Positions 1 through 64,000 of a stretch of DNA of 64,000 nucleotides are shown piece by piece. The translations under genes and the position numbers were made by a program. The stretch is from Flavobacterium sp. ACN2 (GTDB lineage Bacteria > Bacteroidota > Bacteroidia > Flavobacteriales > Flavobacteriaceae), in the NCBI RefSeq assembly GCF_002303885.1, contig NZ_MRCM01000003.1, forward strand, positions 302,063 to 366,062. Reading direction: 5' to 3'. Under the pieces are notes generated by a model. The model was not told the DNA's origin, did no database searches, and saw only the letters and a program-made list of their open reading frames with translations. Position 1 is the stretch's first letter, and each line of letters starts with the position of its first letter.

Positions 1-887
1 CTTGAAAAATACTTTCCAAAGTCCACTGTAATTGGCGTTGAATGATGCATGAAAACTCCGTAACCACGGCTGCTCATGTAAAACGGAATCGGTTTGTACA
101 TCGTTTCATTTTGGATTCCGTTAGCGTCATCCGTCCATAAAACTACTTTTTGTCCTCGTTTGTTGAATTGTGTGAATGATTCACCGCAACCAAATATTTT
201 TTCGTCTGGTTCTAAACTGAACGCCGCGCCCATACTTCTTGAATAATCACTATTTCTGCGAACGTAAGAAAACGGAAGCGTTGGTGTGTATGTGTTTTTA
301 AAATCAGTATCGTGAAGTGTGCTTGTCAGCAGTTTTCCTTTTTCATCGTAGATTTTTACGTGCCAAGGTTTTGTCAAGATTTCAACTCTTCCGTGTTTGC
401 TTGTATAACTGTGACCACCTTCAATTTTAGCATATTTCCATAATTCTGGGTGATTTGGTGCAACGCCGTCAATCAGCATTAGAGATTCCTTCTGCGGATG
501 AAATTGCGGGCCAGAAGTTGTTTTGATACGAACTGTTCGATCTGAAACAAACTGAATTTCGAATGGCAAAACAGGAGATTCTGCATATTCTGTTGTTGGA
601 AATTCGTTTGCTTTTTCCACATCTGGTTTCATCATCATGTTGTTGAAAGCCTGACGTGTTTTATAATTGTATCTCAAATATTTGATGGTTCCTTTTCCCG
701 TTGCGGGATCAAAAGAAGCCAATTCGTCTGCGAAATAAAAAGTATTCAGATAGTTCTGAAAATCTTTACTTATATCTATTGGAGCATTTAATACATCTGC
801 ATTTTGGATTTGAGCATTAGCATTTGGAACTGCCAAAAATCCAAACATAAGAGCAGAAAATAATGCGGTTAGTTTTGAGTTTTTCAT
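1..887 (-). CDS. GH31 family glycosidase (alpha-xylosidase-like), N-terminal part only
   Basis: The gene starts at the ATG read leftward from 887 and is open to the window edge, so about 295 residues are visible. Residues 1-26 form a Sec signal peptide ending in NANAQ. The rest matches the N-terminal beta-sandwich domain of GH31 enzymes: a GCGESF motif, then FNKRGQ, then MYKPIPFYMSS and FMHHSTP near the cut end. The catalytic barrel lies outside the window. This N-terminal pattern fits GH31 alpha-xylosidases best, but alpha-glucosidases share the domain, so the substrate is not settled. It is the most distal visible gene of the leftward SusC/SusD operon, 128 bp after the GH2 gene, with two palindromes in that gap. 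Probable role: periplasmic trimming of alpha-linked side chains from imported oligosaccharides. Confidence 0.82.
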   Translation of the reverse strand, partial: MKNSKLTALFSALMFGFLAVPNANAQIQNADVLNAPIDISKDFQNYLNTFYFADELASFDPATGKGTIKYLRYNYKTRQAFNNMMMKPDVEKANEFPTTEYAESPVLPFEIQFVSDRTVRIKTTSGPQFHPQKESLMLIDGVAPNHPELWKYAKIEGGHSYTSKHGRVEILTKPWHVKIYDEKGKLLTSTLHDTDFKNTYTPTLPFSYVRRNSDYSRSMGAAFSLEPDEKIFGCGESFTQFNKRGQKVVLWTDDANGIQNETMYKPIPFYMSSRGYGVFMHHSTPITVDFGKYFS

Positions 888-913
888 TGGTTAATAATGT
901 AGATGTTAGTTCT

Positions 914-940
914 CCTACAAGGTTTTCAAAACCTTGTAGG
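914..940. repeat. Perfect 27-bp palindrome, copy 1
   Basis: The element reads CCTACAAGGTTTT, one central base, then its exact reverse complement (13+1+13). A near-identical copy lies at 978-1004. Both sit between the GH2 and GH31 genes and outside coding sequence. This looks like a dispersed REP-like element; it could also fold in the polycistronic mRNA. Confidence 0.8.
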
Positions 941-977
941 TCTTTACTTTTTTTACTTATTTAAAATATTATATATA

Positions 978-1004
978 CCTACAAGGTTTTGAAAACCTTG
1001 CAGG
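978..1004. repeat. 27-bp palindrome, copy 2
   Basis: Same element as 914-940, with one arm mismatch (CAGG instead of TAGG at the end). It lies 11 bp beyond the GH2 stop codon, where a terminator or an mRNA-stabilising stem could also act, although no T-tract follows on the minus strand. Confidence 0.75.
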
Positions 1005-1015
1005 AACTTGACTTC

Positions 1016-3502
1016 TTATTCTGTTGTAATTACAATTGTAGCTTGTTTTAAGCCATTCGCTTTTGCGGTTAATTCTAATCTTCCAGATTGATCGCCAGAT
1101 TGTACAATAACCAAACATTTTCCAGCCAAAGCGGTGTGTTTATTTCCTTTATACGATTCGTGGCTAACTGGATCTCCGCTACAAACCCCAACGATTTTTC
1201 CATTTCCTTTTAAAGAGAAATTAATTTCGTTATTCGCATTTGGTGCAATCGTTCCTTTATCATCTAAAATATCAACTGTAATAAATGATAAATCGTTTTT
1301 ATCTGCTTTAATGGTACTTCTATCCGCAGTCAGTTTCAATTGAGATGGATTTCCAGCGGTTTTAATTTCTTTTTCTAAAACCACTTTTCCGTCTTTACGA
1401 GAAATGGCTTTTAAAGTTCCAGCTTCAAAAGGAATTCTCCACATTACGTGTAAATCGTCTCCTTTTTTACTTCTTTTTCCAACTGATTTTCCGTTTACAA
1501 AAAGTTCAACCTCATCGGCTTTATTGTAGTATGCCCAAACATCAACAGTTTGTCCTGGTTTCCAGTTCCAATGCGGAAAAATGTGCAAAACCGTTTTGTC
1601 TGTCCATTCGCTTTGGTACATATAATACACGTCTTTCGGGAAACCGGCTAAATCAACAATTCCGAAATAGGAACTTACCGATGGCCATTCGTAAGGTGTT
1701 GGTTCTCCAATATAATCGAAACCTGTCCAAACGTACATTCCTGCCAAGAAATCATGTTTTTTAATAATTTTCCAAGTCGCTTCATGCGTAGATCCCCAAG
1801 GCGTTTGCACCTGATCGTAAGCTGAAACAGTATTTCCAGGGTTTCCTTCTGTAAATTTAAGATCCCATCTTACTGGCCATTTTTTGATAGTATCTGAAAC
1901 GGCATCGTAATATCCTCTTGTCTGTAAACCTGAAGTGGTTTCAGTTGCAATGAAAGGAGTATTTGGGAAGTTCTTCAAATGATGTTCGAATGTTTGATGT
2001 GCATAATTGTATCCGATTAAATCTAAAACTCCAGATCCTGCAAGCGGATTAATCGATACCTCTTTTTTCTCAAATTGTAAAGTCACGGCATCAATATTCA
2101 TGTTTACTGGCGGATTCATTCCTGCAGTCAACGGACGTGTTTTATCGTATTGACGCGTAATTGCTGCCAATTCTTTAGCAATTTCAACACCCGTCTCACT
2201 CCATTGTTCTGGAATTTCATTTCCGATACTCCACATAAAAATACTCGCATGATTTCGGTCGCGCAACAATTGATCGATTAGATCTTGTTTGTGCCATTTG
2301 TCCCAATCGTTTCCGTAATCGTATTTGGTTTTCGTTTGCTTCCACATATCAAAAGCTTCATCCATGACAATGAAACCCATTTTATCGCAAAGTTCTAAAA
2401 GTTCTGTAGCAGGCGGATTATGAGAAGTTCTGATTCCGTTTACGCCCATTTCTTTCAAAATCTCCAACTGACGTTCGATGGCACGCGTGTTGATCGCAGA
2501 CCCCAACGGTCCTAAATCATGATGCATACAAACCCCTTTTATTTTGACTTGTTTTCCATTCAAAATAAAACCTTTGTTCAAATCGAATTTAAAATCTCTG
2601 ATTCCGAAAGTGGTTTTGTATTGATCGATGATTTTATCGTCAAGCGAAATTTCGGTAACTGCTGTGTATAGTTCTGGGTTTTCATCTGACCATAAAATCG
2701 GATTTTCAACTTCTGTCGATTGATTCAGCGTTTGGTTTTCGTTGGCGTTGATTGTTATATCTTGAGTAACGGATGTTACTTTTTTGTCTTCTTTAAAAAT
2801 AGTGGTTGTTACCGTTGCTTTTTTACTTGCTGCATATTGATTTTTAATTGTCGTTTCAATACTTACAGAAGCTTTTTCGGCCGTAACTTTTGGAGTTGTA
2901 ATATACGTTCCCCATTGTCCCACATGAAGTTTATCTGTGGTTTCGATCCAGACATTTCTAAAAATTCCTGAACCCGAATACCAGCGTGAATTGGGTTGTT
3001 TTGAATTGTCAACCTTAACAATGATTTCGTTGTTTTTGTCTCCGTAATTTAAATAAGGTGACATGTCATATTGAAAACCAATATATCCGTTTGGACGTTT
3101 TCCTAAATAATGACCGTTTATCCAGACTTCGCTGTTTCTGTAAACACCGTCAAAAGTGATTGAAGTAATTTTTGTGCTGTTTTCTGCAGCTACTTTGAAT
3201 GTTTTTTTGTACCAGCCCAAACCGCCATTTAGAGATCCTCCACCATAACCGCCAGGACTTTTTTCATCAAATTTTCCTTCGATGCTCCAATCGTGAGGGA
3301 CGTCTAAAGTTCTCCATTTTGTCGAAGTTCCAATAGTGTCTTTATCAGCAATACTGTCATTAAGATGAAAACTCCAATCTGCATTAAAAGAAACTTTTCG
3401 GTTTACAAATGCATCTTCTTTTTTTGCACAAGAATTCAAGAAAAGAACTCCGGCTGCAACTGCCCATAAACTTATGTTTTTTATGTTTTTAATAATATGC
3501 AT
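1016..3502 (-). CDS. GH2 family beta-galactosidase-type lipoprotein
   Basis: This 828-aa protein has a lipoprotein signal (LNSC, lipid-attached Cys at about residue 25). The GH2 architecture follows: jelly-roll sugar-binding domain (about 40-210), Ig-like domain (210-315), TIM barrel (315-610) and C-terminal Ig-like/DUF4982-type domains. The barrel has the RTSHNPP motif, the acid/base in WSIGNE (Glu429) and a probable nucleophile in ATETTSG (Glu521). GH2 also includes beta-glucuronidases and beta-mannosidases; the C-terminal domains and DEAFDMW/WTGFDYIGEP segments favour a beta-galactosidase. It is probably anchored in the periplasm or on the outer membrane, removing terminal beta-galactosyl units from oligosaccharides brought in by the SusC/SusD pair encoded upstream. 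The ATG at 3502 follows a 130-bp gap containing a hairpin. Confidence 0.88.
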   Translation of the reverse strand: MHIIKNIKNISLWAVAAGVLFLNSCAKKEDAFVNRKVSFNADWSFHLNDSIADKDTIGTSTKWRTLDVPHDWSIEGKFDEKSPGGYGGGSLNGGLGWYKKTFKVAAENSTKITSITFDGVYRNSEVWINGHYLGKRPNGYIGFQYDMSPYLNYGDKNNEIIVKVDNSKQPNSRWYSGSGIFRNVWIETTDKLHVGQWGTYITTPKVTAEKASVSIETTIKNQYAASKKATVTTTIFKEDKKVTSVTQDITINANENQTLNQSTEVENPILWSDENPELYTAVTEISLDDKIIDQYKTTFGIRDFKFDLNKGFILNGKQVKIKGVCMHHDLGPLGSAINTRAIERQLEILKEMGVNGIRTSHNPPATELLELCDKMGFIVMDEAFDMWKQTKTKYDYGNDWDKWHKQDLIDQLLRDRNHASIFMWSIGNEIPEQWSETGVEIAKELAAITRQYDKTRPLTAGMNPPVNMNIDAVTLQFEKKEVSINPLAGSGVLDLIGYNYAHQTFEHHLKNFPNTPFIATETTSGLQTRGYYDAVSDTIKKWPVRWDLKFTEGNPGNTVSAYDQVQTPWGSTHEATWKIIKKHDFLAGMYVWTGFDYIGEPTPYEWPSVSSYFGIVDLAGFPKDVYYMYQSEWTDKTVLHIFPHWNWKPGQTVDVWAYYNKADEVELFVNGKSVGKRSKKGDDLHVMWRIPFEAGTLKAISRKDGKVVLEKEIKTAGNPSQLKLTADRSTIKADKNDLSFITVDILDDKGTIAPNANNEINFSLKGNGKIVGVCSGDPVSHESYKGNKHTALAGKCLVIVQSGDQSGRLELTAKANGLKQATIVITTE

Positions 3503-3577
3503 GGGTACTTTTTTGTTTTTTGGAATTTGAAGATAGAAATAAAAATCGATTTCATTTATTCCTACCCAAAATAATTT

Positions 3578-3625
3578 AAGTCTCAGTCTTAAAGCACATT
3601 ATAAATGTATTTAAAACTGAGACTT
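3578..3625 (-). promoter_or_regulatory. Intercistronic hairpin between glycan-binding and GH2 genes
   Basis: A perfect 10-bp inverted repeat (AAGTCTCAGT and its complement) encloses a 28-nt AT-rich loop. There is no T-tract, so it is not a clear terminator. It may stabilise the susCD part of the transcript or reduce read-through into the enzyme genes; this role is inferred. Confidence 0.45.
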
Positions 3626-3639
3626 CAAAACTAACTAAC

Positions 3640-4509
3640 TTATGATTTTGGAACTAAATGATAGATCAAATAATCATTATCTGCTCTAATAGCTATAAAA
3701 CATAAACTTGTATCGGTAAGTTCAACAATTTTTACATTGGTAAAACTAAATGATGGACTAAAGTAACTTGGTTCATTTGGATGAAGCATTTCTGTTCCTC
3801 CGTTAAACGAAATTCTATCATTTGTTTCGCCAGTTGTAAGACTAAAATTGAATGTTCCTACTTTGGTTGTTTTTTGTGTGTTTCCTAAAGTTGGGTTGGT
3901 TTGTGTTACTGAAACATTATAACCTCCATTAAGATCAAATGTAATTTCTCCCCAATCTTTATTTTCTAGACCAGCCCAAGAAATATCAGATAGATTTGGC
4001 CACCAACCTGGTCCACTTACTTCTCTGTTTACATAACTAGGAGTGTTTCCAATAAATTCCAATGGAGCAGTCATATACAAAACCCAAGTTTTTCCAGCTT
4101 GTCCGTTGGTCAATTTTTCCCATCTTGGATCACTAAAGAAAGCATCATCATTCTCTGGAACGTCTACAGTTACTGGCGCAGCTTCTACAGATCCACCTCT
4201 AACAAATGCTGTGTAGTAAATAGTATACTTTCCTGCAAAAGGGAAATTTACTTTATCGTCACTTTTGTTAGAATGCCCAAGTTCATTTCCGTTTCCGTCA
4301 ACATATCTCCAAAATGGAATTACAGTTGGATCATCATTCTTTAAAACTACTTCATTCTTTTTTGCTGCATTTTGAGTTATCGAGAACTCAAGTGTTTCTG
4401 GCGTAAGCGTTACTGCCGGAAGGCTTTCACGATCCTCAGTTGCTTCACAAGAAAATAAAAACGAACTGATAGTTACAGCCGCTAATATTATATATAATAT
4501 ACGTTTCAT
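3640..4509 (-). CDS. Surface glycan-binding lipoprotein (SusE/SGBP position)
   Basis: This is a 289-aa protein when started at the ATG at 4509; an in-frame TTG at 4515 would add only two residues and is less likely. Residues 1-20 are a lipoprotein signal ending in FLFSC, with acidic and polar residues after the Cys, as expected for export to the cell surface. A PKD/Ig-like N-terminal region (about 30-115) is followed by a beta-rich domain with many Trp and aromatic residues (GPGWWPNLSD, SWAG), typical of glycan-binding platforms. I recognise no catalytic motif. It sits directly after susD (18-bp gap), the usual place for SusE/SusF or SGBP proteins, which bind the target glycan beside the SusCD complex. 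Assignment rests mainly on position, lipoprotein signal and composition. Confidence 0.72.
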   Translation of the reverse strand: MKRILYIILAAVTISSFLFSCEATEDRESLPAVTLTPETLEFSITQNAAKKNEVVLKNDDPTVIPFWRYVDGNGNELGHSNKSDDKVNFPFAGKYTIYYTAFVRGGSVEAAPVTVDVPENDDAFFSDPRWEKLTNGQAGKTWVLYMTAPLEFIGNTPSYVNREVSGPGWWPNLSDISWAGLENKDWGEITFDLNGGYNVSVTQTNPTLGNTQKTTKVGTFNFSLTTGETNDRISFNGGTEMLHPNEPSYFSPSFSFTNVKIVELTDTSLCFIAIRADNDYLIYHLVPKS

Positions 4510-4527
4510 AATCAATTTGTTTAAATG

Positions 4528-6108
4528 TTAATTCCAACCTGGATTTTGTTGAATAGTACCATTTGAAAGTACTATTTGCGACTGTGGCAATGCGAACCAA
4601 CCTAGAGTTTCTGGTCTAAAAGTAACTGCAAATTGAGAATCTCCAGTCGTGTTATCAATAGCGGATTTCATTGCTGGCATACCTTGTCTGATTAAATCAA
4701 AATAACGTAATCCTTCTAATGCCAATTCTAAACGACGCTCTTCCATAATAACCGCTTTAGTTACAGGAATTCTATGCGTAGTACTCTTGAAAGCACGATC
4801 ACGAACTCGGTCTAAATCTGCTTGTGCTAAAGCTGCATTTCCTTCCAAATTTAATTCGGCAGCCATTAATAAAACATCGGCAAAACGAATAATAGCATAA
4901 TCCTGATAGTTATCAATTTGGAAGTTTCCTCCATTTGCTTCAACAACTGCTGTTCCTGCCGCATTAGTAATTGGACAGTATTTTTTCCAAGAATATCCTG
5001 TGTATTGACGTTGTTCTCTAGCTTGTGGATCAAAATTTAAACCTTCACCAACATAATCAATAAATGATGCTGCTTTTCTACTATCGCCAGATTCATATGC
5101 TTGAACCAATTTTGGATTCACTGTTGCTCCTCCCCATCCTGTTGCATATTTTCCAATTGAACCTCCACGTGGTGCAATGTTTACTTGAAAACGGTTTCCT
5201 TCGTGAAGATCCCAATTTCCTTTACCTGAACCATTAAAACGAACAGCCCAAACCATTTCTGTATTATCTTCTCCAGCAAAGTTTTCGAAAGAAGCCGCTA
5301 ACCAAAGATTAGCAAAATCGGCAACTAGTCCGTGGCCACTGTTATTTACAGCATCATTGATATACGTTACAGCTTGTGCTTTGGTAACTACACCTGCTAA
5401 ATCTGCTTTGCTATAAGCTCCTGTGTAAAATAAAAATGTTCTAGCCAAATAAGCTTCTGCCGCCCATTTTGTAATACGTCCGTAGTTTGCATTTCCTGCT
5501 TGCGAGTAATTTTCAGGACCTAAGTTATCTGCTGCAAATTTTAAATCGTTTGCAATTAAAGCATAAGTAACTTCTGGCGCTTGTCTTGGCAATTCAAATT
5601 CGCTTGTGGTTACTGTATGGTCTAGCGGAACAATATCTCCAAACATTTTTGCCGCTTGGAAATGAAAGTGTGCTCTTAAGAAACGAGCTTCTGCTTCGTA
5701 ACGTGTTTTCAAAGCGGTATTAGATCCCCAGTTTACTTTGTCTAAGTTTTCTAATAAAACGTTAGCTCTATAAATACCAAGATAAGAGTTTGTCCATGTT
5801 AGAGCGTTCATATCTTTATCTGTAGTATATTGAAAGCGGTCCCATTGTAAATCTACTGTTGGATCTGCAATACCGAATCCTCCAAAACAGTTATCAGATG
5901 CTTGCTCACTTACGATCAATTGTGTACCGTAAGCTTCTCTTTGCAATACGTCATAAACTGCTACTAAACCTTCAAAAGCATCAGATGGAGTTTTATAGAA
6001 ATTCTCCGTTACTTTATCTGTATATGGTTCGTTTTCTAAAAAATCTTCCGAGCAAGAGCCTAAAACAAGTAAGCTTGAAAGAGCAAATAATTTTATATAT
6101 GTTTTCAT
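4528..6108 (-). CDS. SusD/RagB family outer-membrane nutrient-binding lipoprotein
   Basis: I take the ATG at 6108 (526 aa); a TTG three codons upstream is also open. The lipoprotein signal ends in VLGSC, followed by SEDFLENEP, the standard SusD start. An alpha-helical TPR-like fold is indicated by the Y-A-R/YLGIYRAN helices and a C-terminal RagB/SusD region with ERRLELALEGLRYFDLIRQG and a tail ending in QNPGWN. SusD proteins cap the extracellular face of the SusC channel and capture oligosaccharides. Its start lies 12 bp after the susC stop, so the two are cotranscribed and probably translationally linked. Confidence 0.96.
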   Translation of the reverse strand: MKTYIKLFALSSLLVLGSCSEDFLENEPYTDKVTENFYKTPSDAFEGLVAVYDVLQREAYGTQLIVSEQASDNCFGGFGIADPTVDLQWDRFQYTTDKDMNALTWTNSYLGIYRANVLLENLDKVNWGSNTALKTRYEAEARFLRAHFHFQAAKMFGDIVPLDHTVTTSEFELPRQAPEVTYALIANDLKFAADNLGPENYSQAGNANYGRITKWAAEAYLARTFLFYTGAYSKADLAGVVTKAQAVTYINDAVNNSGHGLVADFANLWLAASFENFAGEDNTEMVWAVRFNGSGKGNWDLHEGNRFQVNIAPRGGSIGKYATGWGGATVNPKLVQAYESGDSRKAASFIDYVGEGLNFDPQAREQRQYTGYSWKKYCPITNAAGTAVVEANGGNFQIDNYQDYAIIRFADVLLMAAELNLEGNAALAQADLDRVRDRAFKSTTHRIPVTKAVIMEERRLELALEGLRYFDLIRQGMPAMKSAIDNTTGDSQFAVTFRPETLGWFALPQSQIVLSNGTIQQNPGWN

Positions 6109-6120
6109 CGTTTTCAAAAA

Positions 6121-9100
6121 TTAAAAGTTAACATTCAGACCCATTAAATAGGTTCTTGGCTGAGGATAATATCCAACATCAATACCTTTAGCCCAAGACT
6201 GATTTACGTTTCCGAAACCAATTTCTGGATCCATTCCTTTGTACTTTGTGAATGTATAAATGTTATTTCCTGCAACATACAATCTGAATTTGCTGAAGAA
6301 ACTAAGTTTTGTTGTCAGCTTTGTTAAATCACATCCGATTGTAGCATTTTTAATTCTGAAGAAATCTGAGTCCTGAATATACAAATCAGAGAATTTAGTA
6401 TAGTTACCATTATCATCTGTTCCGTATGTAACTCTCGGAATTCTGTTAGAAGTTCCTTCAGTTGTCCATCTTCCTAACACCTCTGTAGTGTTGTTTGTGT
6501 ACGCACGAGTATAATCGTGAACTCCAAAAACGTTTTGTCCTCCAGCGATACCGTAAGTATTAATAGAGAAATCAAAAGCTTTGTATGATAATTCTAAGTT
6601 AACCCCGTAATTAATATCTGGATTTGGATCACCAATTTGAGTTTTATCGTTTGCATCGATTTTTCCGTCACCGTTTAAGTCTACGAAACGAACGTCTCCT
6701 GGCTGTGCATTTGGCTGAACACCTGCTGCAACTTCAGTAGCATTTTGGAAAATTCCGTCTGTTTTTAATCCGTAGAAATAGCCCATTGGTTTTCCAACCT
6801 CAACACGGTTCATTTCGTCTAGACCTTGAAATAAAACGTTTGATTCTCCGTGAATGATTCCTTCGTTGTTAGCAATTTTCAACACTTCATTTTGGTTACG
6901 AGAAAGGTTTGCATTGATAGCAAAATTCCAGTCTTTTCCAAAACGTGTACGGTAAGATAAACCAATTTCAAAACCTTTATTGCTTACGTCTCCACCATTA
7001 ATGTAAGGTGCAGTTGCTCCAGCATAAGTTGGGATAGAGGCCAATACTAACCAATCTTTGGTTTTCTTGTCGTAGTAATCAAAAGTCAAAGTAAAGTTGG
7101 TGAACAACGTAGCATCAAAACCTAAATCTAACTGCTCAGAAGTTTCCCATTTTAAGTTACGGTTTGCTAATTGGTCTGGGCTTGAACCTACTAAAAGGGT
7201 TTCGTCACCAGTTCCAAAATGATATGTTTTATCTGTAGAATTTACAGTTGACATATAAGCAAATCTTCTAGCAAATTGGTCGTTACCATTTTGTCCCCAG
7301 CTTGCTCTTAATTTGAATGTATTTAAAACTTTATTTTCTTTGAAGAAAGCTTCTTTATCTAAATTCCATCCTGCAGAGAACGATGGGAAAATAGCATATT
7401 TGTTATCTGGACCAAATTCTGATGAACCGTCACGACGAACTGTTGCAGAGAATAAGTATTTATTGTTGTAATCATACAATAAACGTCCGAAGTAAGACTG
7501 AATCGCATAATCTTTACGATTTCCTTTTACCACATTTGATGTCGGATCTTTTGCATTATCTAAATAAGCGTGCTCGAAATCATCAAAAATTAAGTTTCTT
7601 CCTTGCCCTTCCATATAATCAGAAGTATTCTTTTTAGCAGAAGTACCCACTAACACATCAAAATTATGAGAATCAGCAATGTTAAATTTGTATTGAAGTG
7701 TGTTTTCAAAAATCCATCCTAACGATTTTGTTGCGCTTTGAGTTACGCTAGAAACTGTATTATTATCATTTGAAGAAAGCGAATAAACTGGTCTGAAAGA
7801 ACGGTAATTGCTATCTGTCATATCAACACCATAACTAGTTCTGAAAGTAAAGTTTTTTGCAAATTTTAATTCCGCAAAAATGTTACCTACATAACGATTT
7901 GTTTTAGTCTGATTAAAGTTGTTATAGTATAAAGATCCAACTGGGTTACTAATATCTTGAGAAATAATAGAACGTGCAAAATCTCCATTTTCGTCATAAG
8001 CCTGATCAATTGGAGCTGCATTTAAGAAAGCTCTAATTGCGTTGCTGTAGATACCATCATCTGCAACACCACTAGACTTGATGTTTGATAAAGTGAAGTT
8101 TTCACCAATTTTCAAATATCCTTTAATAACTTCAGAAGTCGAGTTTACTGAAAAAGTAACACGATCGTATTGAGATTGGTTAGTAGATCCTCCAATCATA
8201 CCTTCTTGTCCGTAGTAAGATAAACCAGTTGCAATGGTAGATTTTTCGTCACCTCCAGTAATCAAAAGGGAGTGATTTTGTTTCATTGCGCCTTCGTTAA
8301 ATAAATCTTTCTGCCAATCATGATCAGGAAATGCAGCAATTTGCTCTTTAGTATATAATGGCGCATATCCAGAATTTACACGAGCCTCATTCATTATTGT
8401 TGTATACTCTTGTGTATTCATCAAATCCAGTTTTTTAGCAATCTGCTGAAAACCTGTATAAGAACTGAAAGACACATTCATTTTACCATCTTTTCCTTTT
8501 TTTGTTGTAACCAAGATAACTCCGTTTGCGGCTCTTGCTCCGTAGATAGAAGCTGCAGAAGCATCTTTCAAAACGTCAACCCTTTCAATTACCGAAGGAT
8601 CAAGGTATCCAATTCCATTATCCACTACTACACCATCAACCACATAAAGCGGATCACTGTTTCCTGCTGTACCTGCTCCACGAATATTTACCACCATATT
8701 CGCACCTGGCTGTCCAGAAGATGAAGTTACCGAAACCCCAGAAGCTTGACCTTGTAAAGCATTTACAACATCAAGACTCGCAACCTGCTGAATGTCTTTT
8801 CCAGACACCAAAGAAGTTGCCGCAGTATTTACTTTCTTCTTTTGAGTACCGTAACCGATTACTACAATTTCTTTAAGTTCTGAAGTTTCTGGATTCAAAA
8901 CGACATTGATAACTTTTTGAGTTCCAACCGTAATATTCTGCGATTTGAAACCTACAAAAGTGATTACCAAAACATCTCCTGTTTTAGCCTCCACTTTATA
9001 TTTTCCATCAAAATCGGTAACAGTACTCGATTTTGTTCCCTGTACTTGTACAGTTGCTCCTGGAACTCCAAATCCGTCTTCGGAAGAGGTAATTGTCCCA

Positions 9101-9210
9101 CTTACAGTTTTGGATTCTTGAGCAAATCCAAACTGCATCATAAATACGCTAAGCAGCACCGCCATAAAATATGGAAGCTTTGTTGTTTTAATACAATTTT
9201 TGCTTTTCAT
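6121..9210 (-). CDS. SusC/RagA family TonB-linked outer-membrane transporter
   Basis: This 1029-aa protein has a signal peptide (MQFGFAQ cleavage region), a carboxypeptidase-regulatory-like beta-sandwich (about 35-112), a plug domain starting near EIVVIGYGTQKKK (the conserved SusC motif) and a 22-strand beta-barrel with the typical late motifs (GDVRFVDLNGDGKIDANDKTQIGDPNPD). It ends in an aromatic residue (Phe), as outer-membrane barrels do. The family imports oligosaccharides across the outer membrane, powered by TonB-ExbBD. It is the first gene of the operon. The upstream gap is long (612 bp) and no perfect TTG-N19-TAnnTTTG promoter is visible, so the gene may depend on an activator or use a weak promoter. 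Confidence 0.97.
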   Translation of the reverse strand: MKSKNCIKTTKLPYFMAVLLSVFMMQFGFAQESKTVSGTITSSEDGFGVPGATVQVQGTKSSTVTDFDGKYKVEAKTGDVLVITFVGFKSQNITVGTQKVINVVLNPETSELKEIVVIGYGTQKKKVNTAATSLVSGKDIQQVASLDVVNALQGQASGVSVTSSSGQPGANMVVNIRGAGTAGNSDPLYVVDGVVVDNGIGYLDPSVIERVDVLKDASAASIYGARAANGVILVTTKKGKDGKMNVSFSSYTGFQQIAKKLDLMNTQEYTTIMNEARVNSGYAPLYTKEQIAAFPDHDWQKDLFNEGAMKQNHSLLITGGDEKSTIATGLSYYGQEGMIGGSTNQSQYDRVTFSVNSTSEVIKGYLKIGENFTLSNIKSSGVADDGIYSNAIRAFLNAAPIDQAYDENGDFARSIISQDISNPVGSLYYNNFNQTKTNRYVGNIFAELKFAKNFTFRTSYGVDMTDSNYRSFRPVYSLSSNDNNTVSSVTQSATKSLGWIFENTLQYKFNIADSHNFDVLVGTSAKKNTSDYMEGQGRNLIFDDFEHAYLDNAKDPTSNVVKGNRKDYAIQSYFGRLLYDYNNKYLFSATVRRDGSSEFGPDNKYAIFPSFSAGWNLDKEAFFKENKVLNTFKLRASWGQNGNDQFARRFAYMSTVNSTDKTYHFGTGDETLLVGSSPDQLANRNLKWETSEQLDLGFDATLFTNFTLTFDYYDKKTKDWLVLASIPTYAGATAPYINGGDVSNKGFEIGLSYRTRFGKDWNFAINANLSRNQNEVLKIANNEGIIHGESNVLFQGLDEMNRVEVGKPMGYFYGLKTDGIFQNATEVAAGVQPNAQPGDVRFVDLNGDGKIDANDKTQIGDPNPDINYGVNLELSYKAFDFSINTYGIAGGQNVFGVHDYTRAYTNNTTEVLGRWTTEGTSNRIPRVTYGTDDNGNYTKFSDLYIQDSDFFRIKNATIGCDLTKLTTKLSFFSKFRLYVAGNNIYTFTKYKGMDPEIGFGNVNQSWAKGIDVGYYPQPRTYLMGLNVNF

Positions 9211-9822
9211 AATAAGAATTGATTAAGTTTAAGTTATAGTTAGTGTTTTTTTACCCTACGAGAAATCCGGAAAAACTTCCCAAGCAGGTCATGCCAAAAA
9301 AGAGGGCCTGAATCTCTTTTCCAACATTTAGTACTTGCAGACTATAAACAACTTTAAAATCGATTCTTTGGGCAAAATCTGATGATGGTAATCTCATCAA
9401 AAAGCGATTTAAATCAATTTCTAAAAAAAACATTTGTGGTAAGTTTAAGTTAAGTGTAGTTTTGTTCTTTTTTACTTATAGTCAATTTGAATTTATCTTA
9501 TGGTAAATTTGACTACAAGTGTAAAACAAATTTTCTATATTAACAAAATATTAGGGTTATTTTTTTTCGATTCTGATTAATCCTAATCCATTTTTATTAA
9601 TGTTGTAAAATCTGAACGAGAATTGAAATAAAAAATATAAAAAAATCAACGTTTTATAAAATTGACAATCAGTCGTTTAAGAATTAATTTAAAAAGAACG
9701 CTTTTTTAGTACATTCTTAAACGACTGATTATCAAAATTTTGTTTCGTTAAAAAAAATATAAGGCTTTCAAAAAGGTTACTAATGATTTTATTTATTTAA
9801 TTTGTCAAAATTTATCTCATAT
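9211..9822. other. Divergent intergenic region between susC and the NUDIX regulators
   Basis: This 612-bp AT-rich gap must hold the divergent promoters. I see: a 13-nt direct repeat TAAGTTTAAGTTA at 9224-9236 and 9440-9452; a weak inverted repeat around 9479-9515 (outer arms TAGTCAA/TTGACTA); and the strong inverted repeat 9667-9730. A short leftward open frame, 9251-9433 (60 codons), starts just after the second TAAGTTTAAGTTA copy and is discussed under findings. I do not call it as a gene. No tRNA or terminator is evident. Confidence 0.7.
9667..9730. promoter_or_regulatory. Perfect 18-bp inverted repeat, candidate operator
   Basis: Arms AATCAGTCGTTTAAGAAT (9667-9684) and its exact reverse complement (9713-9730) are separated by 28 AT-rich bases. 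Beyond one mismatch the pairing resumes to 9662 and 9735. The element is about 93 bp upstream of the first NUDIX-regulator start and on the susC side of that promoter. Arm centres are about 46 bp apart, so it could bind two dimers or form a long hairpin. Binding by the adjacent NUDIX regulators is an inference. Confidence 0.6.
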
Positions 9823-10539
9823 ATGGTTGAAAATGTAGACGACAAAACTGCTTCAAAAAATGAAAACAGTGCGATGAATGCCATCACAATTGACTGTGTC
9901 ATTTTTGGATTTGACAAAGGCAGTCTTGAAGTACTTTTGGTACAACACGCCGAAGGTATCAGTAAAGGGAAATGGGGACTTCCAGGTGGATGGATTTATA
10001 AAAAAGAAAGCACCGACAATGCCGCTCATCGGTTATTGAATGAGCTTACGGGTCTTGACAATATTTATCTGGAACAATTGAAAGCATTTGGAGATCCAGA
10101 TCGTTTTCCGCTGCGACGCGTTATTACGATTGGGTATTATGCTCTTGTAAAAAGAGAAGATTATAACATTAAAGCAGGTTTTACAGCTTCTGATGCGAAA
10201 TGGTATAAAATCAATGAAATTCCAGATTTGATTTATGACCACAACGAAATTCTTGATTACAGCATAAAACATCTTAGAAATAAAGTGCGCCAGACACCGA
10301 TTGGTTTTAATCTATTACCCGAAAAATTCACTTTATTACAATTGATGCATTTGTATGGAGAAATTTTAGGAATCGAAATGGACAAACCCAACTTTAGAAG
10401 AAAAATTCTTCATATGAAACTGCTGGTTGCATTAGACGAAAAGCAGCAGGATGTATCGCACAGAGCAGCTCAACTGTACAAGTTTGATCCAGAAATCTAT
10501 GAAAAACTCACTGAAAAAGGATTCAATTTTGAATTCTAA
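9823..10539 (+). CDS. NUDIX-fold transcriptional regulator (NrtR/AraR type), copy 1
   Basis: I start it at the ATG at 9823 (238 aa); an in-frame TTG at 9802 would add seven residues. The N-terminal 140 residues are a NUDIX domain (ITIDCVIFGF, GKWGLPGGW). The NUDIX box is degenerate: it keeps G-x5-E but has RLLNELTG where hydrolases have REUXEEXG, so two catalytic Glu are lost. This fits a sensor rather than an enzyme. The C-terminal 90 residues are the winged-helix domain of this family (LPEKFTLLQLMHLYGEILG, RRKILHMKLL). NrtR-family members bind sugar- or NAD-derived ligands; Bacteroides AraR controls arabinose genes. Divergent from the SusCD operon and followed by a paralogue, it is the likely local regulator of glycan use. 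Confidence 0.88.
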   Translation: MVENVDDKTASKNENSAMNAITIDCVIFGFDKGSLEVLLVQHAEGISKGKWGLPGGWIYKKESTDNAAHRLLNELTGLDNIYLEQLKAFGDPDRFPLRRVITIGYYALVKREDYNIKAGFTASDAKWYKINEIPDLIYDHNEILDYSIKHLRNKVRQTPIGFNLLPEKFTLLQLMHLYGEILGIEMDKPNFRRKILHMKLLVALDEKQQDVSHRAAQLYKFDPEIYEKLTEKGFNFEF

Positions 10540-10574
10540 TTTTCAATACACAATACTAACACCACAACAACAAA

Positions 10575-11276
10575 TTGACTGAAATAACTACTAACCAACA
10601 CAAACCAGCAGTAGACGGAATCACGATTGACTGTGTTTTCTTCGGATTTAACAAAGAGAGTCTCGAAGTGCTCTTGGTGCAGCATGCAGAAGGAGAAAGT
10701 AAAGGCAAATGGGGACTTCTTGGCGGATGGCTTCAAATAGACGAAAGTGCAGATAATGCTGCCCAACGAATTTTACAAGAACTTACTGGTCTCGAAAACA
10801 TCTATTTGGAACAATTAAAAGCCTTTACAAATCCGCAGCGTGTTCTGGAAAGACGTGTGGTTACCATTGGTTATTATACTTTGGTCAATAGAGAAGATTA
10901 TAATATTAAAGCCAGTTTAAAGGTTTTTGAAGCAAAGTGGTTCAAAATAAACGAAATTCCTGAGCTGATTTTTGACCATAACGAAATTCTTGATTTCAGT
11001 TTATTGCAATTGCGAAATAGAGTTCGTCAGGCTCCAATTGGTTTTAACCTTCTTCCAGAAAAATTTACTTTATTGCAATTAATGCATTTGTACGAAGAAA
11101 TTCTTGGAATCGAATTGGATAAATCTAATTTTAGACGAAAAGTGCTTCATATGAAACTGCTGACAGCATTGGATGAAAAGCAAAAAGACGTTTCGCACAG
11201 AGCGGCCAAACTTTATAAATTTGACCCCGAAATGTATAAGAAATTAACAGAAAAAGGATTCAATTTTGAATTTTAA
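10575..11276 (+). CDS. NUDIX-fold transcriptional regulator (NrtR/AraR type), copy 2
   Basis: This 233-aa protein is closely similar over its whole length to the preceding gene (the final 40 residues differ at only a few positions) and begins 35 bp after it, so this is a tandem duplication. The only possible start is TTG at 10575: an in-frame stop lies 18 bp upstream (10557) and no ATG occurs before the NUDIX domain. The NUDIX box is again degenerate (RILQELTG). It has the same winged-helix C-terminus (FTLLQLMHLYEEILG). Probably cotranscribed with copy 1. The two copies may answer to different ligands or form heterodimers; nothing in the sequence decides this. Confidence 0.86.
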   Translation: MTEITTNQHKPAVDGITIDCVFFGFNKESLEVLLVQHAEGESKGKWGLLGGWLQIDESADNAAQRILQELTGLENIYLEQLKAFTNPQRVLERRVVTIGYYTLVNREDYNIKASLKVFEAKWFKINEIPELIFDHNEILDFSLLQLRNRVRQAPIGFNLLPEKFTLLQLMHLYEEILGIELDKSNFRRKVLHMKLLTALDEKQKDVSHRAAKLYKFDPEMYKKLTEKGFNFEF

Positions 11277-11341
11277 TATCATTTTTGATTCTTTCCAATC
11301 AACTATCCAACATCAAGATTCCAGAATCCAAAACTTTGCGC

Positions 11342-11349
11342 TATCTTTG
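11342..11349 (+). promoter_or_regulatory. Candidate -7 element upstream of lepA
   Basis: TATCTTTG matches the Bacteroidota -7 consensus TAnnTTTG and is followed by GCGCCTTAATAAC. A close relative of that string (TTTGCACCTTAATAAC) follows the same element before thiL. No TTG is found 17-23 bp upstream, so support is partial. Confidence 0.5.
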
Positions 11350-11438
11350 CGCCTTAATAACATGCTTTAAAGCAATTGCTTTAGGCTGTTTTACACCCAA
11401 AAAATACTAAAACTCGTTATAGAGAACTGATATATAAA

Positions 11439-13235
11439 ATGAAGAAGATACGTAACTTTTGCATTATTGCACACATTGACCACGGTAAAAGTACATTGGC
11501 AGACAGATTACTAGGCGCAACACAAACCGTTACAGCTCGTGAAGAAAAAGCACAATTGCTTGACAACATGGATCTGGAGCGCGAGCGTGGAATTACCATT
11601 AAGAGTCATGCCATCCAGATGGAATACAAATACAAGGGTGAAGAATATATCTTAAACTTAATTGATACTCCTGGGCACGTTGACTTTTCATACGAAGTTT
11701 CAAGATCAATCGCTGCCTGCGAAGGTGCGCTTTTGATTGTTGATGCTGCTCAAAGTATTCAAGCACAAACGATTTCAAACTTATACTTAGCTCTTGAAAA
11801 CGACTTAGAAATTATCCCAGTTTTAAACAAAGTCGATTTGCCAAGTGCTAATCCAGAAGAAGTTAGTGATGATATTATCGATTTATTAGGATGTAAATTA
11901 GAAGATATTATTCACGCATCTGGAAAAACTGGTTTTGGTGTTGAGAACATTCTTGCCGCTATTATCGAAAAAATTCCTGCTCCAAAAGGAAATCCAGAAG
12001 AACCATTACAAGCTTTAATTTTTGACTCGGTTTATAATCCGTTCCGCGGAATTGAGGTAATCTTTAGAGTTGTAAATGGTGAAATCAAAAAAGGCCAGAA
12101 AATTAAATTCATGGCTACAGATAACGAATATTTTGCTGACGAAATTGGAACTTTAAAATTAAATCAGGTTCCTAAAAATGTAGTTTCGGCAGGAGATGTT
12201 GGTTATTTGATTTCTGGAATTAAAGAAGCTCGTGAAGTAAAAGTTGGTGATACGATTACAGATGCAAAAGTACCAACTACCAATATGATTACTGGTTTTG
12301 AGGATGTAAAACCAATGGTATTTGCTGGTATTTATCCTGTTGACACAGAAGATTACGAAGATTTACGTTCTTCAATGGAAAAATTACAATTGAATGACGC
12401 TTCATTAGTTTTTACTCCTGAAAGTTCTGCGGCATTAGGATTTGGTTTCCGTTGCGGATTCTTAGGAATGCTTCACATGGAAATTATCCAGGAACGTTTA
12501 GAGCGTGAGTTCGACATGACTGTAATTACAACGGTTCCTAACGTTTCGTATTTGGCTTACACCAAAAAACATCCTGAAACAGCATTAATTGTAAACAATC
12601 CTTCAGATTTACCAGAGCCTTCAAAACTGGACAGAGTTGAAGAACCATATATTAAAGCTACTATCATTACAAAATCTGACTTTGTTGGAAACGTAATGAG
12701 TTTATGTATCGAAAAACGTGGTTTAATTACCAATCAAACTTATTTAACAACAGAACGCGTTGAGCTAAACTTTGATATGCCTTTGGCAGAAATTGTATTC
12801 GATTTTTACGATCGTTTAAAAACGGTTTCTAAAGGTTACGCTTCTTTCGATTACTCTCCTATCGGAATGAGAACTTCGAAATTAGTTAAATTGGACGTCC
12901 TTTTGAATGCTCAGACAGTTGATGCACTTTCTGCATTGATTCACGAAGATAACGCTTACAATATCGGTAAAAAAATGACCGAGAAATTACGTGAATTGAT
13001 CCCAAGACAGCAATTCGACATTCCGATTCAAGCGGCAATTGGAGCAAAAATTATTGCTCGTGAAACGATTAAGGCACTTCGTAAAGACGTTACTGCAAAA
13101 TGTTATGGTGGAGATATTTCGCGTAAGCGTAAATTGCTTGAAAAACAGAAAAAAGGTAAGAAACGTATGCGTCAAGTAGGAAACGTAGAGATTCCGCAAG
13201 AAGCATTTATGGCTGTTTTGAAATTGAACGACTAG
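11439..13235 (+). CDS. lepA: Elongation factor 4 (LepA), ribosome-dependent GTPase
   Basis: This 598-aa protein has the usual LepA length. The G domain carries AHIDHGKST (P-loop), the RGITIKSH switch I, DTPGHVDF (G3) and NKVDLP (G4). EF-G-like domains II, III and V follow, with the LepA signature [13 protein letters not shown], and the LepA-specific C-terminal domain ends in [10 protein letters not shown]. LepA binds ribosomes in the cytoplasm, promotes back-translocation or remodelling and helps under ionic stress. It is monocistronic: a candidate -7 element lies about 90 bp upstream and a GAAA-loop terminator follows the stop. Start ATG at 11439. Confidence 0.98.
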
Positions 13236-13276
13236 TTTTTTTAGAGAATAGAACAAAGAAACAAGAATATAGATTA

Positions 13277-13306
13277 AACCCGATGACGAAAGTTGTCGGG
13301 TTTTTT
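13277..13306 (+). terminator. Rho-independent terminator of lepA
   Basis: A GC-rich stem (ACCCGAT.. paired with ..GTCGGGT, two G-U pairs) closed by a GAAA tetraloop is followed by TTTTTT. It lies about 40 bp after the lepA stop. Confidence 0.85.
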
Positions 13307-13472
13307 GTTGGTTTTTTGTTGGCTTTTTGTTAGCAAAATTACAAAGTCATTCCCTACAAAAACATTGAAATATTAACTCTAAAAATCCTTTTTTAACCCA
13401 TTCGAGTAAACTCAAGGCCATTTCATGACAGAAAATGTATTTTTAATCTTACAACTTTAACATTACAAGACT

Positions 13473-14090
13473 ATGAAAACCAAATTTTCTGTTATTTTAG
13501 CACTATTCGCATTCTGCTTTGCAAACGCTCAACAAGACCAGGTTGATGCAGAAATGAATTCTGCGAAAGGCGTCACTTTTCAAAAGGGTGATATGTTTTT
13601 AGAAGGATCTATCAAAATTAGTACCGGCGGAGACGCAGACTATTATGGCTTTAGCCCAAAGTTTGGCTATTTGTTAAATGATAAATTTGCTGTTGGAGCT
13701 AAATTAAATTACTCAAGTAACAAAGTAGAAACCACTCAAGTAGAAACAAATGTATTTGGGATTGGTGCTTTTGCTCGTTACTATTTCTTAGAATTAGACA
13801 AAAAACGCTTTAAAACTTACGCTGAAGTTGGTTTGGGTTACGGAAGAAACAAAACTGATATACCGCAAGTGGGCAGCGATACCGACAACAGTTTAACAGC
13901 TGATATTAATGTTGGTTTAAATTACTTTGTAACCAAAAACATTGCTGTTACTTTCGTTCTTGCAAATGTTTTGGCTTACAATAGCGTTTCTCCAGAAAAT
14001 GGTCCGTCGTCTGATACTTTTCAATTAAATATCAATTTATTTGAAAACATTTTCGATCAACCTCAATTTGGAGTTTTGTATAGATTTTAA
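13473..14090 (+). CDS. Small outer-membrane beta-barrel protein
   Basis: This 205-aa protein has a signal peptide (residues 1-19, cleavage after CFANA). The rest is an OmpA-like or OprF-type transmembrane barrel: alternating strands with aromatic girdles (FSPKFGYLL, FGIGAFARYYF, YAEVGLGYG, LNYFVTKNIAVTFVL) and a terminal aromatic strand ending in YRF. This suggests eight strands, and there is no peptidoglycan-binding OmpA domain. The exact role is unknown; small barrels like this often serve as structural proteins. It is monocistronic with its own terminator. Confidence 0.8.
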   Translation: MKTKFSVILALFAFCFANAQQDQVDAEMNSAKGVTFQKGDMFLEGSIKISTGGDADYYGFSPKFGYLLNDKFAVGAKLNYSSNKVETTQVETNVFGIGAFARYYFLELDKKRFKTYAEVGLGYGRNKTDIPQVGSDTDNSLTADINVGLNYFVTKNIAVTFVLANVLAYNSVSPENGPSSDTFQLNINLFENIFDQPQFGVLYRF

Positions 14091-14116
14091 TTTTTTTTTT
14101 GCGATTTAACAATCGG

Positions 14117-14148
14117 AAAGCTGTTTCAATTTGGAACAGCTTTTTTTA
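14117..14148 (+). terminator. Terminator hairpin after the barrel gene
   Basis: A stem AAAGCTGTTTC/GGAACAGCTTT with a 5-nt loop and a run of T follows the barrel gene. A closely similar hairpin lies at 16585-16617. On the minus strand it may also end the three-gene operon whose last gene stops at 14182. Confidence 0.75.
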
Positions 14149-14181
14149 TTGCCAAGTAATTCTATTGGTTTTGGATTTTTC

Positions 14182-14379
14182 TTATGACAGAAGTGTTCCG
14201 CATATTCCTAATCCAATAATTAAATATAATGCTCCAATAATAAAACAAACTTTTGCTCCATTGGGACTATTTTTCTTAACTGCAAAACCGATAATGGTCA
14301 TTAAAATTGGTGGGCCAACCATAATCGCTACAAAAATTGCGACCAAACCACTTAAATTACCTACTTCTAGTGCTGTCAT
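14182..14379 (-). CDS. Small two-helix membrane protein in radical-SAM operon
   Basis: This 65-aa protein has two hydrophobic helices (about residues 10-34 and 42-62) joined by a basic, polar turn with KKNSPNGAK. It starts 5 bp after the radical SAM gene stop, which argues that it is a genuine operon member rather than a chance frame. A longer frame on the plus strand over the same bases has no recognisable features. I do not recognise the family. Its size and topology suggest a membrane anchor or accessory subunit of the lipid-related proteins encoded upstream. Confidence 0.65.
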   Translation of the reverse strand: MTALEVGNLSGLVAIFVAIMVGPPILMTIIGFAVKKNSPNGAKVCFIIGALYLIIGLGICGTLLS

Positions 14380-14384
14380 ATTCT

Positions 14385-15776
14385 TTATATGTTAGTTCTT
14401 AATTCTTCTAATCTTTTTACTTTATCGTCTCTGTAAAACAAATTCATGGTTTCAAAAGGAATTATTTTATTATCCTTATTGACAATATGTACGCATGATT
14501 TTTTTATTGCTCTCACATCAAAATTATAGGCATCAATAAACTGCATGATAATAATTCTAAACAGATTGTCATATCCTAATTCTGGTGCATCAATATTAGG
14601 AAGGCAGCATAATATCGATTTCAAGTTTTCTTGTGCTACTTCTACAGAATTTCCTGTACTAAACAAATCTATCATTTTGCCTCGAAGCACTTCGTCCTGC
14701 TCATAAATAATGGTGTTTTTACTATTGTCCAATAAATCATTTGGATTAATATATCTCGTTAACGGGAAAACTTCGTCTCCTAACTTCAACGCATAACCCA
14801 TTACTAAAGCATCAGGATTACAGGGAACAGGAAGTAAATCATCTGAATTAAAAACAGTCGTTTGCTCCAGAATTTTTCTTCTTACTTCTGTTAATGTCAT
14901 GCGATCGGTTTCGAGGTTAAAGTTCTCCAATCTACCCGCTATTTGAGTCGGCTGAAATGTAACCCCTCGAACGCATTTTTGCTTTAGTGCAAACTCAACA
15001 ATTTTACCGATTTCATGATCGTTTAATCCTTTTTGAAGCGTAACAACCAAAGTGGTAGATAAATTAACTTCATTTAGATTTTCTAAAGCCTGTTTTCTTA
15101 TTTCACTTAAATCGGCTCCACGCAATTCCTGCAATACACTATCTTCAAAAGAATCAAACTGAAGATAGATTTCAAAATCTGGAGCATAGCTTTTTAGCCT
15201 CTGAACGAATTCTTTGTCTTTTGCAATTTTAATTCCGTTTGTGTTTAGCATTAAATGCTTTATCGGAATTGATTTTGCATAATCCAAAATTTCAAAAAAT
15301 TCAGGATGTATGGTTGGTTCTCCTCCGCTAATCTGCACTACATCGGGTTCTTTTTCGTTTTTAACAACCGTATCGAGCATTGCTTTTATTTCTTCGAGAG
15401 TTCTGTGTCTACCATAACTAGGTGATGAACCGGCATAACAAGTCGGACATGTCAGATTGCATCGATCTGTAACCTCAACAACTGTAAGGCAAGAATGCTG
15501 TTCATGATCTGGACATAAACCACAATCGTACGGACAACCATAGTGCGTTTTTGTATTAAAAGTGTACGGCATCTCAGATGGTTTATTGTAGTTTCGGATA
15601 TTCTTGTAATACTGAATATCGTCAGCAATCAAAACCTTAGAACTTCCATGTTCCGGGCATCTTTTAAGCATGTAGACATTCTCGTCTTCAAAAACAATTT
15701 TAGCATCAATTCTCTTTAAGCATTCTGGACAAAGGCTTAATGTAAAGTCATAATAAGTATATTTTCTAACTGGCAT
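14385..15776 (-). CDS. Radical SAM enzyme of the MJ0619/Tes type (COG1964-like)
   Basis: This 463-aa protein begins with a zinc- or iron-binding region (C16-x2-C19 and C40-PEHG), then a second Cys cluster C81-x3-C85-x2-C88, then the radical SAM motif C106-x3-C110-x2-C113 and the GGEP motif (151-154). A late segment with CVHIV and IIPFETMNLFYR is also typical of this family. The archaeal member MJ0619 is the tetraether lipid synthase Tes, which joins lipid chains by sp3 C-C coupling; the N-terminal multi-cluster layout here is the same. The substrate in this bacterium is unknown. Its start overlaps the end of the upstream Lgt-like gene by 11 bp and a small membrane protein follows after 5 bp, so it may modify lipids or a lipid-linked molecule; this is inference. 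Confidence 0.82.
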   Translation of the reverse strand: MPVRKYTYYDFTLSLCPECLKRIDAKIVFEDENVYMLKRCPEHGSSKVLIADDIQYYKNIRNYNKPSEMPYTFNTKTHYGCPYDCGLCPDHEQHSCLTVVEVTDRCNLTCPTCYAGSSPSYGRHRTLEEIKAMLDTVVKNEKEPDVVQISGGEPTIHPEFFEILDYAKSIPIKHLMLNTNGIKIAKDKEFVQRLKSYAPDFEIYLQFDSFEDSVLQELRGADLSEIRKQALENLNEVNLSTTLVVTLQKGLNDHEIGKIVEFALKQKCVRGVTFQPTQIAGRLENFNLETDRMTLTEVRRKILEQTTVFNSDDLLPVPCNPDALVMGYALKLGDEVFPLTRYINPNDLLDNSKNTIIYEQDEVLRGKMIDLFSTGNSVEVAQENLKSILCCLPNIDAPELGYDNLFRIIIMQFIDAYNFDVRAIKKSCVHIVNKDNKIIPFETMNLFYRDDKVKRLEELRTNI

Positions 15777-16509
15777 TTTTTACAAATAAATTTAAAATTG
15801 TTTTGTTATAATAAAGCAGACAAATCAAACATAAAATCTGAATCGAACTTATTCCAAAAATCAGGAAATAATTGGGTTTCAGAAATTCTACAAAAAAGCG
15901 AAATGCAAAATAGGCAATCATAAAATACTGAAATATAAGTCCGTTTTTTATATTTCTGCTTTTTAATTTCTTGAGAACAAAAAACAAAATGATCAGAAAA
16001 ATTAATTCGTACAAGGCAATTGGATGCCTCATAATATTGTCGCCAAGATTCATCCCAGTAAAAAAGTTTGTTTCTTTTCCATATGTAAACTCATTGGTTC
16101 CAGATAAAAAACAGCCTATTCTTCCTATAAAAATTCCTAGAATAATCGGAAAGGTAAATAAATCACCCGATGACTCTTTTTCTCCTATAATCTTCTTAGC
16201 AATTTCAACGCCTAAAAGTCCGCCAAACAATCCTCCCATAATGGTCTTCGCATTGAAGAGTTCTAAAATTGATCTTGCATCAAGATGAAAAACAGGATTT
16301 TCTAGAAAACCCATAATTCTAGAACCCAAAAAAGCTCCAATTGCAGCTCCCAATATAATAGATAATCTATTGGAAGAAACAATAGTATCATTGGTTCTTT
16401 TTCTCAAAAAAACATAATAACGATATCCTAAAAAAAATGCCAGATATTCTAAAACTAAATGGATACTGATTTCATAACCAAAAATAACCGGCTCAAAAGG
16501 AAACTTCAT
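15766..16509 (-). CDS. Lgt-like integral membrane protein
   Basis: This 247-aa protein has about seven membrane segments. It resembles prolipoprotein diacylglyceryl transferase: GGLLG near residue 97, GRIGCFLSG (R130, where Lgt has GRxGNF), RHPIALYE (161-168) and FRFFVEF (R204, E208). Two key Lgt features differ: the segment that carries the essential His in Escherichia coli Lgt (SFHGG) reads GLFGG, and the Asn after GRxG is Cys. It is therefore unlikely to be the housekeeping Lgt and may transfer a lipid moiety to another acceptor or simply bind phospholipid. It is the first gene of the operon with the radical SAM enzyme. Confidence 0.75.
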   Translation of the reverse strand: MKFPFEPVIFGYEISIHLVLEYLAFFLGYRYYVFLRKRTNDTIVSSNRLSIILGAAIGAFLGSRIMGFLENPVFHLDARSILELFNAKTIMGGLFGGLLGVEIAKKIIGEKESSGDLFTFPIILGIFIGRIGCFLSGTNEFTYGKETNFFTGMNLGDNIMRHPIALYELIFLIILFFVLKKLKSRNIKNGLIFQYFMIAYFAFRFFVEFLKPNYFLIFGISSIQILCLICLLYYNKTILNLFVKNAS

Positions 16510-16584
16510 TTTTTACGCTAAGATTTAATACTATAATTCTGTAAAGATGCAAAAAAATGTTTAAATTCATTTGACTTATAAAGT

Positions 16585-16617
16585 AAAAGCTGTTCTAGTT
16601 TAGAACAGCTTTTTTTA
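16585..16617 (+). terminator. Terminator-like hairpin between divergent genes
   Basis: The stem AGCTGTTCTA/TAGAACAGCT has a 3-nt loop and is followed by a run of seven T on the plus strand. No plus-strand gene ends just before it, which is odd: the genes on either side diverge. It closely matches the hairpin at 14117-14148. Confidence 0.6.
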
Positions 16618-16639
16618 TTCTCTTTACTTTTTACATTTG

Positions 16640-16647
16640 TATCTTTG
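16640..16647 (+). promoter_or_regulatory. Candidate -7 element of the WYL regulator gene
   Basis: TATCTTTG matches TAnnTTTG 56 bp before the ATG. No TTG lies 17-23 bp upstream. Confidence 0.45.
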
Positions 16648-16702
16648 AATTAGCAAAAGACTTAGAGTCTCAGCAACTCAGAACCTTAGAATCTTAAAAA
16701 AA

Positions 16703-17662
16703 ATGCTTGACGAAACTCCAAAACGATTTGACCGAATTGTAGCTATTCTTATTCAATTGCAATCTAAAAAGGTTGTAAAAGCCCAAGAATTGGCCGATCG
16801 TTTTGAATGTAGTTTGAGGACGATTTATAGAGACATTCGAACTTTGGAAGCCTCTGGCGTTCCTATTTATAGCGAAGCAGGAGTTGGTTATGCATTGATG
16901 GATGGTTATCGGCTACCGCCAGTTATGTTTACGCGCGAAGAAGTAAGCAGTTTTATTGCAGCCGAAAAATTGATGCAGAAATTTACCGATCCTTCTTTGG
17001 GAACACATTACGCGTCGGCGATGTACAAACTGAAATCGGTTTTAAGAAGTAACGACAAAGATTATCTTTCGAGCATCGAATCTAGAATTGTAATGCAGGA
17101 TGCAGAACCAATGTTTAATGATAATTCGCCTAATACTTTGTCTGTTCTTTTTGAAGGAATTGCAGAGAAAAAGCAAATTCTTTTAACTTATAAAACTTTT
17201 GATAAAGACGAAACAACACAGCGTAATCTTGAGCCAATAGGCGTTTTTCATGATAATAATAACTGGTATTTTCTGGGCTATTGTCATCTTCGAAAAGATT
17301 ATAGACAATTTCGAACCGATAGAATTCAGGAAATAAAAAAAACCGATGTAGATTTTACGATCGAACACGATGCTTTAGAAACCTATTTAACTAAAACAGA
17401 AACCTGCCCAACAACAAAAGTTCGTATTTTAATTGACCGCAAAATAGCACGATATTTGGCAACCGAGAGAAAATATCATGGCTTTATTTCGCAAAAAGAC
17501 GTAGGTGAAAAAATCGAAATGACCTTTATGTCTAGAGATATTAATAACGCTTTTCCGAGATGGTTTTTGATGTATGGAGATTACGCAGAAATTCTCGAAC
17601 CTGAGATATTAAAAACCAATGTCTTAGAATTATTGGAAATTAACAGAAAAAGGCTTTTATAA
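16703..17662 (+). CDS. WYL-domain transcriptional regulator (YafY type)
   Basis: This 319-aa protein starts with a DeoR-like helix-turn-helix (about residues 8-62; AQELADRFECSLRTIYRDIRTLEASGVPI), followed by a linker with GYRLPPVMFT and a WYL domain (about 140-225; NNWYFLGYCHLRKDYRQFRTDRI) and a WCX C-terminal region. WYL proteins sense nucleic-acid or small-molecule ligands and often control neighbouring stress genes. It is convergent with two DinB-fold genes whose promoter has a 24-bp palindrome, a plausible binding site for this regulator. Confidence 0.93.
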   Translation: MLDETPKRFDRIVAILIQLQSKKVVKAQELADRFECSLRTIYRDIRTLEASGVPIYSEAGVGYALMDGYRLPPVMFTREEVSSFIAAEKLMQKFTDPSLGTHYASAMYKLKSVLRSNDKDYLSSIESRIVMQDAEPMFNDNSPNTLSVLFEGIAEKKQILLTYKTFDKDETTQRNLEPIGVFHDNNNWYFLGYCHLRKDYRQFRTDRIQEIKKTDVDFTIEHDALETYLTKTETCPTTKVRILIDRKIARYLATERKYHGFISQKDVGEKIEMTFMSRDINNAFPRWFLMYGDYAEILEPEILKTNVLELLEINRKRLL

Positions 17663-17697
17663 AAAAACTCCTGAGAATATGATCTCAGGAGTTTTTT
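17661..17697. terminator. Bidirectional terminator
   Basis: The stem ACTCCTGAGA/TCTCAGGAGT is flanked by A7 and T6 runs. It separates the convergent WYL regulator and DinB-fold gene and can end both transcripts. Confidence 0.9.
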
Positions 17698-17700
17698 CAT

Positions 17701-18198
17701 TTATTTCTGTTTTACAACATTATAGAAATTATAATCGGTGTTTGAAGCATCTGTAATTCCGACATTTCGCCCAATTGTTACAATCTGGCCGCGATGATAC
17801 GTTCCATGATTGATAACCTGAATTAAATATTCGGAAATGGGCAATTCGCACTCAAACCACGGATTTACGATTTTAACTTCTTTCATTAAATCTTCTTCAG
17901 ATAATGAGTTAATAAGATGTTTCAATTTTGTAGACGAATTTAATAATCCGGCAAATATTTCCTCTTTTGATAAATCGCTTTCTGCTTTCTTTTCTGATAA
18001 TGAAGATTCGGAAATAACAGAAAACCAATATTCTTCAGTAGACCAGATATGATCAAGTGTTTTCATAATAGTAGAAAAGCTCGACGGCACTTCAGCATAA
18101 AGCAATTCATCTGATTTTGGCGAAAGCCAATTCACAAATTGTTGATTTACCCACAAATTATAATCTGCGTAATTTGACATTATCTTCTTTAAACTCAT
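17701..18198 (-). CDS. DinB-fold (YfiT/DinB) putative metal-dependent enzyme
   Basis: This 165-aa protein is a four-helix-bundle DinB-like protein. The probable metal-binding His residues are in LDHIWSTEEYW (about residue 48) and NHGTYHRGQI (about 130-134), the typical DinB positions. The family includes bacillithiol- and mycothiol-dependent transferases and many proteins of unknown function. It lies 47 bp after another DinB-fold gene and is probably cotranscribed with it. Function is unknown beyond the fold. Confidence 0.85.
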   Translation of the reverse strand: MSLKKIMSNYADYNLWVNQQFVNWLSPKSDELLYAEVPSSFSTIMKTLDHIWSTEEYWFSVISESSLSEKKAESDLSKEEIFAGLLNSSTKLKHLINSLSEEDLMKEVKIVNPWFECELPISEYLIQVINHGTYHRGQIVTIGRNVGITDASNTDYNFYNVVKQK

Positions 18199-18245
18199 AA
18201 TCTTAGTTTTAGATTTCTGATATTAAGTTAGTAAAAAATCATTAA

Positions 18246-18725
18246 TTATCTCTCCCAGAAAAACGGTGGCTCGATATTTAAAGCTCTTAAATAAACGTAA
18301 GCTTGTCCGCGATGATGTACTTCATTATCAATAAAATATAAGATATTCTGAATTACAGGAAATTCATATTGTCCAAAAAGATTAAAGGTCTCGCTAAAAT
18401 CCTCAACCGATAATTGCTCCCAATATTTATTGATTTCTTCTGTAGCTTCATCCCATTTTTCCAAATATTGCGCTTTGAAAATCAAATTGTCTTTTCCTTC
18501 TGAAAATGCTTCAGTTTGTTTAGTCACAATTCCTTTTAATCCTGGAACTGCAATAGCTAAAAGTTCATCTACCAATTTAGCGAAAGGTCGCATTCCGCCA
18601 ATTGAAAATTCGAAAAAATCTTTCTCTGGAAAAATCTCAATTAAACGACGTGTAAGTGCTCTGTGCCCTTGCCAGTGTTTTAATAAATCTTCTGAAGTAA
18701 TAACTTGTGCTTCTAATGTTTTCAT
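18246..18725 (-). CDS. DinB-fold putative metal-dependent enzyme
   Basis: This 159-aa protein starts at ATG 18725. It has a helical DinB-like fold with a metal-binding pattern: an early His in HWQGHRALTRRL, and EVHHRGQAYVYLR near residue 140. It is weakly similar to the downstream DinB-fold gene, so the pair may be old duplicates with different substrates. A perfect -7 element overlapped upstream by a palindrome suggests control by a repressor or activator, most simply the convergent WYL regulator. Confidence 0.83.
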   Translation of the reverse strand: MKTLEAQVITSEDLLKHWQGHRALTRRLIEIFPEKDFFEFSIGGMRPFAKLVDELLAIAVPGLKGIVTKQTEAFSEGKDNLIFKAQYLEKWDEATEEINKYWEQLSVEDFSETFNLFGQYEFPVIQNILYFIDNEVHHRGQAYVYLRALNIEPPFFWER

Positions 18726-18755
18726 GGTTTTAAAGTTTAAATATTTTTAATACTT

Positions 18756-18794
18756 CAAAAGTAAAATGGGCTGGTGACAACAGTTTGTCAGCAG
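18756..18794 (-). promoter_or_regulatory. DinB-operon promoter with 24-bp palindrome
   Basis: On the minus strand TACTTTTG (18763-18756) fits TAnnTTTG. Where the -33 element should lie there is a palindrome (18771-18794): CTGNTGACAA, a 4-bp centre and the complement, with one mismatch pair. Its core TGACAA-N4-TTGTCA resembles a repressor/activator operator. No TTG with normal spacing is present, so the promoter may need an activator. Confidence 0.65.
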
Positions 18795-18833
18795 CAAAAA
18801 AAATATTTCAAAAAATATTCTTCAACACATTTT

Positions 18834-18853
18834 AGACGCACTGTAGTGCGTCT
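18834..18853. repeat. Dispersed palindrome (AGACGCAC stem)
   Basis: AGACGCAC, loop TGTA, then GTGCGTCT. The right arm continues into CTAC, and the motif resembles GTAGAGACGCAC-type palindromes dispersed in Flavobacterium genomes. It is intergenic and has no T-tract. Confidence 0.6.
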
Positions 18854-18919
18854 CTACAGAATAAAAAAACTTAGAACCTTAGCATCTCAGAATCTTAGCC
18901 TCTTTAAAAAAATCCTTTG

Positions 18920-18927
18920 TACCTTTG
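18920..18927 (+). promoter_or_regulatory. Candidate -7 element upstream of thiL
   Basis: TACCTTTG matches TAnnTTTG 29 bp before the ATG and is followed by GCACCTTAATAAC, nearly the same as downstream of the lepA element. No clear -33 TTG. Confidence 0.5.
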
Positions 18928-18956
18928 CACCTTAATAACTTTGGAACTTAACAGAA

Positions 18957-20003
18957 ATGATAGAAGATAAAAATCAGCAGAGAACTAGTATAGCGCAATT
19001 AGGCGAATTCGGTTTAATTGACCATTTAACCAAAAACTTTGACGTTACTCAAGAATCTACTTTAAAAAGTATTGGCGATGATGCTGCTGTTCTTGATTTT
19101 AAAGACAAAAAAGTAGTAGTTTCTACCGATTTATTAATTGAAGGAGTTCATTTTGATTTGGCTTATATGCCATTGAAGCATTTAGGATACAAAGCCGTTG
19201 TGGTAAATGTATCTGACATTTGCGCGATGAATGCAAAACCAACTCAAATTACGGTTTCGGTTGCTGTTTCTAATCGTTTTCCACTTGAGGCTTTAGAGGA
19301 ATTGTTTGCAGGAATTACACATGCCGCTAAAGAGTATAAAGTTGATGTTATTGGCGGAGATACTACCTCATCTCAAAAAGGATTAATTATCAGTATTACT
19401 GCAATTGGTGAAGCTGATGAAAATGAATTGGTTTACAGAAGCGGGGCTCAAAAAACAGATTTATTGGTTGTAACGGGAGATATTGGTGCGGCTTATATGG
19501 GATTGCAGGTTTTGGAACGCGAAAAACAAGTTTTTCAGGTTAATCCAAACAATCAGCCCGATTTAGATCCATATACTTATTTGGTAGAGCGCCAATTGAA
19601 ACCTGAAGCACGAAAAGATGTTCGCACGCTACTTCATGCTTTAGACATAAAACCAACAGCAATGATTGATATTTCAGATGGATTATCTTCTGAAATTATT
19701 CATATCTGTAAGCAATCAAAAGTGGGTTGTAATTTATATGAAGACAAACTTCCATTAGATCCGCAGTTTATTTCTACTTGCGAAGAATTCAATATTGACA
19801 GTACCACAGTTGCCATAAATGGCGGTGAAGATTATGAACTTTTATTTACGATTGACATTAATGATTTTGACAAAATAAAAGGAAATCCGAATTTCTCTGT
19901 TATCGGACATATGGCGGAAGAAAATGAAGGAATCCACCTTATAACCCGTGCCAATACAAAAATCGCTTTAAAAGCACGCGGATGGGATGCTTTGAGTGAA
20001 TAA
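18957..20003 (+). CDS. thiL: Thiamine-monophosphate kinase (ThiL)
   Basis: This 348-aa protein has the ThiL/PurM-like architecture: LGEFGLIDHL at the start, SIGDDAAVLD (Mg-ATP site), STDLLIEGVHFD, then NVSDICAMNAKP, VIGGDTTSS, VTGDIGAA, MIDISDGLSSE and NGGEDYELLFT. ThiL phosphorylates thiamine monophosphate to thiamine diphosphate, the active cofactor, in the cytoplasm. It stands alone, with no other thiamine gene nearby and no visible TPP riboswitch in the 230-bp upstream gap. Confidence 0.97.
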   Translation: MIEDKNQQRTSIAQLGEFGLIDHLTKNFDVTQESTLKSIGDDAAVLDFKDKKVVVSTDLLIEGVHFDLAYMPLKHLGYKAVVVNVSDICAMNAKPTQITVSVAVSNRFPLEALEELFAGITHAAKEYKVDVIGGDTTSSQKGLIISITAIGEADENELVYRSGAQKTDLLVVTGDIGAAYMGLQVLEREKQVFQVNPNNQPDLDPYTYLVERQLKPEARKDVRTLLHALDIKPTAMIDISDGLSSEIIHICKQSKVGCNLYEDKLPLDPQFISTCEEFNIDSTTVAINGGEDYELLFTIDINDFDKIKGNPNFSVIGHMAEENEGIHLITRANTKIALKARGWDALSE

Positions 20004-20027
20004 TTTTTAGAAAATTCCAATATTAAA

Positions 20028-20073
20028 AAAATCCAAATTCCAATATGATAATCAACATTGGAATTTGGATTTT
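20028..20073. repeat. Long perfect hairpin of the ATTCCAAATTT family
   Basis: A 17-bp perfect stem built on AATCCAAATTCCAAT with a 12-nt loop follows thiL. More partial copies (GGAATTTGGAATTT) run on to about 20122. The same string forms hairpins at 57691-57726 and, in diverged form, 24446-24479. It may end thiL transcription, but the T-tract is poor. Confidence 0.7.
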
Positions 20074-20125
20074 CTATTCGCTTTTTTTTTTGGAATTTGG
20101 AATTTTTAATATTGGAATTTGACTT

Positions 20126-20824
20126 TTAAAAAAGTCCTTTGCTTTTTGCTTCTTTGATCAAATCTTGATCAGAGCCGCTTCTTATTTTTAGCAATTCCAT
20201 TAAATGCTTTTTTCGTTTTTCTATGGCGTTTAATGAAATCGGAATAACTTGAAGCATTTCTTGAATTGAAGTTCCTTTTTCTAAATGAATTAATATCTGT
20301 TTATCGTATTGATCGATCTCTATTGCATTATGCGTAGATTGATTCAGCATTTTTATAACGGACTGGCTATAATATTTTTCATTTTTCATTACTTTATCAA
20401 AAGCCAGGAGTAATTCGTCAAAAGTAAGGTCATTTTTAATAATCAATCCGTTTGGCTGAATTGTTCTGATAATGGTTTTAATTTTCAGCAATTCGGTATA
20501 CATCGTCAAAAGAATAATCTTGCACGAAGGCATTTTTTTCAAAAGTAATTTTGCCAGATCTTCACCCGAAAATATCTCTTTTTCTTCGTAAGGAGGCATA
20601 CTGATATCCAAAAAAGCAATATCAAACTCTGGCGTGCTATTATTTTCAATTATATCATAACCTGATCTGCAATCATGCGCCTGAGAAATCAAAAAATCAT
20701 ATTGTTTTGGATTATAACGAGTTATAGCATTTTTATAGCCTTCAATAATAAATGGGTGGTCATCTACTATTAAAATATTCTTTCTAACTAATTGTGGAAC
20801 TGAGGCTGTTAAATCAAATGTCAT
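20126..20824 (-). CDS. LuxR/NarL-type response regulator
   Basis: This 232-aa protein has a receiver domain (about 14-140) with D21/D22, phospho-acceptor D73 in AFLDISMPP, Thr in LLTMY and Lys in IIKND. The C-terminal helix-turn-helix (about 165-225) is diverged from the LuxR consensus (ISLNAIEKRKKHLMELL). It overlaps the 3' end of the sensor kinase gene by 11 bp, so the two form a two-component pair. Confidence 0.9.
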   Translation of the reverse strand: MTFDLTASVPQLVRKNILIVDDHPFIIEGYKNAITRYNPKQYDFLISQAHDCRSGYDIIENNSTPEFDIAFLDISMPPYEEKEIFSGEDLAKLLLKKMPSCKIILLTMYTELLKIKTIIRTIQPNGLIIKNDLTFDELLLAFDKVMKNEKYYSQSVIKMLNQSTHNAIEIDQYDKQILIHLEKGTSIQEMLQVIPISLNAIEKRKKHLMELLKIRSGSDQDLIKEAKSKGLF

Positions 20825-22868
20825 TATGCAGGTTATTATTTGGCTCTATTGGGACTTTTATAGTGAGAATTGTTCCTTCTCCCTTGGCAGATTTTATCGT
20901 AACTGTACCCTTACACTCTTTTGCACGATATTCTATATTATGCAAACCAATTCCGTTTTTGGTCTTATTGGTATTAAATCCAATTCCGTCATCTTTAATG
21001 GTTAAAACCAAATTATTATTTTCGTTTTTAAACTCGACTTTTATAATATCAGCATTAGCATATTTATTACAATTTTGGAGTCCTTCCTGAACAATTCTAT
21101 ACAAATTGATTTTTTCAATATTACTTATCAAATCCCATTTAATATCAGGATCAAAAGTAGTAATCAACTTAGAACTGTATGTATTTCTTTGATCTTCAAA
21201 CAGTTTTCCTAAAATAGAGACAAAATTATTAATTAATTCGGATTTTTCTCTATTTAGGTCATGCGAAATTTCTCTAATATCCTGCTCTACATTTTTTAGT
21301 TCTGTAAGATACTTTTTTCTTTTAAAAACTGCTTCTTCTTCGTCTAGTTTATCCAAACTATCCAAACTTATTCGAATACCAAACATTCGTCCTAAAACTC
21401 CATCGTGCAGCTCTTGTGCAACTCTTTTCTTTTCTTTTATTCGCGTAAGCTCAATTTCATTTTGCTGCGAAATCATTAAATTGTAAATATCTTCATTTGC
21501 AATCTGCTGCTGCTGTTTAAAAAGCAATTCTCGATTTCTGGCTTGCTGCGTTTTGTAAACATAAAAAAACAGTCCGAGCAATGTACAAATACTAAATACA
21601 TAAACCAAAGTTTTATTTTTTTCCTGAAGGTTAGAATTTTGGTCTTTAATTTCGTTGGTTTCGTATTCAATGCGAGAGAACTTCTCTCCCATTCTTCGTT
21701 CTGCTTTCAACAATTTGTCGTTCAACTGAATATATTCTTTCGAATATTCCGATGCATTTTTAGGATCAACAACAGCCAATTGTTTTAAGGCCTCAAGCGT
21801 GTTTCTTAGTTTATTGGATGTTTTTGAAAGATTTAAAGCTTCCTGAGAGAGTTTAATTGCCTGAGAAGTGTCTTTTTTAATTGCATAAAATTCAGACAGA
21901 TGTATTTTGTTTAAAATTATTCCCGATGTCAAATTTAAGCTGTCTCTAATCTTCAGCGATACATAAAATTGTTTTGGAATATCTTCAAATTCATTCATTT
22001 TAATTTTTGAGTATGCTAGATTATCTAACAACATGGCATACAACGATGTGCTTTCTTGAAATAAATTCTTTTGTTTGAGACCTTCAGAAAAATTTTGTTT
22101 TGCATTTTTATAATTCTTCATACTTAAATACACAAAACCAATATTATTAAGTGAAGTTGCCTTAAGCTGAAAATCTGACGGAATCGAAGGATCTTTTAAA
22201 ATAGCCAATGCTTTATTATGAAACTCTAAAGCTTTATTATATTCTTCACGCTCATTATACAATATTCCCAACAGATTATAACATTGATAGAGCAGATCAC
22301 TTACATTTTTCTGGTCCTTAAGTATTTTCAGCGCTTTAAAAATGGTAATTTCACTTTCAAACAAGTCACTTTCTTTAAACTGAAGATCGGCTTTACTAAA
22401 ATAGGTTTTAGCTAAATTAATTTTATCATCAATTTGCTTGTATATTTTTTCTGCCTTGAAGTAAACTAAAAAAGCGCTATCTGAAACTGACTTTCGACTA
22501 TAATAATCTCCAAGATAAGTATACGCTTTTGCTAAATTTATCGAATCGCGACTGTTTAGGGATCTTGTCACAATTAATTTAGAAATACGGCCATACGACT
22601 GTAAATCGTTCATATTATAGTATCTATTGGCCACTTTAAATAAATTTACTTTATTTAAAGAATCATCTTTTTCACTTAAGATAATTGCCAATGCTTTTTC
22701 ATTATAATCCTCTTTAAGCTTACGAGATAAATCAATATCGTTTGCCAAGGAGAGATAAATAGACAGACTGTCTTTAGAAGGATTTAAATATTTATAAAGG
22801 TCATCTTTCTTGGTACAACCAAATAAAATTAAGAATAGAAGCAATACTATTTGGTTATATTTTTTCAA
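20814..22868 (-). CDS. TPR-containing sensor histidine kinase (HisKA_3)
   Basis: I start at the TTG at 22868 (about 684 aa). A longer open frame from 22925 would put the promoter inside the gene, and the shorter start gives a clean lipoprotein-like signal (KKYNQIVLLLFLILFGC). Residues about 40-380 are TPR helices, followed by a membrane helix (LVYVFSICTLLGLFFYVY) and a coiled linker. The HisKA_3 domain carries ELHDGVLGRMFG with phospho-acceptor His488, and the HATPase domain has QEGLQNCNKYA (N box), DDGIGF and GIGLHNIEYRA. The N-terminal TPR region probably faces the periplasm and senses a protein or peptide. Cotranscribed with the overlapping response regulator. Confidence 0.88.
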   Translation of the reverse strand: MKKYNQIVLLLFLILFGCTKKDDLYKYLNPSKDSLSIYLSLANDIDLSRKLKEDYNEKALAIILSEKDDSLNKVNLFKVANRYYNMNDLQSYGRISKLIVTRSLNSRDSINLAKAYTYLGDYYSRKSVSDSAFLVYFKAEKIYKQIDDKINLAKTYFSKADLQFKESDLFESEITIFKALKILKDQKNVSDLLYQCYNLLGILYNEREEYNKALEFHNKALAILKDPSIPSDFQLKATSLNNIGFVYLSMKNYKNAKQNFSEGLKQKNLFQESTSLYAMLLDNLAYSKIKMNEFEDIPKQFYVSLKIRDSLNLTSGIILNKIHLSEFYAIKKDTSQAIKLSQEALNLSKTSNKLRNTLEALKQLAVVDPKNASEYSKEYIQLNDKLLKAERRMGEKFSRIEYETNEIKDQNSNLQEKNKTLVYVFSICTLLGLFFYVYKTQQARNRELLFKQQQQIANEDIYNLMISQQNEIELTRIKEKKRVAQELHDGVLGRMFGIRISLDSLDKLDEEEAVFKRKKYLTELKNVEQDIREISHDLNREKSELINNFVSILGKLFEDQRNTYSSKLITTFDPDIKWDLISNIEKINLYRIVQEGLQNCNKYANADIIKVEFKNENNNLVLTIKDDGIGFNTNKTKNGIGLHNIEYRAKECKGTVTIKSAKGEGTILTIKVPIEPNNNLHNDI

Positions 22869-22894
22869 AAGATTTTGATTTTCATCAAAAATAA

Positions 22895-22925
22895 CAAAAG
22901 TATAGATACAAAAAAAGGCTATCAA
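22895..22925 (-). promoter_or_regulatory. Promoter of the histidine kinase operon
   Basis: On the minus strand TTG (22925-22923), 20-bp spacer, TACTTTTG (22902-22895). This fits the Bacteroidota consensus fully. Transcription would start near 22889, which supports the TTG start at 22868. The -33 element lies within the loop of the upstream terminator hairpin. Confidence 0.75.
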
Positions 22926-22944
22926 TTGTTGATAGCCTTTTCTT
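22912..22944 (-). terminator. Terminator of the small secreted repeat protein gene
   Basis: The stem AAAAGGCTATCAA/TTGATAGCCTTTT with a TTG loop lies about 20 bp after the stop of 22966-23241 and has a T-run on the minus strand. Confidence 0.85.
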
Positions 22945-22965
22945 ATATTTTTATTTTTTTAACTT

Positions 22966-23241
22966 TTAGTCAAGTTTTCTATTTAAAGTAGATAATTGAG
23001 AGTCAGAATTAACTCCACCAATATTTGCAAAATCTGATTTTCTATCTGGAACTGTTTTTTGTCCTCCATCTATAGGTTGAAAGCTATCACGTTTTCTGTC
23101 TGGAGTTGTTTTTTGTCCTCCATCAATTGGAGTAATAATACTTAATGTTTCACTTGGACGAGCAGAAGCTGTTGGGTTTGCAAAAGAGGTTGCAACTATT
23201 ACTAATGAGAATAATCCGAATGTTAAAGCTGTTTTTTTCAT
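22966..23241 (-). CDS. Small secreted protein with internal repeat
   Basis: This 91-aa protein has a signal peptide (residues 1-21, SFANP cleavage region). The mature part is hydrophilic and holds two copies of a 16-residue unit, PIDGGQKTxPDRKxDx (about residues 38-53 and 55-70), and ends in LNRKLD. No cysteine is present. I do not recognise the family. It has its own terminator and lies directly upstream of the two-component operon, so it might be a signal or target for it, or simply an independent secreted peptide. Confidence 0.75.
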   Translation of the reverse strand: MKKTALTFGLFSLVIVATSFANPTASARPSETLSIITPIDGGQKTTPDRKRDSFQPIDGGQKTVPDRKSDFANIGGVNSDSQLSTLNRKLD

Positions 23242-23418
23242 GACCTGAGGTTTTAATGTTTTGTATTATTTTTTTGGAGATGATTTGCTGTTTATGGCAG
23301 AATCAGAGTGTAAAACTAATACTGAGGTCGAAAAAAATTTATACGAAAAAATGAGTTTGTGGTAGATCGTACCCAATTGATAGTCAACGGGTAGCAAATC
23401 AATGTAATCTCCTAATTT

Positions 23419-24228
23419 TTAGACTTCTAGATAATTTCCTGCTGCAAAATCGGCAATAATCTGTTCGACATTTCCTCGATAGGTTTTAGAAAAAGGAATC
23501 TTCTTTGTGGAGTTTTTTATGTAACAGATTGAGTTTCCGCTATGAATCCTTGAAATGTAATTTCGATTAATTACATAACTGTTATGAATACGGATAAAAG
23601 GGTATGTCAAAACACTTTCAAAATGCTTTAAAGTTTTAAACGCCGTAATCATTTCGCCAGTATTTAAATAAATATCTGTCGAGTTATTATCGGCTTGAAA
23701 ATAACAAATATCTTCTGCATTTAAATATCGATAATCGCCATATGATTTTATACAAATCGTTAATGGTTTTTGAATGTTTTGCGGAATCGTTATTTGATCT
23801 ATAACAATAGAAGAAGGTTCTTCCCTAAACGGAGCAATTTGCGTCTCTAAATTGGCTCTATTGAGTTTTAAAATTGTTTTTAAAAGATCGTTTGATAGAA
23901 TTGGCTTTAAGAGATAATCAAAAACGCCATATTGAATAGCATCAAAAGCTTTGTCTTTTTGTTTTGTGGTAATAATAATTTTGGGAATCTGCTGCAAAAA
24001 ACGATGAAGCTCGCTAATAAAAGTCAAAGACAAATGACTCGCAGCATTTTGGGGCTCGATCTCGAGAAAAATCAAAGCCGGTTGGTGCTCTAAAACCAAA
24101 TTTAAACCGTCCTGAAAAGTTGATGCCGATGCCATAAAAGATAATTCTGAAAAACCTGAAGCGATTGTTTGAGTTTTCAAAATACTCTCAGCGTCATCAT
24201 CAATTATAATATACGAATACTTTTTCAA
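23419..24228 (-). CDS. LytTR-family response regulator with non-standard receiver
   Basis: This 269-aa protein starts at TTG 24228, the only start after an in-frame stop. The receiver domain (1-125) keeps the acidic pocket D10-D12, Thr87/88 and Lys108 (YLLKPI), but the phospho-acceptor position in FLEIEP is Glu56 instead of Asp. Glu can mimic the phosphorylated state, so it may be locked on or be controlled without phosphorylation. The C-terminal LytTR DNA-binding domain (about 160-260) has YRYLNAEDICYFQAD and FIRIHNSYVINRNYI. LytTR proteins bind 9-bp direct repeats about two helical turns apart. No kinase lies next to it. Confidence 0.9.
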   Translation of the reverse strand: MKKYSYIIIDDDAESILKTQTIASGFSELSFMASASTFQDGLNLVLEHQPALIFLEIEPQNAASHLSLTFISELHRFLQQIPKIIITTKQKDKAFDAIQYGVFDYLLKPILSNDLLKTILKLNRANLETQIAPFREEPSSIVIDQITIPQNIQKPLTICIKSYGDYRYLNAEDICYFQADNNSTDIYLNTGEMITAFKTLKHFESVLTYPFIRIHNSYVINRNYISRIHSGNSICYIKNSTKKIPFSKTYRGNVEQIIADFAAGNYLEV

Positions 24229-24445
24229 TTTCGGTTTTTGTTGGTTTTCTCACTACGCAATCATAATCAAAAAATCGCTTTTATTTGATGTAATGAAGAA
24301 AAAAATTGCTCTTGACGGTATTACAAATTTAAAATTACGGATTTAAACATCTTAAACAATTCATTGTTAACACATTAAACCCAAATGTTAATACATAAAG
24401 ATGAAATGCAAAAAAAGCCGATAAAATACCTGCTTTTTAAAATCA

Positions 24446-24479
24446 AAAATCCCAAACTCCGTTACGGAATTTGGGATTT
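24446..24479 (-). terminator. Hairpin terminator after glyS
   Basis: The stem AAATCCCAAA-TCCG/CGGA-TTTGGGATTT lies about 20 bp after the glyS stop. Confidence 0.75.
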
Positions 24480-24498
24480 CTATACTAAACTGTAAAGA

Positions 24499-26040
24499 TT
24501 ACATTTTCATTAACCAGTTTTTCATCGAAACTTCGTTTTCGATAATACCTCTTAATTCAGTAATTTTTACACGATCTTGTTTCATTGTATCTCTATGACG
24601 AATTGTTACTGTTTCGTCTTCAAGTGTTTGATGATCTACTGTAATACAGAAAGGCGTTCCTAAAGCATCTTGTCTTCTGTAACGACGTCCTACAGCATCT
24701 TTTTCATCATAAGCCACATTGAAATCCCATTTCAAATCTTCGATGATTTTTCTTGAAATTTCTGGCAAACCATCTTTTTTAACCAATGGCAATACCGCTG
24801 CTTTAGTTGGCGCTAAAACTGCTGGCAATTTTAAAACTGTTCTTGTAGAACCGTCTTCTAATGTTTCTTCTTTTAATGAAGTGGCAAAAACAGCCAAGAA
24901 CATACGATCTAAACCAACAGAAGTTTCTACTACGTAAGGAACATAGTTTTCGTTTAATTCAGGATCAAAATATTGTAATTTTCTTCCAGAATATTCTTCG
25001 TGCGCTTTCAAATCGAAATCGGTACGAGAATGAATTCCTTCTAATTCTTTAAATCCAAATGGGAAATTAAATTCGATATCAGCAGCTGCATTTGCATAGT
25101 GCGCTAATTTTTCGTGATCGTGAAAACGGTAATTTTCTTTTCCTAATCCTAAAGACAAATGCCATTTTAGACGAGTTTCTTTCCAGTACTCGTATGATTT
25201 CATTTCTTCTCCTGGACGCACAAAAAATTGCATTTCCATTTGTTCGAACTCACGCATACGGAAAATAAATTGTCTTGCTACAATTTCATTTCTAAATGCT
25301 TTACCCGTTTGAGCAATTCCAAAAGGAACTTTCATACGACCCGATTTCTGCACATTTAAGAAGTTCACAAAAATACCTTGAGCCGTTTCTGGACGAAGGT
25401 ATAAATCCATTGCATTTTCTGCAGAAGCTCCTAATTTTGTTCCGAACATTAAGTTAAATTGTTTTACCTCTGTCCAGTTTTTAGAACCCGTTTCAGGATC
25501 CGCAATTTCAAGTTCTTCGATCAAAGCTTTAACATCAGCCAAATCTCCGTTTCCTAAAGAACGACCTAAACGCTCTCTAATTTCTTTTTCTTTAGCCAAA
25601 TATTCGATTACACGAGCGTTTGTAGTTACAAACTCTTGTTCGTTGAATGCATCGCCAAAACGAGCTTTTGCCTTGTCAATTTCTTTTTGCGCTTTTTGGT
25701 GAATTTTTTCAGCGTGGTCTTCAACCAAAACGTCAGCTCTATATCTCTTTTTAGAATCTTTATTATCAATTAATGGATCATTGAATGCATCAACGTGGCC
25801 AGAAGCTTTCCAAGTTGTTGGATGCATCAATATTGCAGCATCAAGGCCGACAATATTTTCATTCATCTGAACCATTGATTTCCACCAATATTCACGGATA
25901 TTCTTTTTTAATTCGACACCGTTTTGTGCGTAATCATATACAGCACTTAAACCATCGTAAACTTCGCTTGACGGAAAAATAAATCCGTACTCTTTTGCGT
26001 GCGAAACCACATTCTTAAATATATCTTCTTGTTTTGCCAT
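24499..26040 (-). CDS. glyS: Glycyl-tRNA synthetase (class II, single-chain)
   Basis: This 513-aa protein is of the alpha2-dimer type used by Bacteroidota. It begins with the typical AKEYGFIFPSSEVYDG, has class II motif 2 (FRNEIVARQFIFRMREFEQMEM region) and motif 3 (SVGLDRM), and a C-terminal anticodon-binding domain (VAYDEKDAVGRRYRRQDALGTPF). It charges tRNA-Gly with glycine in the cytoplasm. Start ATG 26040; TATTTTTG lies only about 8 bp upstream on the minus strand, so the mRNA could be nearly leaderless, though no -33 TTG is seen. Confidence 0.98.
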   Translation of the reverse strand: MAKQEDIFKNVVSHAKEYGFIFPSSEVYDGLSAVYDYAQNGVELKKNIREYWWKSMVQMNENIVGLDAAILMHPTTWKASGHVDAFNDPLIDNKDSKKRYRADVLVEDHAEKIHQKAQKEIDKAKARFGDAFNEQEFVTTNARVIEYLAKEKEIRERLGRSLGNGDLADVKALIEELEIADPETGSKNWTEVKQFNLMFGTKLGASAENAMDLYLRPETAQGIFVNFLNVQKSGRMKVPFGIAQTGKAFRNEIVARQFIFRMREFEQMEMQFFVRPGEEMKSYEYWKETRLKWHLSLGLGKENYRFHDHEKLAHYANAAADIEFNFPFGFKELEGIHSRTDFDLKAHEEYSGRKLQYFDPELNENYVPYVVETSVGLDRMFLAVFATSLKEETLEDGSTRTVLKLPAVLAPTKAAVLPLVKKDGLPEISRKIIEDLKWDFNVAYDEKDAVGRRYRRQDALGTPFCITVDHQTLEDETVTIRHRDTMKQDRVKITELRGIIENEVSMKNWLMKM

Positions 26041-26179
26041 AGTGATGCAAAAATATGAAAAGTGAATTTAAAAAAAAGAAAAATAGCCGAAGATTGCCCG
26101 ATTTTCTATCTGAAAATAGAAAATCATGTTTTATTCTATAGACTAGAACGATAATTACTTCCCTTTTCTATCTAAAACC

Positions 26180-27598
26180 CTATTTTTTAATCAGTTTAAA
26201 AGTTTCTGATTTATCTTGGTTGCTAATAGTAAGAATATACAAACCCGCTGACAATCCTAAAACTTCTATTGTTCTATTGTTTGAAATTCCATGGCGTAAT
26301 TTTCGAGATTGTACATCATATATTTCATAAGTAAAATTTGGATAGGGATAATTAAATACCTCAATCTTATTTTCTGCAGGATTAGGCGCTATGTAGGGCA
26401 AGTCTTTTGGTGCAATATTGGCAATTCTATTTTGATCCTCATTGCATGCTTTCTTTATGAAGCTTTCTAGTTCTTTGTTAAAGTATTTTTTTTCATAGCC
26501 CAAATCCCGTGCTTTCTGAAAATAATCGCAAGCTTTTTGCGACTTCCCTAGATCATCATATAGTATTCCAAGATATTTATTTGCTACAGAGTTTTTTTCA
26601 TTAATTCGTAAAGCTTCATTCAAATCCGCAATTCCCAAATCGGTCTTTCCTAATTTATGATAGGCAAGACCTCTTATTGTTCTTAAATCACTCTCTTCTG
26701 TTCCGTATCCGTTTTCATATAGATTCGCTTCATTTTTAAAAGCAATATCTACATTTTCTACTGCTTTATCATACTGTTCCAATTCCAAATATGTATAGCC
26801 TAAAACCCAGTGCGCAAAATTATGATTTGGAAATCTGCGCTCCACTTCGTCCAAATAATAAATTGCCAATCGATAATCATGAACTTCTGTTGCTAGATAA
26901 GCTCCTAGATTAAAATAATGTCTTGTTTCTTCCGGATCAATCTGAATTGCCTTTAGTCTGTAATCAACACTAAGATTATCGTTTTCAAATCTGGAGTAAA
27001 TGGTAGAAAGTCTACTGTAAATTTCAGCCAAATCCTGATTTAATCTGGGGAATTGTGCAGCATTTGGACTTGCTTTAAGATTTTCTAGATGCGCTTTAAA
27101 TCCTAAAAAATCAAACTCTGCCAATACATTATCCTCAAGATAAGTACGGCTTGCTGCTCTACCATAAAGTAGTCCGTAATTATTAGGATCTGATTTTAAT
27201 AATTCATTATTTTTGACAATAATAGCATAGTTTTCTTCGACTTTCACTTTATTTTTGAGATTATCCTCTTTAAAGAAATCAGTTCTTTTAATCAAAATTC
27301 CTTTTTTAAAAAGCCATGTGGTTTTTAACTTTCCATCGCTTGAAAACTTTTGACAAAGACCATTCATCTGACTGTTTTCATCAAAATAAAATCTTTCATC
27401 CAGTCCTCCAACAATATAATAGGTTTTAATACTATCCAGCATTTGATCTGCTCCCAAATAAAACTCTCTCGCAACTAGTCCATTTTTAAAATAAGTTTTG
27501 TTTACTGTTCCTTTTTTTTGAGCAATTGTGTGGGTTTCAAAAATTAAAAAAATGATTATAGTTAAAATCACACAGCGAGTTTGATAGCTATTTTTCAT
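26180..27598 (-). CDS. Secreted TPR protein with T9SS C-terminal domain
   Basis: This 472-aa protein has a signal peptide (residues 1-26, THTIAQ). Residues about 30-110 hold MORN/YwqK-like antitoxin-type strands (KNGLVAREFY, NGLCQKFSSDGKLK). Residues about 190-370 contain several TPR repeats (HYFNLGAYLA, HWVLGYTYLELEQYDKA, VANKYLGILYDDLGKSQKA). The last 70 residues form a T9SS type A sorting domain (IAPNPAENKIEVF, ending in LSAGLYILTI and FKLIKK). It is therefore probably exported through T9SS and anchored or released at the cell surface. The function of the TPR part is unknown. Confidence 0.82.
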   Translation of the reverse strand: MKNSYQTRCVILTIIIFLIFETHTIAQKKGTVNKTYFKNGLVAREFYLGADQMLDSIKTYYIVGGLDERFYFDENSQMNGLCQKFSSDGKLKTTWLFKKGILIKRTDFFKEDNLKNKVKVEENYAIIVKNNELLKSDPNNYGLLYGRAASRTYLEDNVLAEFDFLGFKAHLENLKASPNAAQFPRLNQDLAEIYSRLSTIYSRFENDNLSVDYRLKAIQIDPEETRHYFNLGAYLATEVHDYRLAIYYLDEVERRFPNHNFAHWVLGYTYLELEQYDKAVENVDIAFKNEANLYENGYGTEESDLRTIRGLAYHKLGKTDLGIADLNEALRINEKNSVANKYLGILYDDLGKSQKACDYFQKARDLGYEKKYFNKELESFIKKACNEDQNRIANIAPKDLPYIAPNPAENKIEVFNYPYPNFTYEIYDVQSRKLRHGISNNRTIEVLGLSAGLYILTISNQDKSETFKLIKK

Positions 27599-27796
27599 AT
27601 AAAGTATTGATTCAGTGTCTTTAAAATTAAATTGCTTAAGTCTTTAAAAAAGAAAAAAAACTTTTTATTGTAAAAATATTTTGATTAAAATTATTATTTC
27701 AATTATATTTATTCAAAAGTCGGTAGTATTTTATCGCTTTAACAAAACTCTCACTACACTAAAATTATTTCTTTTTTAAAACTAAACCATCCAACT

Positions 27797-28477
27797 GTGT
27801 TTCATTATCTTATTAATCTCTTTTTCCCTAAAGTCTGTAGCGGATGCCGTGCGCTTTTACTTCAAAATGAAACGGTTTTCTGTACGATTTGCCGACATGA
27901 AATGCCTCTTACTCAATATCATTTAGATCCAAAAAACGAGGCCATGAAAAAATTTTATGGCAAGATCGATATTCAATTTGCTGCTACATTTTTGTATTTT
28001 AATAAAAAAGGGATCGTTCAAGAATTAATTCATAATTTAAAATACAAAGGCCATCAAGAAATTGGCACTGAATTAGGAAGCTGGTATGTTGAAGATTTAA
28101 AAGAACTTCAATTTGAAATTCCTTTTGATGCTGTAGTTCCTGTACCACTTCATAAAAAAAAGTTTAAGGAACGTGGCTACAATCAGGTTACTACTTTTGG
28201 AAAAGCAATAGCATCTGGTTTTGAAATTCCTTTTGAAGAAAATATTTTAATTCGAAAGATATATTCTAAAACACAATCCAAAAAGAATCTTTTGGGAAGA
28301 TCGGAAAATATCGAAAACATTTTTGATGTTGAATTTACTGAAGCCGATTACAACAAACATTTCTTAATTGTTGATGACGTACTCACAACCGGAGCAACAA
28401 TTGAAGCCTGTTCGCTAGCTTTATCGAAAATTCCTGGCGTAAAAATCAGTATGATTTGTATGGCGATGGCCCATTAA
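27797..28477 (+). CDS. ComF-family phosphoribosyltransferase-like protein
   Basis: This 226-aa protein starts at GTG 27797; no ATG is available upstream or near the N-terminus. A four-Cys zinc site (C14-x2-C17, C29-x2-C32) is followed by a type I phosphoribosyltransferase domain with VPVPLHKKKFKERGYNQ and the PRPP loop VDDVLTTGAT. ComF proteins take part in DNA uptake and single-strand handling during natural transformation in other bacteria; in Bacteroidota the role is not established. It converges with the metalloprotease gene, with only 15 bp between stops and no clear terminator. Confidence 0.9.
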   Translation: MFHYLINLFFPKVCSGCRALLLQNETVFCTICRHEMPLTQYHLDPKNEAMKKFYGKIDIQFAATFLYFNKKGIVQELIHNLKYKGHQEIGTELGSWYVEDLKELQFEIPFDAVVPVPLHKKKFKERGYNQVTTFGKAIASGFEIPFEENILIRKIYSKTQSKKNLLGRSENIENIFDVEFTEADYNKHFLIVDDVLTTGATIEACSLALSKIPGVKISMICMAMAH

Positions 28478-28492
28478 GCCATTTCCAAAAAT

Positions 28493-31168
28493 TTAGTTTA
28501 CTAATATCTTCTTCACTACTTTTCTTTCCCCATCTGTAACCGTTAAGAAATAAAGACCTGAAGGTACATTTGGCAATTGAATGTCTTGAATAAAATATCC
28601 TGAACCTTGAAAAGTTCTCTCGTAAACATATTTCCCTACAATATCATTAACATAGACTTTAATCTCACTTATTGAATCTCTACTAAATTGTACTGTGAAA
28701 CTTCCTTTATTTGGATTTGGATATGCAACAAAGTCAACATTCTCAAAGTCATCGTTTCCTAAAGTATAAGTTCTATTACAAATATTTACCGAAGCAGAAT
28801 TAATCGTTCCTGTCATTCCCACCTTATCGTCAATAACTCTAAAAGTCCATGTACCTTGCGAATTTTCTCCGTTAAAAGCACTTAATAAACTTGATGGAAT
28901 CACGATTTGACTTGTCGTTGTACCGCAATTTAATGCAGATCCGTTATCATCAAACTGTAAAGCAAAAGTTGATTTTGTGTTAGCGCAATTTTTATTGAAT
29001 AAAGTTACAACTGTTCCTTTCGGGCTTACGATTTCCATAGTCAAATCTGAAAATCTATCATGTGTTACATTTACCGAAACGTTGACATTTGAAATAGATC
29101 CAGAAGAAGTGGGCACAGAAACCGTTCTATTTACATATACATTATCTCCTGTCGAATATCCGCCTCCAAAATTATAAGACGCGCAAGATGTCGAAACGGT
29201 GTATCCTACAGCAAAGGAGGCACTGTTGACAGCATAATAAATATTACCAACTGGCTCTATTAAAAGTCGGCAATTTGTAGAAGCTTCAATTTCTGACGGA
29301 ACTAAGATAGTTTCTGTTCCATCATTTGGAGTATTGCCTGCTAAAACAATTGGGAATGTTGATCCGCCATCTAGAGATAATTTTATATTCACATTTGACG
29401 ATCCTGGAAGTGTATTAGTGTTATTTACGCTCCAAGTTATGGTTTGTGCAGATTCTTTTGCCCATGCGATATCGCCTTCTTTTTGTGAAGTTACGGCAAA
29501 TGGCCCAACTGCAGCAGTTACCGTTACAACCATCGCATCTGTATAGGTTTGTCCTTTTCCTTGTACCGCATTGTCTCTACCCGTAAGGGTAAAATTCATT
29601 GTTTTTCCAATAGAAGAAACAGATTCCCAAGTTGTAGTAAGCTGATTATTTAGTACTGAATTAAGAGCAGGCATATAACGGACTGGCGATGTTGTTGGCG
29701 TAAACGATCTAAACATTGGCCCATCTCGTTTTGTTGGAGAAGGGAAACTACTATTTCCAAAAGCCGTTGTGGCACTATCATATTGCTCCCAAGTATAGGT
29801 TATCGTATTACCTTCAGGATCAGAACCCGTTCCGGTTAAAATAAACGGTGTACTAATTGGAATGGTATAATCTGGACCTGCATTTATAACAGGTGGATTA
29901 TTATCGACTATAGGTGTTGAAACTGGACACGTTTTTCCAGCTAAATTATTTTGTATCTGATTGATGCTTGCATAAGAAAAATAAGAATCAGAATGATCCT
30001 GAACATTATAGCCATCTGTTACACCAGCGTATCCCATAATCGTAGAGCCACTTCCCGGTTCGTAGCATGCCCCCAGTCCTTCATTTGCATATGAAAAAGT
30101 ATGCGTTGCCCCAAGTTGGTGCCCCATTTCGTGAGCAACAAAATCAATATCAAAATTATCTCCTTCTGGTTTTCCATCTGCTGGAGAGGTATAAGCACTA
30201 CCCTTTCCAACAGAATTGCTAGGAGTTGGACTATCGCATACACAGCCAATACAACTGGCAAGTCCGCCTCCTCCAGAACCTCCAAACAAATGGCCAATAT
30301 CGTAATTAGCCTCACCAATAACGCTAGTTAATGTTGTCTGAACTTCTTTCGGCCAAGTAGGATTATTGAGATCAGCACCTATTTTCGGAATAGAATAAGG
30401 ATCTGCAGCAGCATCTGTATAAACAACAGCATCATTATTAGCAACTAAAATTAGTTCTACAGCAAGGTCTCTATTAAAAACGCCATTTACGCGAGTTAAA
30501 GTAGCATTCATTCCCGCTAAAGCGCCTTCTTTTGTACCGCCAAAATAGGCTGCGTACTCACCTGTACAAGATAATGCCAATCGAAGTGTTTTAAATTGTT
30601 TGGCGCTAGAAGTTGTTTTTGCAGTAGTCGTAGATTTATCATCCGAAATCGAATGGATTGTTTTACAATTCAAAAGCGCTCTTGAATCTGCATTGTCTGC
30701 CGACTTAAACAAAACATATTCTGATTTGTTATCAGGATTTTGTTCAATATATTCAGTTGGTTTTTCAGTTCTAAAAACCATTGTCTGCATACCGATTGGA
30801 GCAACACTAAAATAGATTTTTGCACTTTTATCATCTAATCCGCGACCTTCATAAGATCTAATTTGTGGATATTTCGCCTGTAATTCTGGATCAAAATTAG
30901 ATGATTCCCAAACTGCAAAACGTTCTAGATTTCCATCAGTATTTGGAATTGTAATTTCTGATGTTGTATTTTTTGCCGTTTTGCTCGATGCCGAAACCAG
31001 TTTAGAACTTAGAAGATTGGCATTTAGCTTATAATATAATTTATTAGAACTCGCCCCATCTGCCTTTCTTGAAAGCGATGAAGAAGTTACTTTTTGCCAT
31101 AAAGCATCTTGTGCATTAGCAGTGGCAAAACAAAAAATTAAAAATATATAAAGTAGTTGTTTTTTCAT
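28493..31168 (-). CDS. Secreted reprolysin-type zinc metalloprotease with T9SS tail
   Basis: This 891-aa protein has a signal peptide (ATANAQ). After a propeptide-like region (about 25-190), the metzincin catalytic domain carries HEMGHQLGATH (His346, Glu347, His350, His356) and a Met-turn in STIMGYAG. An Ig/PKD-like domain (about 425-475) and a further beta domain follow. A proprotein-convertase P-like domain lies at about 660-800 (VNVSVNVTHDRFSDL, GTWTFRVIDD). The last 75 residues are a T9SS type A sorting domain ending in KKILVN. It likely degrades proteins outside the cell after T9SS export. Confidence 0.92.
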   Translation of the reverse strand: MKKQLLYIFLIFCFATANAQDALWQKVTSSSLSRKADGASSNKLYYKLNANLLSSKLVSASSKTAKNTTSEITIPNTDGNLERFAVWESSNFDPELQAKYPQIRSYEGRGLDDKSAKIYFSVAPIGMQTMVFRTEKPTEYIEQNPDNKSEYVLFKSADNADSRALLNCKTIHSISDDKSTTTAKTTSSAKQFKTLRLALSCTGEYAAYFGGTKEGALAGMNATLTRVNGVFNRDLAVELILVANNDAVVYTDAAADPYSIPKIGADLNNPTWPKEVQTTLTSVIGEANYDIGHLFGGSGGGGLASCIGCVCDSPTPSNSVGKGSAYTSPADGKPEGDNFDIDFVAHEMGHQLGATHTFSYANEGLGACYEPGSGSTIMGYAGVTDGYNVQDHSDSYFSYASINQIQNNLAGKTCPVSTPIVDNNPPVINAGPDYTIPISTPFILTGTGSDPEGNTITYTWEQYDSATTAFGNSSFPSPTKRDGPMFRSFTPTTSPVRYMPALNSVLNNQLTTTWESVSSIGKTMNFTLTGRDNAVQGKGQTYTDAMVVTVTAAVGPFAVTSQKEGDIAWAKESAQTITWSVNNTNTLPGSSNVNIKLSLDGGSTFPIVLAGNTPNDGTETILVPSEIEASTNCRLLIEPVGNIYYAVNSASFAVGYTVSTSCASYNFGGGYSTGDNVYVNRTVSVPTSSGSISNVNVSVNVTHDRFSDLTMEIVSPKGTVVTLFNKNCANTKSTFALQFDDNGSALNCGTTTSQIVIPSSLLSAFNGENSQGTWTFRVIDDKVGMTGTINSASVNICNRTYTLGNDDFENVDFVAYPNPNKGSFTVQFSRDSISEIKVYVNDIVGKYVYERTFQGSGYFIQDIQLPNVPSGLYFLTVTDGERKVVKKILVN

Positions 31169-31333
31169 ACCCTCAAAATATCGAATATCAAAATTACTTT
31201 AATTAATTTGAAATCATATTATCTATCCGACAATTATTGCTTTTTCGTCGACGAGTTGGCATTTTTTTACAAAAAGATAGATTATGCGTTAAAATTCGAT
31301 TTGGCATAGCATTAAATTTAAAACAGAATAGTA

Positions 31334-31341
31334 TAAATTTG
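31334..31341 (+). promoter_or_regulatory. Candidate -7 element of ribF
   Basis: TAAATTTG matches TAnnTTTG 21 bp before the TTG start of ribF, giving a short leader. No properly spaced -33 TTG. Confidence 0.45.
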
Positions 31342-31362
31342 CAGCATCTTAAATAATTTGTT

Positions 31363-32310
31363 TTGAAGCTCTTTCATTCTATAAACGATTTTCAGTCAAC
31401 CAAGAAAACTATCTTAACTCTTGGTACCTTTGATGGTGTGCATATTGGTCATAAAAAAATTCTAGAACGAATTACTGAGAATACTGAAAACGGGAAATAT
31501 GAAAGCCTGGTTCTTACCTTTTTTCCGCATCCGCGAATGGTTCTTCAAGAAAAATCTGAAATTAGATTACTGAATACGATTGGCGAAAAAATAAAACTTT
31601 TGAAAGCAACAGGTATTGAAAACTTAGTTGTTCATCCTTTTAACGAAAGTTTTTCAAGACTAACAGCCGAAGAATTTGTTCGCACTATTTTGGTTGAGAA
31701 ATTTCAGATTCAAAAAATTATTATTGGGCATGATCACCGTTTTGGCCGTAATAGAACTGCCAACATTGATGATTTAATTGCTTTTGGAATTGAATACGGA
31801 TTTGAAGTAGAACAAATTTCTGCAGAAGAAATCCAAGATGTTTCGGTAAGTTCGACCAAAATTAGAAAGGCTTTAAATGAAGGAAACATGGCTTTGGCCA
31901 ACGAGTATTTAGGCTATAACTATTTCTTGAACGGAACTATTGTGAAAGGAAAACAATTGGGACGAACAATTGGATTTCCTACAGCTAACATTAACATTGA
32001 AGAAGATTACAAACTAATACCAAAAATCGGTGTCTATGTTGTAAAAGCGACCATAAATAACGAAAGTCTTTTTGGTATGATGAATATTGGATTTAATCCA
32101 ACGGTTAATGGCGAAAAACAAACTATCGAAGTTCACTTGTTTAATTTTGATAAAGACATTTACGATCAAAACATCGAAGTTTCTTTGCTTCATTACATTC
32201 GCGATGAGCAGAAATTTAGTTCGGTAGATGCCTTAAAAGCACAGCTTCATCAGGATAAAATGGAATCTTTGGCTTTTATAGATTCTTCTCTAAAAAATCA
32301 GACTGTATAG
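31363..32310 (+). CDS. ribF: Bifunctional riboflavin kinase/FAD synthetase
   Basis: This 315-aa protein starts at TTG 31363; an in-frame stop lies 9 bp upstream and no ATG precedes the conserved LTLGTFDGVHIGH nucleotidyl-transferase motif. The FAD synthetase domain covers about 1-180 (IIGHDHRFGRNR, SSTKIRKAL) and the riboflavin kinase domain about 180-305 (GRTIGFPTANI, MMNIGFNPT, EVHLFNFDKDIY). It converts riboflavin to FMN and then FAD in the cytoplasm. No FMN riboswitch is seen upstream. Confidence 0.96.
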   Translation: MKLFHSINDFQSTKKTILTLGTFDGVHIGHKKILERITENTENGKYESLVLTFFPHPRMVLQEKSEIRLLNTIGEKIKLLKATGIENLVVHPFNESFSRLTAEEFVRTILVEKFQIQKIIIGHDHRFGRNRTANIDDLIAFGIEYGFEVEQISAEEIQDVSVSSTKIRKALNEGNMALANEYLGYNYFLNGTIVKGKQLGRTIGFPTANINIEEDYKLIPKIGVYVVKATINNESLFGMMNIGFNPTVNGEKQTIEVHLFNFDKDIYDQNIEVSLLHYIRDEQKFSSVDALKAQLHQDKMESLAFIDSSLKNQTV

Positions 32311-32408
32311 TTTTTAGCGTTTTTAAATCATCGTAGTTATTTTTTTAGTAAATTTGATAGAACACTGTTTTTCAAATATTTACTATTAACTTCTAAAATA
32401 TAACCACT

Positions 32409-32846
32409 ATGAAATTACCTAAAGAAATTACCAACGGTTTTTTGATTTTCCTCGGAATTGGCATTTATTTTTTATTAATGAATGTATTAGGTTTAGCGCA
32501 TTTGTTTTATTTGAGAACACTCAACGTTTTCTTTATATTCTGGGGGGTTAACAGGACAATGCAGATGAACCTACAGGAAGGAGAAACCAATTTTCTATCG
32601 AATGCTATTTCTGCAATGACCACTTCTGTGGTTGGTGTATCTATGAGTGTATTTGGCTTATTAGTTTATAGTTACGCTCGAGGCGGAGATGCTTACGTAA
32701 GAACTTTGTCTGAAACTTTCATGTTTGGAGGAAATCCATCAGTACCAACTTATTGTATTTGTTTATTATTTGAAGGAATTGCTTCTTCTGTAATTGTTAC
32801 TTTAATGATGATGCTGTATTGGAATAACAAATATGCAGCCGATTAA
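32409..32846 (+). CDS. Four-helix membrane protein of unknown function
   Basis: This 145-aa protein has four hydrophobic helices (about 8-30, 34-48, 65-90, 112-138) and short polar loops. I recognise no motif. A TAAATTTG -7 candidate lies at 32349-32356, about 50 bp before the ATG, and a terminator-like hairpin follows, so it may be transcribed alone. It lies between ribF and a cupin-like gene on the same strand. Confidence 0.75.
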   Translation: MKLPKEITNGFLIFLGIGIYFLLMNVLGLAHLFYLRTLNVFFIFWGVNRTMQMNLQEGETNFLSNAISAMTTSVVGVSMSVFGLLVYSYARGGDAYVRTLSETFMFGGNPSVPTYCICLLFEGIASSVIVTLMMMLYWNNKYAAD

Positions 32847-32962
32847 TCTGAAACTGCTGCAAAATTTTTACGGAAATCACTTTTTATAAATGCCTCTTTT
32901 GAGCATCGATTAGATTAAAAATTTTAGTCAATAGAGATCTTAATTCTCAATAAATATTTTTA

Positions 32963-33000
32963 AATTGCTTGTAGCAGAGAGTTATAAGCAATTTTTTTAT
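32963..33000 (+). terminator. Terminator-like hairpin before the cupin gene
   Basis: AAATTGCTT and AAGCAATTT enclose a 16-nt loop and are followed by a T-run. It probably ends the transcript of the small membrane-protein gene; it lies only 10 bp before the next ATG. Confidence 0.55.
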
Positions 33001-33009
33001 TTATAAAGA

Positions 33010-33876
33010 ATGAAATTAAAACAAATTGAAAGGGTAAAAAAAATCTCAAAAGAAGAGTTTATTTCCCAATATGTAAAAAAACAAATTCCTGTTGTTATCG
33101 AAGAATTGACCGAAGACTGGCCAGCTTATAACAAATGGAAATTATCTTATATGAAAGAAATCGCAGGAGATTTGGTCGTTCCTTTATACGACGACAGACC
33201 TGTAAATCACGAAGACGGATTCAACGAGGCGCATACCACAATGAAAATGAGCGATTACATCGAGTTACTACAAGAAAAACCTACTAATTATCGTATTTTT
33301 CTTTACAACTTAATGAAACAGGTTCCTTCGTTAAAAAACGACTTTTTATGGCCAGAAATTGGTTTAAAATTAGTCAAGCAAATGCCGATGTTGTTTTTTG
33401 GCGGTGAAAATTCGAAAGTGTTTATGCATTATGATATTGACTATTCGAATATTCTTCATTTTCATTTTCACGGAGAAAAACAATGTATGATTTTCCCTCC
33501 TAGCCAATCAAAATTTATGTATAAAGTTCCTCATGCATTAATTTCGAGAGAAGATATAGATTTTGACCATCCAGATTATGAAAAATTTCCAGCGCTCAAA
33601 AATGCCGAAGGCTATATTACCAATCTAAAACATGGAGAGATGCTTTACATGCCCGAAGGATATTGGCATTATATGAAATATCTAACGCCAGGATTTTCTA
33701 TGAGTTTGAGATCGTTTCCAAAAAACATTGTCAATTTATCGAAAGCAGCATACAATGTTTTTATTATGCGTCATTTTGATATTATGATGCGAAAAATTCA
33801 AGGCCAAAAATGGATTGACTATAAAAACGAAAAAGCGATTACCAATACGCATCAAAATTTACAGCGTACTGCCTAA
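33010..33876 (+). CDS. JmjC/cupin_8-type Fe(II)/2-oxoglutarate oxygenase-like protein
   Basis: This 288-aa protein has the fold of JmjC-type cupins: PVVIEELTEDWPAYNKW at the start (the usual cupin_8 entry), the metal motif His140-x-Asp142 (MHYDIDYSN) and His220 in PEGYWHYM, with MIFPPSQ between them. These residues bind Fe(II), so it may hydroxylate a protein or small molecule. The substrate is unknown; bacterial homologues include ribosomal-protein hydroxylases. The C-terminus is basic and helical. Confidence 0.85.
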   Translation: MKLKQIERVKKISKEEFISQYVKKQIPVVIEELTEDWPAYNKWKLSYMKEIAGDLVVPLYDDRPVNHEDGFNEAHTTMKMSDYIELLQEKPTNYRIFLYNLMKQVPSLKNDFLWPEIGLKLVKQMPMLFFGGENSKVFMHYDIDYSNILHFHFHGEKQCMIFPPSQSKFMYKVPHALISREDIDFDHPDYEKFPALKNAEGYITNLKHGEMLYMPEGYWHYMKYLTPGFSMSLRSFPKNIVNLSKAAYNVFIMRHFDIMMRKIQGQKWIDYKNEKAITNTHQNLQRTA

Positions 33877-33883
33877 TAAATGT

Positions 33884-33916
33884 AAAAAGCGGTTGATTAA
33901 CTCAACCGCTTTTTTT
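33884..33916. terminator. Bidirectional terminator
   Basis: The stem AGCGGTTGA/TCAACCGCT with a 5-nt loop is flanked by A and T runs. It separates the convergent cupin gene and the 1807-aa T9SS gene. Confidence 0.9.
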
Positions 33917-33919
33917 TAT

Positions 33920-36900
33920 TTACCTGAAGACTATTTTTCTTGTCATTGTATTTCCATTATCTAAAGTGATTTTAACCAATAAAACTTGAGGGCCCGATTG
34001 AAAATTTGGAATGAGCCATTCTTTACTTTCAATTTGTTTTTTGCGATATAACAATTTGCCTCCCGCATCATAAATAGCGACTTCGTCCAGATTTTCCTGC
34101 TCAGGCATAGATTGCAATCTGATGTTTTTATCTTTAACCGAAACAAAAACCCTCTTATCTTGATTTTCAAAATCTTCGTTTCCTAAAGGTTTGCCACCAT
34201 TTGGATTTGTATAACGCAATACAAATCGGTCTAGAAAAGTTCCTGGCGCAGAGATAAAGGTATATCCTCCAGATTTAAGGTTATGTACCGTGTTTGTTAC
34301 CTTATCGTGCAAAAATATATCGTTATTGGCCAAATCTCCATCTGTATGATCTATAGCAATTGTAAAAGCACCTTCTTTAATAGTCGATTTATATCCTAAC
34401 GGAATTGTATCAGTTACCACAAAAGGTACCGCTCGCCCTTGAATAACTAATTTTTTACCGTCATTGATACTATAAAAATCAACATAAGGATTTGCATTCA
34501 TTGTTACAGCATCGTAATTAAAATCAAATAAGTTTGTTGCTCCCGTTATGTATCCGACAAGCAATTGTTTAAAAGCTCCTTCTGTATTTGTAAAATTTAA
34601 CCAGACACGATGTTTTTCTACAACCTCTGTTTTCGCAGATTTATAAAACTGACTATTAGAATTAGGAACTCTCATCGAATTTGTAAAAACACCTCTTTGT
34701 CCTGTTCTTGCTTTTGCAAAAAACCCTTGCCCAGCAGCAATGTAACCTTTTAATGGCTCTTGATTTCCAGGCGATGGCGCACCAATACCAGTTAAGTTAC
34801 CAACTGTAGTATCTCCCGATAAATTATAAATGGCATAATCATCGTTTGTATAAGTATAGGTATTACCTCCTGGCACAGTTATTTTTGGAGGTGTATTATG
34901 TGTCCAAAAAAATAGCGTTCCATAAAAATTAGCAGCATTATCATGAATAAACTCATCTGCATAAATTGCCGATGGATATGGATTTCCAAAAAAACAAAAC
35001 TTTTCGGGACCCGCTACAGGACCTTGGATTGTTCCATTATTTGGCACCCCAACAAATTCGCCTGTAAAAACACTTGGCGTTCCCGTCTGAAAAGACTGCG
35101 GACCTCTAATGCTATAACCTCTTCCTGGTTCCATTGTCATTGTACCGTACAAATTGGTTGCCCATTTAAAATCGGAAGTCCAATAAAAATACTTATCGAA
35201 TAGCGTTTCTGAAGAAAATTCATTCATTGTAATATCTGCAACGGGAGAAGACCAATAGGTAAGATCAAATCGTCTTACAGATGTTTTTCTTCTGTAAGTT
35301 ATATTTCCAGTATTATTGACATCGGCAACCTGAACCAAACTTGAGTTATTTTCAAAAATCAAAACCCCATTACCCAATACACTGACTTCATTTGTCACCG
35401 TTAAAGAATTTGTTTCTTCTACAATTAATGATCCATTATTTTCAATCGTTAATCTACTCGCAAAAAAACTTCCATTGGTTCCAGAAATAATAGGATCAAC
35501 ACCTACATCTGGAATGTCTATACAGTCAGAAGCAATAGGAACCCCTACTGGCGTCCAATTTGCAGGATCACCCCAATTGGCACTCGCAATTCCATTCCAT
35601 ACTTTAGTAACAAAAGCATTTATTGTAATTGGTGTTACTTCTGATTCGCAGCCCGATGTATTATTTCTCACTTGCACATTGTAACCTCCGGAAGACAAAC
35701 CTGTAAATATTCCCGAAGTATTACTAAAATCTATTCCATCAACACTATACGTATATCCTGTTCCAGATGAAGGCGAAGTGACCGTGATAACACCCGTATT
35801 ATTGATACAGCTTGGCTGTTGTGTTACTGAAGCAGTTGGCGCAACTGAAATTGCATTTACAGTTAAAGAAACATTTTGAGTAGAAGGACACCCATTTGAT
35901 GTTGTAATGGTCATTATACCATTGTAAGTACCTGCTGTCGTATTTGCCGGAACATTCACATTTATAATATCTCCTGATCCAGAACTAAAAGGAAACGGTG
36001 TCGCTCCTTGATCTGTCAATGCAATCCAATCGATTTCATAACTAACTGGAGAACCCGTAGTAGAATTGTAACTTAAAGTAGTCGTCTGCGCTGATGAACT
36101 TTGACAAACTGGAGTAAAAACCCCTGCAGTACTTATTGTTGGAACGGCATTAATCGTTAAAGAAACGGCTTGAGTTGCCAAACATCCATTTGACGTAAAA
36201 ATTGTCATTACTCCACTGTAATTTCCCGCTGGTGTATTTGCTGGAACAATAATATTATTGATATTTCCTCCTCCCGAATCGAAAGAAAAAGCAGTAGTTA
36301 TTTGATCATTCAATAATGCCCAGTCTATAGAATAGCTAATTGGTGATCCTGTTACAGCAGAATAGGGCAGAAAAGCTGTTTGCTCTGATGCATTTTGACA
36401 AATTGGAAGTAAATTTCCTGATGTTGTAATTGTTGGAACTGGATTAACTGTTATCGTAAAATTATTGCCTGTCGAAATACAGCCAGCTGCATTAGAAACT
36501 GTTAAAGTTCCTGTATAAGTTCCCGCCGCCGTATTTGCAGGTATAGGGATATTGATTGAGTTTGCTGGCAAGGCCGCATTTGTAACTGCTGCGAAAGTAT
36601 TTGCCGGACTGGCATTCCACGTAATGCTATAAGTCGTCGGTGCATTTGTAACAGCACTGTAAGGCAAAGTAGTGCTTTGTGCACTTGTACTTGCGCATAC
36701 TGCAGTAGTAGCTCCTAATGTTATTGTTGGCAATGGGTTTACGATAACGGTAAAATTATTTGCTGATGACACGCATCCGTTTGCATTGCTTACCGTTAAA
36801 GTTCCTGTATAAGTTCCCGCCGCCGTATTTGCAGGTATAGGGATATTGATTGAGTTTGCTGGCAAGGCCGCATTTGTAACTGCTGCGAAAGTATTTGCCG

Positions 36901-39343
36901 GACTGGCATTCCACGTAATGCTGTAGGTCGTCGGTGCATTTGTAACAGCACTGTAAGGCAAAGTAGTGCTTTGTGTACTTGCACTTGCGCATACTGCAGT
37001 AGTAGCACCTAATGTTATGGTCGGCAATGGGTTTACGGTAACGGTAAAATTGTTTGCTGATGACACGCATCCGTTTGCATTGCTTACCGTTAAAGTTCCT
37101 GTATAAGTTCCCGCCGCCGTATTTGCAGGTATAGGGATATTGATTGAGTTTGCTGGCAAGGCCGCATTTGTAACTGCTGCGAAAGTATTTGCCGGACTGG
37201 CATTCCACGTAATGCTGTAGGTCGTTGGTGCGTTTGTCACAGCACTATAAGGCAATGTTGTGCTCTGCGCGCTTGTACTTGCGCATACTGCGGTAGTGGC
37301 TCCCAATGTTATGGTCGGCAATGGATTGACAGTTATAGTAAAATTTGTTGGAGCCGCAGACACGCACCCAGCCGCATTACGAACCGTTAGCGATCCTGTA
37401 TATGTCCCACCTACAGTTCCAGCAGGAACAGCAATACTTATTGAATTTGCTGGCAAGGTCGCATTTGTAACTGGTGCGAAAGTATTTGCAGGATTTGCAC
37501 TCCATGTTATACTGTAGTTTGTTGGTGCATTCGTAACTGCCGAATAAGGCAATGTTACATTTTGCAAACTAGCGCTCTCACACACAGCTGTAGTTGAGCC
37601 TAAAGTTATTGTTGGCAGCGGATTGACAATAACTGTAAAATTATTTGCCAAAGACGTACATCCAGATCCAACTGCGTTTTTAACAGTCAATGTACCAGTA
37701 TATGTTCCGGCGGCAGTATTTGCAGGTATCGGAATACTAATCGAACCTGCTGGCAATGTCGCATTTGTAACTGGCGCGAAAGTATTCGCCGGACTGGTAT
37801 TCCACGTAATGCTGTATGTCGTTGGTGCATTTGTGACAGCACTATAAGGCAAAGTAGTGCTTTGTGCACTTGTACTTGCACATACCGCAGTAGTGGCTCC
37901 CAAAGTTATTGTAGGTAACGGATTTACAGTTATAGTAAAATTTGTTGGAGCCGCAGACACACACCCAGCCGCATTGCGAACCGTTAGCGATCCTGTATAT
38001 GTCCCACTAGCAGTTCCAGCAGGAACAGCAATACTTATTGAATTTGCTGGCAAAGCAGCATTTGTAACTGGTGCGAAAGTATTTGCAGGATTTGCACTCC
38101 ACGTAATGCTGTAAGTCGTTGGCGCATTCGTAACTGCCGAATAAGGTAATGTTACATTTTGCAAACTAGCGCTCTCACACACAGCCGTAGTTGAGCCTAA
38201 AGTTATTGTCGGCTGAGCACTAACTACGATATTGACAGCATTATTCGCACTAATAGGTGAAGTACAATCTACTGAAGTTAAAGAAGTAACTGTAATAGTG
38301 CTACTTCCTAAAGCAGTCAATCCCCTTGCGGTAAAACTTCCAGATCCGGCAGCCCCAACTACCATTGTTTCTGTTAGTCCTGCCGCATTGGGTAGACTTC
38401 TATTGTACGTTACTGTGTATGTACCAGCCGGCAGACTAGCCGCTGACCCCGTTAATTGTACTTGTGTGGTTGTTCCTGTACAAACATTTGGCGCTGATAT
38501 TCCAGTTAAACTATATTGTTTACAAGTATATGTAATGTTAACTTGACCTCTGGCACCACTTCCTCCATTATATAAAGTTGATGGAGTTAATAAATTTAAG
38601 GAACTAGCCGCTCCAGAACCCCCTCCTCCAAATTCCTGTCCAGGCTTTCCTGCACCATTTGCTCCCAAAAGACTAGCATAACCAAGTCCTCCTGCTCCTC
38701 CTTTTTGTGGTCCTTGATTGGCGGCATTACCACCATTTCCAGAGGAAAGCGCTAAATTTAGTAAACTATTATATCCTATTCCCGAAGCTCCTCCATTTGT
38801 CATCGTTATACTTCCTATAGTACCAGTAGTTGCAGGTGTCGCACCAGGCGGAGTATCTCCTGTAGTTGGAAGATTAGCCGTACCTCCTGCACCCCCTGGC
38901 GCGAAAAAAACTCCTTGAAAACCGGTTATATAAGATGCTCCCCCACCGGTTCCATTTCCTGTTCCTCCTGCGCCTGGAAGACCAACAATGACATTCAAAG
39001 TTGATGCTGTTATTCCTGTAATTTTTCCTAAAGCATATGCACCTCCTCCTCCTCCAGGAGCACCTCTTCCCCATCCGCTACCACCTTGAGCTGCACCTCC
39101 AGCTCCTCCTGCACCCCAAGCTTCAACAGTAACTTCGTCCATACCTGCAGGAAGAGGGAAAGAAGGATTACTAGCTGGAACTGAATGTACTAAAGTTTGT
39201 GCTTTTGACGTGGTATAGAAGATTGATAAAACTAAAACCAGCAGAATTCTTAATCCTCTACTTGATTTTAATGGTTTCCCAATATAAGTCATTAAAGATA
39301 AAAAGCTGAAGAAACTCAGCGTAGTAAGTAAATCTTTTTTCAT
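33920..39343 (-). CDS. Giant T9SS surface protein with glycine-rich and Ig-like repeats
   Basis: This 1807-aa protein begins at ATG 39343 with an unusually long N-region before the signal helix (LRILLVLVLSIFYTTSKAQ); the internal Met18 would give a more normal signal. Residues about 75-250 are glycine-rich. Residues about 377-1163 hold eight tandem Ig-like repeats of about 98 aa (each with ITLGxTTAVC and GTYTGTLTV), of which three are almost identical. The C-terminal 560 residues are the module shared with three neighbouring genes ([32 protein letters not shown]) and end in a T9SS type C-like sorting domain (VLLVKITLDNG, KIVF). It is likely a surface adhesin or matrix protein. Repeat number may vary between strains. 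Confidence 0.88.
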   Translation of the reverse strand: MKKDLLTTLSFFSFLSLMTYIGKPLKSSRGLRILLVLVLSIFYTTSKAQTLVHSVPASNPSFPLPAGMDEVTVEAWGAGGAGGAAQGGSGWGRGAPGGGGGAYALGKITGITASTLNVIVGLPGAGGTGNGTGGGASYITGFQGVFFAPGGAGGTANLPTTGDTPPGATPATTGTIGSITMTNGGASGIGYNSLLNLALSSGNGGNAANQGPQKGGAGGLGYASLLGANGAGKPGQEFGGGGSGAASSLNLLTPSTLYNGGSGARGQVNITYTCKQYSLTGISAPNVCTGTTTQVQLTGSAASLPAGTYTVTYNRSLPNAAGLTETMVVGAAGSGSFTARGLTALGSSTITVTSLTSVDCTSPISANNAVNIVVSAQPTITLGSTTAVCESASLQNVTLPYSAVTNAPTTYSITWSANPANTFAPVTNAALPANSISIAVPAGTASGTYTGSLTVRNAAGCVSAAPTNFTITVNPLPTITLGATTAVCASTSAQSTTLPYSAVTNAPTTYSITWNTSPANTFAPVTNATLPAGSISIPIPANTAAGTYTGTLTVKNAVGSGCTSLANNFTVIVNPLPTITLGSTTAVCESASLQNVTLPYSAVTNAPTNYSITWSANPANTFAPVTNATLPANSISIAVPAGTVGGTYTGSLTVRNAAGCVSAAPTNFTITVNPLPTITLGATTAVCASTSAQSTTLPYSAVTNAPTTYSITWNASPANTFAAVTNAALPANSINIPIPANTAAGTYTGTLTVSNANGCVSSANNFTVTVNPLPTITLGATTAVCASASTQSTTLPYSAVTNAPTTYSITWNASPANTFAAVTNAALPANSINIPIPANTAAGTYTGTLTVSNANGCVSSANNFTVIVNPLPTITLGATTAVCASTSAQSTTLPYSAVTNAPTTYSITWNASPANTFAAVTNAALPANSINIPIPANTAAGTYTGTLTVSNAAGCISTGNNFTITVNPVPTITTSGNLLPICQNASEQTAFLPYSAVTGSPISYSIDWALLNDQITTAFSFDSGGGNINNIIVPANTPAGNYSGVMTIFTSNGCLATQAVSLTINAVPTISTAGVFTPVCQSSSAQTTTLSYNSTTGSPVSYEIDWIALTDQGATPFPFSSGSGDIINVNVPANTTAGTYNGIMTITTSNGCPSTQNVSLTVNAISVAPTASVTQQPSCINNTGVITVTSPSSGTGYTYSVDGIDFSNTSGIFTGLSSGGYNVQVRNNTSGCESEVTPITINAFVTKVWNGIASANWGDPANWTPVGVPIASDCIDIPDVGVDPIISGTNGSFFASRLTIENNGSLIVEETNSLTVTNEVSVLGNGVLIFENNSSLVQVADVNNTGNITYRRKTSVRRFDLTYWSSPVADITMNEFSSETLFDKYFYWTSDFKWATNLYGTMTMEPGRGYSIRGPQSFQTGTPSVFTGEFVGVPNNGTIQGPVAGPEKFCFFGNPYPSAIYADEFIHDNAANFYGTLFFWTHNTPPKITVPGGNTYTYTNDDYAIYNLSGDTTVGNLTGIGAPSPGNQEPLKGYIAAGQGFFAKARTGQRGVFTNSMRVPNSNSQFYKSAKTEVVEKHRVWLNFTNTEGAFKQLLVGYITGATNLFDFNYDAVTMNANPYVDFYSINDGKKLVIQGRAVPFVVTDTIPLGYKSTIKEGAFTIAIDHTDGDLANNDIFLHDKVTNTVHNLKSGGYTFISAPGTFLDRFVLRYTNPNGGKPLGNEDFENQDKRVFVSVKDKNIRLQSMPEQENLDEVAIYDAGGKLLYRKKQIESKEWLIPNFQSGPQVLLVKITLDNGNTMTRKIVFR
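35850..38215 (-). repeat. Tandem 294-bp coding repeats (8 units)
   Basis: Eight units of about 294 bp encode the Ig-like repeats of the 1807-aa protein. Units 4-6 in protein order (about 36430-37320) are nearly identical in DNA. Units 1 and 3 also match each other closely, which suggests duplication of a two-unit block. Units 7 and 8 are diverged. Confidence 0.9.
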
Positions 39344-39786
39344 CTTGTGGCATTTTAGTAATTGAAAAATAAATTCAAACTCAAAACATCATTAATTGCA
39401 AAATGAAAAAGAGAAATTCTTTAAGGCCATACCAACAAGACTGAGTCTTTATATAGAATTAATGAAGCGCTCCAATTTTACAATCAACTTAAGGCAGATA
39501 AAACACCGTTTTTGAAACTGTGCTTTTTGAAGAAAAAAAATCAAATCATTGGCTTATAGAAAAGTATTTAATCGATAAAAAAAGCATTTCATCGACAAAA
39601 ACCAACTACAAGGTACGATTTTATTTACGCATAAATTCCTAATGTAGTATTAAACCCATAATTTTAACACTAAAAACTCAAAAAACATAAAAAATAAGAA
39701 AAAACTGTTAATTTAAAAACAAGACATTGATTTTCAAGATATTAACCAAAGAAAAAAAGCAATTAGATACGATTTCTATTCGGTCT
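39344..39786. other. 443-bp gap between two T9SS surface-protein genes
   Basis: AT-rich, non-coding. It contains the direct repeat pair 39568-39596. No exact TAnnTTTG with a -33 TTG is visible on the minus strand for the 1807-aa gene. No clear hairpin terminator is visible for the upstream 1288-aa gene. Confidence 0.6.
39568..39596. promoter_or_regulatory. 9-bp direct repeats, 20-bp period, candidate regulator site
   Basis: TTAATCGAT (39568-39576) and TTCATCGAC (39588-39596) are in direct orientation with an exact 20-bp period. The same layout (TTCATCGAC, N11, TTCATCGAT) occurs at 48890-48918 before another T9SS gene of the same family. It lies about 225 bp upstream of the 1807-aa gene and is inverted relative to it. 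Confidence 0.5.
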
Positions 39787-42700
39787 TTAAAAAATGACTT
39801 TTTTTGAAGCCGATTTGCCATTTTCGAAAATGACTTTTACTAATAAAACCTGATGAGAAGAGAACAAGTTTTCGATCGAGACTTTTTGGGTTTCAAGCTG
39901 ATCTATTCTATACAGTAGATTTCCTAAAACATCAAATATTAGTACCTCTTTCATTAGTTCAGCTAGAGATTCAATATGTATATTATGGTTTTTAACAGAT
40001 ACTAAAATATCCTTCGAGAGGTTATCAGAAATATTGTTTCGTAAAGTTGCATTAATGTAAATTATAGAAAAACGATCATTAAAGGTTCCTACTTCAGAAT
40101 CAAACTGATAGGAACTTTCAGAAATATTATGTGTTTTATTTAATTTTTTATCGACTAGAAAGATAGGCTTATCATTAAAAAAATCATCTTTATGATCTAT
40201 CTCAATTTTTAAATTATCACTAACTGCAGTTTTATAACCTATAGCTATTGAATCGCTTTCTAAAAAAGGCAATTCACGGCCTTGGATTACTAATTTTTTA
40301 TTTTCTATTATACTATAAAAATCCAATGGCATTCCTGAACTTAAATATTCTGCATCATAATTCAGATCTAAAGAATTTGAAGCGCCTGATGCATATCCTA
40401 GTAAAATCTGTTTGAATTCATTTTCATTGTTTTTAATATTTAACCAAAACCTAGACTTTTCGGCAACAGATTTTACTTGTGAGCTTGGAACTGGTCGAAA
40501 AAAAGAAGTATTTCTATCTCGAACTTTCATACTATTTCTAAATTCTAAAGTGCCTGTTAGATTGCTTTTTACAAAAAAGGCCTGTCCCGACGCAATTGTA
40601 CCATCTGGCGCATCATTACTAACTCCAGAACTTAAAACTGAGCTTGTGCCAACACCTCCTAATAAATTGTAAACTGCATAATCATCATTAGTATATCGAT
40701 AGGTATTAGTTCCTGGAATTGTAATTCTAGGCGGAGTGTTATGTGTCCAGAAGTATAATGCTCCCTTTGTTTTCGGAGCATTTTCTCTTAAGAAATCATC
40801 TGCACTTATGGCACATGGATATGGATTACCAACTAAATAAAACCTATCTGGGGCAATCAACTCAACTTCTATTTTACCATTGTTTGGAATTCCTTTGAAA
40901 ACACCTTCAAATATCGCTCGCTCTGTAGTAGAAAAACTTTGCGGAGCTCTAATACTGTAGCCACGACCAGAAGTCATAGTCATGCTTCCGTAAAGGTTTG
41001 TTTTCCATCCTAAAGTGGAATCGTGCCAGAAATATTTATCAAAAAGGGTTTCGGATGAAAAATCATGCAATGTCATATCGGCTACTGGTGAAGACCAATA
41101 GGTAAGGTCAAATCGAATTACTGGTTTTGTTTTTCTTTTTAAATGAATGATTCCTGTGTTTACTATGTCATCATCCTCTTGATATAAACTAGCAGAATCT
41201 TCTAAAACAAGTATTCCTTTACCGGTGTAAGCAAACTCAATTCCTAATGTATTTTTTTCAAGTAACGTAACCGTTTTATCTTGTTCAATATTGCATCCGC
41301 ATATATTAGCTGTTTTCAAGTTTGGAAAACTTTCTTTAAAGTAAACGTCTTTTCCCGCAGAAGGATAACCATTCGACCACGAAACTCCATCCCAAGTTGT
41401 GGTATTAACGCAAAGTTTTAAGCGGGCAATTCTATGTTTTGAAATGCCAGAAACAGAATTAAAATTACCACCAATCATCAATCTATAATCTTCATCAAAT
41501 TTCATTGCAAACAGCGTATTATTTGATGGCGCCGCAAAAGAATTATCATACGATCCTGAAGGCAATAAACGAATCAATCTAGAAGAAGCAATAGTATTAT
41601 ATGTGCCTGAAAAACTTCCTCCTACCAAAATTCTATCGTCTGGCTGCACTAAAATAGCACGAACATCTCCTTTACTGAAGCCAGTGCCTGATTGGAATGT
41701 AGTATCGAGACTTCCATCACTATTTAATCGAAGAATTCGTTTTTGTGAAACCTTATTAAAAGTCAAAAAAGAACCTCCAACTATAATCTTATTGGATTGA
41801 AGTGCAATTGCATAAACATATTTATCAAAACCCTCTTTTATATTAAAGCTAGCATCAATACTTCCATCTTGATTTAGTCTTACCAAACCTGCAAAAGTCA
41901 TATCATTAAAAGTTTTAAAATGACCTCCAACCAATATCTTTCCATCTTCTTGCACGACTAGACTTTCTATTATACTGTCTGCACCTAAACCAACATTAAA
42001 ATTTGGATCTTTTGTTCCGTCTGGAAGAATTCGGACGATTCTATTAGCGCTAACAGTATTATATTTAGTAAATGCTCCTGCCACAATTATTTTTTGATCG
42101 GACTGAATTGCCATCGTATACACTTGTGCATTAAATCCGTCGCCAGCGTTAAATGAATTATCAATTTCTCCATTTACCAATATTCTAACAATACGATTCT
42201 GAGTAAGATCATTGTACTTTGTAAAATTACCTCCTAAAACAATCTTTCCATCACTTTGAAGTACAGTAGTTTTAATTACATTATTGCTTCCAGAATTTGT
42301 GGCGTTAAAAGCTGGATCGATCGCTCCGTTTTCTAATAAGCAAACCATTTTGGGAGCAGCAACTCCATTAAAGGTTTTAAAATTTCCGCCAACTATTATC
42401 TTTCTGTTTGGAAGAGGCAGGATACTAAAAACAGAGTTGTCAAATCCTACTCCAGAAGCCAAATAGGAAATATCGTGTTCTCCTTCACTATTAATTTTTG
42501 CTAACCTGCCCTGATTTTGGCCGTTAAAAACAGCGAAAGAACCTCCTACAAACCAACAATCCTCTTCATCAAATTCTAAAGCTAGAACTGAGGCAGAAGC
42601 AGGTCCTGCACCGATATCAAAATTAGGTTTTACGCTACCATCAGATTGTAGAAAAATTAATCTTATCACTTCGGTTTTATTGTAATATCCGGTAAAAGAA

Positions 42701-43653
42701 CCGCCTACCATAATATCGCCATTCTTATTAATTCTGATTGTCTGAACTCCCTCTTTGCTGAAACCTGAACCAGTTGAGAAGCTTTCATCTTTAGTTCCGT
42801 CTTCATTTAAGCGAATAATTCTATTCGCTTCAACATTATCAAAAAAAGTAAAATTACCGCCTAAAATCATTTTACCATCAGACTGTAAGGCAATTGCATT
42901 AATATCATCATTGAATCCAGCGCCAGTATTAAAACTGGAATCAAAGGTCCCATTAGAGTTTAAACGAATTATTCTGTTGGCAGAAATGCCATTAAAAGTG
43001 GTAAAATTACCTGTAAGGATGATTCTCTGGTCTGATAAAACTTTTACTTGTGTAACATTTAATGCGGATCCAGAACCGGTAAGAAATGTAGAATCGATCG
43101 TTCCGTTTGGCAATAAACGTACTACTCTGTTTACTGTACCATTATTATATTTTGCAAAGCTGCCAACTATAATTATTTTACCATCTGACTGTAAAGCAAT
43201 ATCATATACAATGCCTGTAGCTGCTCCAATTGTGATATCAAAAGTAGCATCATAAGAACCGTCTTCATTTAAACGAATTAATCTTCCAGCTTTAATTCCG
43301 TTGTAACTTGTAAAATTTCCTCCAACAATAATTTTTCCATCGGCTTGTACACAAGAGGCATAAATTTTACCATTAAAACCTGTTCCTGTATTGAAACTTT
43401 CGTCTATAGATCCGTTTGGATTTAATCGAGTAAGGTAGGAAACCGCTGTGCCATTCAAACTCAAATAATCGCCACCAACCAGCAAAGCACCTTCTTTTTG
43501 AAGAAGAAGCGTTCGAACACTATTATCAAATCCATCCCCATTTTGGCCATCATCTAAAACGTTAAACGAACTGTCAACTTTGCCTTGTTGCGAGAAAAGC
43601 GTTTGAGCTGACATTAAAACTAGCATTAACGAATAAAATATATTTTTAATCAA
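39787..43653 (-). CDS. T9SS surface protein with delta-60 repeats
   Basis: This 1288-aa protein starts at TTG 43653, which gives a good signal peptide (MSAQTLFSQ end). Residues about 25-750 consist of about 13-14 delta-60 repeats of some 52 aa (patterns such as LQSDGKIIVGGNFTxYN and RLNxDGSxDxSF), which form beta-propeller-like structures. Residues about 750-1288 are the C-terminal module shared with three neighbours ([37 protein letters not shown]) with a T9SS type C-like tail ending in KKVIF. Probably cell-surface exposed; the binding partner is unknown. It lies between two sister genes on the same strand. Confidence 0.88.
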   Translation of the reverse strand: MIKNIFYSLMLVLMSAQTLFSQQGKVDSSFNVLDDGQNGDGFDNSVRTLLLQKEGALLVGGDYLSLNGTAVSYLTRLNPNGSIDESFNTGTGFNGKIYASCVQADGKIIVGGNFTSYNGIKAGRLIRLNEDGSYDATFDITIGAATGIVYDIALQSDGKIIIVGSFAKYNNGTVNRVVRLLPNGTIDSTFLTGSGSALNVTQVKVLSDQRIILTGNFTTFNGISANRIIRLNSNGTFDSSFNTGAGFNDDINAIALQSDGKMILGGNFTFFDNVEANRIIRLNEDGTKDESFSTGSGFSKEGVQTIRINKNGDIMVGGSFTGYYNKTEVIRLIFLQSDGSVKPNFDIGAGPASASVLALEFDEEDCWFVGGSFAVFNGQNQGRLAKINSEGEHDISYLASGVGFDNSVFSILPLPNRKIIVGGNFKTFNGVAAPKMVCLLENGAIDPAFNATNSGSNNVIKTTVLQSDGKIVLGGNFTKYNDLTQNRIVRILVNGEIDNSFNAGDGFNAQVYTMAIQSDQKIIVAGAFTKYNTVSANRIVRILPDGTKDPNFNVGLGADSIIESLVVQEDGKILVGGHFKTFNDMTFAGLVRLNQDGSIDASFNIKEGFDKYVYAIALQSNKIIVGGSFLTFNKVSQKRILRLNSDGSLDTTFQSGTGFSKGDVRAILVQPDDRILVGGSFSGTYNTIASSRLIRLLPSGSYDNSFAAPSNNTLFAMKFDEDYRLMIGGNFNSVSGISKHRIARLKLCVNTTTWDGVSWSNGYPSAGKDVYFKESFPNLKTANICGCNIEQDKTVTLLEKNTLGIEFAYTGKGILVLEDSASLYQEDDDIVNTGIIHLKRKTKPVIRFDLTYWSSPVADMTLHDFSSETLFDKYFWHDSTLGWKTNLYGSMTMTSGRGYSIRAPQSFSTTERAIFEGVFKGIPNNGKIEVELIAPDRFYLVGNPYPCAISADDFLRENAPKTKGALYFWTHNTPPRITIPGTNTYRYTNDDYAVYNLLGGVGTSSVLSSGVSNDAPDGTIASGQAFFVKSNLTGTLEFRNSMKVRDRNTSFFRPVPSSQVKSVAEKSRFWLNIKNNENEFKQILLGYASGASNSLDLNYDAEYLSSGMPLDFYSIIENKKLVIQGRELPFLESDSIAIGYKTAVSDNLKIEIDHKDDFFNDKPIFLVDKKLNKTHNISESSYQFDSEVGTFNDRFSIIYINATLRNNISDNLSKDILVSVKNHNIHIESLAELMKEVLIFDVLGNLLYRIDQLETQKVSIENLFSSHQVLLVKVIFENGKSASKKVIF

Positions 43654-43756
43654 AACGGCGCAATTAAAGTTTAAAAATTGTAAGAATTAAACTAAATTAT
43701 AAAGCCATAATTAAAAACACAATACCAAGATTTAGGGATTTTTTCTAACTAAACCA

Positions 43757-43807
43757 CTCTGCACTGAAAGTGCAGAGGTTTGTTTGACGAGAGACTGAAA
43801 GTCTCTC
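43757..43807. repeat. Two adjacent palindromes
   Basis: CTCTGCAC/GTGCAGAG with loop TGAAA (43757-43777), and GAGAGACT/AGTCTCTC with loop GAA (43789-43807). The two perfect 8-bp stems share a GAA in the loop, and the pair resembles a dispersed mosaic repeat. Confidence 0.7.
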
Positions 43808-43873
43808 AACTTTGAAAACTATTATCAATACTAAAAAGTCAAAAAATTAAATTTTTTCGCATTACTAAAAGTA

Positions 43874-43901
43874 CTGCAATAAATTGCAGGGTTTTAAACC
43901 C
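43874..43901. repeat. Two overlapping palindromes
   Basis: CTGCAAT/ATTGCAG with an AA loop runs directly into GGGTTTT/AAACCC. No T-tract. Same dispersed-repeat character as the pair at 43757-43807. Confidence 0.6.
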
Positions 43902-43917
43902 CGATCTGAGACCAATA

Positions 43918-43953
43918 AAAAAAGCCCATTCTTTAATAAAAAAATGGGCTTTT
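43918..43953 (-). terminator. Terminator of the 1295-aa T9SS gene
   Basis: AAAAGCCCATT/AATGGGCTTTT with A and T runs lies about 20 bp after the stop at 43973. Confidence 0.88.
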
Positions 43954-43972
43954 GAAGAAATATTATTTTTTA

Positions 43973-46900
43973 TTACAAATTAGAAAAAATCACTTTTTTA
44001 GTAATAGTAGAACCATTTTCTAAAGTTACTTTAACTAATAAAACCTGATCACTAGACTGTAAATTTGTAATCTGCAATTCTGATGAACTCACTTTGTTTT
44101 TGCTGTATATTAACTGAGCGCCAACGTTGAAAATAGTAACATCTTTGATGGTTTCTTTAGAACAAGTAATAGTAACTATTTTGTTTTTTACAGAAATTAA
44201 GACACTGTTTTCAAGATTTTCTAGATCATCTGTACCTAATGTTTTACCTGTATAACGAAGGACAAAACGATCGGTAAAAGTTCCAACTAATGTACTGAAT
44301 GTATAGTTTTCGTTACGTAAATTAATTGTTTTTCCTGTAGTTTTATCTTCTAGGTAAACTTCTTGCTTATTAAAGAATCCATCTCCATGATCTAATCCGA
44401 TCGTAAAATCTCCTGCAACAGTCGTTTTGTAACCTAACGGAACTAAGTCGGTATTTTCAAAAGGCAGAGCACGTCCTTGAATAGTTAATTTCTTTGTTTC
44501 GTTTAAACTATAAAAATCAAGATAAGAGTTACCTGAAATTGTAGGAGCGTCATAATTAAAATCTACGTTATTAGTAGCGCCCTCAATATAACCAACTAAT
44601 ATTTGTTTGAAAGCACCTTCGCTATTTACCATATTTAACCAAATACGATTTCTTTCAATGCTTTTACTTTTACTAGCTACTTTAAAGAAGCTACCATTAA
44701 CTGATGAACCTCTACGCATATCATTGTTAAAGTGTATTTCAGTCGTTTTTGGTCTAGCAAAAAATCCCTGACCCGCGGCTATAAATCCGTCAAATGTTTT
44801 TGTTCCACCAACAACTGTACCTCCTGAAGCAGTATAAACTACATAATCATTACTTGTATAACGATAGGTATTCTCCCCTGGTGCTTTAGTTGGAGGAGCA
44901 ACGTGAGTCCAGAAATAAAGTGCACCTAATTGATCAGCATTAGCATCCCACAATGCATCTACATCGATCGCAGATGGATAAGGATTTCCTAATAAAAACC
45001 ATTTATCTGGAACCACTGATGGTACCGTTATATCACCATTGTTTGGTCTTCCTTTAAATTCTCCAGTAAAGTTAGCAGCGGTTTGACTGTCAAAAGACTG
45101 TGGTCCTCTAATGCTATATCCTTTTCCAGGTTCCATTTCCGCCATTCCGTACATATTAGTTGCCCAGCCTCCAGTAGGGCTATAAGTGAAGAACTTATCG
45201 AAAAGAGTTTCCGATGACAAATCCTTCATTTTAAAAGTATCTGGTTCTCCAGTAACTGGACTTGACCAGTAAGTCAAATCGAAACGGTTTATTTTAGTTG
45301 TTCTTTTATAAACAATATCACCATCATTTTTCACATTAGTAGTCTGTAATAGACTTGAACCATTTTCAAACACTAATTTACCATTACTTGTCACTTTATT
45401 TGTGATTGTCAGAGTTACTCCATCTGGGATAATTACATTTGATGTCGAAGTAATAGTTAAAGAACATGCCTGTATATTTGGTTTCGCAATTGTAAAAGGC
45501 TGATGACTTGCTGTAACATATGAAATCGTAACGCTTTTACTTCCGTCCGGTTCTCCATTTGTCCATCCTGTCGCATCCCATTCTGTATTAGAGCTTGTAT
45601 CTGTTATTGTGACAGTAGCTGGACTTGAAGTACAACCTGTAGTATTATCTGTAACAGTAAAACTATATGTGTCTGCTGCTAAATCTTGAATAGCTAAAGA
45701 AGCACCTGGCCCAGGATAACTTTTTGGCAGAGTCGTTGCTCCTGTTTGATTAACAGTCCAGTCTCCTGATAAACCTGTTACTGTTATGCTTCCTAAAGTA
45801 TTACATGCAGCATCGTGGTTTTTTGTAATTGTTGGGGCTGTAGGTAATGGTTTTACCGTGATTGTTCCAGAAAGTGTAACAGTTGCACAATTGCCTTGCA
45901 ACGCAACAGTATAATTATAAGGGCTTGCAGAACTTACATTTGGGGTTCCGCTAATTCTAAAAACACTTCCTGACCATGTTATATTAAGTCCAGTTGGAAA
46001 ACCGGAAATCGCAACTAAAGTTCCTCCAGTAGTCGCATAAGTAATGTCTGTGATTGCTGAGTTAAAACATATAGATTGTGCATCTGTACCTGTCGCAGAA
46101 GTTAAGGTAATTGTATTGGTAATTGGAGTAAGTGTTGCTGTAGTACGAGCTGTACTAGTTCCGCAGCCATTTGTTGCTGTTACTGAAACAGTTCCTGCTC
46201 CAGTTCCGATTGTAATGGTTGCTGATGCCGTATTTGCTCCTGCTGTCACTGACCAGCCTGTTCCTGTCACAGACCAAGTGTATGATGTTGCGCCAGAAAC
46301 TGGTGTTATACTGAATGCATTATTGGTTGATCCTGCACATATGCTACTAGGCTGGGTGATAGTTCCCGGCTGTGATGGTATCGTTGTAGGAGTGATATTT
46401 AAAGTCTGTGCTGCACTGGTTCCGCAAGCATTTGTTGCCGTTACTGAAACAGTTCCTGCTCCAGTTCCAATTGTAATGGTTGCTGATGCCGTATTTCCTC
46501 CAGCTGTCACTGACCAGCCTGTTCCTGTTACTGACCATGTATAAGAAACTGCTCTTGCAACTGCTGCTACACTGAACGTGTTATTTGTTGATCCGGCACA
46601 TATATTAGCAGGCACGCTAATGGTTCCAGGTTGTGGTGGTGTTGACGAACTTGCGCTTATCCTAACAACATTACTTGGTGCATAGGTACATCCTGAACTT
46701 CCACTTATACTTACCAATCGTCTATAGTATATTACATTATTTGCTGTTATTGACGGTGGAGAGTAATTTCTTGAAGTTCCAGATGTATTGATATTATTAA
46801 AAGAAACTCCATCTGTTGAGGATTGCCATTGAAAACTTAATTGAGGGTTTTGTAAATTAGGATCCCCCGAACTATATTGAAGTGATCCAACAATCTGTCC

Positions 46901-47860
46901 AGGCGTATTAGCTCCAGTTCCACAAAAATCAACCGTTGCTGGAGCTGTTATAGTATTGCTATTGGTATCAAATGGCACCATCGTAAAAGTTACTGAATTC
47001 GCATCATCATTCTCATAATAGTCAAATATTAAATCATCATCGCCATCCAAATTTACAACAACATTACTATATGTTGTTGAGGCTTGCTCTACCCATCTAT
47101 CTAAAATATTTGTTCCGTTTAAATATAGTCGAACTCCATCATCTCCACTAACAGTAATCATGTAACAACCTCTTTTTGTTGTTTTCATTTTATGTCGTAC
47201 TGCAAAGCCCTGTGTATAAACCTGCCCTCTATTTACTCCTCCTGACATAAATGGAAAACAGTTATACGACCCACCAAAATTTTCAGATATAGACTCTGTG
47301 TTTACATTATAATATCCCAAATATGTAAATGAAGTTGGCTGCCTTCCTCCTGCACTATAAACATGAGCTACCCAATTATCCGTTCCATAACTATTTTCAT
47401 CATCTTGCGTATTTCCGATAGCCGTTTGAGTCATCGTAAGAGTATTTGAACTTGCATCATTTGTACTTCCACAAGAAGTTCCTCTTAATAGTAGAACTCT
47501 AACTCTTCCAGATACCAATGGTGTGAAATCTACAGTAGTAGTGTTAGTTGCTGATGCTCCAGTTAAAAACGCATTACCAGCCGCATCATCAAAAACACCT
47601 AGATATTCAGTACCATTACTACCCGATCCACTCCAAACACTTGGTATCCTAAAACGATACGTGGAACCTTTTATTACGTTAACAACAACGTATTGCTGAG
47701 CTCTCAGTGATTGCGTAAAATTTGTAGTGTTTGTACAGAAAGTATATTCTGAAGATCCCACTCTTGTCGTAGTAAAAGAAGGATACGAACTACATTGCCC
47801 AAAAACGGCAGAATGCAAAAAAATGAAGAATAAAAACGAGTAAAGTAATTTTCTCATCAT
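43973..47860 (-). CDS. T9SS surface protein with PA14-like and PKD-like domains
   Basis: This 1295-aa protein has a signal peptide (HSAVFGQ). Residues about 160-310 resemble a PA14 carbohydrate-binding domain (CYMITVSGDDGVRLYLNG, LIFDYYENDD). Ig-like (310-410) and two very similar PKD-like units (about 415-585; SYTWSVTGTGWSVTAG) follow, then two further adhesin-type domains. The last 540 residues are the shared module ([30 protein letters not shown]) with a T9SS type C-like sorting tail (VLLVKVTLENG, KKVIF). Likely a surface glycan-binding or adhesion protein. A perfect consensus promoter lies about 160 bp upstream. Confidence 0.88.
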   Translation of the reverse strand: MMRKLLYSFLFFIFLHSAVFGQCSSYPSFTTTRVGSSEYTFCTNTTNFTQSLRAQQYVVVNVIKGSTYRFRIPSVWSGSGSNGTEYLGVFDDAAGNAFLTGASATNTTTVDFTPLVSGRVRVLLLRGTSCGSTNDASSNTLTMTQTAIGNTQDDENSYGTDNWVAHVYSAGGRQPTSFTYLGYYNVNTESISENFGGSYNCFPFMSGGVNRGQVYTQGFAVRHKMKTTKRGCYMITVSGDDGVRLYLNGTNILDRWVEQASTTYSNVVVNLDGDDDLIFDYYENDDANSVTFTMVPFDTNSNTITAPATVDFCGTGANTPGQIVGSLQYSSGDPNLQNPQLSFQWQSSTDGVSFNNINTSGTSRNYSPPSITANNVIYYRRLVSISGSSGCTYAPSNVVRISASSSTPPQPGTISVPANICAGSTNNTFSVAAVARAVSYTWSVTGTGWSVTAGGNTASATITIGTGAGTVSVTATNACGTSAAQTLNITPTTIPSQPGTITQPSSICAGSTNNAFSITPVSGATSYTWSVTGTGWSVTAGANTASATITIGTGAGTVSVTATNGCGTSTARTTATLTPITNTITLTSATGTDAQSICFNSAITDITYATTGGTLVAISGFPTGLNITWSGSVFRISGTPNVSSASPYNYTVALQGNCATVTLSGTITVKPLPTAPTITKNHDAACNTLGSITVTGLSGDWTVNQTGATTLPKSYPGPGASLAIQDLAADTYSFTVTDNTTGCTSSPATVTITDTSSNTEWDATGWTNGEPDGSKSVTISYVTASHQPFTIAKPNIQACSLTITSTSNVIIPDGVTLTITNKVTSNGKLVFENGSSLLQTTNVKNDGDIVYKRTTKINRFDLTYWSSPVTGEPDTFKMKDLSSETLFDKFFTYSPTGGWATNMYGMAEMEPGKGYSIRGPQSFDSQTAANFTGEFKGRPNNGDITVPSVVPDKWFLLGNPYPSAIDVDALWDANADQLGALYFWTHVAPPTKAPGENTYRYTSNDYVVYTASGGTVVGGTKTFDGFIAAGQGFFARPKTTEIHFNNDMRRGSSVNGSFFKVASKSKSIERNRIWLNMVNSEGAFKQILVGYIEGATNNVDFNYDAPTISGNSYLDFYSLNETKKLTIQGRALPFENTDLVPLGYKTTVAGDFTIGLDHGDGFFNKQEVYLEDKTTGKTINLRNENYTFSTLVGTFTDRFVLRYTGKTLGTDDLENLENSVLISVKNKIVTITCSKETIKDVTIFNVGAQLIYSKNKVSSSELQITNLQSSDQVLLVKVTLENGSTITKKVIFSNL
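46170..46545 (-). repeat. Coding direct repeat, 261-bp period
   Basis: Two nearly identical stretches (around 46170-46290 and 46431-46545) encode the paired PKD-like units of the 1295-aa protein. The period of 261 bp equals 87 codons. Confidence 0.75.
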
Positions 47861-48018
47861 ATAACAGTAGGTATTTGTTTGTAAATTTGTTTTTGGTTGC
47901 TTAAAGCAAAAAAGGCATTTCTTTCAAAAAGAACAATGTTCTTTAGGTAATTCACTGAACCCTAAAATGTTAAATTCTGGCATCTTAGGCCGAAATTTTA
48001 AAATGTTAAAATTCCGTA

Positions 48019-48048
48019 CAAAAATATTTAAATTAGCCTAATACACAA
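48019..48048 (-). promoter_or_regulatory. Promoter of the 1295-aa T9SS gene
   Basis: On the minus strand TTG (48048-48046), 19-bp spacer, TATTTTTG (48026-48019). Full match to the Bacteroidota consensus. The leader would be about 150 nt. Confidence 0.75.
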
Positions 48049-48140
48049 GGTTATAATTTATTTCTTTTTATAAAATATTAACAAATTTTAGAATTATTTT
48101 ATAACAAATCGAGCATAATCGAATTTAAACGTTAAAACGA

Positions 48141-48623
48141 ATGAAAAACCCGACGAACAGCACTTTCACCATCAAAGAAGCTTTACAAAAGCTAGAGCAC
48201 TTTTGTGCTTACCAAGAGCGGTATCATGATGAAGTTGTGGCTAAATTATACAGCTTAAAAATGACTCGTGATGAGATTGATACTGTTGTGGTCCAGCTAA
48301 TTGAAGGGAATTTCTTGAACGAGACTCGCTTTGCTTGCAGCTTCGCAAGAGGCAAACACAGAATTAAACATTGGGGTAAAATCAGAATTACAAATGAATT
48401 GAAAGCAAGAAATATTTCTTCAACTAATATTAATTTGGCTCTGAAAGAAATTTCTTCTGAAGAATATTTTGAAACTTTTGAAAATCTTGCGGAAAGATCT
48501 TGGAATTCTATTTCTGAAACCAATCTTCTCAAAAAACGTAAAAAATTTTGTGACTACCTGCTCCGAAGAGGTTATGAAAGTAATTTAGTTTACGAAAAAG
48601 CAAAAGAATTAGAAGAGAACTAA
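48141..48623 (+). CDS. recX: RecX-family regulator of RecA
   Basis: This 160-aa helical protein has the RecX three-helix repeat pattern (ALQKLEHFCAYQERYHDEVVAKL, IEGNFLNETRFACSFARGKHRIKHWGKIRI, KKRKKFCDYLLRRGYE). RecX binds RecA filaments and limits their activity in recombination and the SOS response. recA is not nearby. It sits alone between two giant T9SS genes. Start ATG 48141; no consensus promoter was found directly upstream. Confidence 0.92.
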   Translation: MKNPTNSTFTIKEALQKLEHFCAYQERYHDEVVAKLYSLKMTRDEIDTVVVQLIEGNFLNETRFACSFARGKHRIKHWGKIRITNELKARNISSTNINLALKEISSEEYFETFENLAERSWNSISETNLLKKRKKFCDYLLRRGYESNLVYEKAKELEEN

Positions 48624-48819
48624 GTTCATTTTCAGCACTACAAAAAAAAGAATATTTGCAACTTTCTTAAAATTCTTAAAATTTCCCTACCCCTTTTGAA
48701 AGACTTAAAAACCACATTCTCTTCAGTTATAAATTATTCCGTTTTTGAAGAATTTATCGCAAATCTGACGTTTTTTAGTCTAAAAACTCAAAAAGTAGTC
48801 TTTAAAAACCTCATATTTT

Positions 48820-48865
48820 GCGAATATTCTTATAATATTTTTCATGATTTTATAAGAATATTTGC
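48820..48865. promoter_or_regulatory. 16-bp inverted repeat
   Basis: GCGAATATTCTTATAA (48820-48835) pairs with 48850-48865 at 15 of 16 positions, with a 14-nt loop. There is no T-tract, and it lies about 100 bp upstream of the -7 element, so it is either an operator or the end of the recX transcript. Confidence 0.5.
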
Positions 48866-48889
48866 CGAACATTAAAATTTTTAATGTAG

Positions 48890-48918
48890 TTCATCGACTA
48901 TTTTAACAATTCATCGAT
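48890..48918 (+). promoter_or_regulatory. 9-bp direct repeats, 20-bp period, candidate regulator site
   Basis: TTCATCGAC (48890-48898) and TTCATCGAT (48910-48918) lie 50 bp upstream of the -7 element. The same repeat type and exact period occur at 39568-39596. Spacing of two helical turns is like sites of LytTR or other dimeric activators. Confidence 0.55.
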
Positions 48919-48967
48919 TAAATGGGGGTTCCCAAAACCCTAACAAATTCTAGCTCGTAGATGTATA

Positions 48968-48975
48968 TATCTTTG
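48968..48975 (+). promoter_or_regulatory. -7 element of the 1395-aa T9SS gene
   Basis: TATCTTTG matches TAnnTTTG; it is followed by GCGCGG. No TTG at the -33 position, which would fit an activator-dependent promoter. Confidence 0.55.
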
Positions 48976-49028
48976 CGCGGTTCGAAAAGTCTTATGCCAG
49001 CATAACAAATTGATAGAAAACATTTAGC

Positions 49029-52000
49029 ATGAAAAAAACTTTACTTTTACTTTTGTTTTTATTGCCTTTTTTGGGAGTTTCTCAAGTTAATTTAGTCAAA
49101 TGGGATGATCCATCTGGCGCTACAACTGCCAGTGTTACCCCAGCATACAGTAATGCAGTATCTGCTGAAGACCTAAGCTGGAATGGAATCGCATTTAATC
49201 CTTCACAATGGGAAGGTTTTAAAGGAAGTTCTTGGCCATTTTCTTTTAGCATAGATGAAAATAAATACTTTCAGGTTACAGTATCTGCTAAAACTGGATA
49301 CAAAATAAAGCTTGGAGCTTACAATTTTACCTACAGAGGAGACGGTAATTTGTATGTAAAAAGGTATCAAGTACGCTATTCTAAAGATAATTTCGCTACT
49401 AGCACTTTATTACTTGACGAACCAACTCAAGCTGGCAAAGTAAACAAGTCAATAGATTTATCTAAAATAACTCTTTACGCTGGAGAAAAATTAACGCTTC
49501 GTATTTACGGTTACAAATTACAATCGGGTAAAGACAATAATTCGCCTTTATTCTTAATCAATCGTAATACTGCTACAGAAGCAGGAAACACAAGCCCAAC
49601 AATTACTGGAACAGTTTCTGCTTATGATCCAACTGTTTTAAATGCAAATGATGATCTTGTAACTACACAAGAAAAACGTGCTATTTCATTTAATCCGTTG
49701 ACGAATGATACTAATACCGCTGGTGCAACTATAACTTTTACGCAACCATCAACAGCCGAAGGAACAGTTAGCAGAAATGGAAACATCTTTACATTTACTC
49801 CTGCAACAAATTTTAAGGGAACATCAACATTTACTTATACACTAACAAATGGAGCCAGAACCTCTACGGCCAATGTAGTTGTATATGTAACAGATCTAAG
49901 TCCAAAATTAATTATTTGGAATGGCATATTAGCTCAAACAAAAGCAGTTGTAACCGACCCTAACATAATTGGAAATGATATTACTGGAACTGGGTTTGAA
50001 TTTATTACCAACAGCAACCCTGACTATTTTAACGTTAAAAAATTAGAAAACGGAGGTTCAACAGCATTAACATTGAACAGATATGTTCAAATGAGTATTA
50101 CACCAAAAGCAAATTATAAATTAACTCTTACCCAATTCAATTTTATATATAATTCTCCATCAGGATCTGAAGGCGCTTCGATGTTTGAGGTACATTATTC
50201 AACTGATCCGACTTTCCCTGGCGGAGGAACAATTCTTTTGGGTCCAACAGCAACAGTAAAAGGGGTCGATACTCCAGTTACTGCAAGTTTTCCAACAGGA
50301 ACAACTGTTTCAAGCAAAACGAATCAGACATTTTACATCAGAATATATCCATATGCTGTTCAAAATATATCTAACGGATATTTTAAAATAAAACATGATT
50401 ACGGTGGAGAAGTTGGACCAACTCTTACTGGTATTGTTGAGCCTTCAAACTTAATTACTGCTAATACAGATACTGCAAATACAAATTCAGCCACCGCTAT
50501 TAATATTCCAATTTTAGCAAACGATGAAAATTACACTCCATTAGCATCCATTACAGCTACACAACCAACAACGGGCGGATCTGTTGCGGTTAATGGCACA
50601 ACAAATGTTACCTTCACGCCAACAACTGGTTTCGTTGGAACTACAACTTTTGAGTATACTATCTCGAATGGAACAAATTATTCGACAACAACCGTAACTG
50701 TAAACGTTACTGCTCCACCATGTACTGTAACAGCAGATCCAACAGTGTTTGGGCTAGATAAATGGAATGGATATGTATACAAATATCCAAAGGACAATCC
50801 TGTTCCAACTATTGGTTACAATGAAATGCCTAACCCTGCAATTGCTACTTATGTTGGAACTGTAACTGAAAATAAAAACTTCGACAGAGATGTTGATAGT
50901 GGAGCTATTACTGGTCTAACTCCAAATTTTCCTTGCGAAGCCGCACCTTCTGACTACTTCTTCGTACGTTACAAAATGCGTACAAAAGTTACGGAAGCAG
51001 GACTTTATAATTTTATGATAGGGGGAGATGATGCGGTCAGATTATATATTAATAATAAAATCGTTTTAGAACGATGGGGCGGAGGAAGTTATGCTGTTAG
51101 ATCTAGTTTGCTTGAACTAGAAGCAAACAAAGATTATGATTTTGTTCTGGAATATTATGAATTAGGAGGTAATGCTAGAGCTTCTTTTTCGTTTGGTTTA
51201 ACCAAGGGAGACCCAACAGTATTTGGGGATAAGGTTTGGAATGTTTACGGCTACAACAATAATGATATAACATTAAAAACTGCGGGTTATGCGGGTTATT
51301 ATGTAGATCCTAATCCAAATGCAAATTCACAAGCATTCTGGCCAACAAGCAAATCACCAGCTGTAGCAAGTAATTGGCAAGGAGCACCAATGCCAAATGA
51401 TAATTTTACAGTAGTTTCTAAACGTAGAGGGTTTTCTTGTGGACAGTATCAAATACAAGTTGCAAATTATGATGATGATCTTCAAATTTTTGTAGACGGT
51501 GAAGATGTTTTCTACAAAACAGGAAATACGGATACAGCTGTATTAGTACAAAATGGAAGGATTTTTTCTTTCGGCAGTAAAACCGAAATAGAAATTCGTT
51601 TAAAAGAAAATGCAGGTGGAGCTAAATCTTCTGTCATTTTTATAAATGTTCCAAATAATGGAAATGGCAGCTCTTTAGTAATAAGTGAAGATACTATACT
51701 AAAGTCAGATCTTACGGTTTGTTCTTGTACAATTAACGATGGAATTAAATTAACCGTTCCAAAAGATGTTACGTTAACTGTTGATGAAAATGTAACCATT
51801 GGTACTGGAGGAAAGCTTTTAATTTTAGACGGAGGATCATTTCTTCAAACTTCTACAAGTAAAAATATGTTTACAGGAAGTAATACTGCTTTTGAAATTC
51901 AAAGAATAACCGAAATTCGTCGTTTTGATTTAACGTATTGGTCATCACCAGTAGACAATCCAGATTTTAAAATGAGTACTTTGTCTCCTGAAACTTTATT

Positions 52001-53216
52001 CGATAAATTTTTCTATTGGACTTCTGATTTCAAATGGGCAACTGATTTGTACGGAAAAAAGACAATGGAACCTGGAAAAGGATACAGCATTAGAGGACCA
52101 CAATCTTTTGATACTCAAAACCCTTCTAACTTTACTGGAAAATTCTATGGAAAACCAAACAATGGAAATATTTTGATTCCAATTACAGCTGATAAATACC
52201 ATTTTGTTGGAAACCCCTACCCATCTGCTATTGATGCTCGAAAATTCATTAGAGATAACGGAGAAGTTGGACCTTTATATTTTTGGACACACGTTTCGTC
52301 TCCAAAAAAAGAGAACGGAAGCAATACTTACACGTACAGCAGTCCAGATTATGCAGTGCTAACATTACTAGGATCAACAAAAGCGACAACGGGTGGAGAA
52401 GAGCCTTCAGGATATATTGGAGTAGGACAAGGTTTCTTTATTAAACCAAGAGTGACTTCGGTGACTTTTACCAATGAGCAACGTGTAAAAGCACAAAACA
52501 CGCAATTTTACAAGACGTCAGCCAAAGAAACTGAAGTTGAAGTAAATCGTTTGTGGTTGAATTTAAGTAATACCGAAGATGCCTTTAAACAATTGCTAGT
52601 TGGTTATGCAGAAGGAGCATCAAACAGTTACGATCATAACTTCGATGCAACTACAATGTCTGGTAATTCTTTTATCGATTTTTACACTATAAATGAAGCT
52701 AAAAAACTAACTGTTCAAGCAAGAGCTTTACCTTTTGACAATACAGATACTGTTCCTCTTGGTTATAAAACAACTGTGAGTGGCGCACTTACAATCTCGA
52801 TAGATCATGCAGATGGATTTTTTAATAAGCAAGCCGTTTATCTAGAAGATAAAACAACAGGGATAATAACAGATCTTCGTGCTTCAAATTATACTTTCCA
52901 AACAGCTGCAGGAACTTTTACAGAGCGTTTTGTATTACGTTATACCAATAAAACATTAGGTACAGATGATTTTGAAAATGTAGAAGATGGAGTTTTAGTT
53001 TCGATAAAATCAAAAGTAATAAATGCAGTTAGCGGATCTGAAAACATTAAAGAAGTACAGATTTATACTATAGGCGGACAATTGCTTTACAACAAAAGCA
53101 AAATCGAAGCAAAACAAATACAGATTACAAATTTACATTCTAGCAATCAAGTTTTACTAGTAAAAGTAATTCTAGAAAATGGTCATGTAGTCACGAAGAA
53201 AATCATATTTAATTAA
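49029..53216 (+). CDS. T9SS surface protein with cadherin-like and PA14-like domains
   Basis: This 1395-aa protein has a signal peptide (LPFLGVSQ). Residues about 20-195 and 295-465 are similar beta-domains (YLxITxxxG and VRYSKD/VHYSTD strands). Each is followed by a cadherin-like unit (about 205-285 and 470-555; [16 protein letters not shown] and [16 protein letters not shown]). Two PA14-like domains follow (about 570-725 and 725-885; [21 protein letters not shown]). The C-terminal 505 residues are the module shared with the three leftward genes ([32 protein letters not shown]), ending in KKIIFN. Likely a surface adhesin exported by T9SS. It faces the other three across recX. Confidence 0.88.
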
Positions 53217-53255
53217 AAAACAAGAAACCCATCGTAATGATGGGTTTCTTGTTTT
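53217..53255. terminator. Bidirectional terminator
   Basis: A 13-bp perfect stem (CAAGAAACCCATC and complement) with a GTAAT loop and flanking A/T runs separates the convergent 1395-aa gene and the membrane-protein gene. Confidence 0.92.
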
Positions 53256-53869
53256 TATTCTTCTTTTAACTCGTCTATTACTTTTTTGATCTCTTTGGCG
53301 TATTTTCCATAAAACTTTTGAACCCACCATTCTAAAGAAATTCCCATAGAAAGTATCGTAAAAACAATGATAGCAAAAAAACCAAATAACTGTCCGTTAG
53401 TAAATTCGTGATTTAATAAACCTGATTTTTCAGAAAGGCCGTAAAAATAAAAGCCCAATAAGTACACAACGATAAAAGGAGTCAGAGAGAAACCAAATGT
53501 TTTATACAATTCCATATTCAGTCTAATATCAAAATACGTCTCATACAAACTGTCTTTTGTTTTCAATGTTATTGCATTCAATCTTTTAAAAAAGAAATAT
53601 AATTTTAATAAGTAGTAAACGCAAACAGCCAAAAACAAGCTATAGATTAAATAATACAAGAAAATCATCTGTGCATTAAAATGACAAATTATCGGAATTG
53701 CTGCCATAGAAATTATGGACAATATTTGATAGATAAATTCATTTTTTAGATTTGTTCTGATTTTGTCTAATGGTGTATTAGCAGACTGAATCTTTTCTAG
53801 GTTTGACGGCAGAACAACATTTTCAGGTTTTTCGTTATTCCATGCATTTTGTATGTCGTTAAAATCCAT
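53255..53869 (-). CDS. Membrane protein cotranscribed with ECF sigma factor
   Basis: This 204-aa protein has a cytoplasmic N-terminal stretch (DIQNAWNNEKPE, about 1-45), four membrane helices (about 47-65, 68-90, 120-142, 155-178) and a charged C-terminal tail. Its start overlaps the sigma gene end by 11 bp. The location is that of an anti-sigma factor, and the N-terminal segment could bind the sigma factor, but no classical zinc-binding anti-sigma motif is seen. Role as regulator is inferred from position. Confidence 0.72.
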   Translation of the reverse strand: MDFNDIQNAWNNEKPENVVLPSNLEKIQSANTPLDKIRTNLKNEFIYQILSIISMAAIPIICHFNAQMIFLYYLIYSLFLAVCVYYLLKLYFFFKRLNAITLKTKDSLYETYFDIRLNMELYKTFGFSLTPFIVVYLLGFYFYGLSEKSGLLNHEFTNGQLFGFFAIIVFTILSMGISLEWWVQKFYGKYAKEIKKVIDELKEE

Positions 53870-54362
53870 ATCCTTGTTTTTTAATAATTTCTTTTAATTT
53901 TTCTTTGGCTCTATTCAGTTTCACTCTAGCATTCCCTTCAGATATTCCAAGATTATCTCCTATTTCTTTATGAGAGAATCCTTCTAGTTGATAGAAAATG
54001 ATAGCCTTATCTATTTTTTCTAGTTTCTGTACCGCTTTGTAAAAATGATCCAACTGGCTTTCTTTTATATGAGAATCTCCTTCATCCTCTTTGACATTTT
54101 CTGAAGCGATTTCATATCTGTCCACCTTCCGTTTTTCTTTCTTCAAAAAGACAATTGCCGTATTTACTGCAACTCTATACATCCATGTCGAAAACTGGCT
54201 TTCATTCCGAAAAGATTCATATGATTTCCAGAGTTGGCATACAATCTCCTGAAACAAATCCTCTTGATCATCAGAATTATCCATATACATCTTAGAAACT
54301 TTATACAAAATTCCTTTATGGCTTTCTATTCGATTTAAAAACTCTTGTTCCTTCTCTTTCAA
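53859..54362 (-). CDS. ECF-type RNA polymerase sigma factor
   Basis: This 167-aa protein starts at TTG 54362, since an in-frame stop lies 15 bp upstream and no ATG is near. Region 2 (about 12-80) has DQEDLFQEIVCQLWKSYESF and FSTWMYRVAVNTA; region 4 (about 105-160) has EKIDKAIIFYQLEGFSHKEIGDNLGISEGNARVKLNRAK. It directs RNA polymerase to an unknown regulon. It lies 7 bp after the TraB/GumN gene and overlaps the membrane-protein gene, so all three are cotranscribed. Confidence 0.94.
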   Translation of the reverse strand: MKEKEQEFLNRIESHKGILYKVSKMYMDNSDDQEDLFQEIVCQLWKSYESFRNESQFSTWMYRVAVNTAIVFLKKEKRKVDRYEIASENVKEDEGDSHIKESQLDHFYKAVQKLEKIDKAIIFYQLEGFSHKEIGDNLGISEGNARVKLNRAKEKLKEIIKKQGYGF

Positions 54363-54369
54363 AACAGCT

Positions 54370-55239
54370 TTAGTTCATTACAGGTTTTACAGTATATCCT
54401 TCTTTTCTCAATAAATTAATAACTCCATACTCACCTCCTAAATGCGCTGCACCAACAGCGATAAAAACACCATTTTGCTTTAGTAACTCTGGCATCTGTT
54501 TTACCCAATTTAAATTTCTATCATCAAGAATCTGCTTTTTAGTTTTTTCACTTGTAAATCGTTTATCTGTACTAAATGCATACATCGCTTCAATGTTTTC
54601 TTTTTTGTAGGCATCTACCAATTCCACCGTTTCTTCAGGAGTCGATTCTTCTAGAAGTGCCAGCATTTCATCATTAGAATAAGCCTTTTCAAGAATTTCG
54701 AATTGAGCTTTAACAGACTCTAATCCCGTAATAGAAACATTTCTTTTTTTGGCAGCATCAGAAAATTTCATTTCATAAAACTTCAAATCTGTACAACCAA
54801 AACTCTTCATAGAAATCAGGCTCAAAACTGTCACAAGACTAAAACTGTCTACTTGCTGTACCGACATTCCGGTGCTCTTTTTTAAAATAGAATCTAATTT
54901 TGTAAGTTGTTCTGGTGTTAGCTTTTTACTCAAAGGTTCTTTTCCCATTGCCAATTGCTGCATTTGGCTCATTTCGTTCGGATCGGTAAAGTTGATTTCT
55001 AAAAACAATTTATCCGATTTCTCAAAAGCATTTTTGGCTTTTTCAGATAAGAAATAGTCTTTTGAACAGATCATATGAATTGTTCCGTATAAATAAGAAG
55101 ATTTCTGAAGCCCTTTTCCTGAAACCTCCCAAAGAAGAGAATTTTCCAGTTTTGAAGTTTTGCTTTGAGCTGAAATGTCATTACAAACAAAAAAGAAGAA
55201 TATAAGTAAAGTTGCTATAAATTGAAATCTGGTTTTCAT
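54370..55239 (-). CDS. TraB/GumN family secreted protein
   Basis: This 289-aa protein has a signal peptide (NDISAQ) and the TraB/GumN fold: SSYLYGTIHMI near residue 50, LFLEINF, RNLNWV, and FIAVGAAHLGGEYGVINLL near the C-terminus. The GTIH and GAxH motifs are the conserved, probably metal-binding residues of this family, related to Tiki-type proteases. Substrate unknown. It is the first gene of the sigma-factor operon, which suggests the sigma circuit responds to the periplasmic or surface condition this protein deals with. Confidence 0.87.
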   Translation of the reverse strand: MKTRFQFIATLLIFFFFVCNDISAQSKTSKLENSLLWEVSGKGLQKSSYLYGTIHMICSKDYFLSEKAKNAFEKSDKLFLEINFTDPNEMSQMQQLAMGKEPLSKKLTPEQLTKLDSILKKSTGMSVQQVDSFSLVTVLSLISMKSFGCTDLKFYEMKFSDAAKKRNVSITGLESVKAQFEILEKAYSNDEMLALLEESTPEETVELVDAYKKENIEAMYAFSTDKRFTSEKTKKQILDDRNLNWVKQMPELLKQNGVFIAVGAAHLGGEYGVINLLRKEGYTVKPVMN

Positions 55240-55344
55240 GATTTAATATCGTTTATTTGATTACAGCTTGTAAGTAATCGAAAAAACAAAACGTTACAAA
55301 AAACTTTACTCTTTTTTCAAATTTAAGTCTTGAAAAATCAGAAT

Positions 55345-56481
55345 CTAAAAAACAAAATCTCTAACTAATTCCAAAACCTGATTAATTTCTTGCTGCGAAT
55401 TATAACTGTGAATGCAAAAACGAAGTCGTTCCTGATTTTCTGGAACAATTGGCGAAACAATTGCCTGCACATCGAATCCTTTATTCTGAAGTTCTTCTGC
55501 CAATTTTTTGACATTTTCATTGCCTGGAACAATTGCAGAATGAATTGGAGATTTACTGTGAACGAACATTGGTTTTAAACCCAGCAAATTTTTCTGCTGA
55601 TTAAAGAATACAATATTCTGGCGAAGCTTTTCAATCGCCCCTTTTTCGATTTCCAACTGCTGATAAGCCATAAAAATTGTTGCTACAACATGAGGCGACA
55701 AAGCGGTTGTAAAAATAAAACTGTGTGCAAAATTGATTAAATATTCTCTAAGTTCAATACTTCCTAAAATTGCCGCTCCTTGAGATCCTAAACCTTTTCC
55801 AAAAGTTACGATTCGGGCAAAAATTTTATCGTGAAGTTTCAGATACTGAGTAAGTCCCTCTCCTTTTTCTCCAAAAACGCCCAAAGCGTGAGCTTCGTCA
55901 ACAATTAAATAACAATTGTATTTTTCTGAAAGCTGTATCAACTCTTCTAAATTTGGACTATCTCCGTCCATAGAAAAAACAGTTTCGGTTACAATATAAA
56001 TTGTGCTATCTGGAAATTTAAGAATGTGTTTTTCTAAATCTTCAACATCATTGTGAATATAATGATGCGAATTTGCTCGAGACATCGCGATGCCATCTTT
56101 TATAGAAGCGTGACACAATTCATCATACAAAACAACATCATTTTCTTGCGGTACAGCGCTAAAAAATCCTAAATTGGCATTGTATCCCGAATTGAAAATT
56201 AAAGCCGCTTCTGCTTCATGAAATTGAGCTATAAAGCTTTCTGCAATTGGATAAAGAGAATGGTTTCCTGAAGTTAATCTAGAACCCGTTGCTCCATTCT
56301 GAAAAATCTCATTTTCTAGCAAATAAGCATGAGTGTGTTTGAATAAAGTTTCCGATTTAGAAAATCCGATGTAATCATTAGAAGAAAAATCAATTAGATT
56401 ATTAAACACAGGAAGTTTTCGAAAACTATTTTCCTGTTTACAACTTTCTAATTTACGATTAAGATTTTCTGGCAGCTTCAT
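55345..56481 (-). CDS. bioF: 8-amino-7-oxononanoate synthase (BioF-like PLP enzyme)
   Basis: I take ATG 56481 (378 aa); an upstream TTG would add six residues. It is an alpha-oxoamine synthase: FSSNDYIGFS at the start, GATGSRLTSGNH, ELCHASIKDG, VTETVFSMDGD, VDEAHALGVFG, and the PLP lysine K229 in TFGKGLGSQG. BioF condenses pimeloyl-ACP or -CoA with alanine in biotin synthesis. 2-amino-3-ketobutyrate CoA ligase is a close relative, but the sequence around SQGAAIL fits BioF better. No other biotin gene is adjacent in the window. Confidence 0.85.
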   Translation of the reverse strand: MKLPENLNRKLESCKQENSFRKLPVFNNLIDFSSNDYIGFSKSETLFKHTHAYLLENEIFQNGATGSRLTSGNHSLYPIAESFIAQFHEAEAALIFNSGYNANLGFFSAVPQENDVVLYDELCHASIKDGIAMSRANSHHYIHNDVEDLEKHILKFPDSTIYIVTETVFSMDGDSPNLEELIQLSEKYNCYLIVDEAHALGVFGEKGEGLTQYLKLHDKIFARIVTFGKGLGSQGAAILGSIELREYLINFAHSFIFTTALSPHVVATIFMAYQQLEIEKGAIEKLRQNIVFFNQQKNLLGLKPMFVHSKSPIHSAIVPGNENVKKLAEELQNKGFDVQAIVSPIVPENQERLRFCIHSYNSQQEINQVLELVRDFVF

Positions 56482-56516
56482 AAAACCAAAGTTAGGCAAT
56501 TCATTTTAGAATTAAC

Positions 56517-56548
56517 AAAACAGCGGATTATATGAAATCCGCTGTTTT
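56517..56548 (-). terminator. Terminator of the NAD(P)-binding protein gene
   Basis: The stem ACAGCGGATT/AATCCGCTGT with flanking A/T runs lies just after the stop at 56555 and before bioF. Confidence 0.8.
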
Positions 56549-56554
56549 TCTAAT

Positions 56555-57193
56555 TTAAATGGCACTAATAAAAGGCGATTGTCTACTATAGTTTGACTCG
56601 ATCATTTCTTTTACCATAAACTTCGAAATATCAAAAGCCGAAATTTTTTCGCCCAAACAATCTTCGAGATTTACAGCGATTTTAGAACTTTCATCAGAAA
56701 AAATAATTAAGGGAACACGAACTTGCGTCCAATCTATTTTACTATCAACCAAAAGATCATAGGTTAATTGTCGGTCTTTTTGGATTTCGGGAAAATTCGT
56801 TTTCATCCAATCGGTTGCCATAATTGTCTTTGGGCTCTTCTTATCAAATGGAGTATCGATATTTAACCCCGCCAATAAAACATATCTCTCAATACCGTTA
56901 CGTTTCATGGCATTCAAAACATTCTTCGTTGCCTGACTGGCAACCATAGGCTCGCCTGGCCGCTGACCAATAGTACTGACCACTGCCTGACAATCTTTAA
57001 GTAATAAGTTTATCGATTCTTCATTAATAGCATCACCTTTAATGATTTCTATTTTTGAGTTTTGAATGGTAAAATCGTCGGGATTTCTCAATAGAAGTTT
57101 TACGCTAAATCCGTTTTCTAATAACTGTTGTACAAGATACTTTCCAGTTCTTCCGCCGCCGCCAAGAACAGCAACTTTTGATATATTTTTCAT
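56555..57193 (-). CDS. NAD(P)-binding protein, atypical SDR/NmrA type
   Basis: This 212-aa Rossmann protein has the dinucleotide-binding GGGGRTGKYLV motif at about residues 11-21, LLRNPDD, KGDAIN and AVVSTIGQRPGE. This is the pattern of NmrA-like or NAD(P)H-binding (NAD_binding_10) proteins, which include flavin reductases and redox sensors. There is no YxxxK catalytic pair. The substrate is unknown. It has its own terminator and lies between atpC and bioF on the same strand. Confidence 0.83.
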   Translation of the reverse strand: MKNISKVAVLGGGGRTGKYLVQQLLENGFSVKLLLRNPDDFTIQNSKIEIIKGDAINEESINLLLKDCQAVVSTIGQRPGEPMVASQATKNVLNAMKRNGIERYVLLAGLNIDTPFDKKSPKTIMATDWMKTNFPEIQKDRQLTYDLLVDSKIDWTQVRVPLIIFSDESSKIAVNLEDCLGEKISAFDISKFMVKEMIESNYSRQSPFISAI

Positions 57194-57331
57194 ATATATT
57201 CTTTATAAAATTTGACATAAGAATGTTGCTTCATTGTCTAATTATGAAGCAAAACTGCAAAAGCTTACTAAGCTTTTACTATTGATCGAATATTTTATAA
57301 AGAGATTTTAATAGTTCAAAAGTAATAAAAT

Positions 57332-57362
57332 AAAAAAAGCCAGACAATACTGTCTGGCTTTC
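57332..57362 (-). terminator. Terminator of atpDC
   Basis: AAGCCAGACA/TGTCTGGCTT with loop ATAC and a T-run on the minus strand lies just after the atpC stop. Confidence 0.9.
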
Positions 57363-57382
57363 CTGCTTATTTTGAAATTGTC

Positions 57383-57664
57383 TTAGTCAACTAAAACAAT
57401 TATCTTATTGTTTTTCATTTCGATTGTTCCTGACTTAATCTCTAAAGTATAAGTTTGGTCATTAACTCTCGTAAATTTATCAGCAGCCTCTTTAGAAAAA
57501 TTGAAGCTTGGAGCTGCAATTTTAATTGTTCCCTCTTCTAAGATAGAAACAATTGGCGCGTGATGATTTAAAATCTGAAAACTTCCATTAACTCCTGGCA
57601 AAGTAACCGATGTTACCTCTCCTGAAAATAATTTCGCTTCTGGTGATACTATTTCTAAAATCAT
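57383..57664 (-). CDS. atpC: ATP synthase F1 epsilon subunit
   Basis: This 93-aa protein covers the N-terminal beta-sandwich of epsilon (LEIVSPEAKLFSGEV, LPGVNGSFQILNHHAPIVSIL, IKSGTIEMKNNKIIVLVD). It lacks the C-terminal two-helix regulatory domain found in the 130-140-aa epsilon of other phyla, so the inhibitory arm is absent. Bacteroidota epsilon subunits are commonly this short. It follows atpD, as in the split atp operons of this phylum; the gap of 96 bp carries a hairpin. Confidence 0.95.
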   Translation of the reverse strand: MILEIVSPEAKLFSGEVTSVTLPGVNGSFQILNHHAPIVSILEEGTIKIAAPSFNFSKEAADKFTRVNDQTYTLEIKSGTIEMKNNKIIVLVD

Positions 57665-57690
57665 AACCGTTTTTTAAAATTCCAAATTAT

Positions 57691-57726
57691 AAAATTCCAA
57701 ATCCCAATCTTGGAATTTGGAATTTT
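57691..57726. repeat. ATTCCAAATT-family hairpin between atpD and atpC
   Basis: AAAATTCCAAATCCCAA pairs with TTGGAATTTGGAATTTT with one G-U pair. Same family as 20028-20073. It may lower or stabilise the downstream message. Confidence 0.65.
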
Positions 57727-57760
57727 TATTTTTTTGATTTTATCAAGCTCTGCTTGATTA

Positions 57761-59275
<1,515 letters not shown>

Positions 59276-59333
59276 TTATGTATTTATTAAATAGCTATTT
59301 AGGTTTATCGAAAATACCTCTTTTTTCAGAGCG

Positions 59334-59363
59334 CAAAGATAATTTTTTAAAATATAAAATCAA
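59334..59363 (-). promoter_or_regulatory. Promoter of atpDC
   Basis: On the minus strand TTG (59363-59361), 19-bp spacer, TATCTTTG (59341-59334). Full match to the Bacteroidota sigma consensus; the leader is about 55 nt. Confidence 0.85.
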
Positions 59364-59451
59364 TTTTTTTTTCATAAAAAATAGCATGATTTTGTTTGAT
59401 TCATAAAACTTGGCTAAAAAATAACAAAAACAGCATTTTTTTATTAAATAA

Positions 59452-59486
59452 AAAAAACCGCTTCATTGGTAAAAATGAGCGGTTTT
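59452..59486 (-). terminator. Terminator of the GDSL lipoprotein gene
   Basis: AAAACCGCTCAT pairs with ATGAAGCGGTTTT (one bulge) and is followed by a T-run on the minus strand, about 20 bp after the stop. Confidence 0.85.
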
Positions 59487-59507
59487 AAGGTTAAAAATAG
59501 TTATACA

Positions 59508-61034
59508 TTATAATGTAGCTGGAAATAGAACTTGATAATTACCAATATCTACACCTTTTAAGTTAGAACCATACTTAGCATTAATCGCTTGGATAAATTT
59601 ATTAGCAATAAAAGCATATCCTCTTGGAGATGGATGAACACCATCTAAAGAAAACATACCGCCAGTAACAAATGTCGCTTTTAATGTAAAGCTGTTCATT
59701 GTAACTCCGCTTGGTTTGTTTAGATCATCCATAATTGTTTTAGCATCAACCATTGCCAAGCCATTTGCTTCAGCCGCTGCTTTAATTACAGAATTATATG
59801 CCGTAGTCGCCACTTCAATCTCTGCCACTTCAGAAGGCAATAAAACATATCTGTCTGGCAACGGAAAAGTAATTCCTAATTGAGAGAGTGAAGCCGAAGG
59901 AGAAGCAATTCCGTCAGCAGCTACCGATGGAACTTTTCCAATTCTTGATGAAGCTCCTAAAACAATTAAATCTGTAGGAAGCGCTTGTCTTGCTCTTCCA
60001 AAAATCATTCCCATTGCCGTAGCAGTATTAACATCTAATCCGCCACCCATTAGCACTGCTTTTAAATTGGCCGACAAATCCGGCAACGTTTCATCTACTA
60101 TTAGCAACGGATTATTCCCTGTTGCAGATAAAAGTTTAATTCTATCCCCTTGCCCTAAAAATTTCAATGCATTACTCAATGGCCCATACAATTGCGCATT
60201 TAAAGTACCAACCATACTCGCTCCTCCAACTGTTAAATTAGCCTGAGTAAGCTGATTGTATGCTATCACATGAAAATGAGGAAGAGTGGTAATATTCGGC
60301 AAATTAGCTATAACTCCTTTTCTTCCGCCAGCAACAAGCTGAGCCACTAAACCTTTATAAGCCGCCTCAAAAGTCGCAGGAGGCGTTAATGGATTTACGG
60401 TAGGATCTCCACCTGCAGTAGCATATCCTAACTCATCATTCCCTCCAATCCATAAAGAAAAGAAAGTAGGGTTTTGACTTAAAGCATCGGCCAAAACAGT
60501 TGTTGTCGCGCTAGATGCAAAACGAGCAAAATAAGGATTTGCCGTTCCTGTAGCAACACCTGCAACATTACCATAACCAGGAGCAAGCAAATGGAAGCTT
60601 TTTGCTCCAGGAACTCCTAAATTATTAAATGTTCCTGACAAATGAGCCGTCACCTCAGTTGTTGGCACTCCCGTAACTGGCACAGGCGTTCCATTAAAAT
60701 ATAAACGTGGTCCAGCAACAACATTTCCTCCCAAAAGCAAACCGCCGATATTATCATTTGCAAAAGGTGTTTTGAATTCGCCCCCGCCCACTAGAGCAAA
60801 TTGTTGCGCTAAAATATTTGGATAGGCTCCTTCTTGACCTTTAATAAACAAAGCATTATCACTAAATCCTGCCGCAAAAGAATCTCCTAAAGCAACATAT
60901 TTGGCAAAATCAGCACTTCCAGAAGTCAAAGGCTTACCATCAGACGACTCCACTGCAGGAGTCACATCATCATCACTATTACAAGCCATAAAGGTTAACG
61001 AAACCAATAAAAGCCATTTGAAATTTTTTATCAT
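59508..61034 (-). CDS. SGNH/GDSL hydrolase-like lipoprotein
   Basis: This 508-aa protein has a lipoprotein signal with Cys18 (LTFMAC, then acidic residues) and an SGNH fold: block I GDSFAAGF (Ser52), Gly block in NNLGVPGA, WIGGNDELG (Asn) and the Asp-His pair in DGVHPSPRGY. Such enzymes cleave esters of lipids or acylated sugars. At about 500 aa it is longer than typical esterases because of an inserted region (about 230-390). It follows the TonB-dependent receptor gene after 85 bp; probably both work on the same ester substrate at the outer membrane. Confidence 0.88.
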   Translation of the reverse strand: MIKNFKWLLLVSLTFMACNSDDDVTPAVESSDGKPLTSGSADFAKYVALGDSFAAGFSDNALFIKGQEGAYPNILAQQFALVGGGEFKTPFANDNIGGLLLGGNVVAGPRLYFNGTPVPVTGVPTTEVTAHLSGTFNNLGVPGAKSFHLLAPGYGNVAGVATGTANPYFARFASSATTTVLADALSQNPTFFSLWIGGNDELGYATAGGDPTVNPLTPPATFEAAYKGLVAQLVAGGRKGVIANLPNITTLPHFHVIAYNQLTQANLTVGGASMVGTLNAQLYGPLSNALKFLGQGDRIKLLSATGNNPLLIVDETLPDLSANLKAVLMGGGLDVNTATAMGMIFGRARQALPTDLIVLGASSRIGKVPSVAADGIASPSASLSQLGITFPLPDRYVLLPSEVAEIEVATTAYNSVIKAAAEANGLAMVDAKTIMDDLNKPSGVTMNSFTLKATFVTGGMFSLDGVHPSPRGYAFIANKFIQAINAKYGSNLKGVDIGNYQVLFPATL

Positions 61035-61119
61035 AATTTATAATTTTTTATAATTATCTGCTTCCAAATCTGCATCGAGAAACATAAATAATGAATTTGA
61101 CTAAGAGTTAAACAATCAA

Positions 61120-63948
61120 TTATGGATTAATAGTCCAAGAAGCAAAATACTGCTGTCCGATTAATCCAGCTCCAATTACTTGATAGTATTCTTTACCGCC
61201 AATATTAGCAGCTCCTAATTTTACTACCGATTTCAATTTCGGAATTCCATAATTAATCTGAGCATCAATTACAGTTGCCTCTTTAATTATACCATCAGCA
61301 AAACCAGCCTGCCATAAATATTCACTATTCCATCTTCCGCTAACATTAAATCCGAAATTCTTAAACAGCTTATCATTTCCAATTGACATTTTAATTCTAT
61401 GTTTTGGCGTATTAAATCCAGGCTCAAAACTTGGGTCTTTTGCTTGATCAAAATCAAACTGAGCATAGTTGTAGCTCACTCCCAACTCAAAGTTTGAAAT
61501 AATTTTTCTAGAAAGTCCAATTCCAAATCCCAATGAATTTATTTCTACATCTGAATTTGTATACAATTGATACGTTCTATATTCTCCATTCTGAAGCGCT
61601 CTAATTGACTGAACACCTGGATCAGAAGTTCCTGCAGCAATGTTAGGATTATCTTGAGCGGTTCCGTAGAAAGGAGAAACCACATTTAAATTACCAATAA
61701 AATTGTTGTAAATATTATAGTACCCATTAATATCTATTGATGTCCCTTCAAAAACAGAACGGTATCCTAACTCAAAAGCTTTTACTTCTTCTGGCTTTAC
61801 ATAATTAGCTCTAGATTTTTTCAACAACGCAGCAGCACCAACTGGATCTGTTCCTGCCATTGCAGAGAATGCAGTTACTGAACTTGCTATATAAGAATTC
61901 CCATAAGCATCGTTACCATTCATAACTTTTGTTGGACTTCCTGTATAAAGTTGGCCTTCTGCACTTAAATTGAATGTTTCATTAAATCTAGTTAAGTTAT
62001 CAGGAGCAGAACCCAATAATACTGCATTTCCGATATTAAATCCTATGTACTGATCTTGAGTTGTTGGATTTCTAAAACCTGTTTGGAAAGACCCTCTGAA
62101 ATTATGATTTCTTTTTTCACCTGCAGAATACACAAGAGATAAACGTGGAGAGAAATTACCATCAAAGTTTTTAGATTTATCATAACGAAGAGATCCTGTA
62201 AACTTCAATCTGTCGTCCATAAATTTTTTCATCAATTGCGCATATGCACCATATTCATTGTAATTTATCTGACTATTAGCATCCGTATAAATTCTTCCAT
62301 GAGAATTTAACTCATAGGCTCTAAAAGATCCTCCAACTTGAATTTCAGCAAATTTTATTACATCTCTGAAATTATAATTTGCATCTGAGTGATACATTTT
62401 TGAATTATCCACCAATCTTGATCCAGTTAAAACATCCGGATCATTTATAACCTGATTGAACGCATTGTTAAACTGAGGCGTTCCTGGTAAAAAACGACCT
62501 GTATCTGCTGTAGATCTAGCCGCTGCATGTGCTTGTTGCGGATTCATTCCTGCCAAAGTCCCTTGTATGAAAGCCCCAGCATATTGACCAAACCAAGTAT
62601 TATCGTCTTTCCATTTTCTATTTACATTAATACCGGTAAAAATCATATCATAAGAATTTCCTCCATCCTCTCCAGTCATGTAACCTCTTACAAAAAAGTT
62701 TTTCCCTTTAAGCTCTAATTTATTCTGATACATAAAAAAGTTATTCAAATAATACCTGTTTGCCCCTTGATAAACAGCATTACCAGTACCAATTTTACTC
62801 TGCCAGATAACTTCCAACCTTTCATCTCCAAAAGGCCTTGCATGCAAAGAGAAATCAACTTTCATATTCGCCGCTTTATTATCTGTCAAATCAATTTCAT
62901 TATACCCTGTTCTACTAACCATAGAATTCGGCAAAAGATTAGATGCCCCAGCTGGAATCAAACCCATTGCTTCTAACTTCTGACCAACACCTTTAATATT
63001 TGTAGCCGCTTCATCTCCATAAACGTTAATCCCATCATAACTAGGGTTTGTTCTATCAACACCCTCTCTTGTCTTGTCATTATAATTTGTAGCATACCAA
63101 TCAGTAGCCTGCATGTAAGTAATGTTTGCTTTAGCTGCAATATATTTATTAAAAGCGCGAGCAAATCGAACACCAAAATCATAATAGCCATTTGTACCAG
63201 CAGCTTCTTGAGAAGTTACCCCATACTTTAAATAAGCCGAAACCCCTTGATCTACAAACGGGCTTTTACTAGTCATAAACAAAATCCCGTTAAAAGCATT
63301 AGCTCCGTATAGAGCAGATGATGCTCCCGGAAGCAATTCCACACTTTGAACATCAATTTCCGAAACTCCAATCATGTTTCCTAAAACAAAATTCAATAAC
63401 GGAGACGAATTATCCATTCCATCTACTAGCTGCATAAAACGAGTATTCGCCACAGTAGCAAACCCCCTAGTATTTATAGACTTGAACGACATACTACTTG
63501 TGTTCATCTGCACTTCTTTCATATTTTCTAAACCATCATAAAAAGAAGGAGAAGCAGTTTTTTTGATTTCCTGAACCCCCATTCTCTCAATGGTTACAGG
63601 AGACTCCAGAACTCTTTCTGGCGTTCTTGATGCAGAAACTACAATTTCATCCAATTTTGTTTCTTCATCTTTTAAAATCACATTTACTTTTTGATTTGCA
63701 GCCGTTACGTTTATCGTTTTAGTCTCAAATCCTACCGCTGTAACTTTTATAGAAAAAGGAAGTTTAGCATTAGTAGTCAATTTAAACGATCCATCGAAAT
63801 CAGTAGAAGCACCACTATTTTCTCCGACAACAACAACATTAGCACCAGGGATAGATTGCTTATTAGCATCTGTAACCGAACCAGTAATTGTATTCTGCGC
63901 AAAGGACACTCCGCTGAATAACAACATAATTAGCAAGTAGACTCTCAT
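61120..63948 (-). CDS. TonB-dependent outer-membrane receptor
   Basis: This 942-aa protein has a signal peptide (GVSFAQ), a carboxypeptidase-regulatory-like domain (about 20-100; GSVTDANKQSIPGANV) and a plug domain starting at EIVVSASRTPERV. A long beta-barrel ends in WTINP. It is not SusC-type: the SusC plug motif is absent and no SusD follows. Instead it is paired with a GDSL lipoprotein. The ligand is unknown; lipid-like or ester-linked compounds are suggested by the partner. Only 52 bp upstream are visible and no exact promoter motif is seen there. Confidence 0.9.
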   Translation of the reverse strand: MRVYLLIMLLFSGVSFAQNTITGSVTDANKQSIPGANVVVVGENSGASTDFDGSFKLTTNAKLPFSIKVTAVGFETKTINVTAANQKVNVILKDEETKLDEIVVSASRTPERVLESPVTIERMGVQEIKKTASPSFYDGLENMKEVQMNTSSMSFKSINTRGFATVANTRFMQLVDGMDNSSPLLNFVLGNMIGVSEIDVQSVELLPGASSALYGANAFNGILFMTSKSPFVDQGVSAYLKYGVTSQEAAGTNGYYDFGVRFARAFNKYIAAKANITYMQATDWYATNYNDKTREGVDRTNPSYDGINVYGDEAATNIKGVGQKLEAMGLIPAGASNLLPNSMVSRTGYNEIDLTDNKAANMKVDFSLHARPFGDERLEVIWQSKIGTGNAVYQGANRYYLNNFFMYQNKLELKGKNFFVRGYMTGEDGGNSYDMIFTGINVNRKWKDDNTWFGQYAGAFIQGTLAGMNPQQAHAAARSTADTGRFLPGTPQFNNAFNQVINDPDVLTGSRLVDNSKMYHSDANYNFRDVIKFAEIQVGGSFRAYELNSHGRIYTDANSQINYNEYGAYAQLMKKFMDDRLKFTGSLRYDKSKNFDGNFSPRLSLVYSAGEKRNHNFRGSFQTGFRNPTTQDQYIGFNIGNAVLLGSAPDNLTRFNETFNLSAEGQLYTGSPTKVMNGNDAYGNSYIASSVTAFSAMAGTDPVGAAALLKKSRANYVKPEEVKAFELGYRSVFEGTSIDINGYYNIYNNFIGNLNVVSPFYGTAQDNPNIAAGTSDPGVQSIRALQNGEYRTYQLYTNSDVEINSLGFGIGLSRKIISNFELGVSYNYAQFDFDQAKDPSFEPGFNTPKHRIKMSIGNDKLFKNFGFNVSGRWNSEYLWQAGFADGIIKEATVIDAQINYGIPKLKSVVKLGAANIGGKEYYQVIGAGLIGQQYFASWTINP

Positions 63949-64000
63949 TTTGGGTTAGTTTTTCGTTAGTATATATAGCCAAAATAAGAAAATATTTTAA

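What the first reader, a model, noticed from the sequence alone, without database searches (positions are those of the whole stretch)
14182..16509. Radical SAM Tes-like enzyme, Lgt-like protein and small membrane protein in one operon
Seen: three tightly coupled genes (11-bp overlap, 5-bp gap). One has the multi-cluster Cys layout of MJ0619, the archaeal tetraether synthase, one resembles prolipoprotein diacylglyceryl transferase and one is a two-helix membrane protein. Known: Tes couples lipid chains; Lgt moves diacylglycerol. Inference: an undescribed bacterial lipid or lipoprotein modification pathway. I know of no described function for this combination in Bacteroidota.
Basis: partly seen in the sequence, partly recalled or inferred. 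Interest (0 to 1): 0.75.

Follow-up and report, generated by a model that had tools for sequence, protein, structure and literature searches.

The report
Three-gene kit for a lipid-anchored mini-protein
Three genes that sit side by side in bacteria of many phyla encode a tiny membrane protein with one almost invariant cysteine, a relative of the enzyme that puts lipid on proteins, and a relative of the archaeal enzyme that welds lipid tails together; together they are predicted to build a so far undescribed kind of lipid-bearing membrane protein.

Summary
In detail: a minus-strand operon of LgtL, a radical SAM enzyme and a 65-aa two-helix protein (11-bp overlap, 5-bp gap). It is not a local accident. 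In 101 loci with a complete enzyme ORF, LgtL lies within 4 kb on the same strand in 90, and a small membrane protein is adjacent in 82; 79 of those 82 carry Cys in the last 16 residues. Of 520 control genes, 11 are followed by such an ORF and 1 of these has the Cys. The unit occurs in at least six phyla.

Best reading (inferred): LgtL transfers diacylglycerol to the small protein's cysteine at the outer membrane face, and the enzyme alters or couples the lipid tails. No chemistry was tested.

The parts
15766..16509 (-). LgtL: Lgt-fold membrane protein, 247 aa, first gene of the operon
16111..16113 (-). codon of LgtL Cys133, at the place of E. coli Lgt Asn146
   Evidence: Cys in 22 of 22 and 88 of 88 LgtL, overlapping sets; invariant column C133 of alignment A2, 56 rows
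14385..15776 (-). radical SAM enzyme, 463 aa, tetraether-synthase fold
15648..15731 (-). rubredoxin-like site Cys16, Cys19, Cys40, His43 of the enzyme
   Evidence: the three Cys in 23 of 23 rows; His43 nearly invariant in A3; ligand set as in GDGT-MAS (passages of PMC9433317)
15495..15536 (-). N-terminal auxiliary cluster motif Cys81, Cys85, Cys88 and the following His residues
   Evidence: Cys in 23 of 23 rows; Cys81, 85, 88 and His91, 94 invariant in A3, 44 rows
15438..15461 (-). radical SAM motif CX3CX2C (Cys106, Cys110, Cys113)
   Evidence: 23 of 23 rows; invariant in A3
14820..14822 (-). Cys319, likely C-terminal auxiliary cluster ligand
   Evidence: 22 of 23 rows, absent from the Tes-like row L054; role inferred
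14493..14495 (-). Cys428, likely C-terminal auxiliary cluster ligand
   Evidence: 22 of 23 rows; in the other row (L039) the match stops near a contig end; role inferred
14182..14379 (-). small two-helix membrane protein, 65 aa, predicted LgtL substrate
   Evidence: no Pfam family and one weak NCBIfam match far under its cut-off; adjacent small membrane ORF in 82 of 101 loci
14200..14202 (-). codon of Cys60, the near-invariant cysteine at the predicted outer end of helix 2
   Evidence: tail Cys (last 16 residues) in 79 of 82 adjacent small proteins; 27 of 27 in the Paenibacillus-type family

Best explanation
The three genes are one conserved unit in which the Lgt-like protein likely transfers a diacylglyceryl group onto the C-terminal cysteine of the small membrane protein, and the tetraether-synthase-like radical SAM enzyme would then alter, most likely couple, the lipid tails. 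Shown: the operon, its recurrence across phyla, the Lgt and tetraether-synthase folds of the models, the retained donor-site residues of LgtL, the changed acceptor-site residue, and the near-invariant cysteine of an otherwise variable small protein. Predicted from charge alone: the cysteine lies at the outer (periplasmic) end of a transmembrane helix that runs from inside to outside, which is where a lipobox cysteine is presented to Lgt. Inferred: the transfer reaction, the order of steps, the tail chemistry and the product, a small proteolipid.
For: Adjacency: 23 of 26 sampled Bacteroidota genomes with the enzyme have LgtL on the same contig next to it; of the other three, two have it on another contig (G034, G272) and one (G066) has none. 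In 246 genomes of another phylum sample (around an Actinomycetota locus) the four best LgtL hits lie beside the four best enzyme hits. Across 101 loci LgtL is near in 90 and a small protein in 82. Small protein: picked by place, length and hydrophobicity alone, 79 of 82 have Cys in the last 16 residues; control 11 of 520 genes followed by such an ORF, 1 with the Cys; 20 of 23 similarity clusters have it in every member. Topology: mean net charge +2.5 before the Cys helix, +0.2 after the Cys; loop above tail in 69 of 79, below in 5. Two alphaproteobacterial loci instead have Cys at the end of an earlier helix (GGC, LGC). Tandem copies in 18 of 101 loci suit a substrate (20 flagged, two removed by me). 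LgtL: R143, G154, P197, R239 in 88 of 88; H103 replaced in 88 of 88; N146 is Cys in 88 of 88. Three N146C Lgts sit beside a gene I read as lspA, and L. interrogans Lgt with N146C partly works in E. coli (passages of PMC13251419), so Cys there need not abolish transfer. Folds.
Against: H103, N146 and Y26 are each essential in E. coli Lgt (PMC13251419 passages), and LgtL lacks H103 and N146 in 88 of 88 and has His at 26 in 78 of 88, so LgtL could be inactive or do something else. The residue before the Cys (I 22, A 22, T 15 of 79) fits the lipobox only in part. Radical SAM enzymes work in the cytosol while Lgt chemistry faces the periplasm; how the tails reach the enzyme is unexplained. 19 of 101 loci had no small protein by the strict rule; later looks found one in 8 of them (L053, L067, L070, L092, L095, L100, L102, L127), six lie near a contig end (L039, L061, L069, L109, L111, L126), and L041, L072, L082, L090 and L139 remain without one. 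G017 has LgtL without the enzyme. In the Actinomycetota-centred sample 13 of 246 genomes match the enzyme query; besides the four best only G301 shows an LGT hit beside it, and for the other eight weaker matches no adjacent LgtL is shown in the cut list.
Confidence: 0.42

Rival explanations
1. A free-lipid pathway: the radical SAM enzyme couples or alters tails of ordinary phospholipids (iso-branched chains would suit Bacteroidota and Bacillota), LgtL moves the diacylglyceryl part to or from a small acceptor, and the small protein is a structural or docking subunit whose Cys is not lipidated.
For: Tes works on phospholipids (passages of PMC9433317); bacterial Tes homologues have been proposed for branched tetraethers without proof (passages of PMC8941075 and PMC11868695); the fold match is strong.
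Against: Does not explain why the Cys outlasts the rest of the small protein's sequence, nor its tandem copies; Tes Tyr and PFC Cys are absent; cyanobacteria also carry the unit, and they lack iso-branched chains (recalled).
Confidence: 0.25
2. A ribosomal-peptide type pathway: the radical SAM enzyme modifies the small protein itself (for example a crosslink at the Cys or beside it) before membrane insertion, and LgtL lipidates or escorts it.
For: Small genes beside a radical SAM enzyme, in tandem copies, are typical of such systems (recalled); lipidated peptides that use the lipoprotein pathway exist (preprint PMC12636315, passages).
Confidence: 0.15
3. A thiol pair: LgtL Cys133 and the small protein's Cys form a disulfide or metal site, and the trio is a redox-sensing membrane complex rather than a lipid pathway.
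For: Both Cys are almost invariant; a variant operon adds a Cys-bearing DUF4395 protein and possible sister loci carry redoxins or a disulfide oxidoreductase.
Against: Cys at the LgtL position also occurs in three Lgts beside a gene read as lspA, without the enzyme in the 8-kb stretches seen; retention of the donor arginines in 88 of 88 would be unexplained.
Confidence: 0.08
4. LgtL is only a spare lipoprotein Lgt and the gene order is accidental.
For: Pfam LGT match above cut-off.
Against: The same genome already has two Lgts with H103, N146 and E151; adjacency recurs across phyla.
Confidence: 0.04
5. The radical SAM enzyme methylates a pterin, as the Pfam name HMPTM suggests.
For: Pfam name of the N-terminal domain only.
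Against: Authors of the Tes structure report that they could not corroborate the earlier assignment of MJ0619 and found lipids in the pocket (passages of PMC9433317); an Lgt partner would be unexplained.
Confidence: 0.02

Closest known systems
Tetraether synthase Tes / GDGT-MAS (MJ0619), NCBIfam NF045702
   Different: 305 bits against a cut-off of 450; Tes Tyr459 replaced by Ile, Cys of PFC replaced by Glu, other C-terminal Cys; partners LgtL and small protein.
TrsS radical SAM (seleno)protein, NCBIfam NF045646
   Same: Best-scoring NCBIfam model for the window protein and a hit for 44 of 44 relatives scanned.
   Different: 341.8 bits against a cut-off of 490. Three loci that I take for TrsS-like carry a methyltransferase and nearby redoxin-type genes, with no annotated LgtL in the stretch shown; that they are TrsS is my reading, not tested.
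Prolipoprotein diacylglyceryl transferase Lgt (TIGR00544; E. coli 5azb)
   Different: 56 bits against a cut-off of 118.9; hydrophobic residue or Thr at 103, Cys at 146, mostly His at 26; no LspA in the unit.
M. smegmatis MSMEG_5408, second Lgt homologue
   Same: [quoted passage not shown] Two mycobacterial plasmids do carry LgtL, small proteins and the enzyme together.
   Different: Its gene neighbours were not available here, so the link is a lead only.
Lipidated macrocyclic RiPP (dyb cluster)
   Same: A small peptide that uses the lipoprotein pathway after enzymatic modification (preprint PMC12636315, passages).
   Different: MNIO enzyme instead of radical SAM, classical N-terminal lipobox, ordinary Lgt.

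Membership tests
Tes / GDGT-MAS | NCBIfam equivalog cut-off 450 bits | tested here: not met
   305 bits
Tes / GDGT-MAS | Tetraether-synthase fold over the whole length | tested here: met
   [not shown]
Tes / GDGT-MAS | Rubredoxin, N-auxiliary and CX3CX2C Cys ligands | tested here: met
   23 of 23 rows
Tes / GDGT-MAS | Conserved Tyr459 of the active site | tested here: not met
   Ile at the aligned place; numbering offset deduced from the 7tol chain. The paper reports Y459F and Y459L active (passage), so this bears on membership, not on chemistry
Tes / GDGT-MAS | Couples terminal sp3 carbons of lipid tails | not testable with these tools
   needs biochemistry
TrsS | NCBIfam equivalog cut-off 490 bits | tested here: not met
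   341.8 bits
Lgt | Pfam LGT domain above gathering score | tested here: met
   86.4 bits, cut-off 24.9
Lgt | NCBIfam lgt equivalog cut-off 118.9 bits | tested here: not met
   56 bits
Lgt | R143 and R239 (phosphatidylglycerol binding) | tested here: met
   88 of 88
Lgt | H103 (or Tyr, Trp, Phe) at the acceptor site | tested here: not met
   V 49, M 21, A 8, I 5, L 4, T 1 of 88
Lgt | N146 | tested here: not met
   Cys in 88 of 88; N146C also occurs in three Lgts beside a gene read as lspA
Bacterial lipoprotein (substrate) | N-terminal signal peptide with lipobox Cys | tested here: not met
   Cys60 of 65, at the C-terminal end of helix 2; judged by position, no signal-peptide program was on hand
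Bacterial lipoprotein (substrate) | Cys at the outer end of an in-to-out helix, small residue before it | tested here: inconclusive
   charge pattern agrees in 69 of 79; residue -1 is I 22, A 22, T 15 among 79

The most novel reading that the evidence does not exclude
A new kind of protein lipidation: a dedicated Lgt offshoot hangs a diacylglyceryl group on a cysteine inside the last transmembrane helix of a tiny protein, and a tetraether-synthase-like enzyme welds that lipid's tail to a lipid of the opposite leaflet, giving a protein that is stapled through the membrane by a membrane-spanning lipid.
Probability: 0.2. Interest if true: 0.93.

Novelty: new variant of a known kind. Interest (0 to 1): 0.72.

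Why it matters
If right, it gives a function to a large set of bacterial tetraether-synthase homologues that are now read as possible makers of branched tetraether lipids, a point that bears on geochemical biomarkers. It would add a form of protein lipidation that needs no signal peptide. It also defines an overlooked family of tiny membrane proteins found from Flavobacterium to mycobacterial plasmids. The claim can be tested directly: one small protein, one cysteine, one predicted mass shift.

Tried and rejected
Tried without result: literature on an Lgt plus radical SAM unit gave no description of it; this covers only the open-access library. TrsS papers were seen as a listing only. The umpA lead is ordinary lgt under another name and was dropped. 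Wider neighbours: in 28 Bacteroidota loci looked at (three without an anchor by my rule), besides the trio only a LepA-like family (8 loci) and a short-chain-dehydrogenase-like family (7 loci) recur in more than four, names by eye. Natural fusions of LgtL with the small protein: none seen among the LgtL longer than 268 aa that I printed. The Paenibacillus small-protein search gave 27 hits, all named ones from Paenibacillus or Tumebacillus, so small-protein families of distant phyla are linked here by place and Cys, not by sequence.

Rejected: accidental gene order and spare Lgt; pterin methylase. Weakened: 'LgtL is dead because of N146C', by N146C Lgts beside a gene read as lspA.

The LgtL profile was built from 22 of the same loci. 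Transmembrane helices are by Kyte-Doolittle, not a trained predictor. One strict small-protein pick (L066, 51 aa) is probably the wrong frame; a better ORF with FGVC lies at the same place. In one search L061, L069, L105 and L139 were labelled trio by clade although LgtL was not seen in their held DNA, and the tree warns of long branches. Rows dropped before the counts: L065 and L077 (no complete enzyme ORF), L060 (same as L052), L054 (Tes-like), L055-L058 (LgtL-only contigs or a repeat fetch). L063 (329 aa) was left out of the tree.

Full report
What is there. Three minus-strand genes: LgtL 16509-15766, radical SAM 15776-14385, small protein 14379-14182. The first two overlap by 11 bp and the third follows after 5 bp. 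The genome is a Flavobacterium-like bacterium: the closest named LgtL relatives carry Flavobacterium names. It holds two further Lgt genes that keep H103, N146 and E151, and one PF23545 gene, this one.

Conservation of the unit. In 296 sampled Bacteroidota genomes the enzyme is found in 26 at E 1e-20. LgtL lies next to it in 23, on another contig in G034 and G272, and is missing in G066, whose enzyme scores and reads as the archaeal Tes type. The 26 genomes with the best LgtL hits include 25 with the enzyme; the exception is G017. Within the genus the unit is patchy: 7 of 18 sampled genomes. A scan of named genomes gave 80 loci (one the same as L052) from Pedobacter, Chitinophaga, Aquimarina, Paenibacillus, Fictibacillus, several cyanobacteria, Reyranella, Clostridium, Elusimicrobia, Chlorobaculum and others. 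Over 101 loci with a complete enzyme ORF, LgtL is within 4 kb on the same strand in 90. Of the 11 others, two have LgtL on another contig (L041, L049), six have the enzyme near a contig end (L061, L069, L105, L114, L116, L139), and three remain (L106, L109, L126).

Beyond those. Plasmids of Mycobacterium branderi and M. avium, and a Nonomuraea record, carry LgtL, one or two small proteins and an enzyme only 28-32% identical to the window's. In 246 genomes drawn around an Actinomycetota locus, 13 match the M. branderi enzyme. The four best LgtL hits lie beside the four best enzyme hits, and G301 also has the pair. For the other eight, weaker enzyme matches no adjacent LgtL is shown in the cut list, and most LGT hits, as expected for ordinary Lgt, have no enzyme. 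In a tree of 42 enzymes the trio-labelled rows form one side of a branch (97/90), apart from the Tes-like row and three methyltransferase-linked rows; long branches make the deep order unsure.

The small protein. Candidates were picked by place (-70 to +150 bp from the enzyme or LgtL end), length (50-160 aa) and two or more hydrophobic helices, not by Cys. 82 of 101 loci have one; 81 have Cys in the last 30 residues and 79 in the last 16. Control: of 520 other long genes in the same loci, 11 are followed by such an ORF and 1 of these has the tail Cys. The three exceptions: L114 has a longer tail (Cys at -23); L105 and L113 (Alphaproteobacteria) have Cys at the end of an earlier helix, GGC and LGC. 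The 82 fall into 23 similarity clusters, 20 with the tail Cys in all members, so the Cys outlives the rest of the sequence. In a Paenibacillus-type family found by sequence it is 27 of 27, inside the stretch AGITFLLNAACFG. The context is mostly [ILV]-G-x-[GSA]-x-C. Tandem copies are seen in 18 loci (20 flagged, L063 and L068 removed because a DUF4395 tail matched the pattern). Mean net charge is +2.5 before the Cys helix and +0.2 after the Cys, loop above tail in 69 of 79 and below in 5. By the positive-inside rule the Cys is on the outer side. 19 loci had no strict candidate; what later looks showed is told under evidence against.

How it most likely works. Lgt takes its acceptor Cys laterally from the bilayer near the outer face (PMC4728403 passages). 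The small protein offers a Cys at about that depth, in a predicted in-to-out helix, as a lipobox does, but at the C-terminus, so no signal peptidase is needed and none is in the unit. LgtL keeps the lipid-donor residues and has a changed acceptor residue. The simplest reading is that LgtL puts diacylglycerol on this Cys (inferred). The enzyme's closest solved relative takes lipid tails into a hydrophobic pocket and joins terminal carbons through a cluster-bound intermediate (PMC9433317 passages); here it would act on the tails of the proteolipid, or on the lipid before transfer (inferred). How tails at the outer face reach a cytosolic enzyme is the weak point; tail-to-tail joining across leaflets would solve it, since tail ends meet in mid-membrane (speculation).

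A variant. In L051 and L052 the enzyme is followed by a methyltransferase of the ICMT/PEMT type, and in this group of loci a DUF4395 protein (scored in L062 and L063), LgtL with a GCCYG or similar motif and the small protein come next. A membrane methyltransferase beside the trio again suggests lipid or lipidated-Cys chemistry (inference).

Comparison. It is built like Lgt plus Tes, but neither protein passes the curated membership score, and I found no description of the combination in the searches. I therefore call it a new variant of a known kind (protein lipidation), with the possibility of something newer if the tails are coupled.

Noticed in passing
window 9802-11276 (+): Two adjacent paralogous regulators (same cluster); the first has a NUDIX domain plus NrtR/AraR-type winged helix. 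They lie beside a large ORF at 6121-9210 that looks by eye like a TonB-dependent receptor; perhaps a sugar-utilisation regulator pair.
   Followed up: no
window 16703-17662 (+): WYL-domain regulator divergent from the operon, followed by two DinB-like genes; seen beside the trio only in the closest relatives.
   Followed up: partly
L051 8883-10730, L052 4784-6622, L062, L063: Variant operon with an ICMT/PEMT-type methyltransferase and a DUF4395 protein between the radical SAM enzyme and LgtL.
   Followed up: partly
L140, L142, L143: Related radical SAM genes in M. vanbaalenii and haloarchaea sit with a methyltransferase and nearby redoxin or disulfide oxidoreductase genes instead of an annotated LgtL; possibly TrsS-type.
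   Followed up: no
L071 5280-5970: LgtL of Flavobacterium davisii appears in two pieces in separate ORFs beside an intact radical SAM gene; either a broken gene or a sequence error.
   Followed up: no
L055 7653-8498 (-): Orphan LgtL in genome G017 without the radical SAM gene at E 1e-20 and without an evident small protein nearby.
   Followed up: partly
L164 3722-4528, L165 3845-4471, L167 3713-4504: Lgts with Cys at the N146 position and a GCCYG motif that lie beside a gene read as lspA, so N146C Lgts may serve as the main Lgt in some bacteria.
   Followed up: partly
L002 (G000 C9:14800-15657): The window's genome has a second, more divergent Lgt (27% to E. coli, 310 aa) besides L001 and LgtL.
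   Followed up: no
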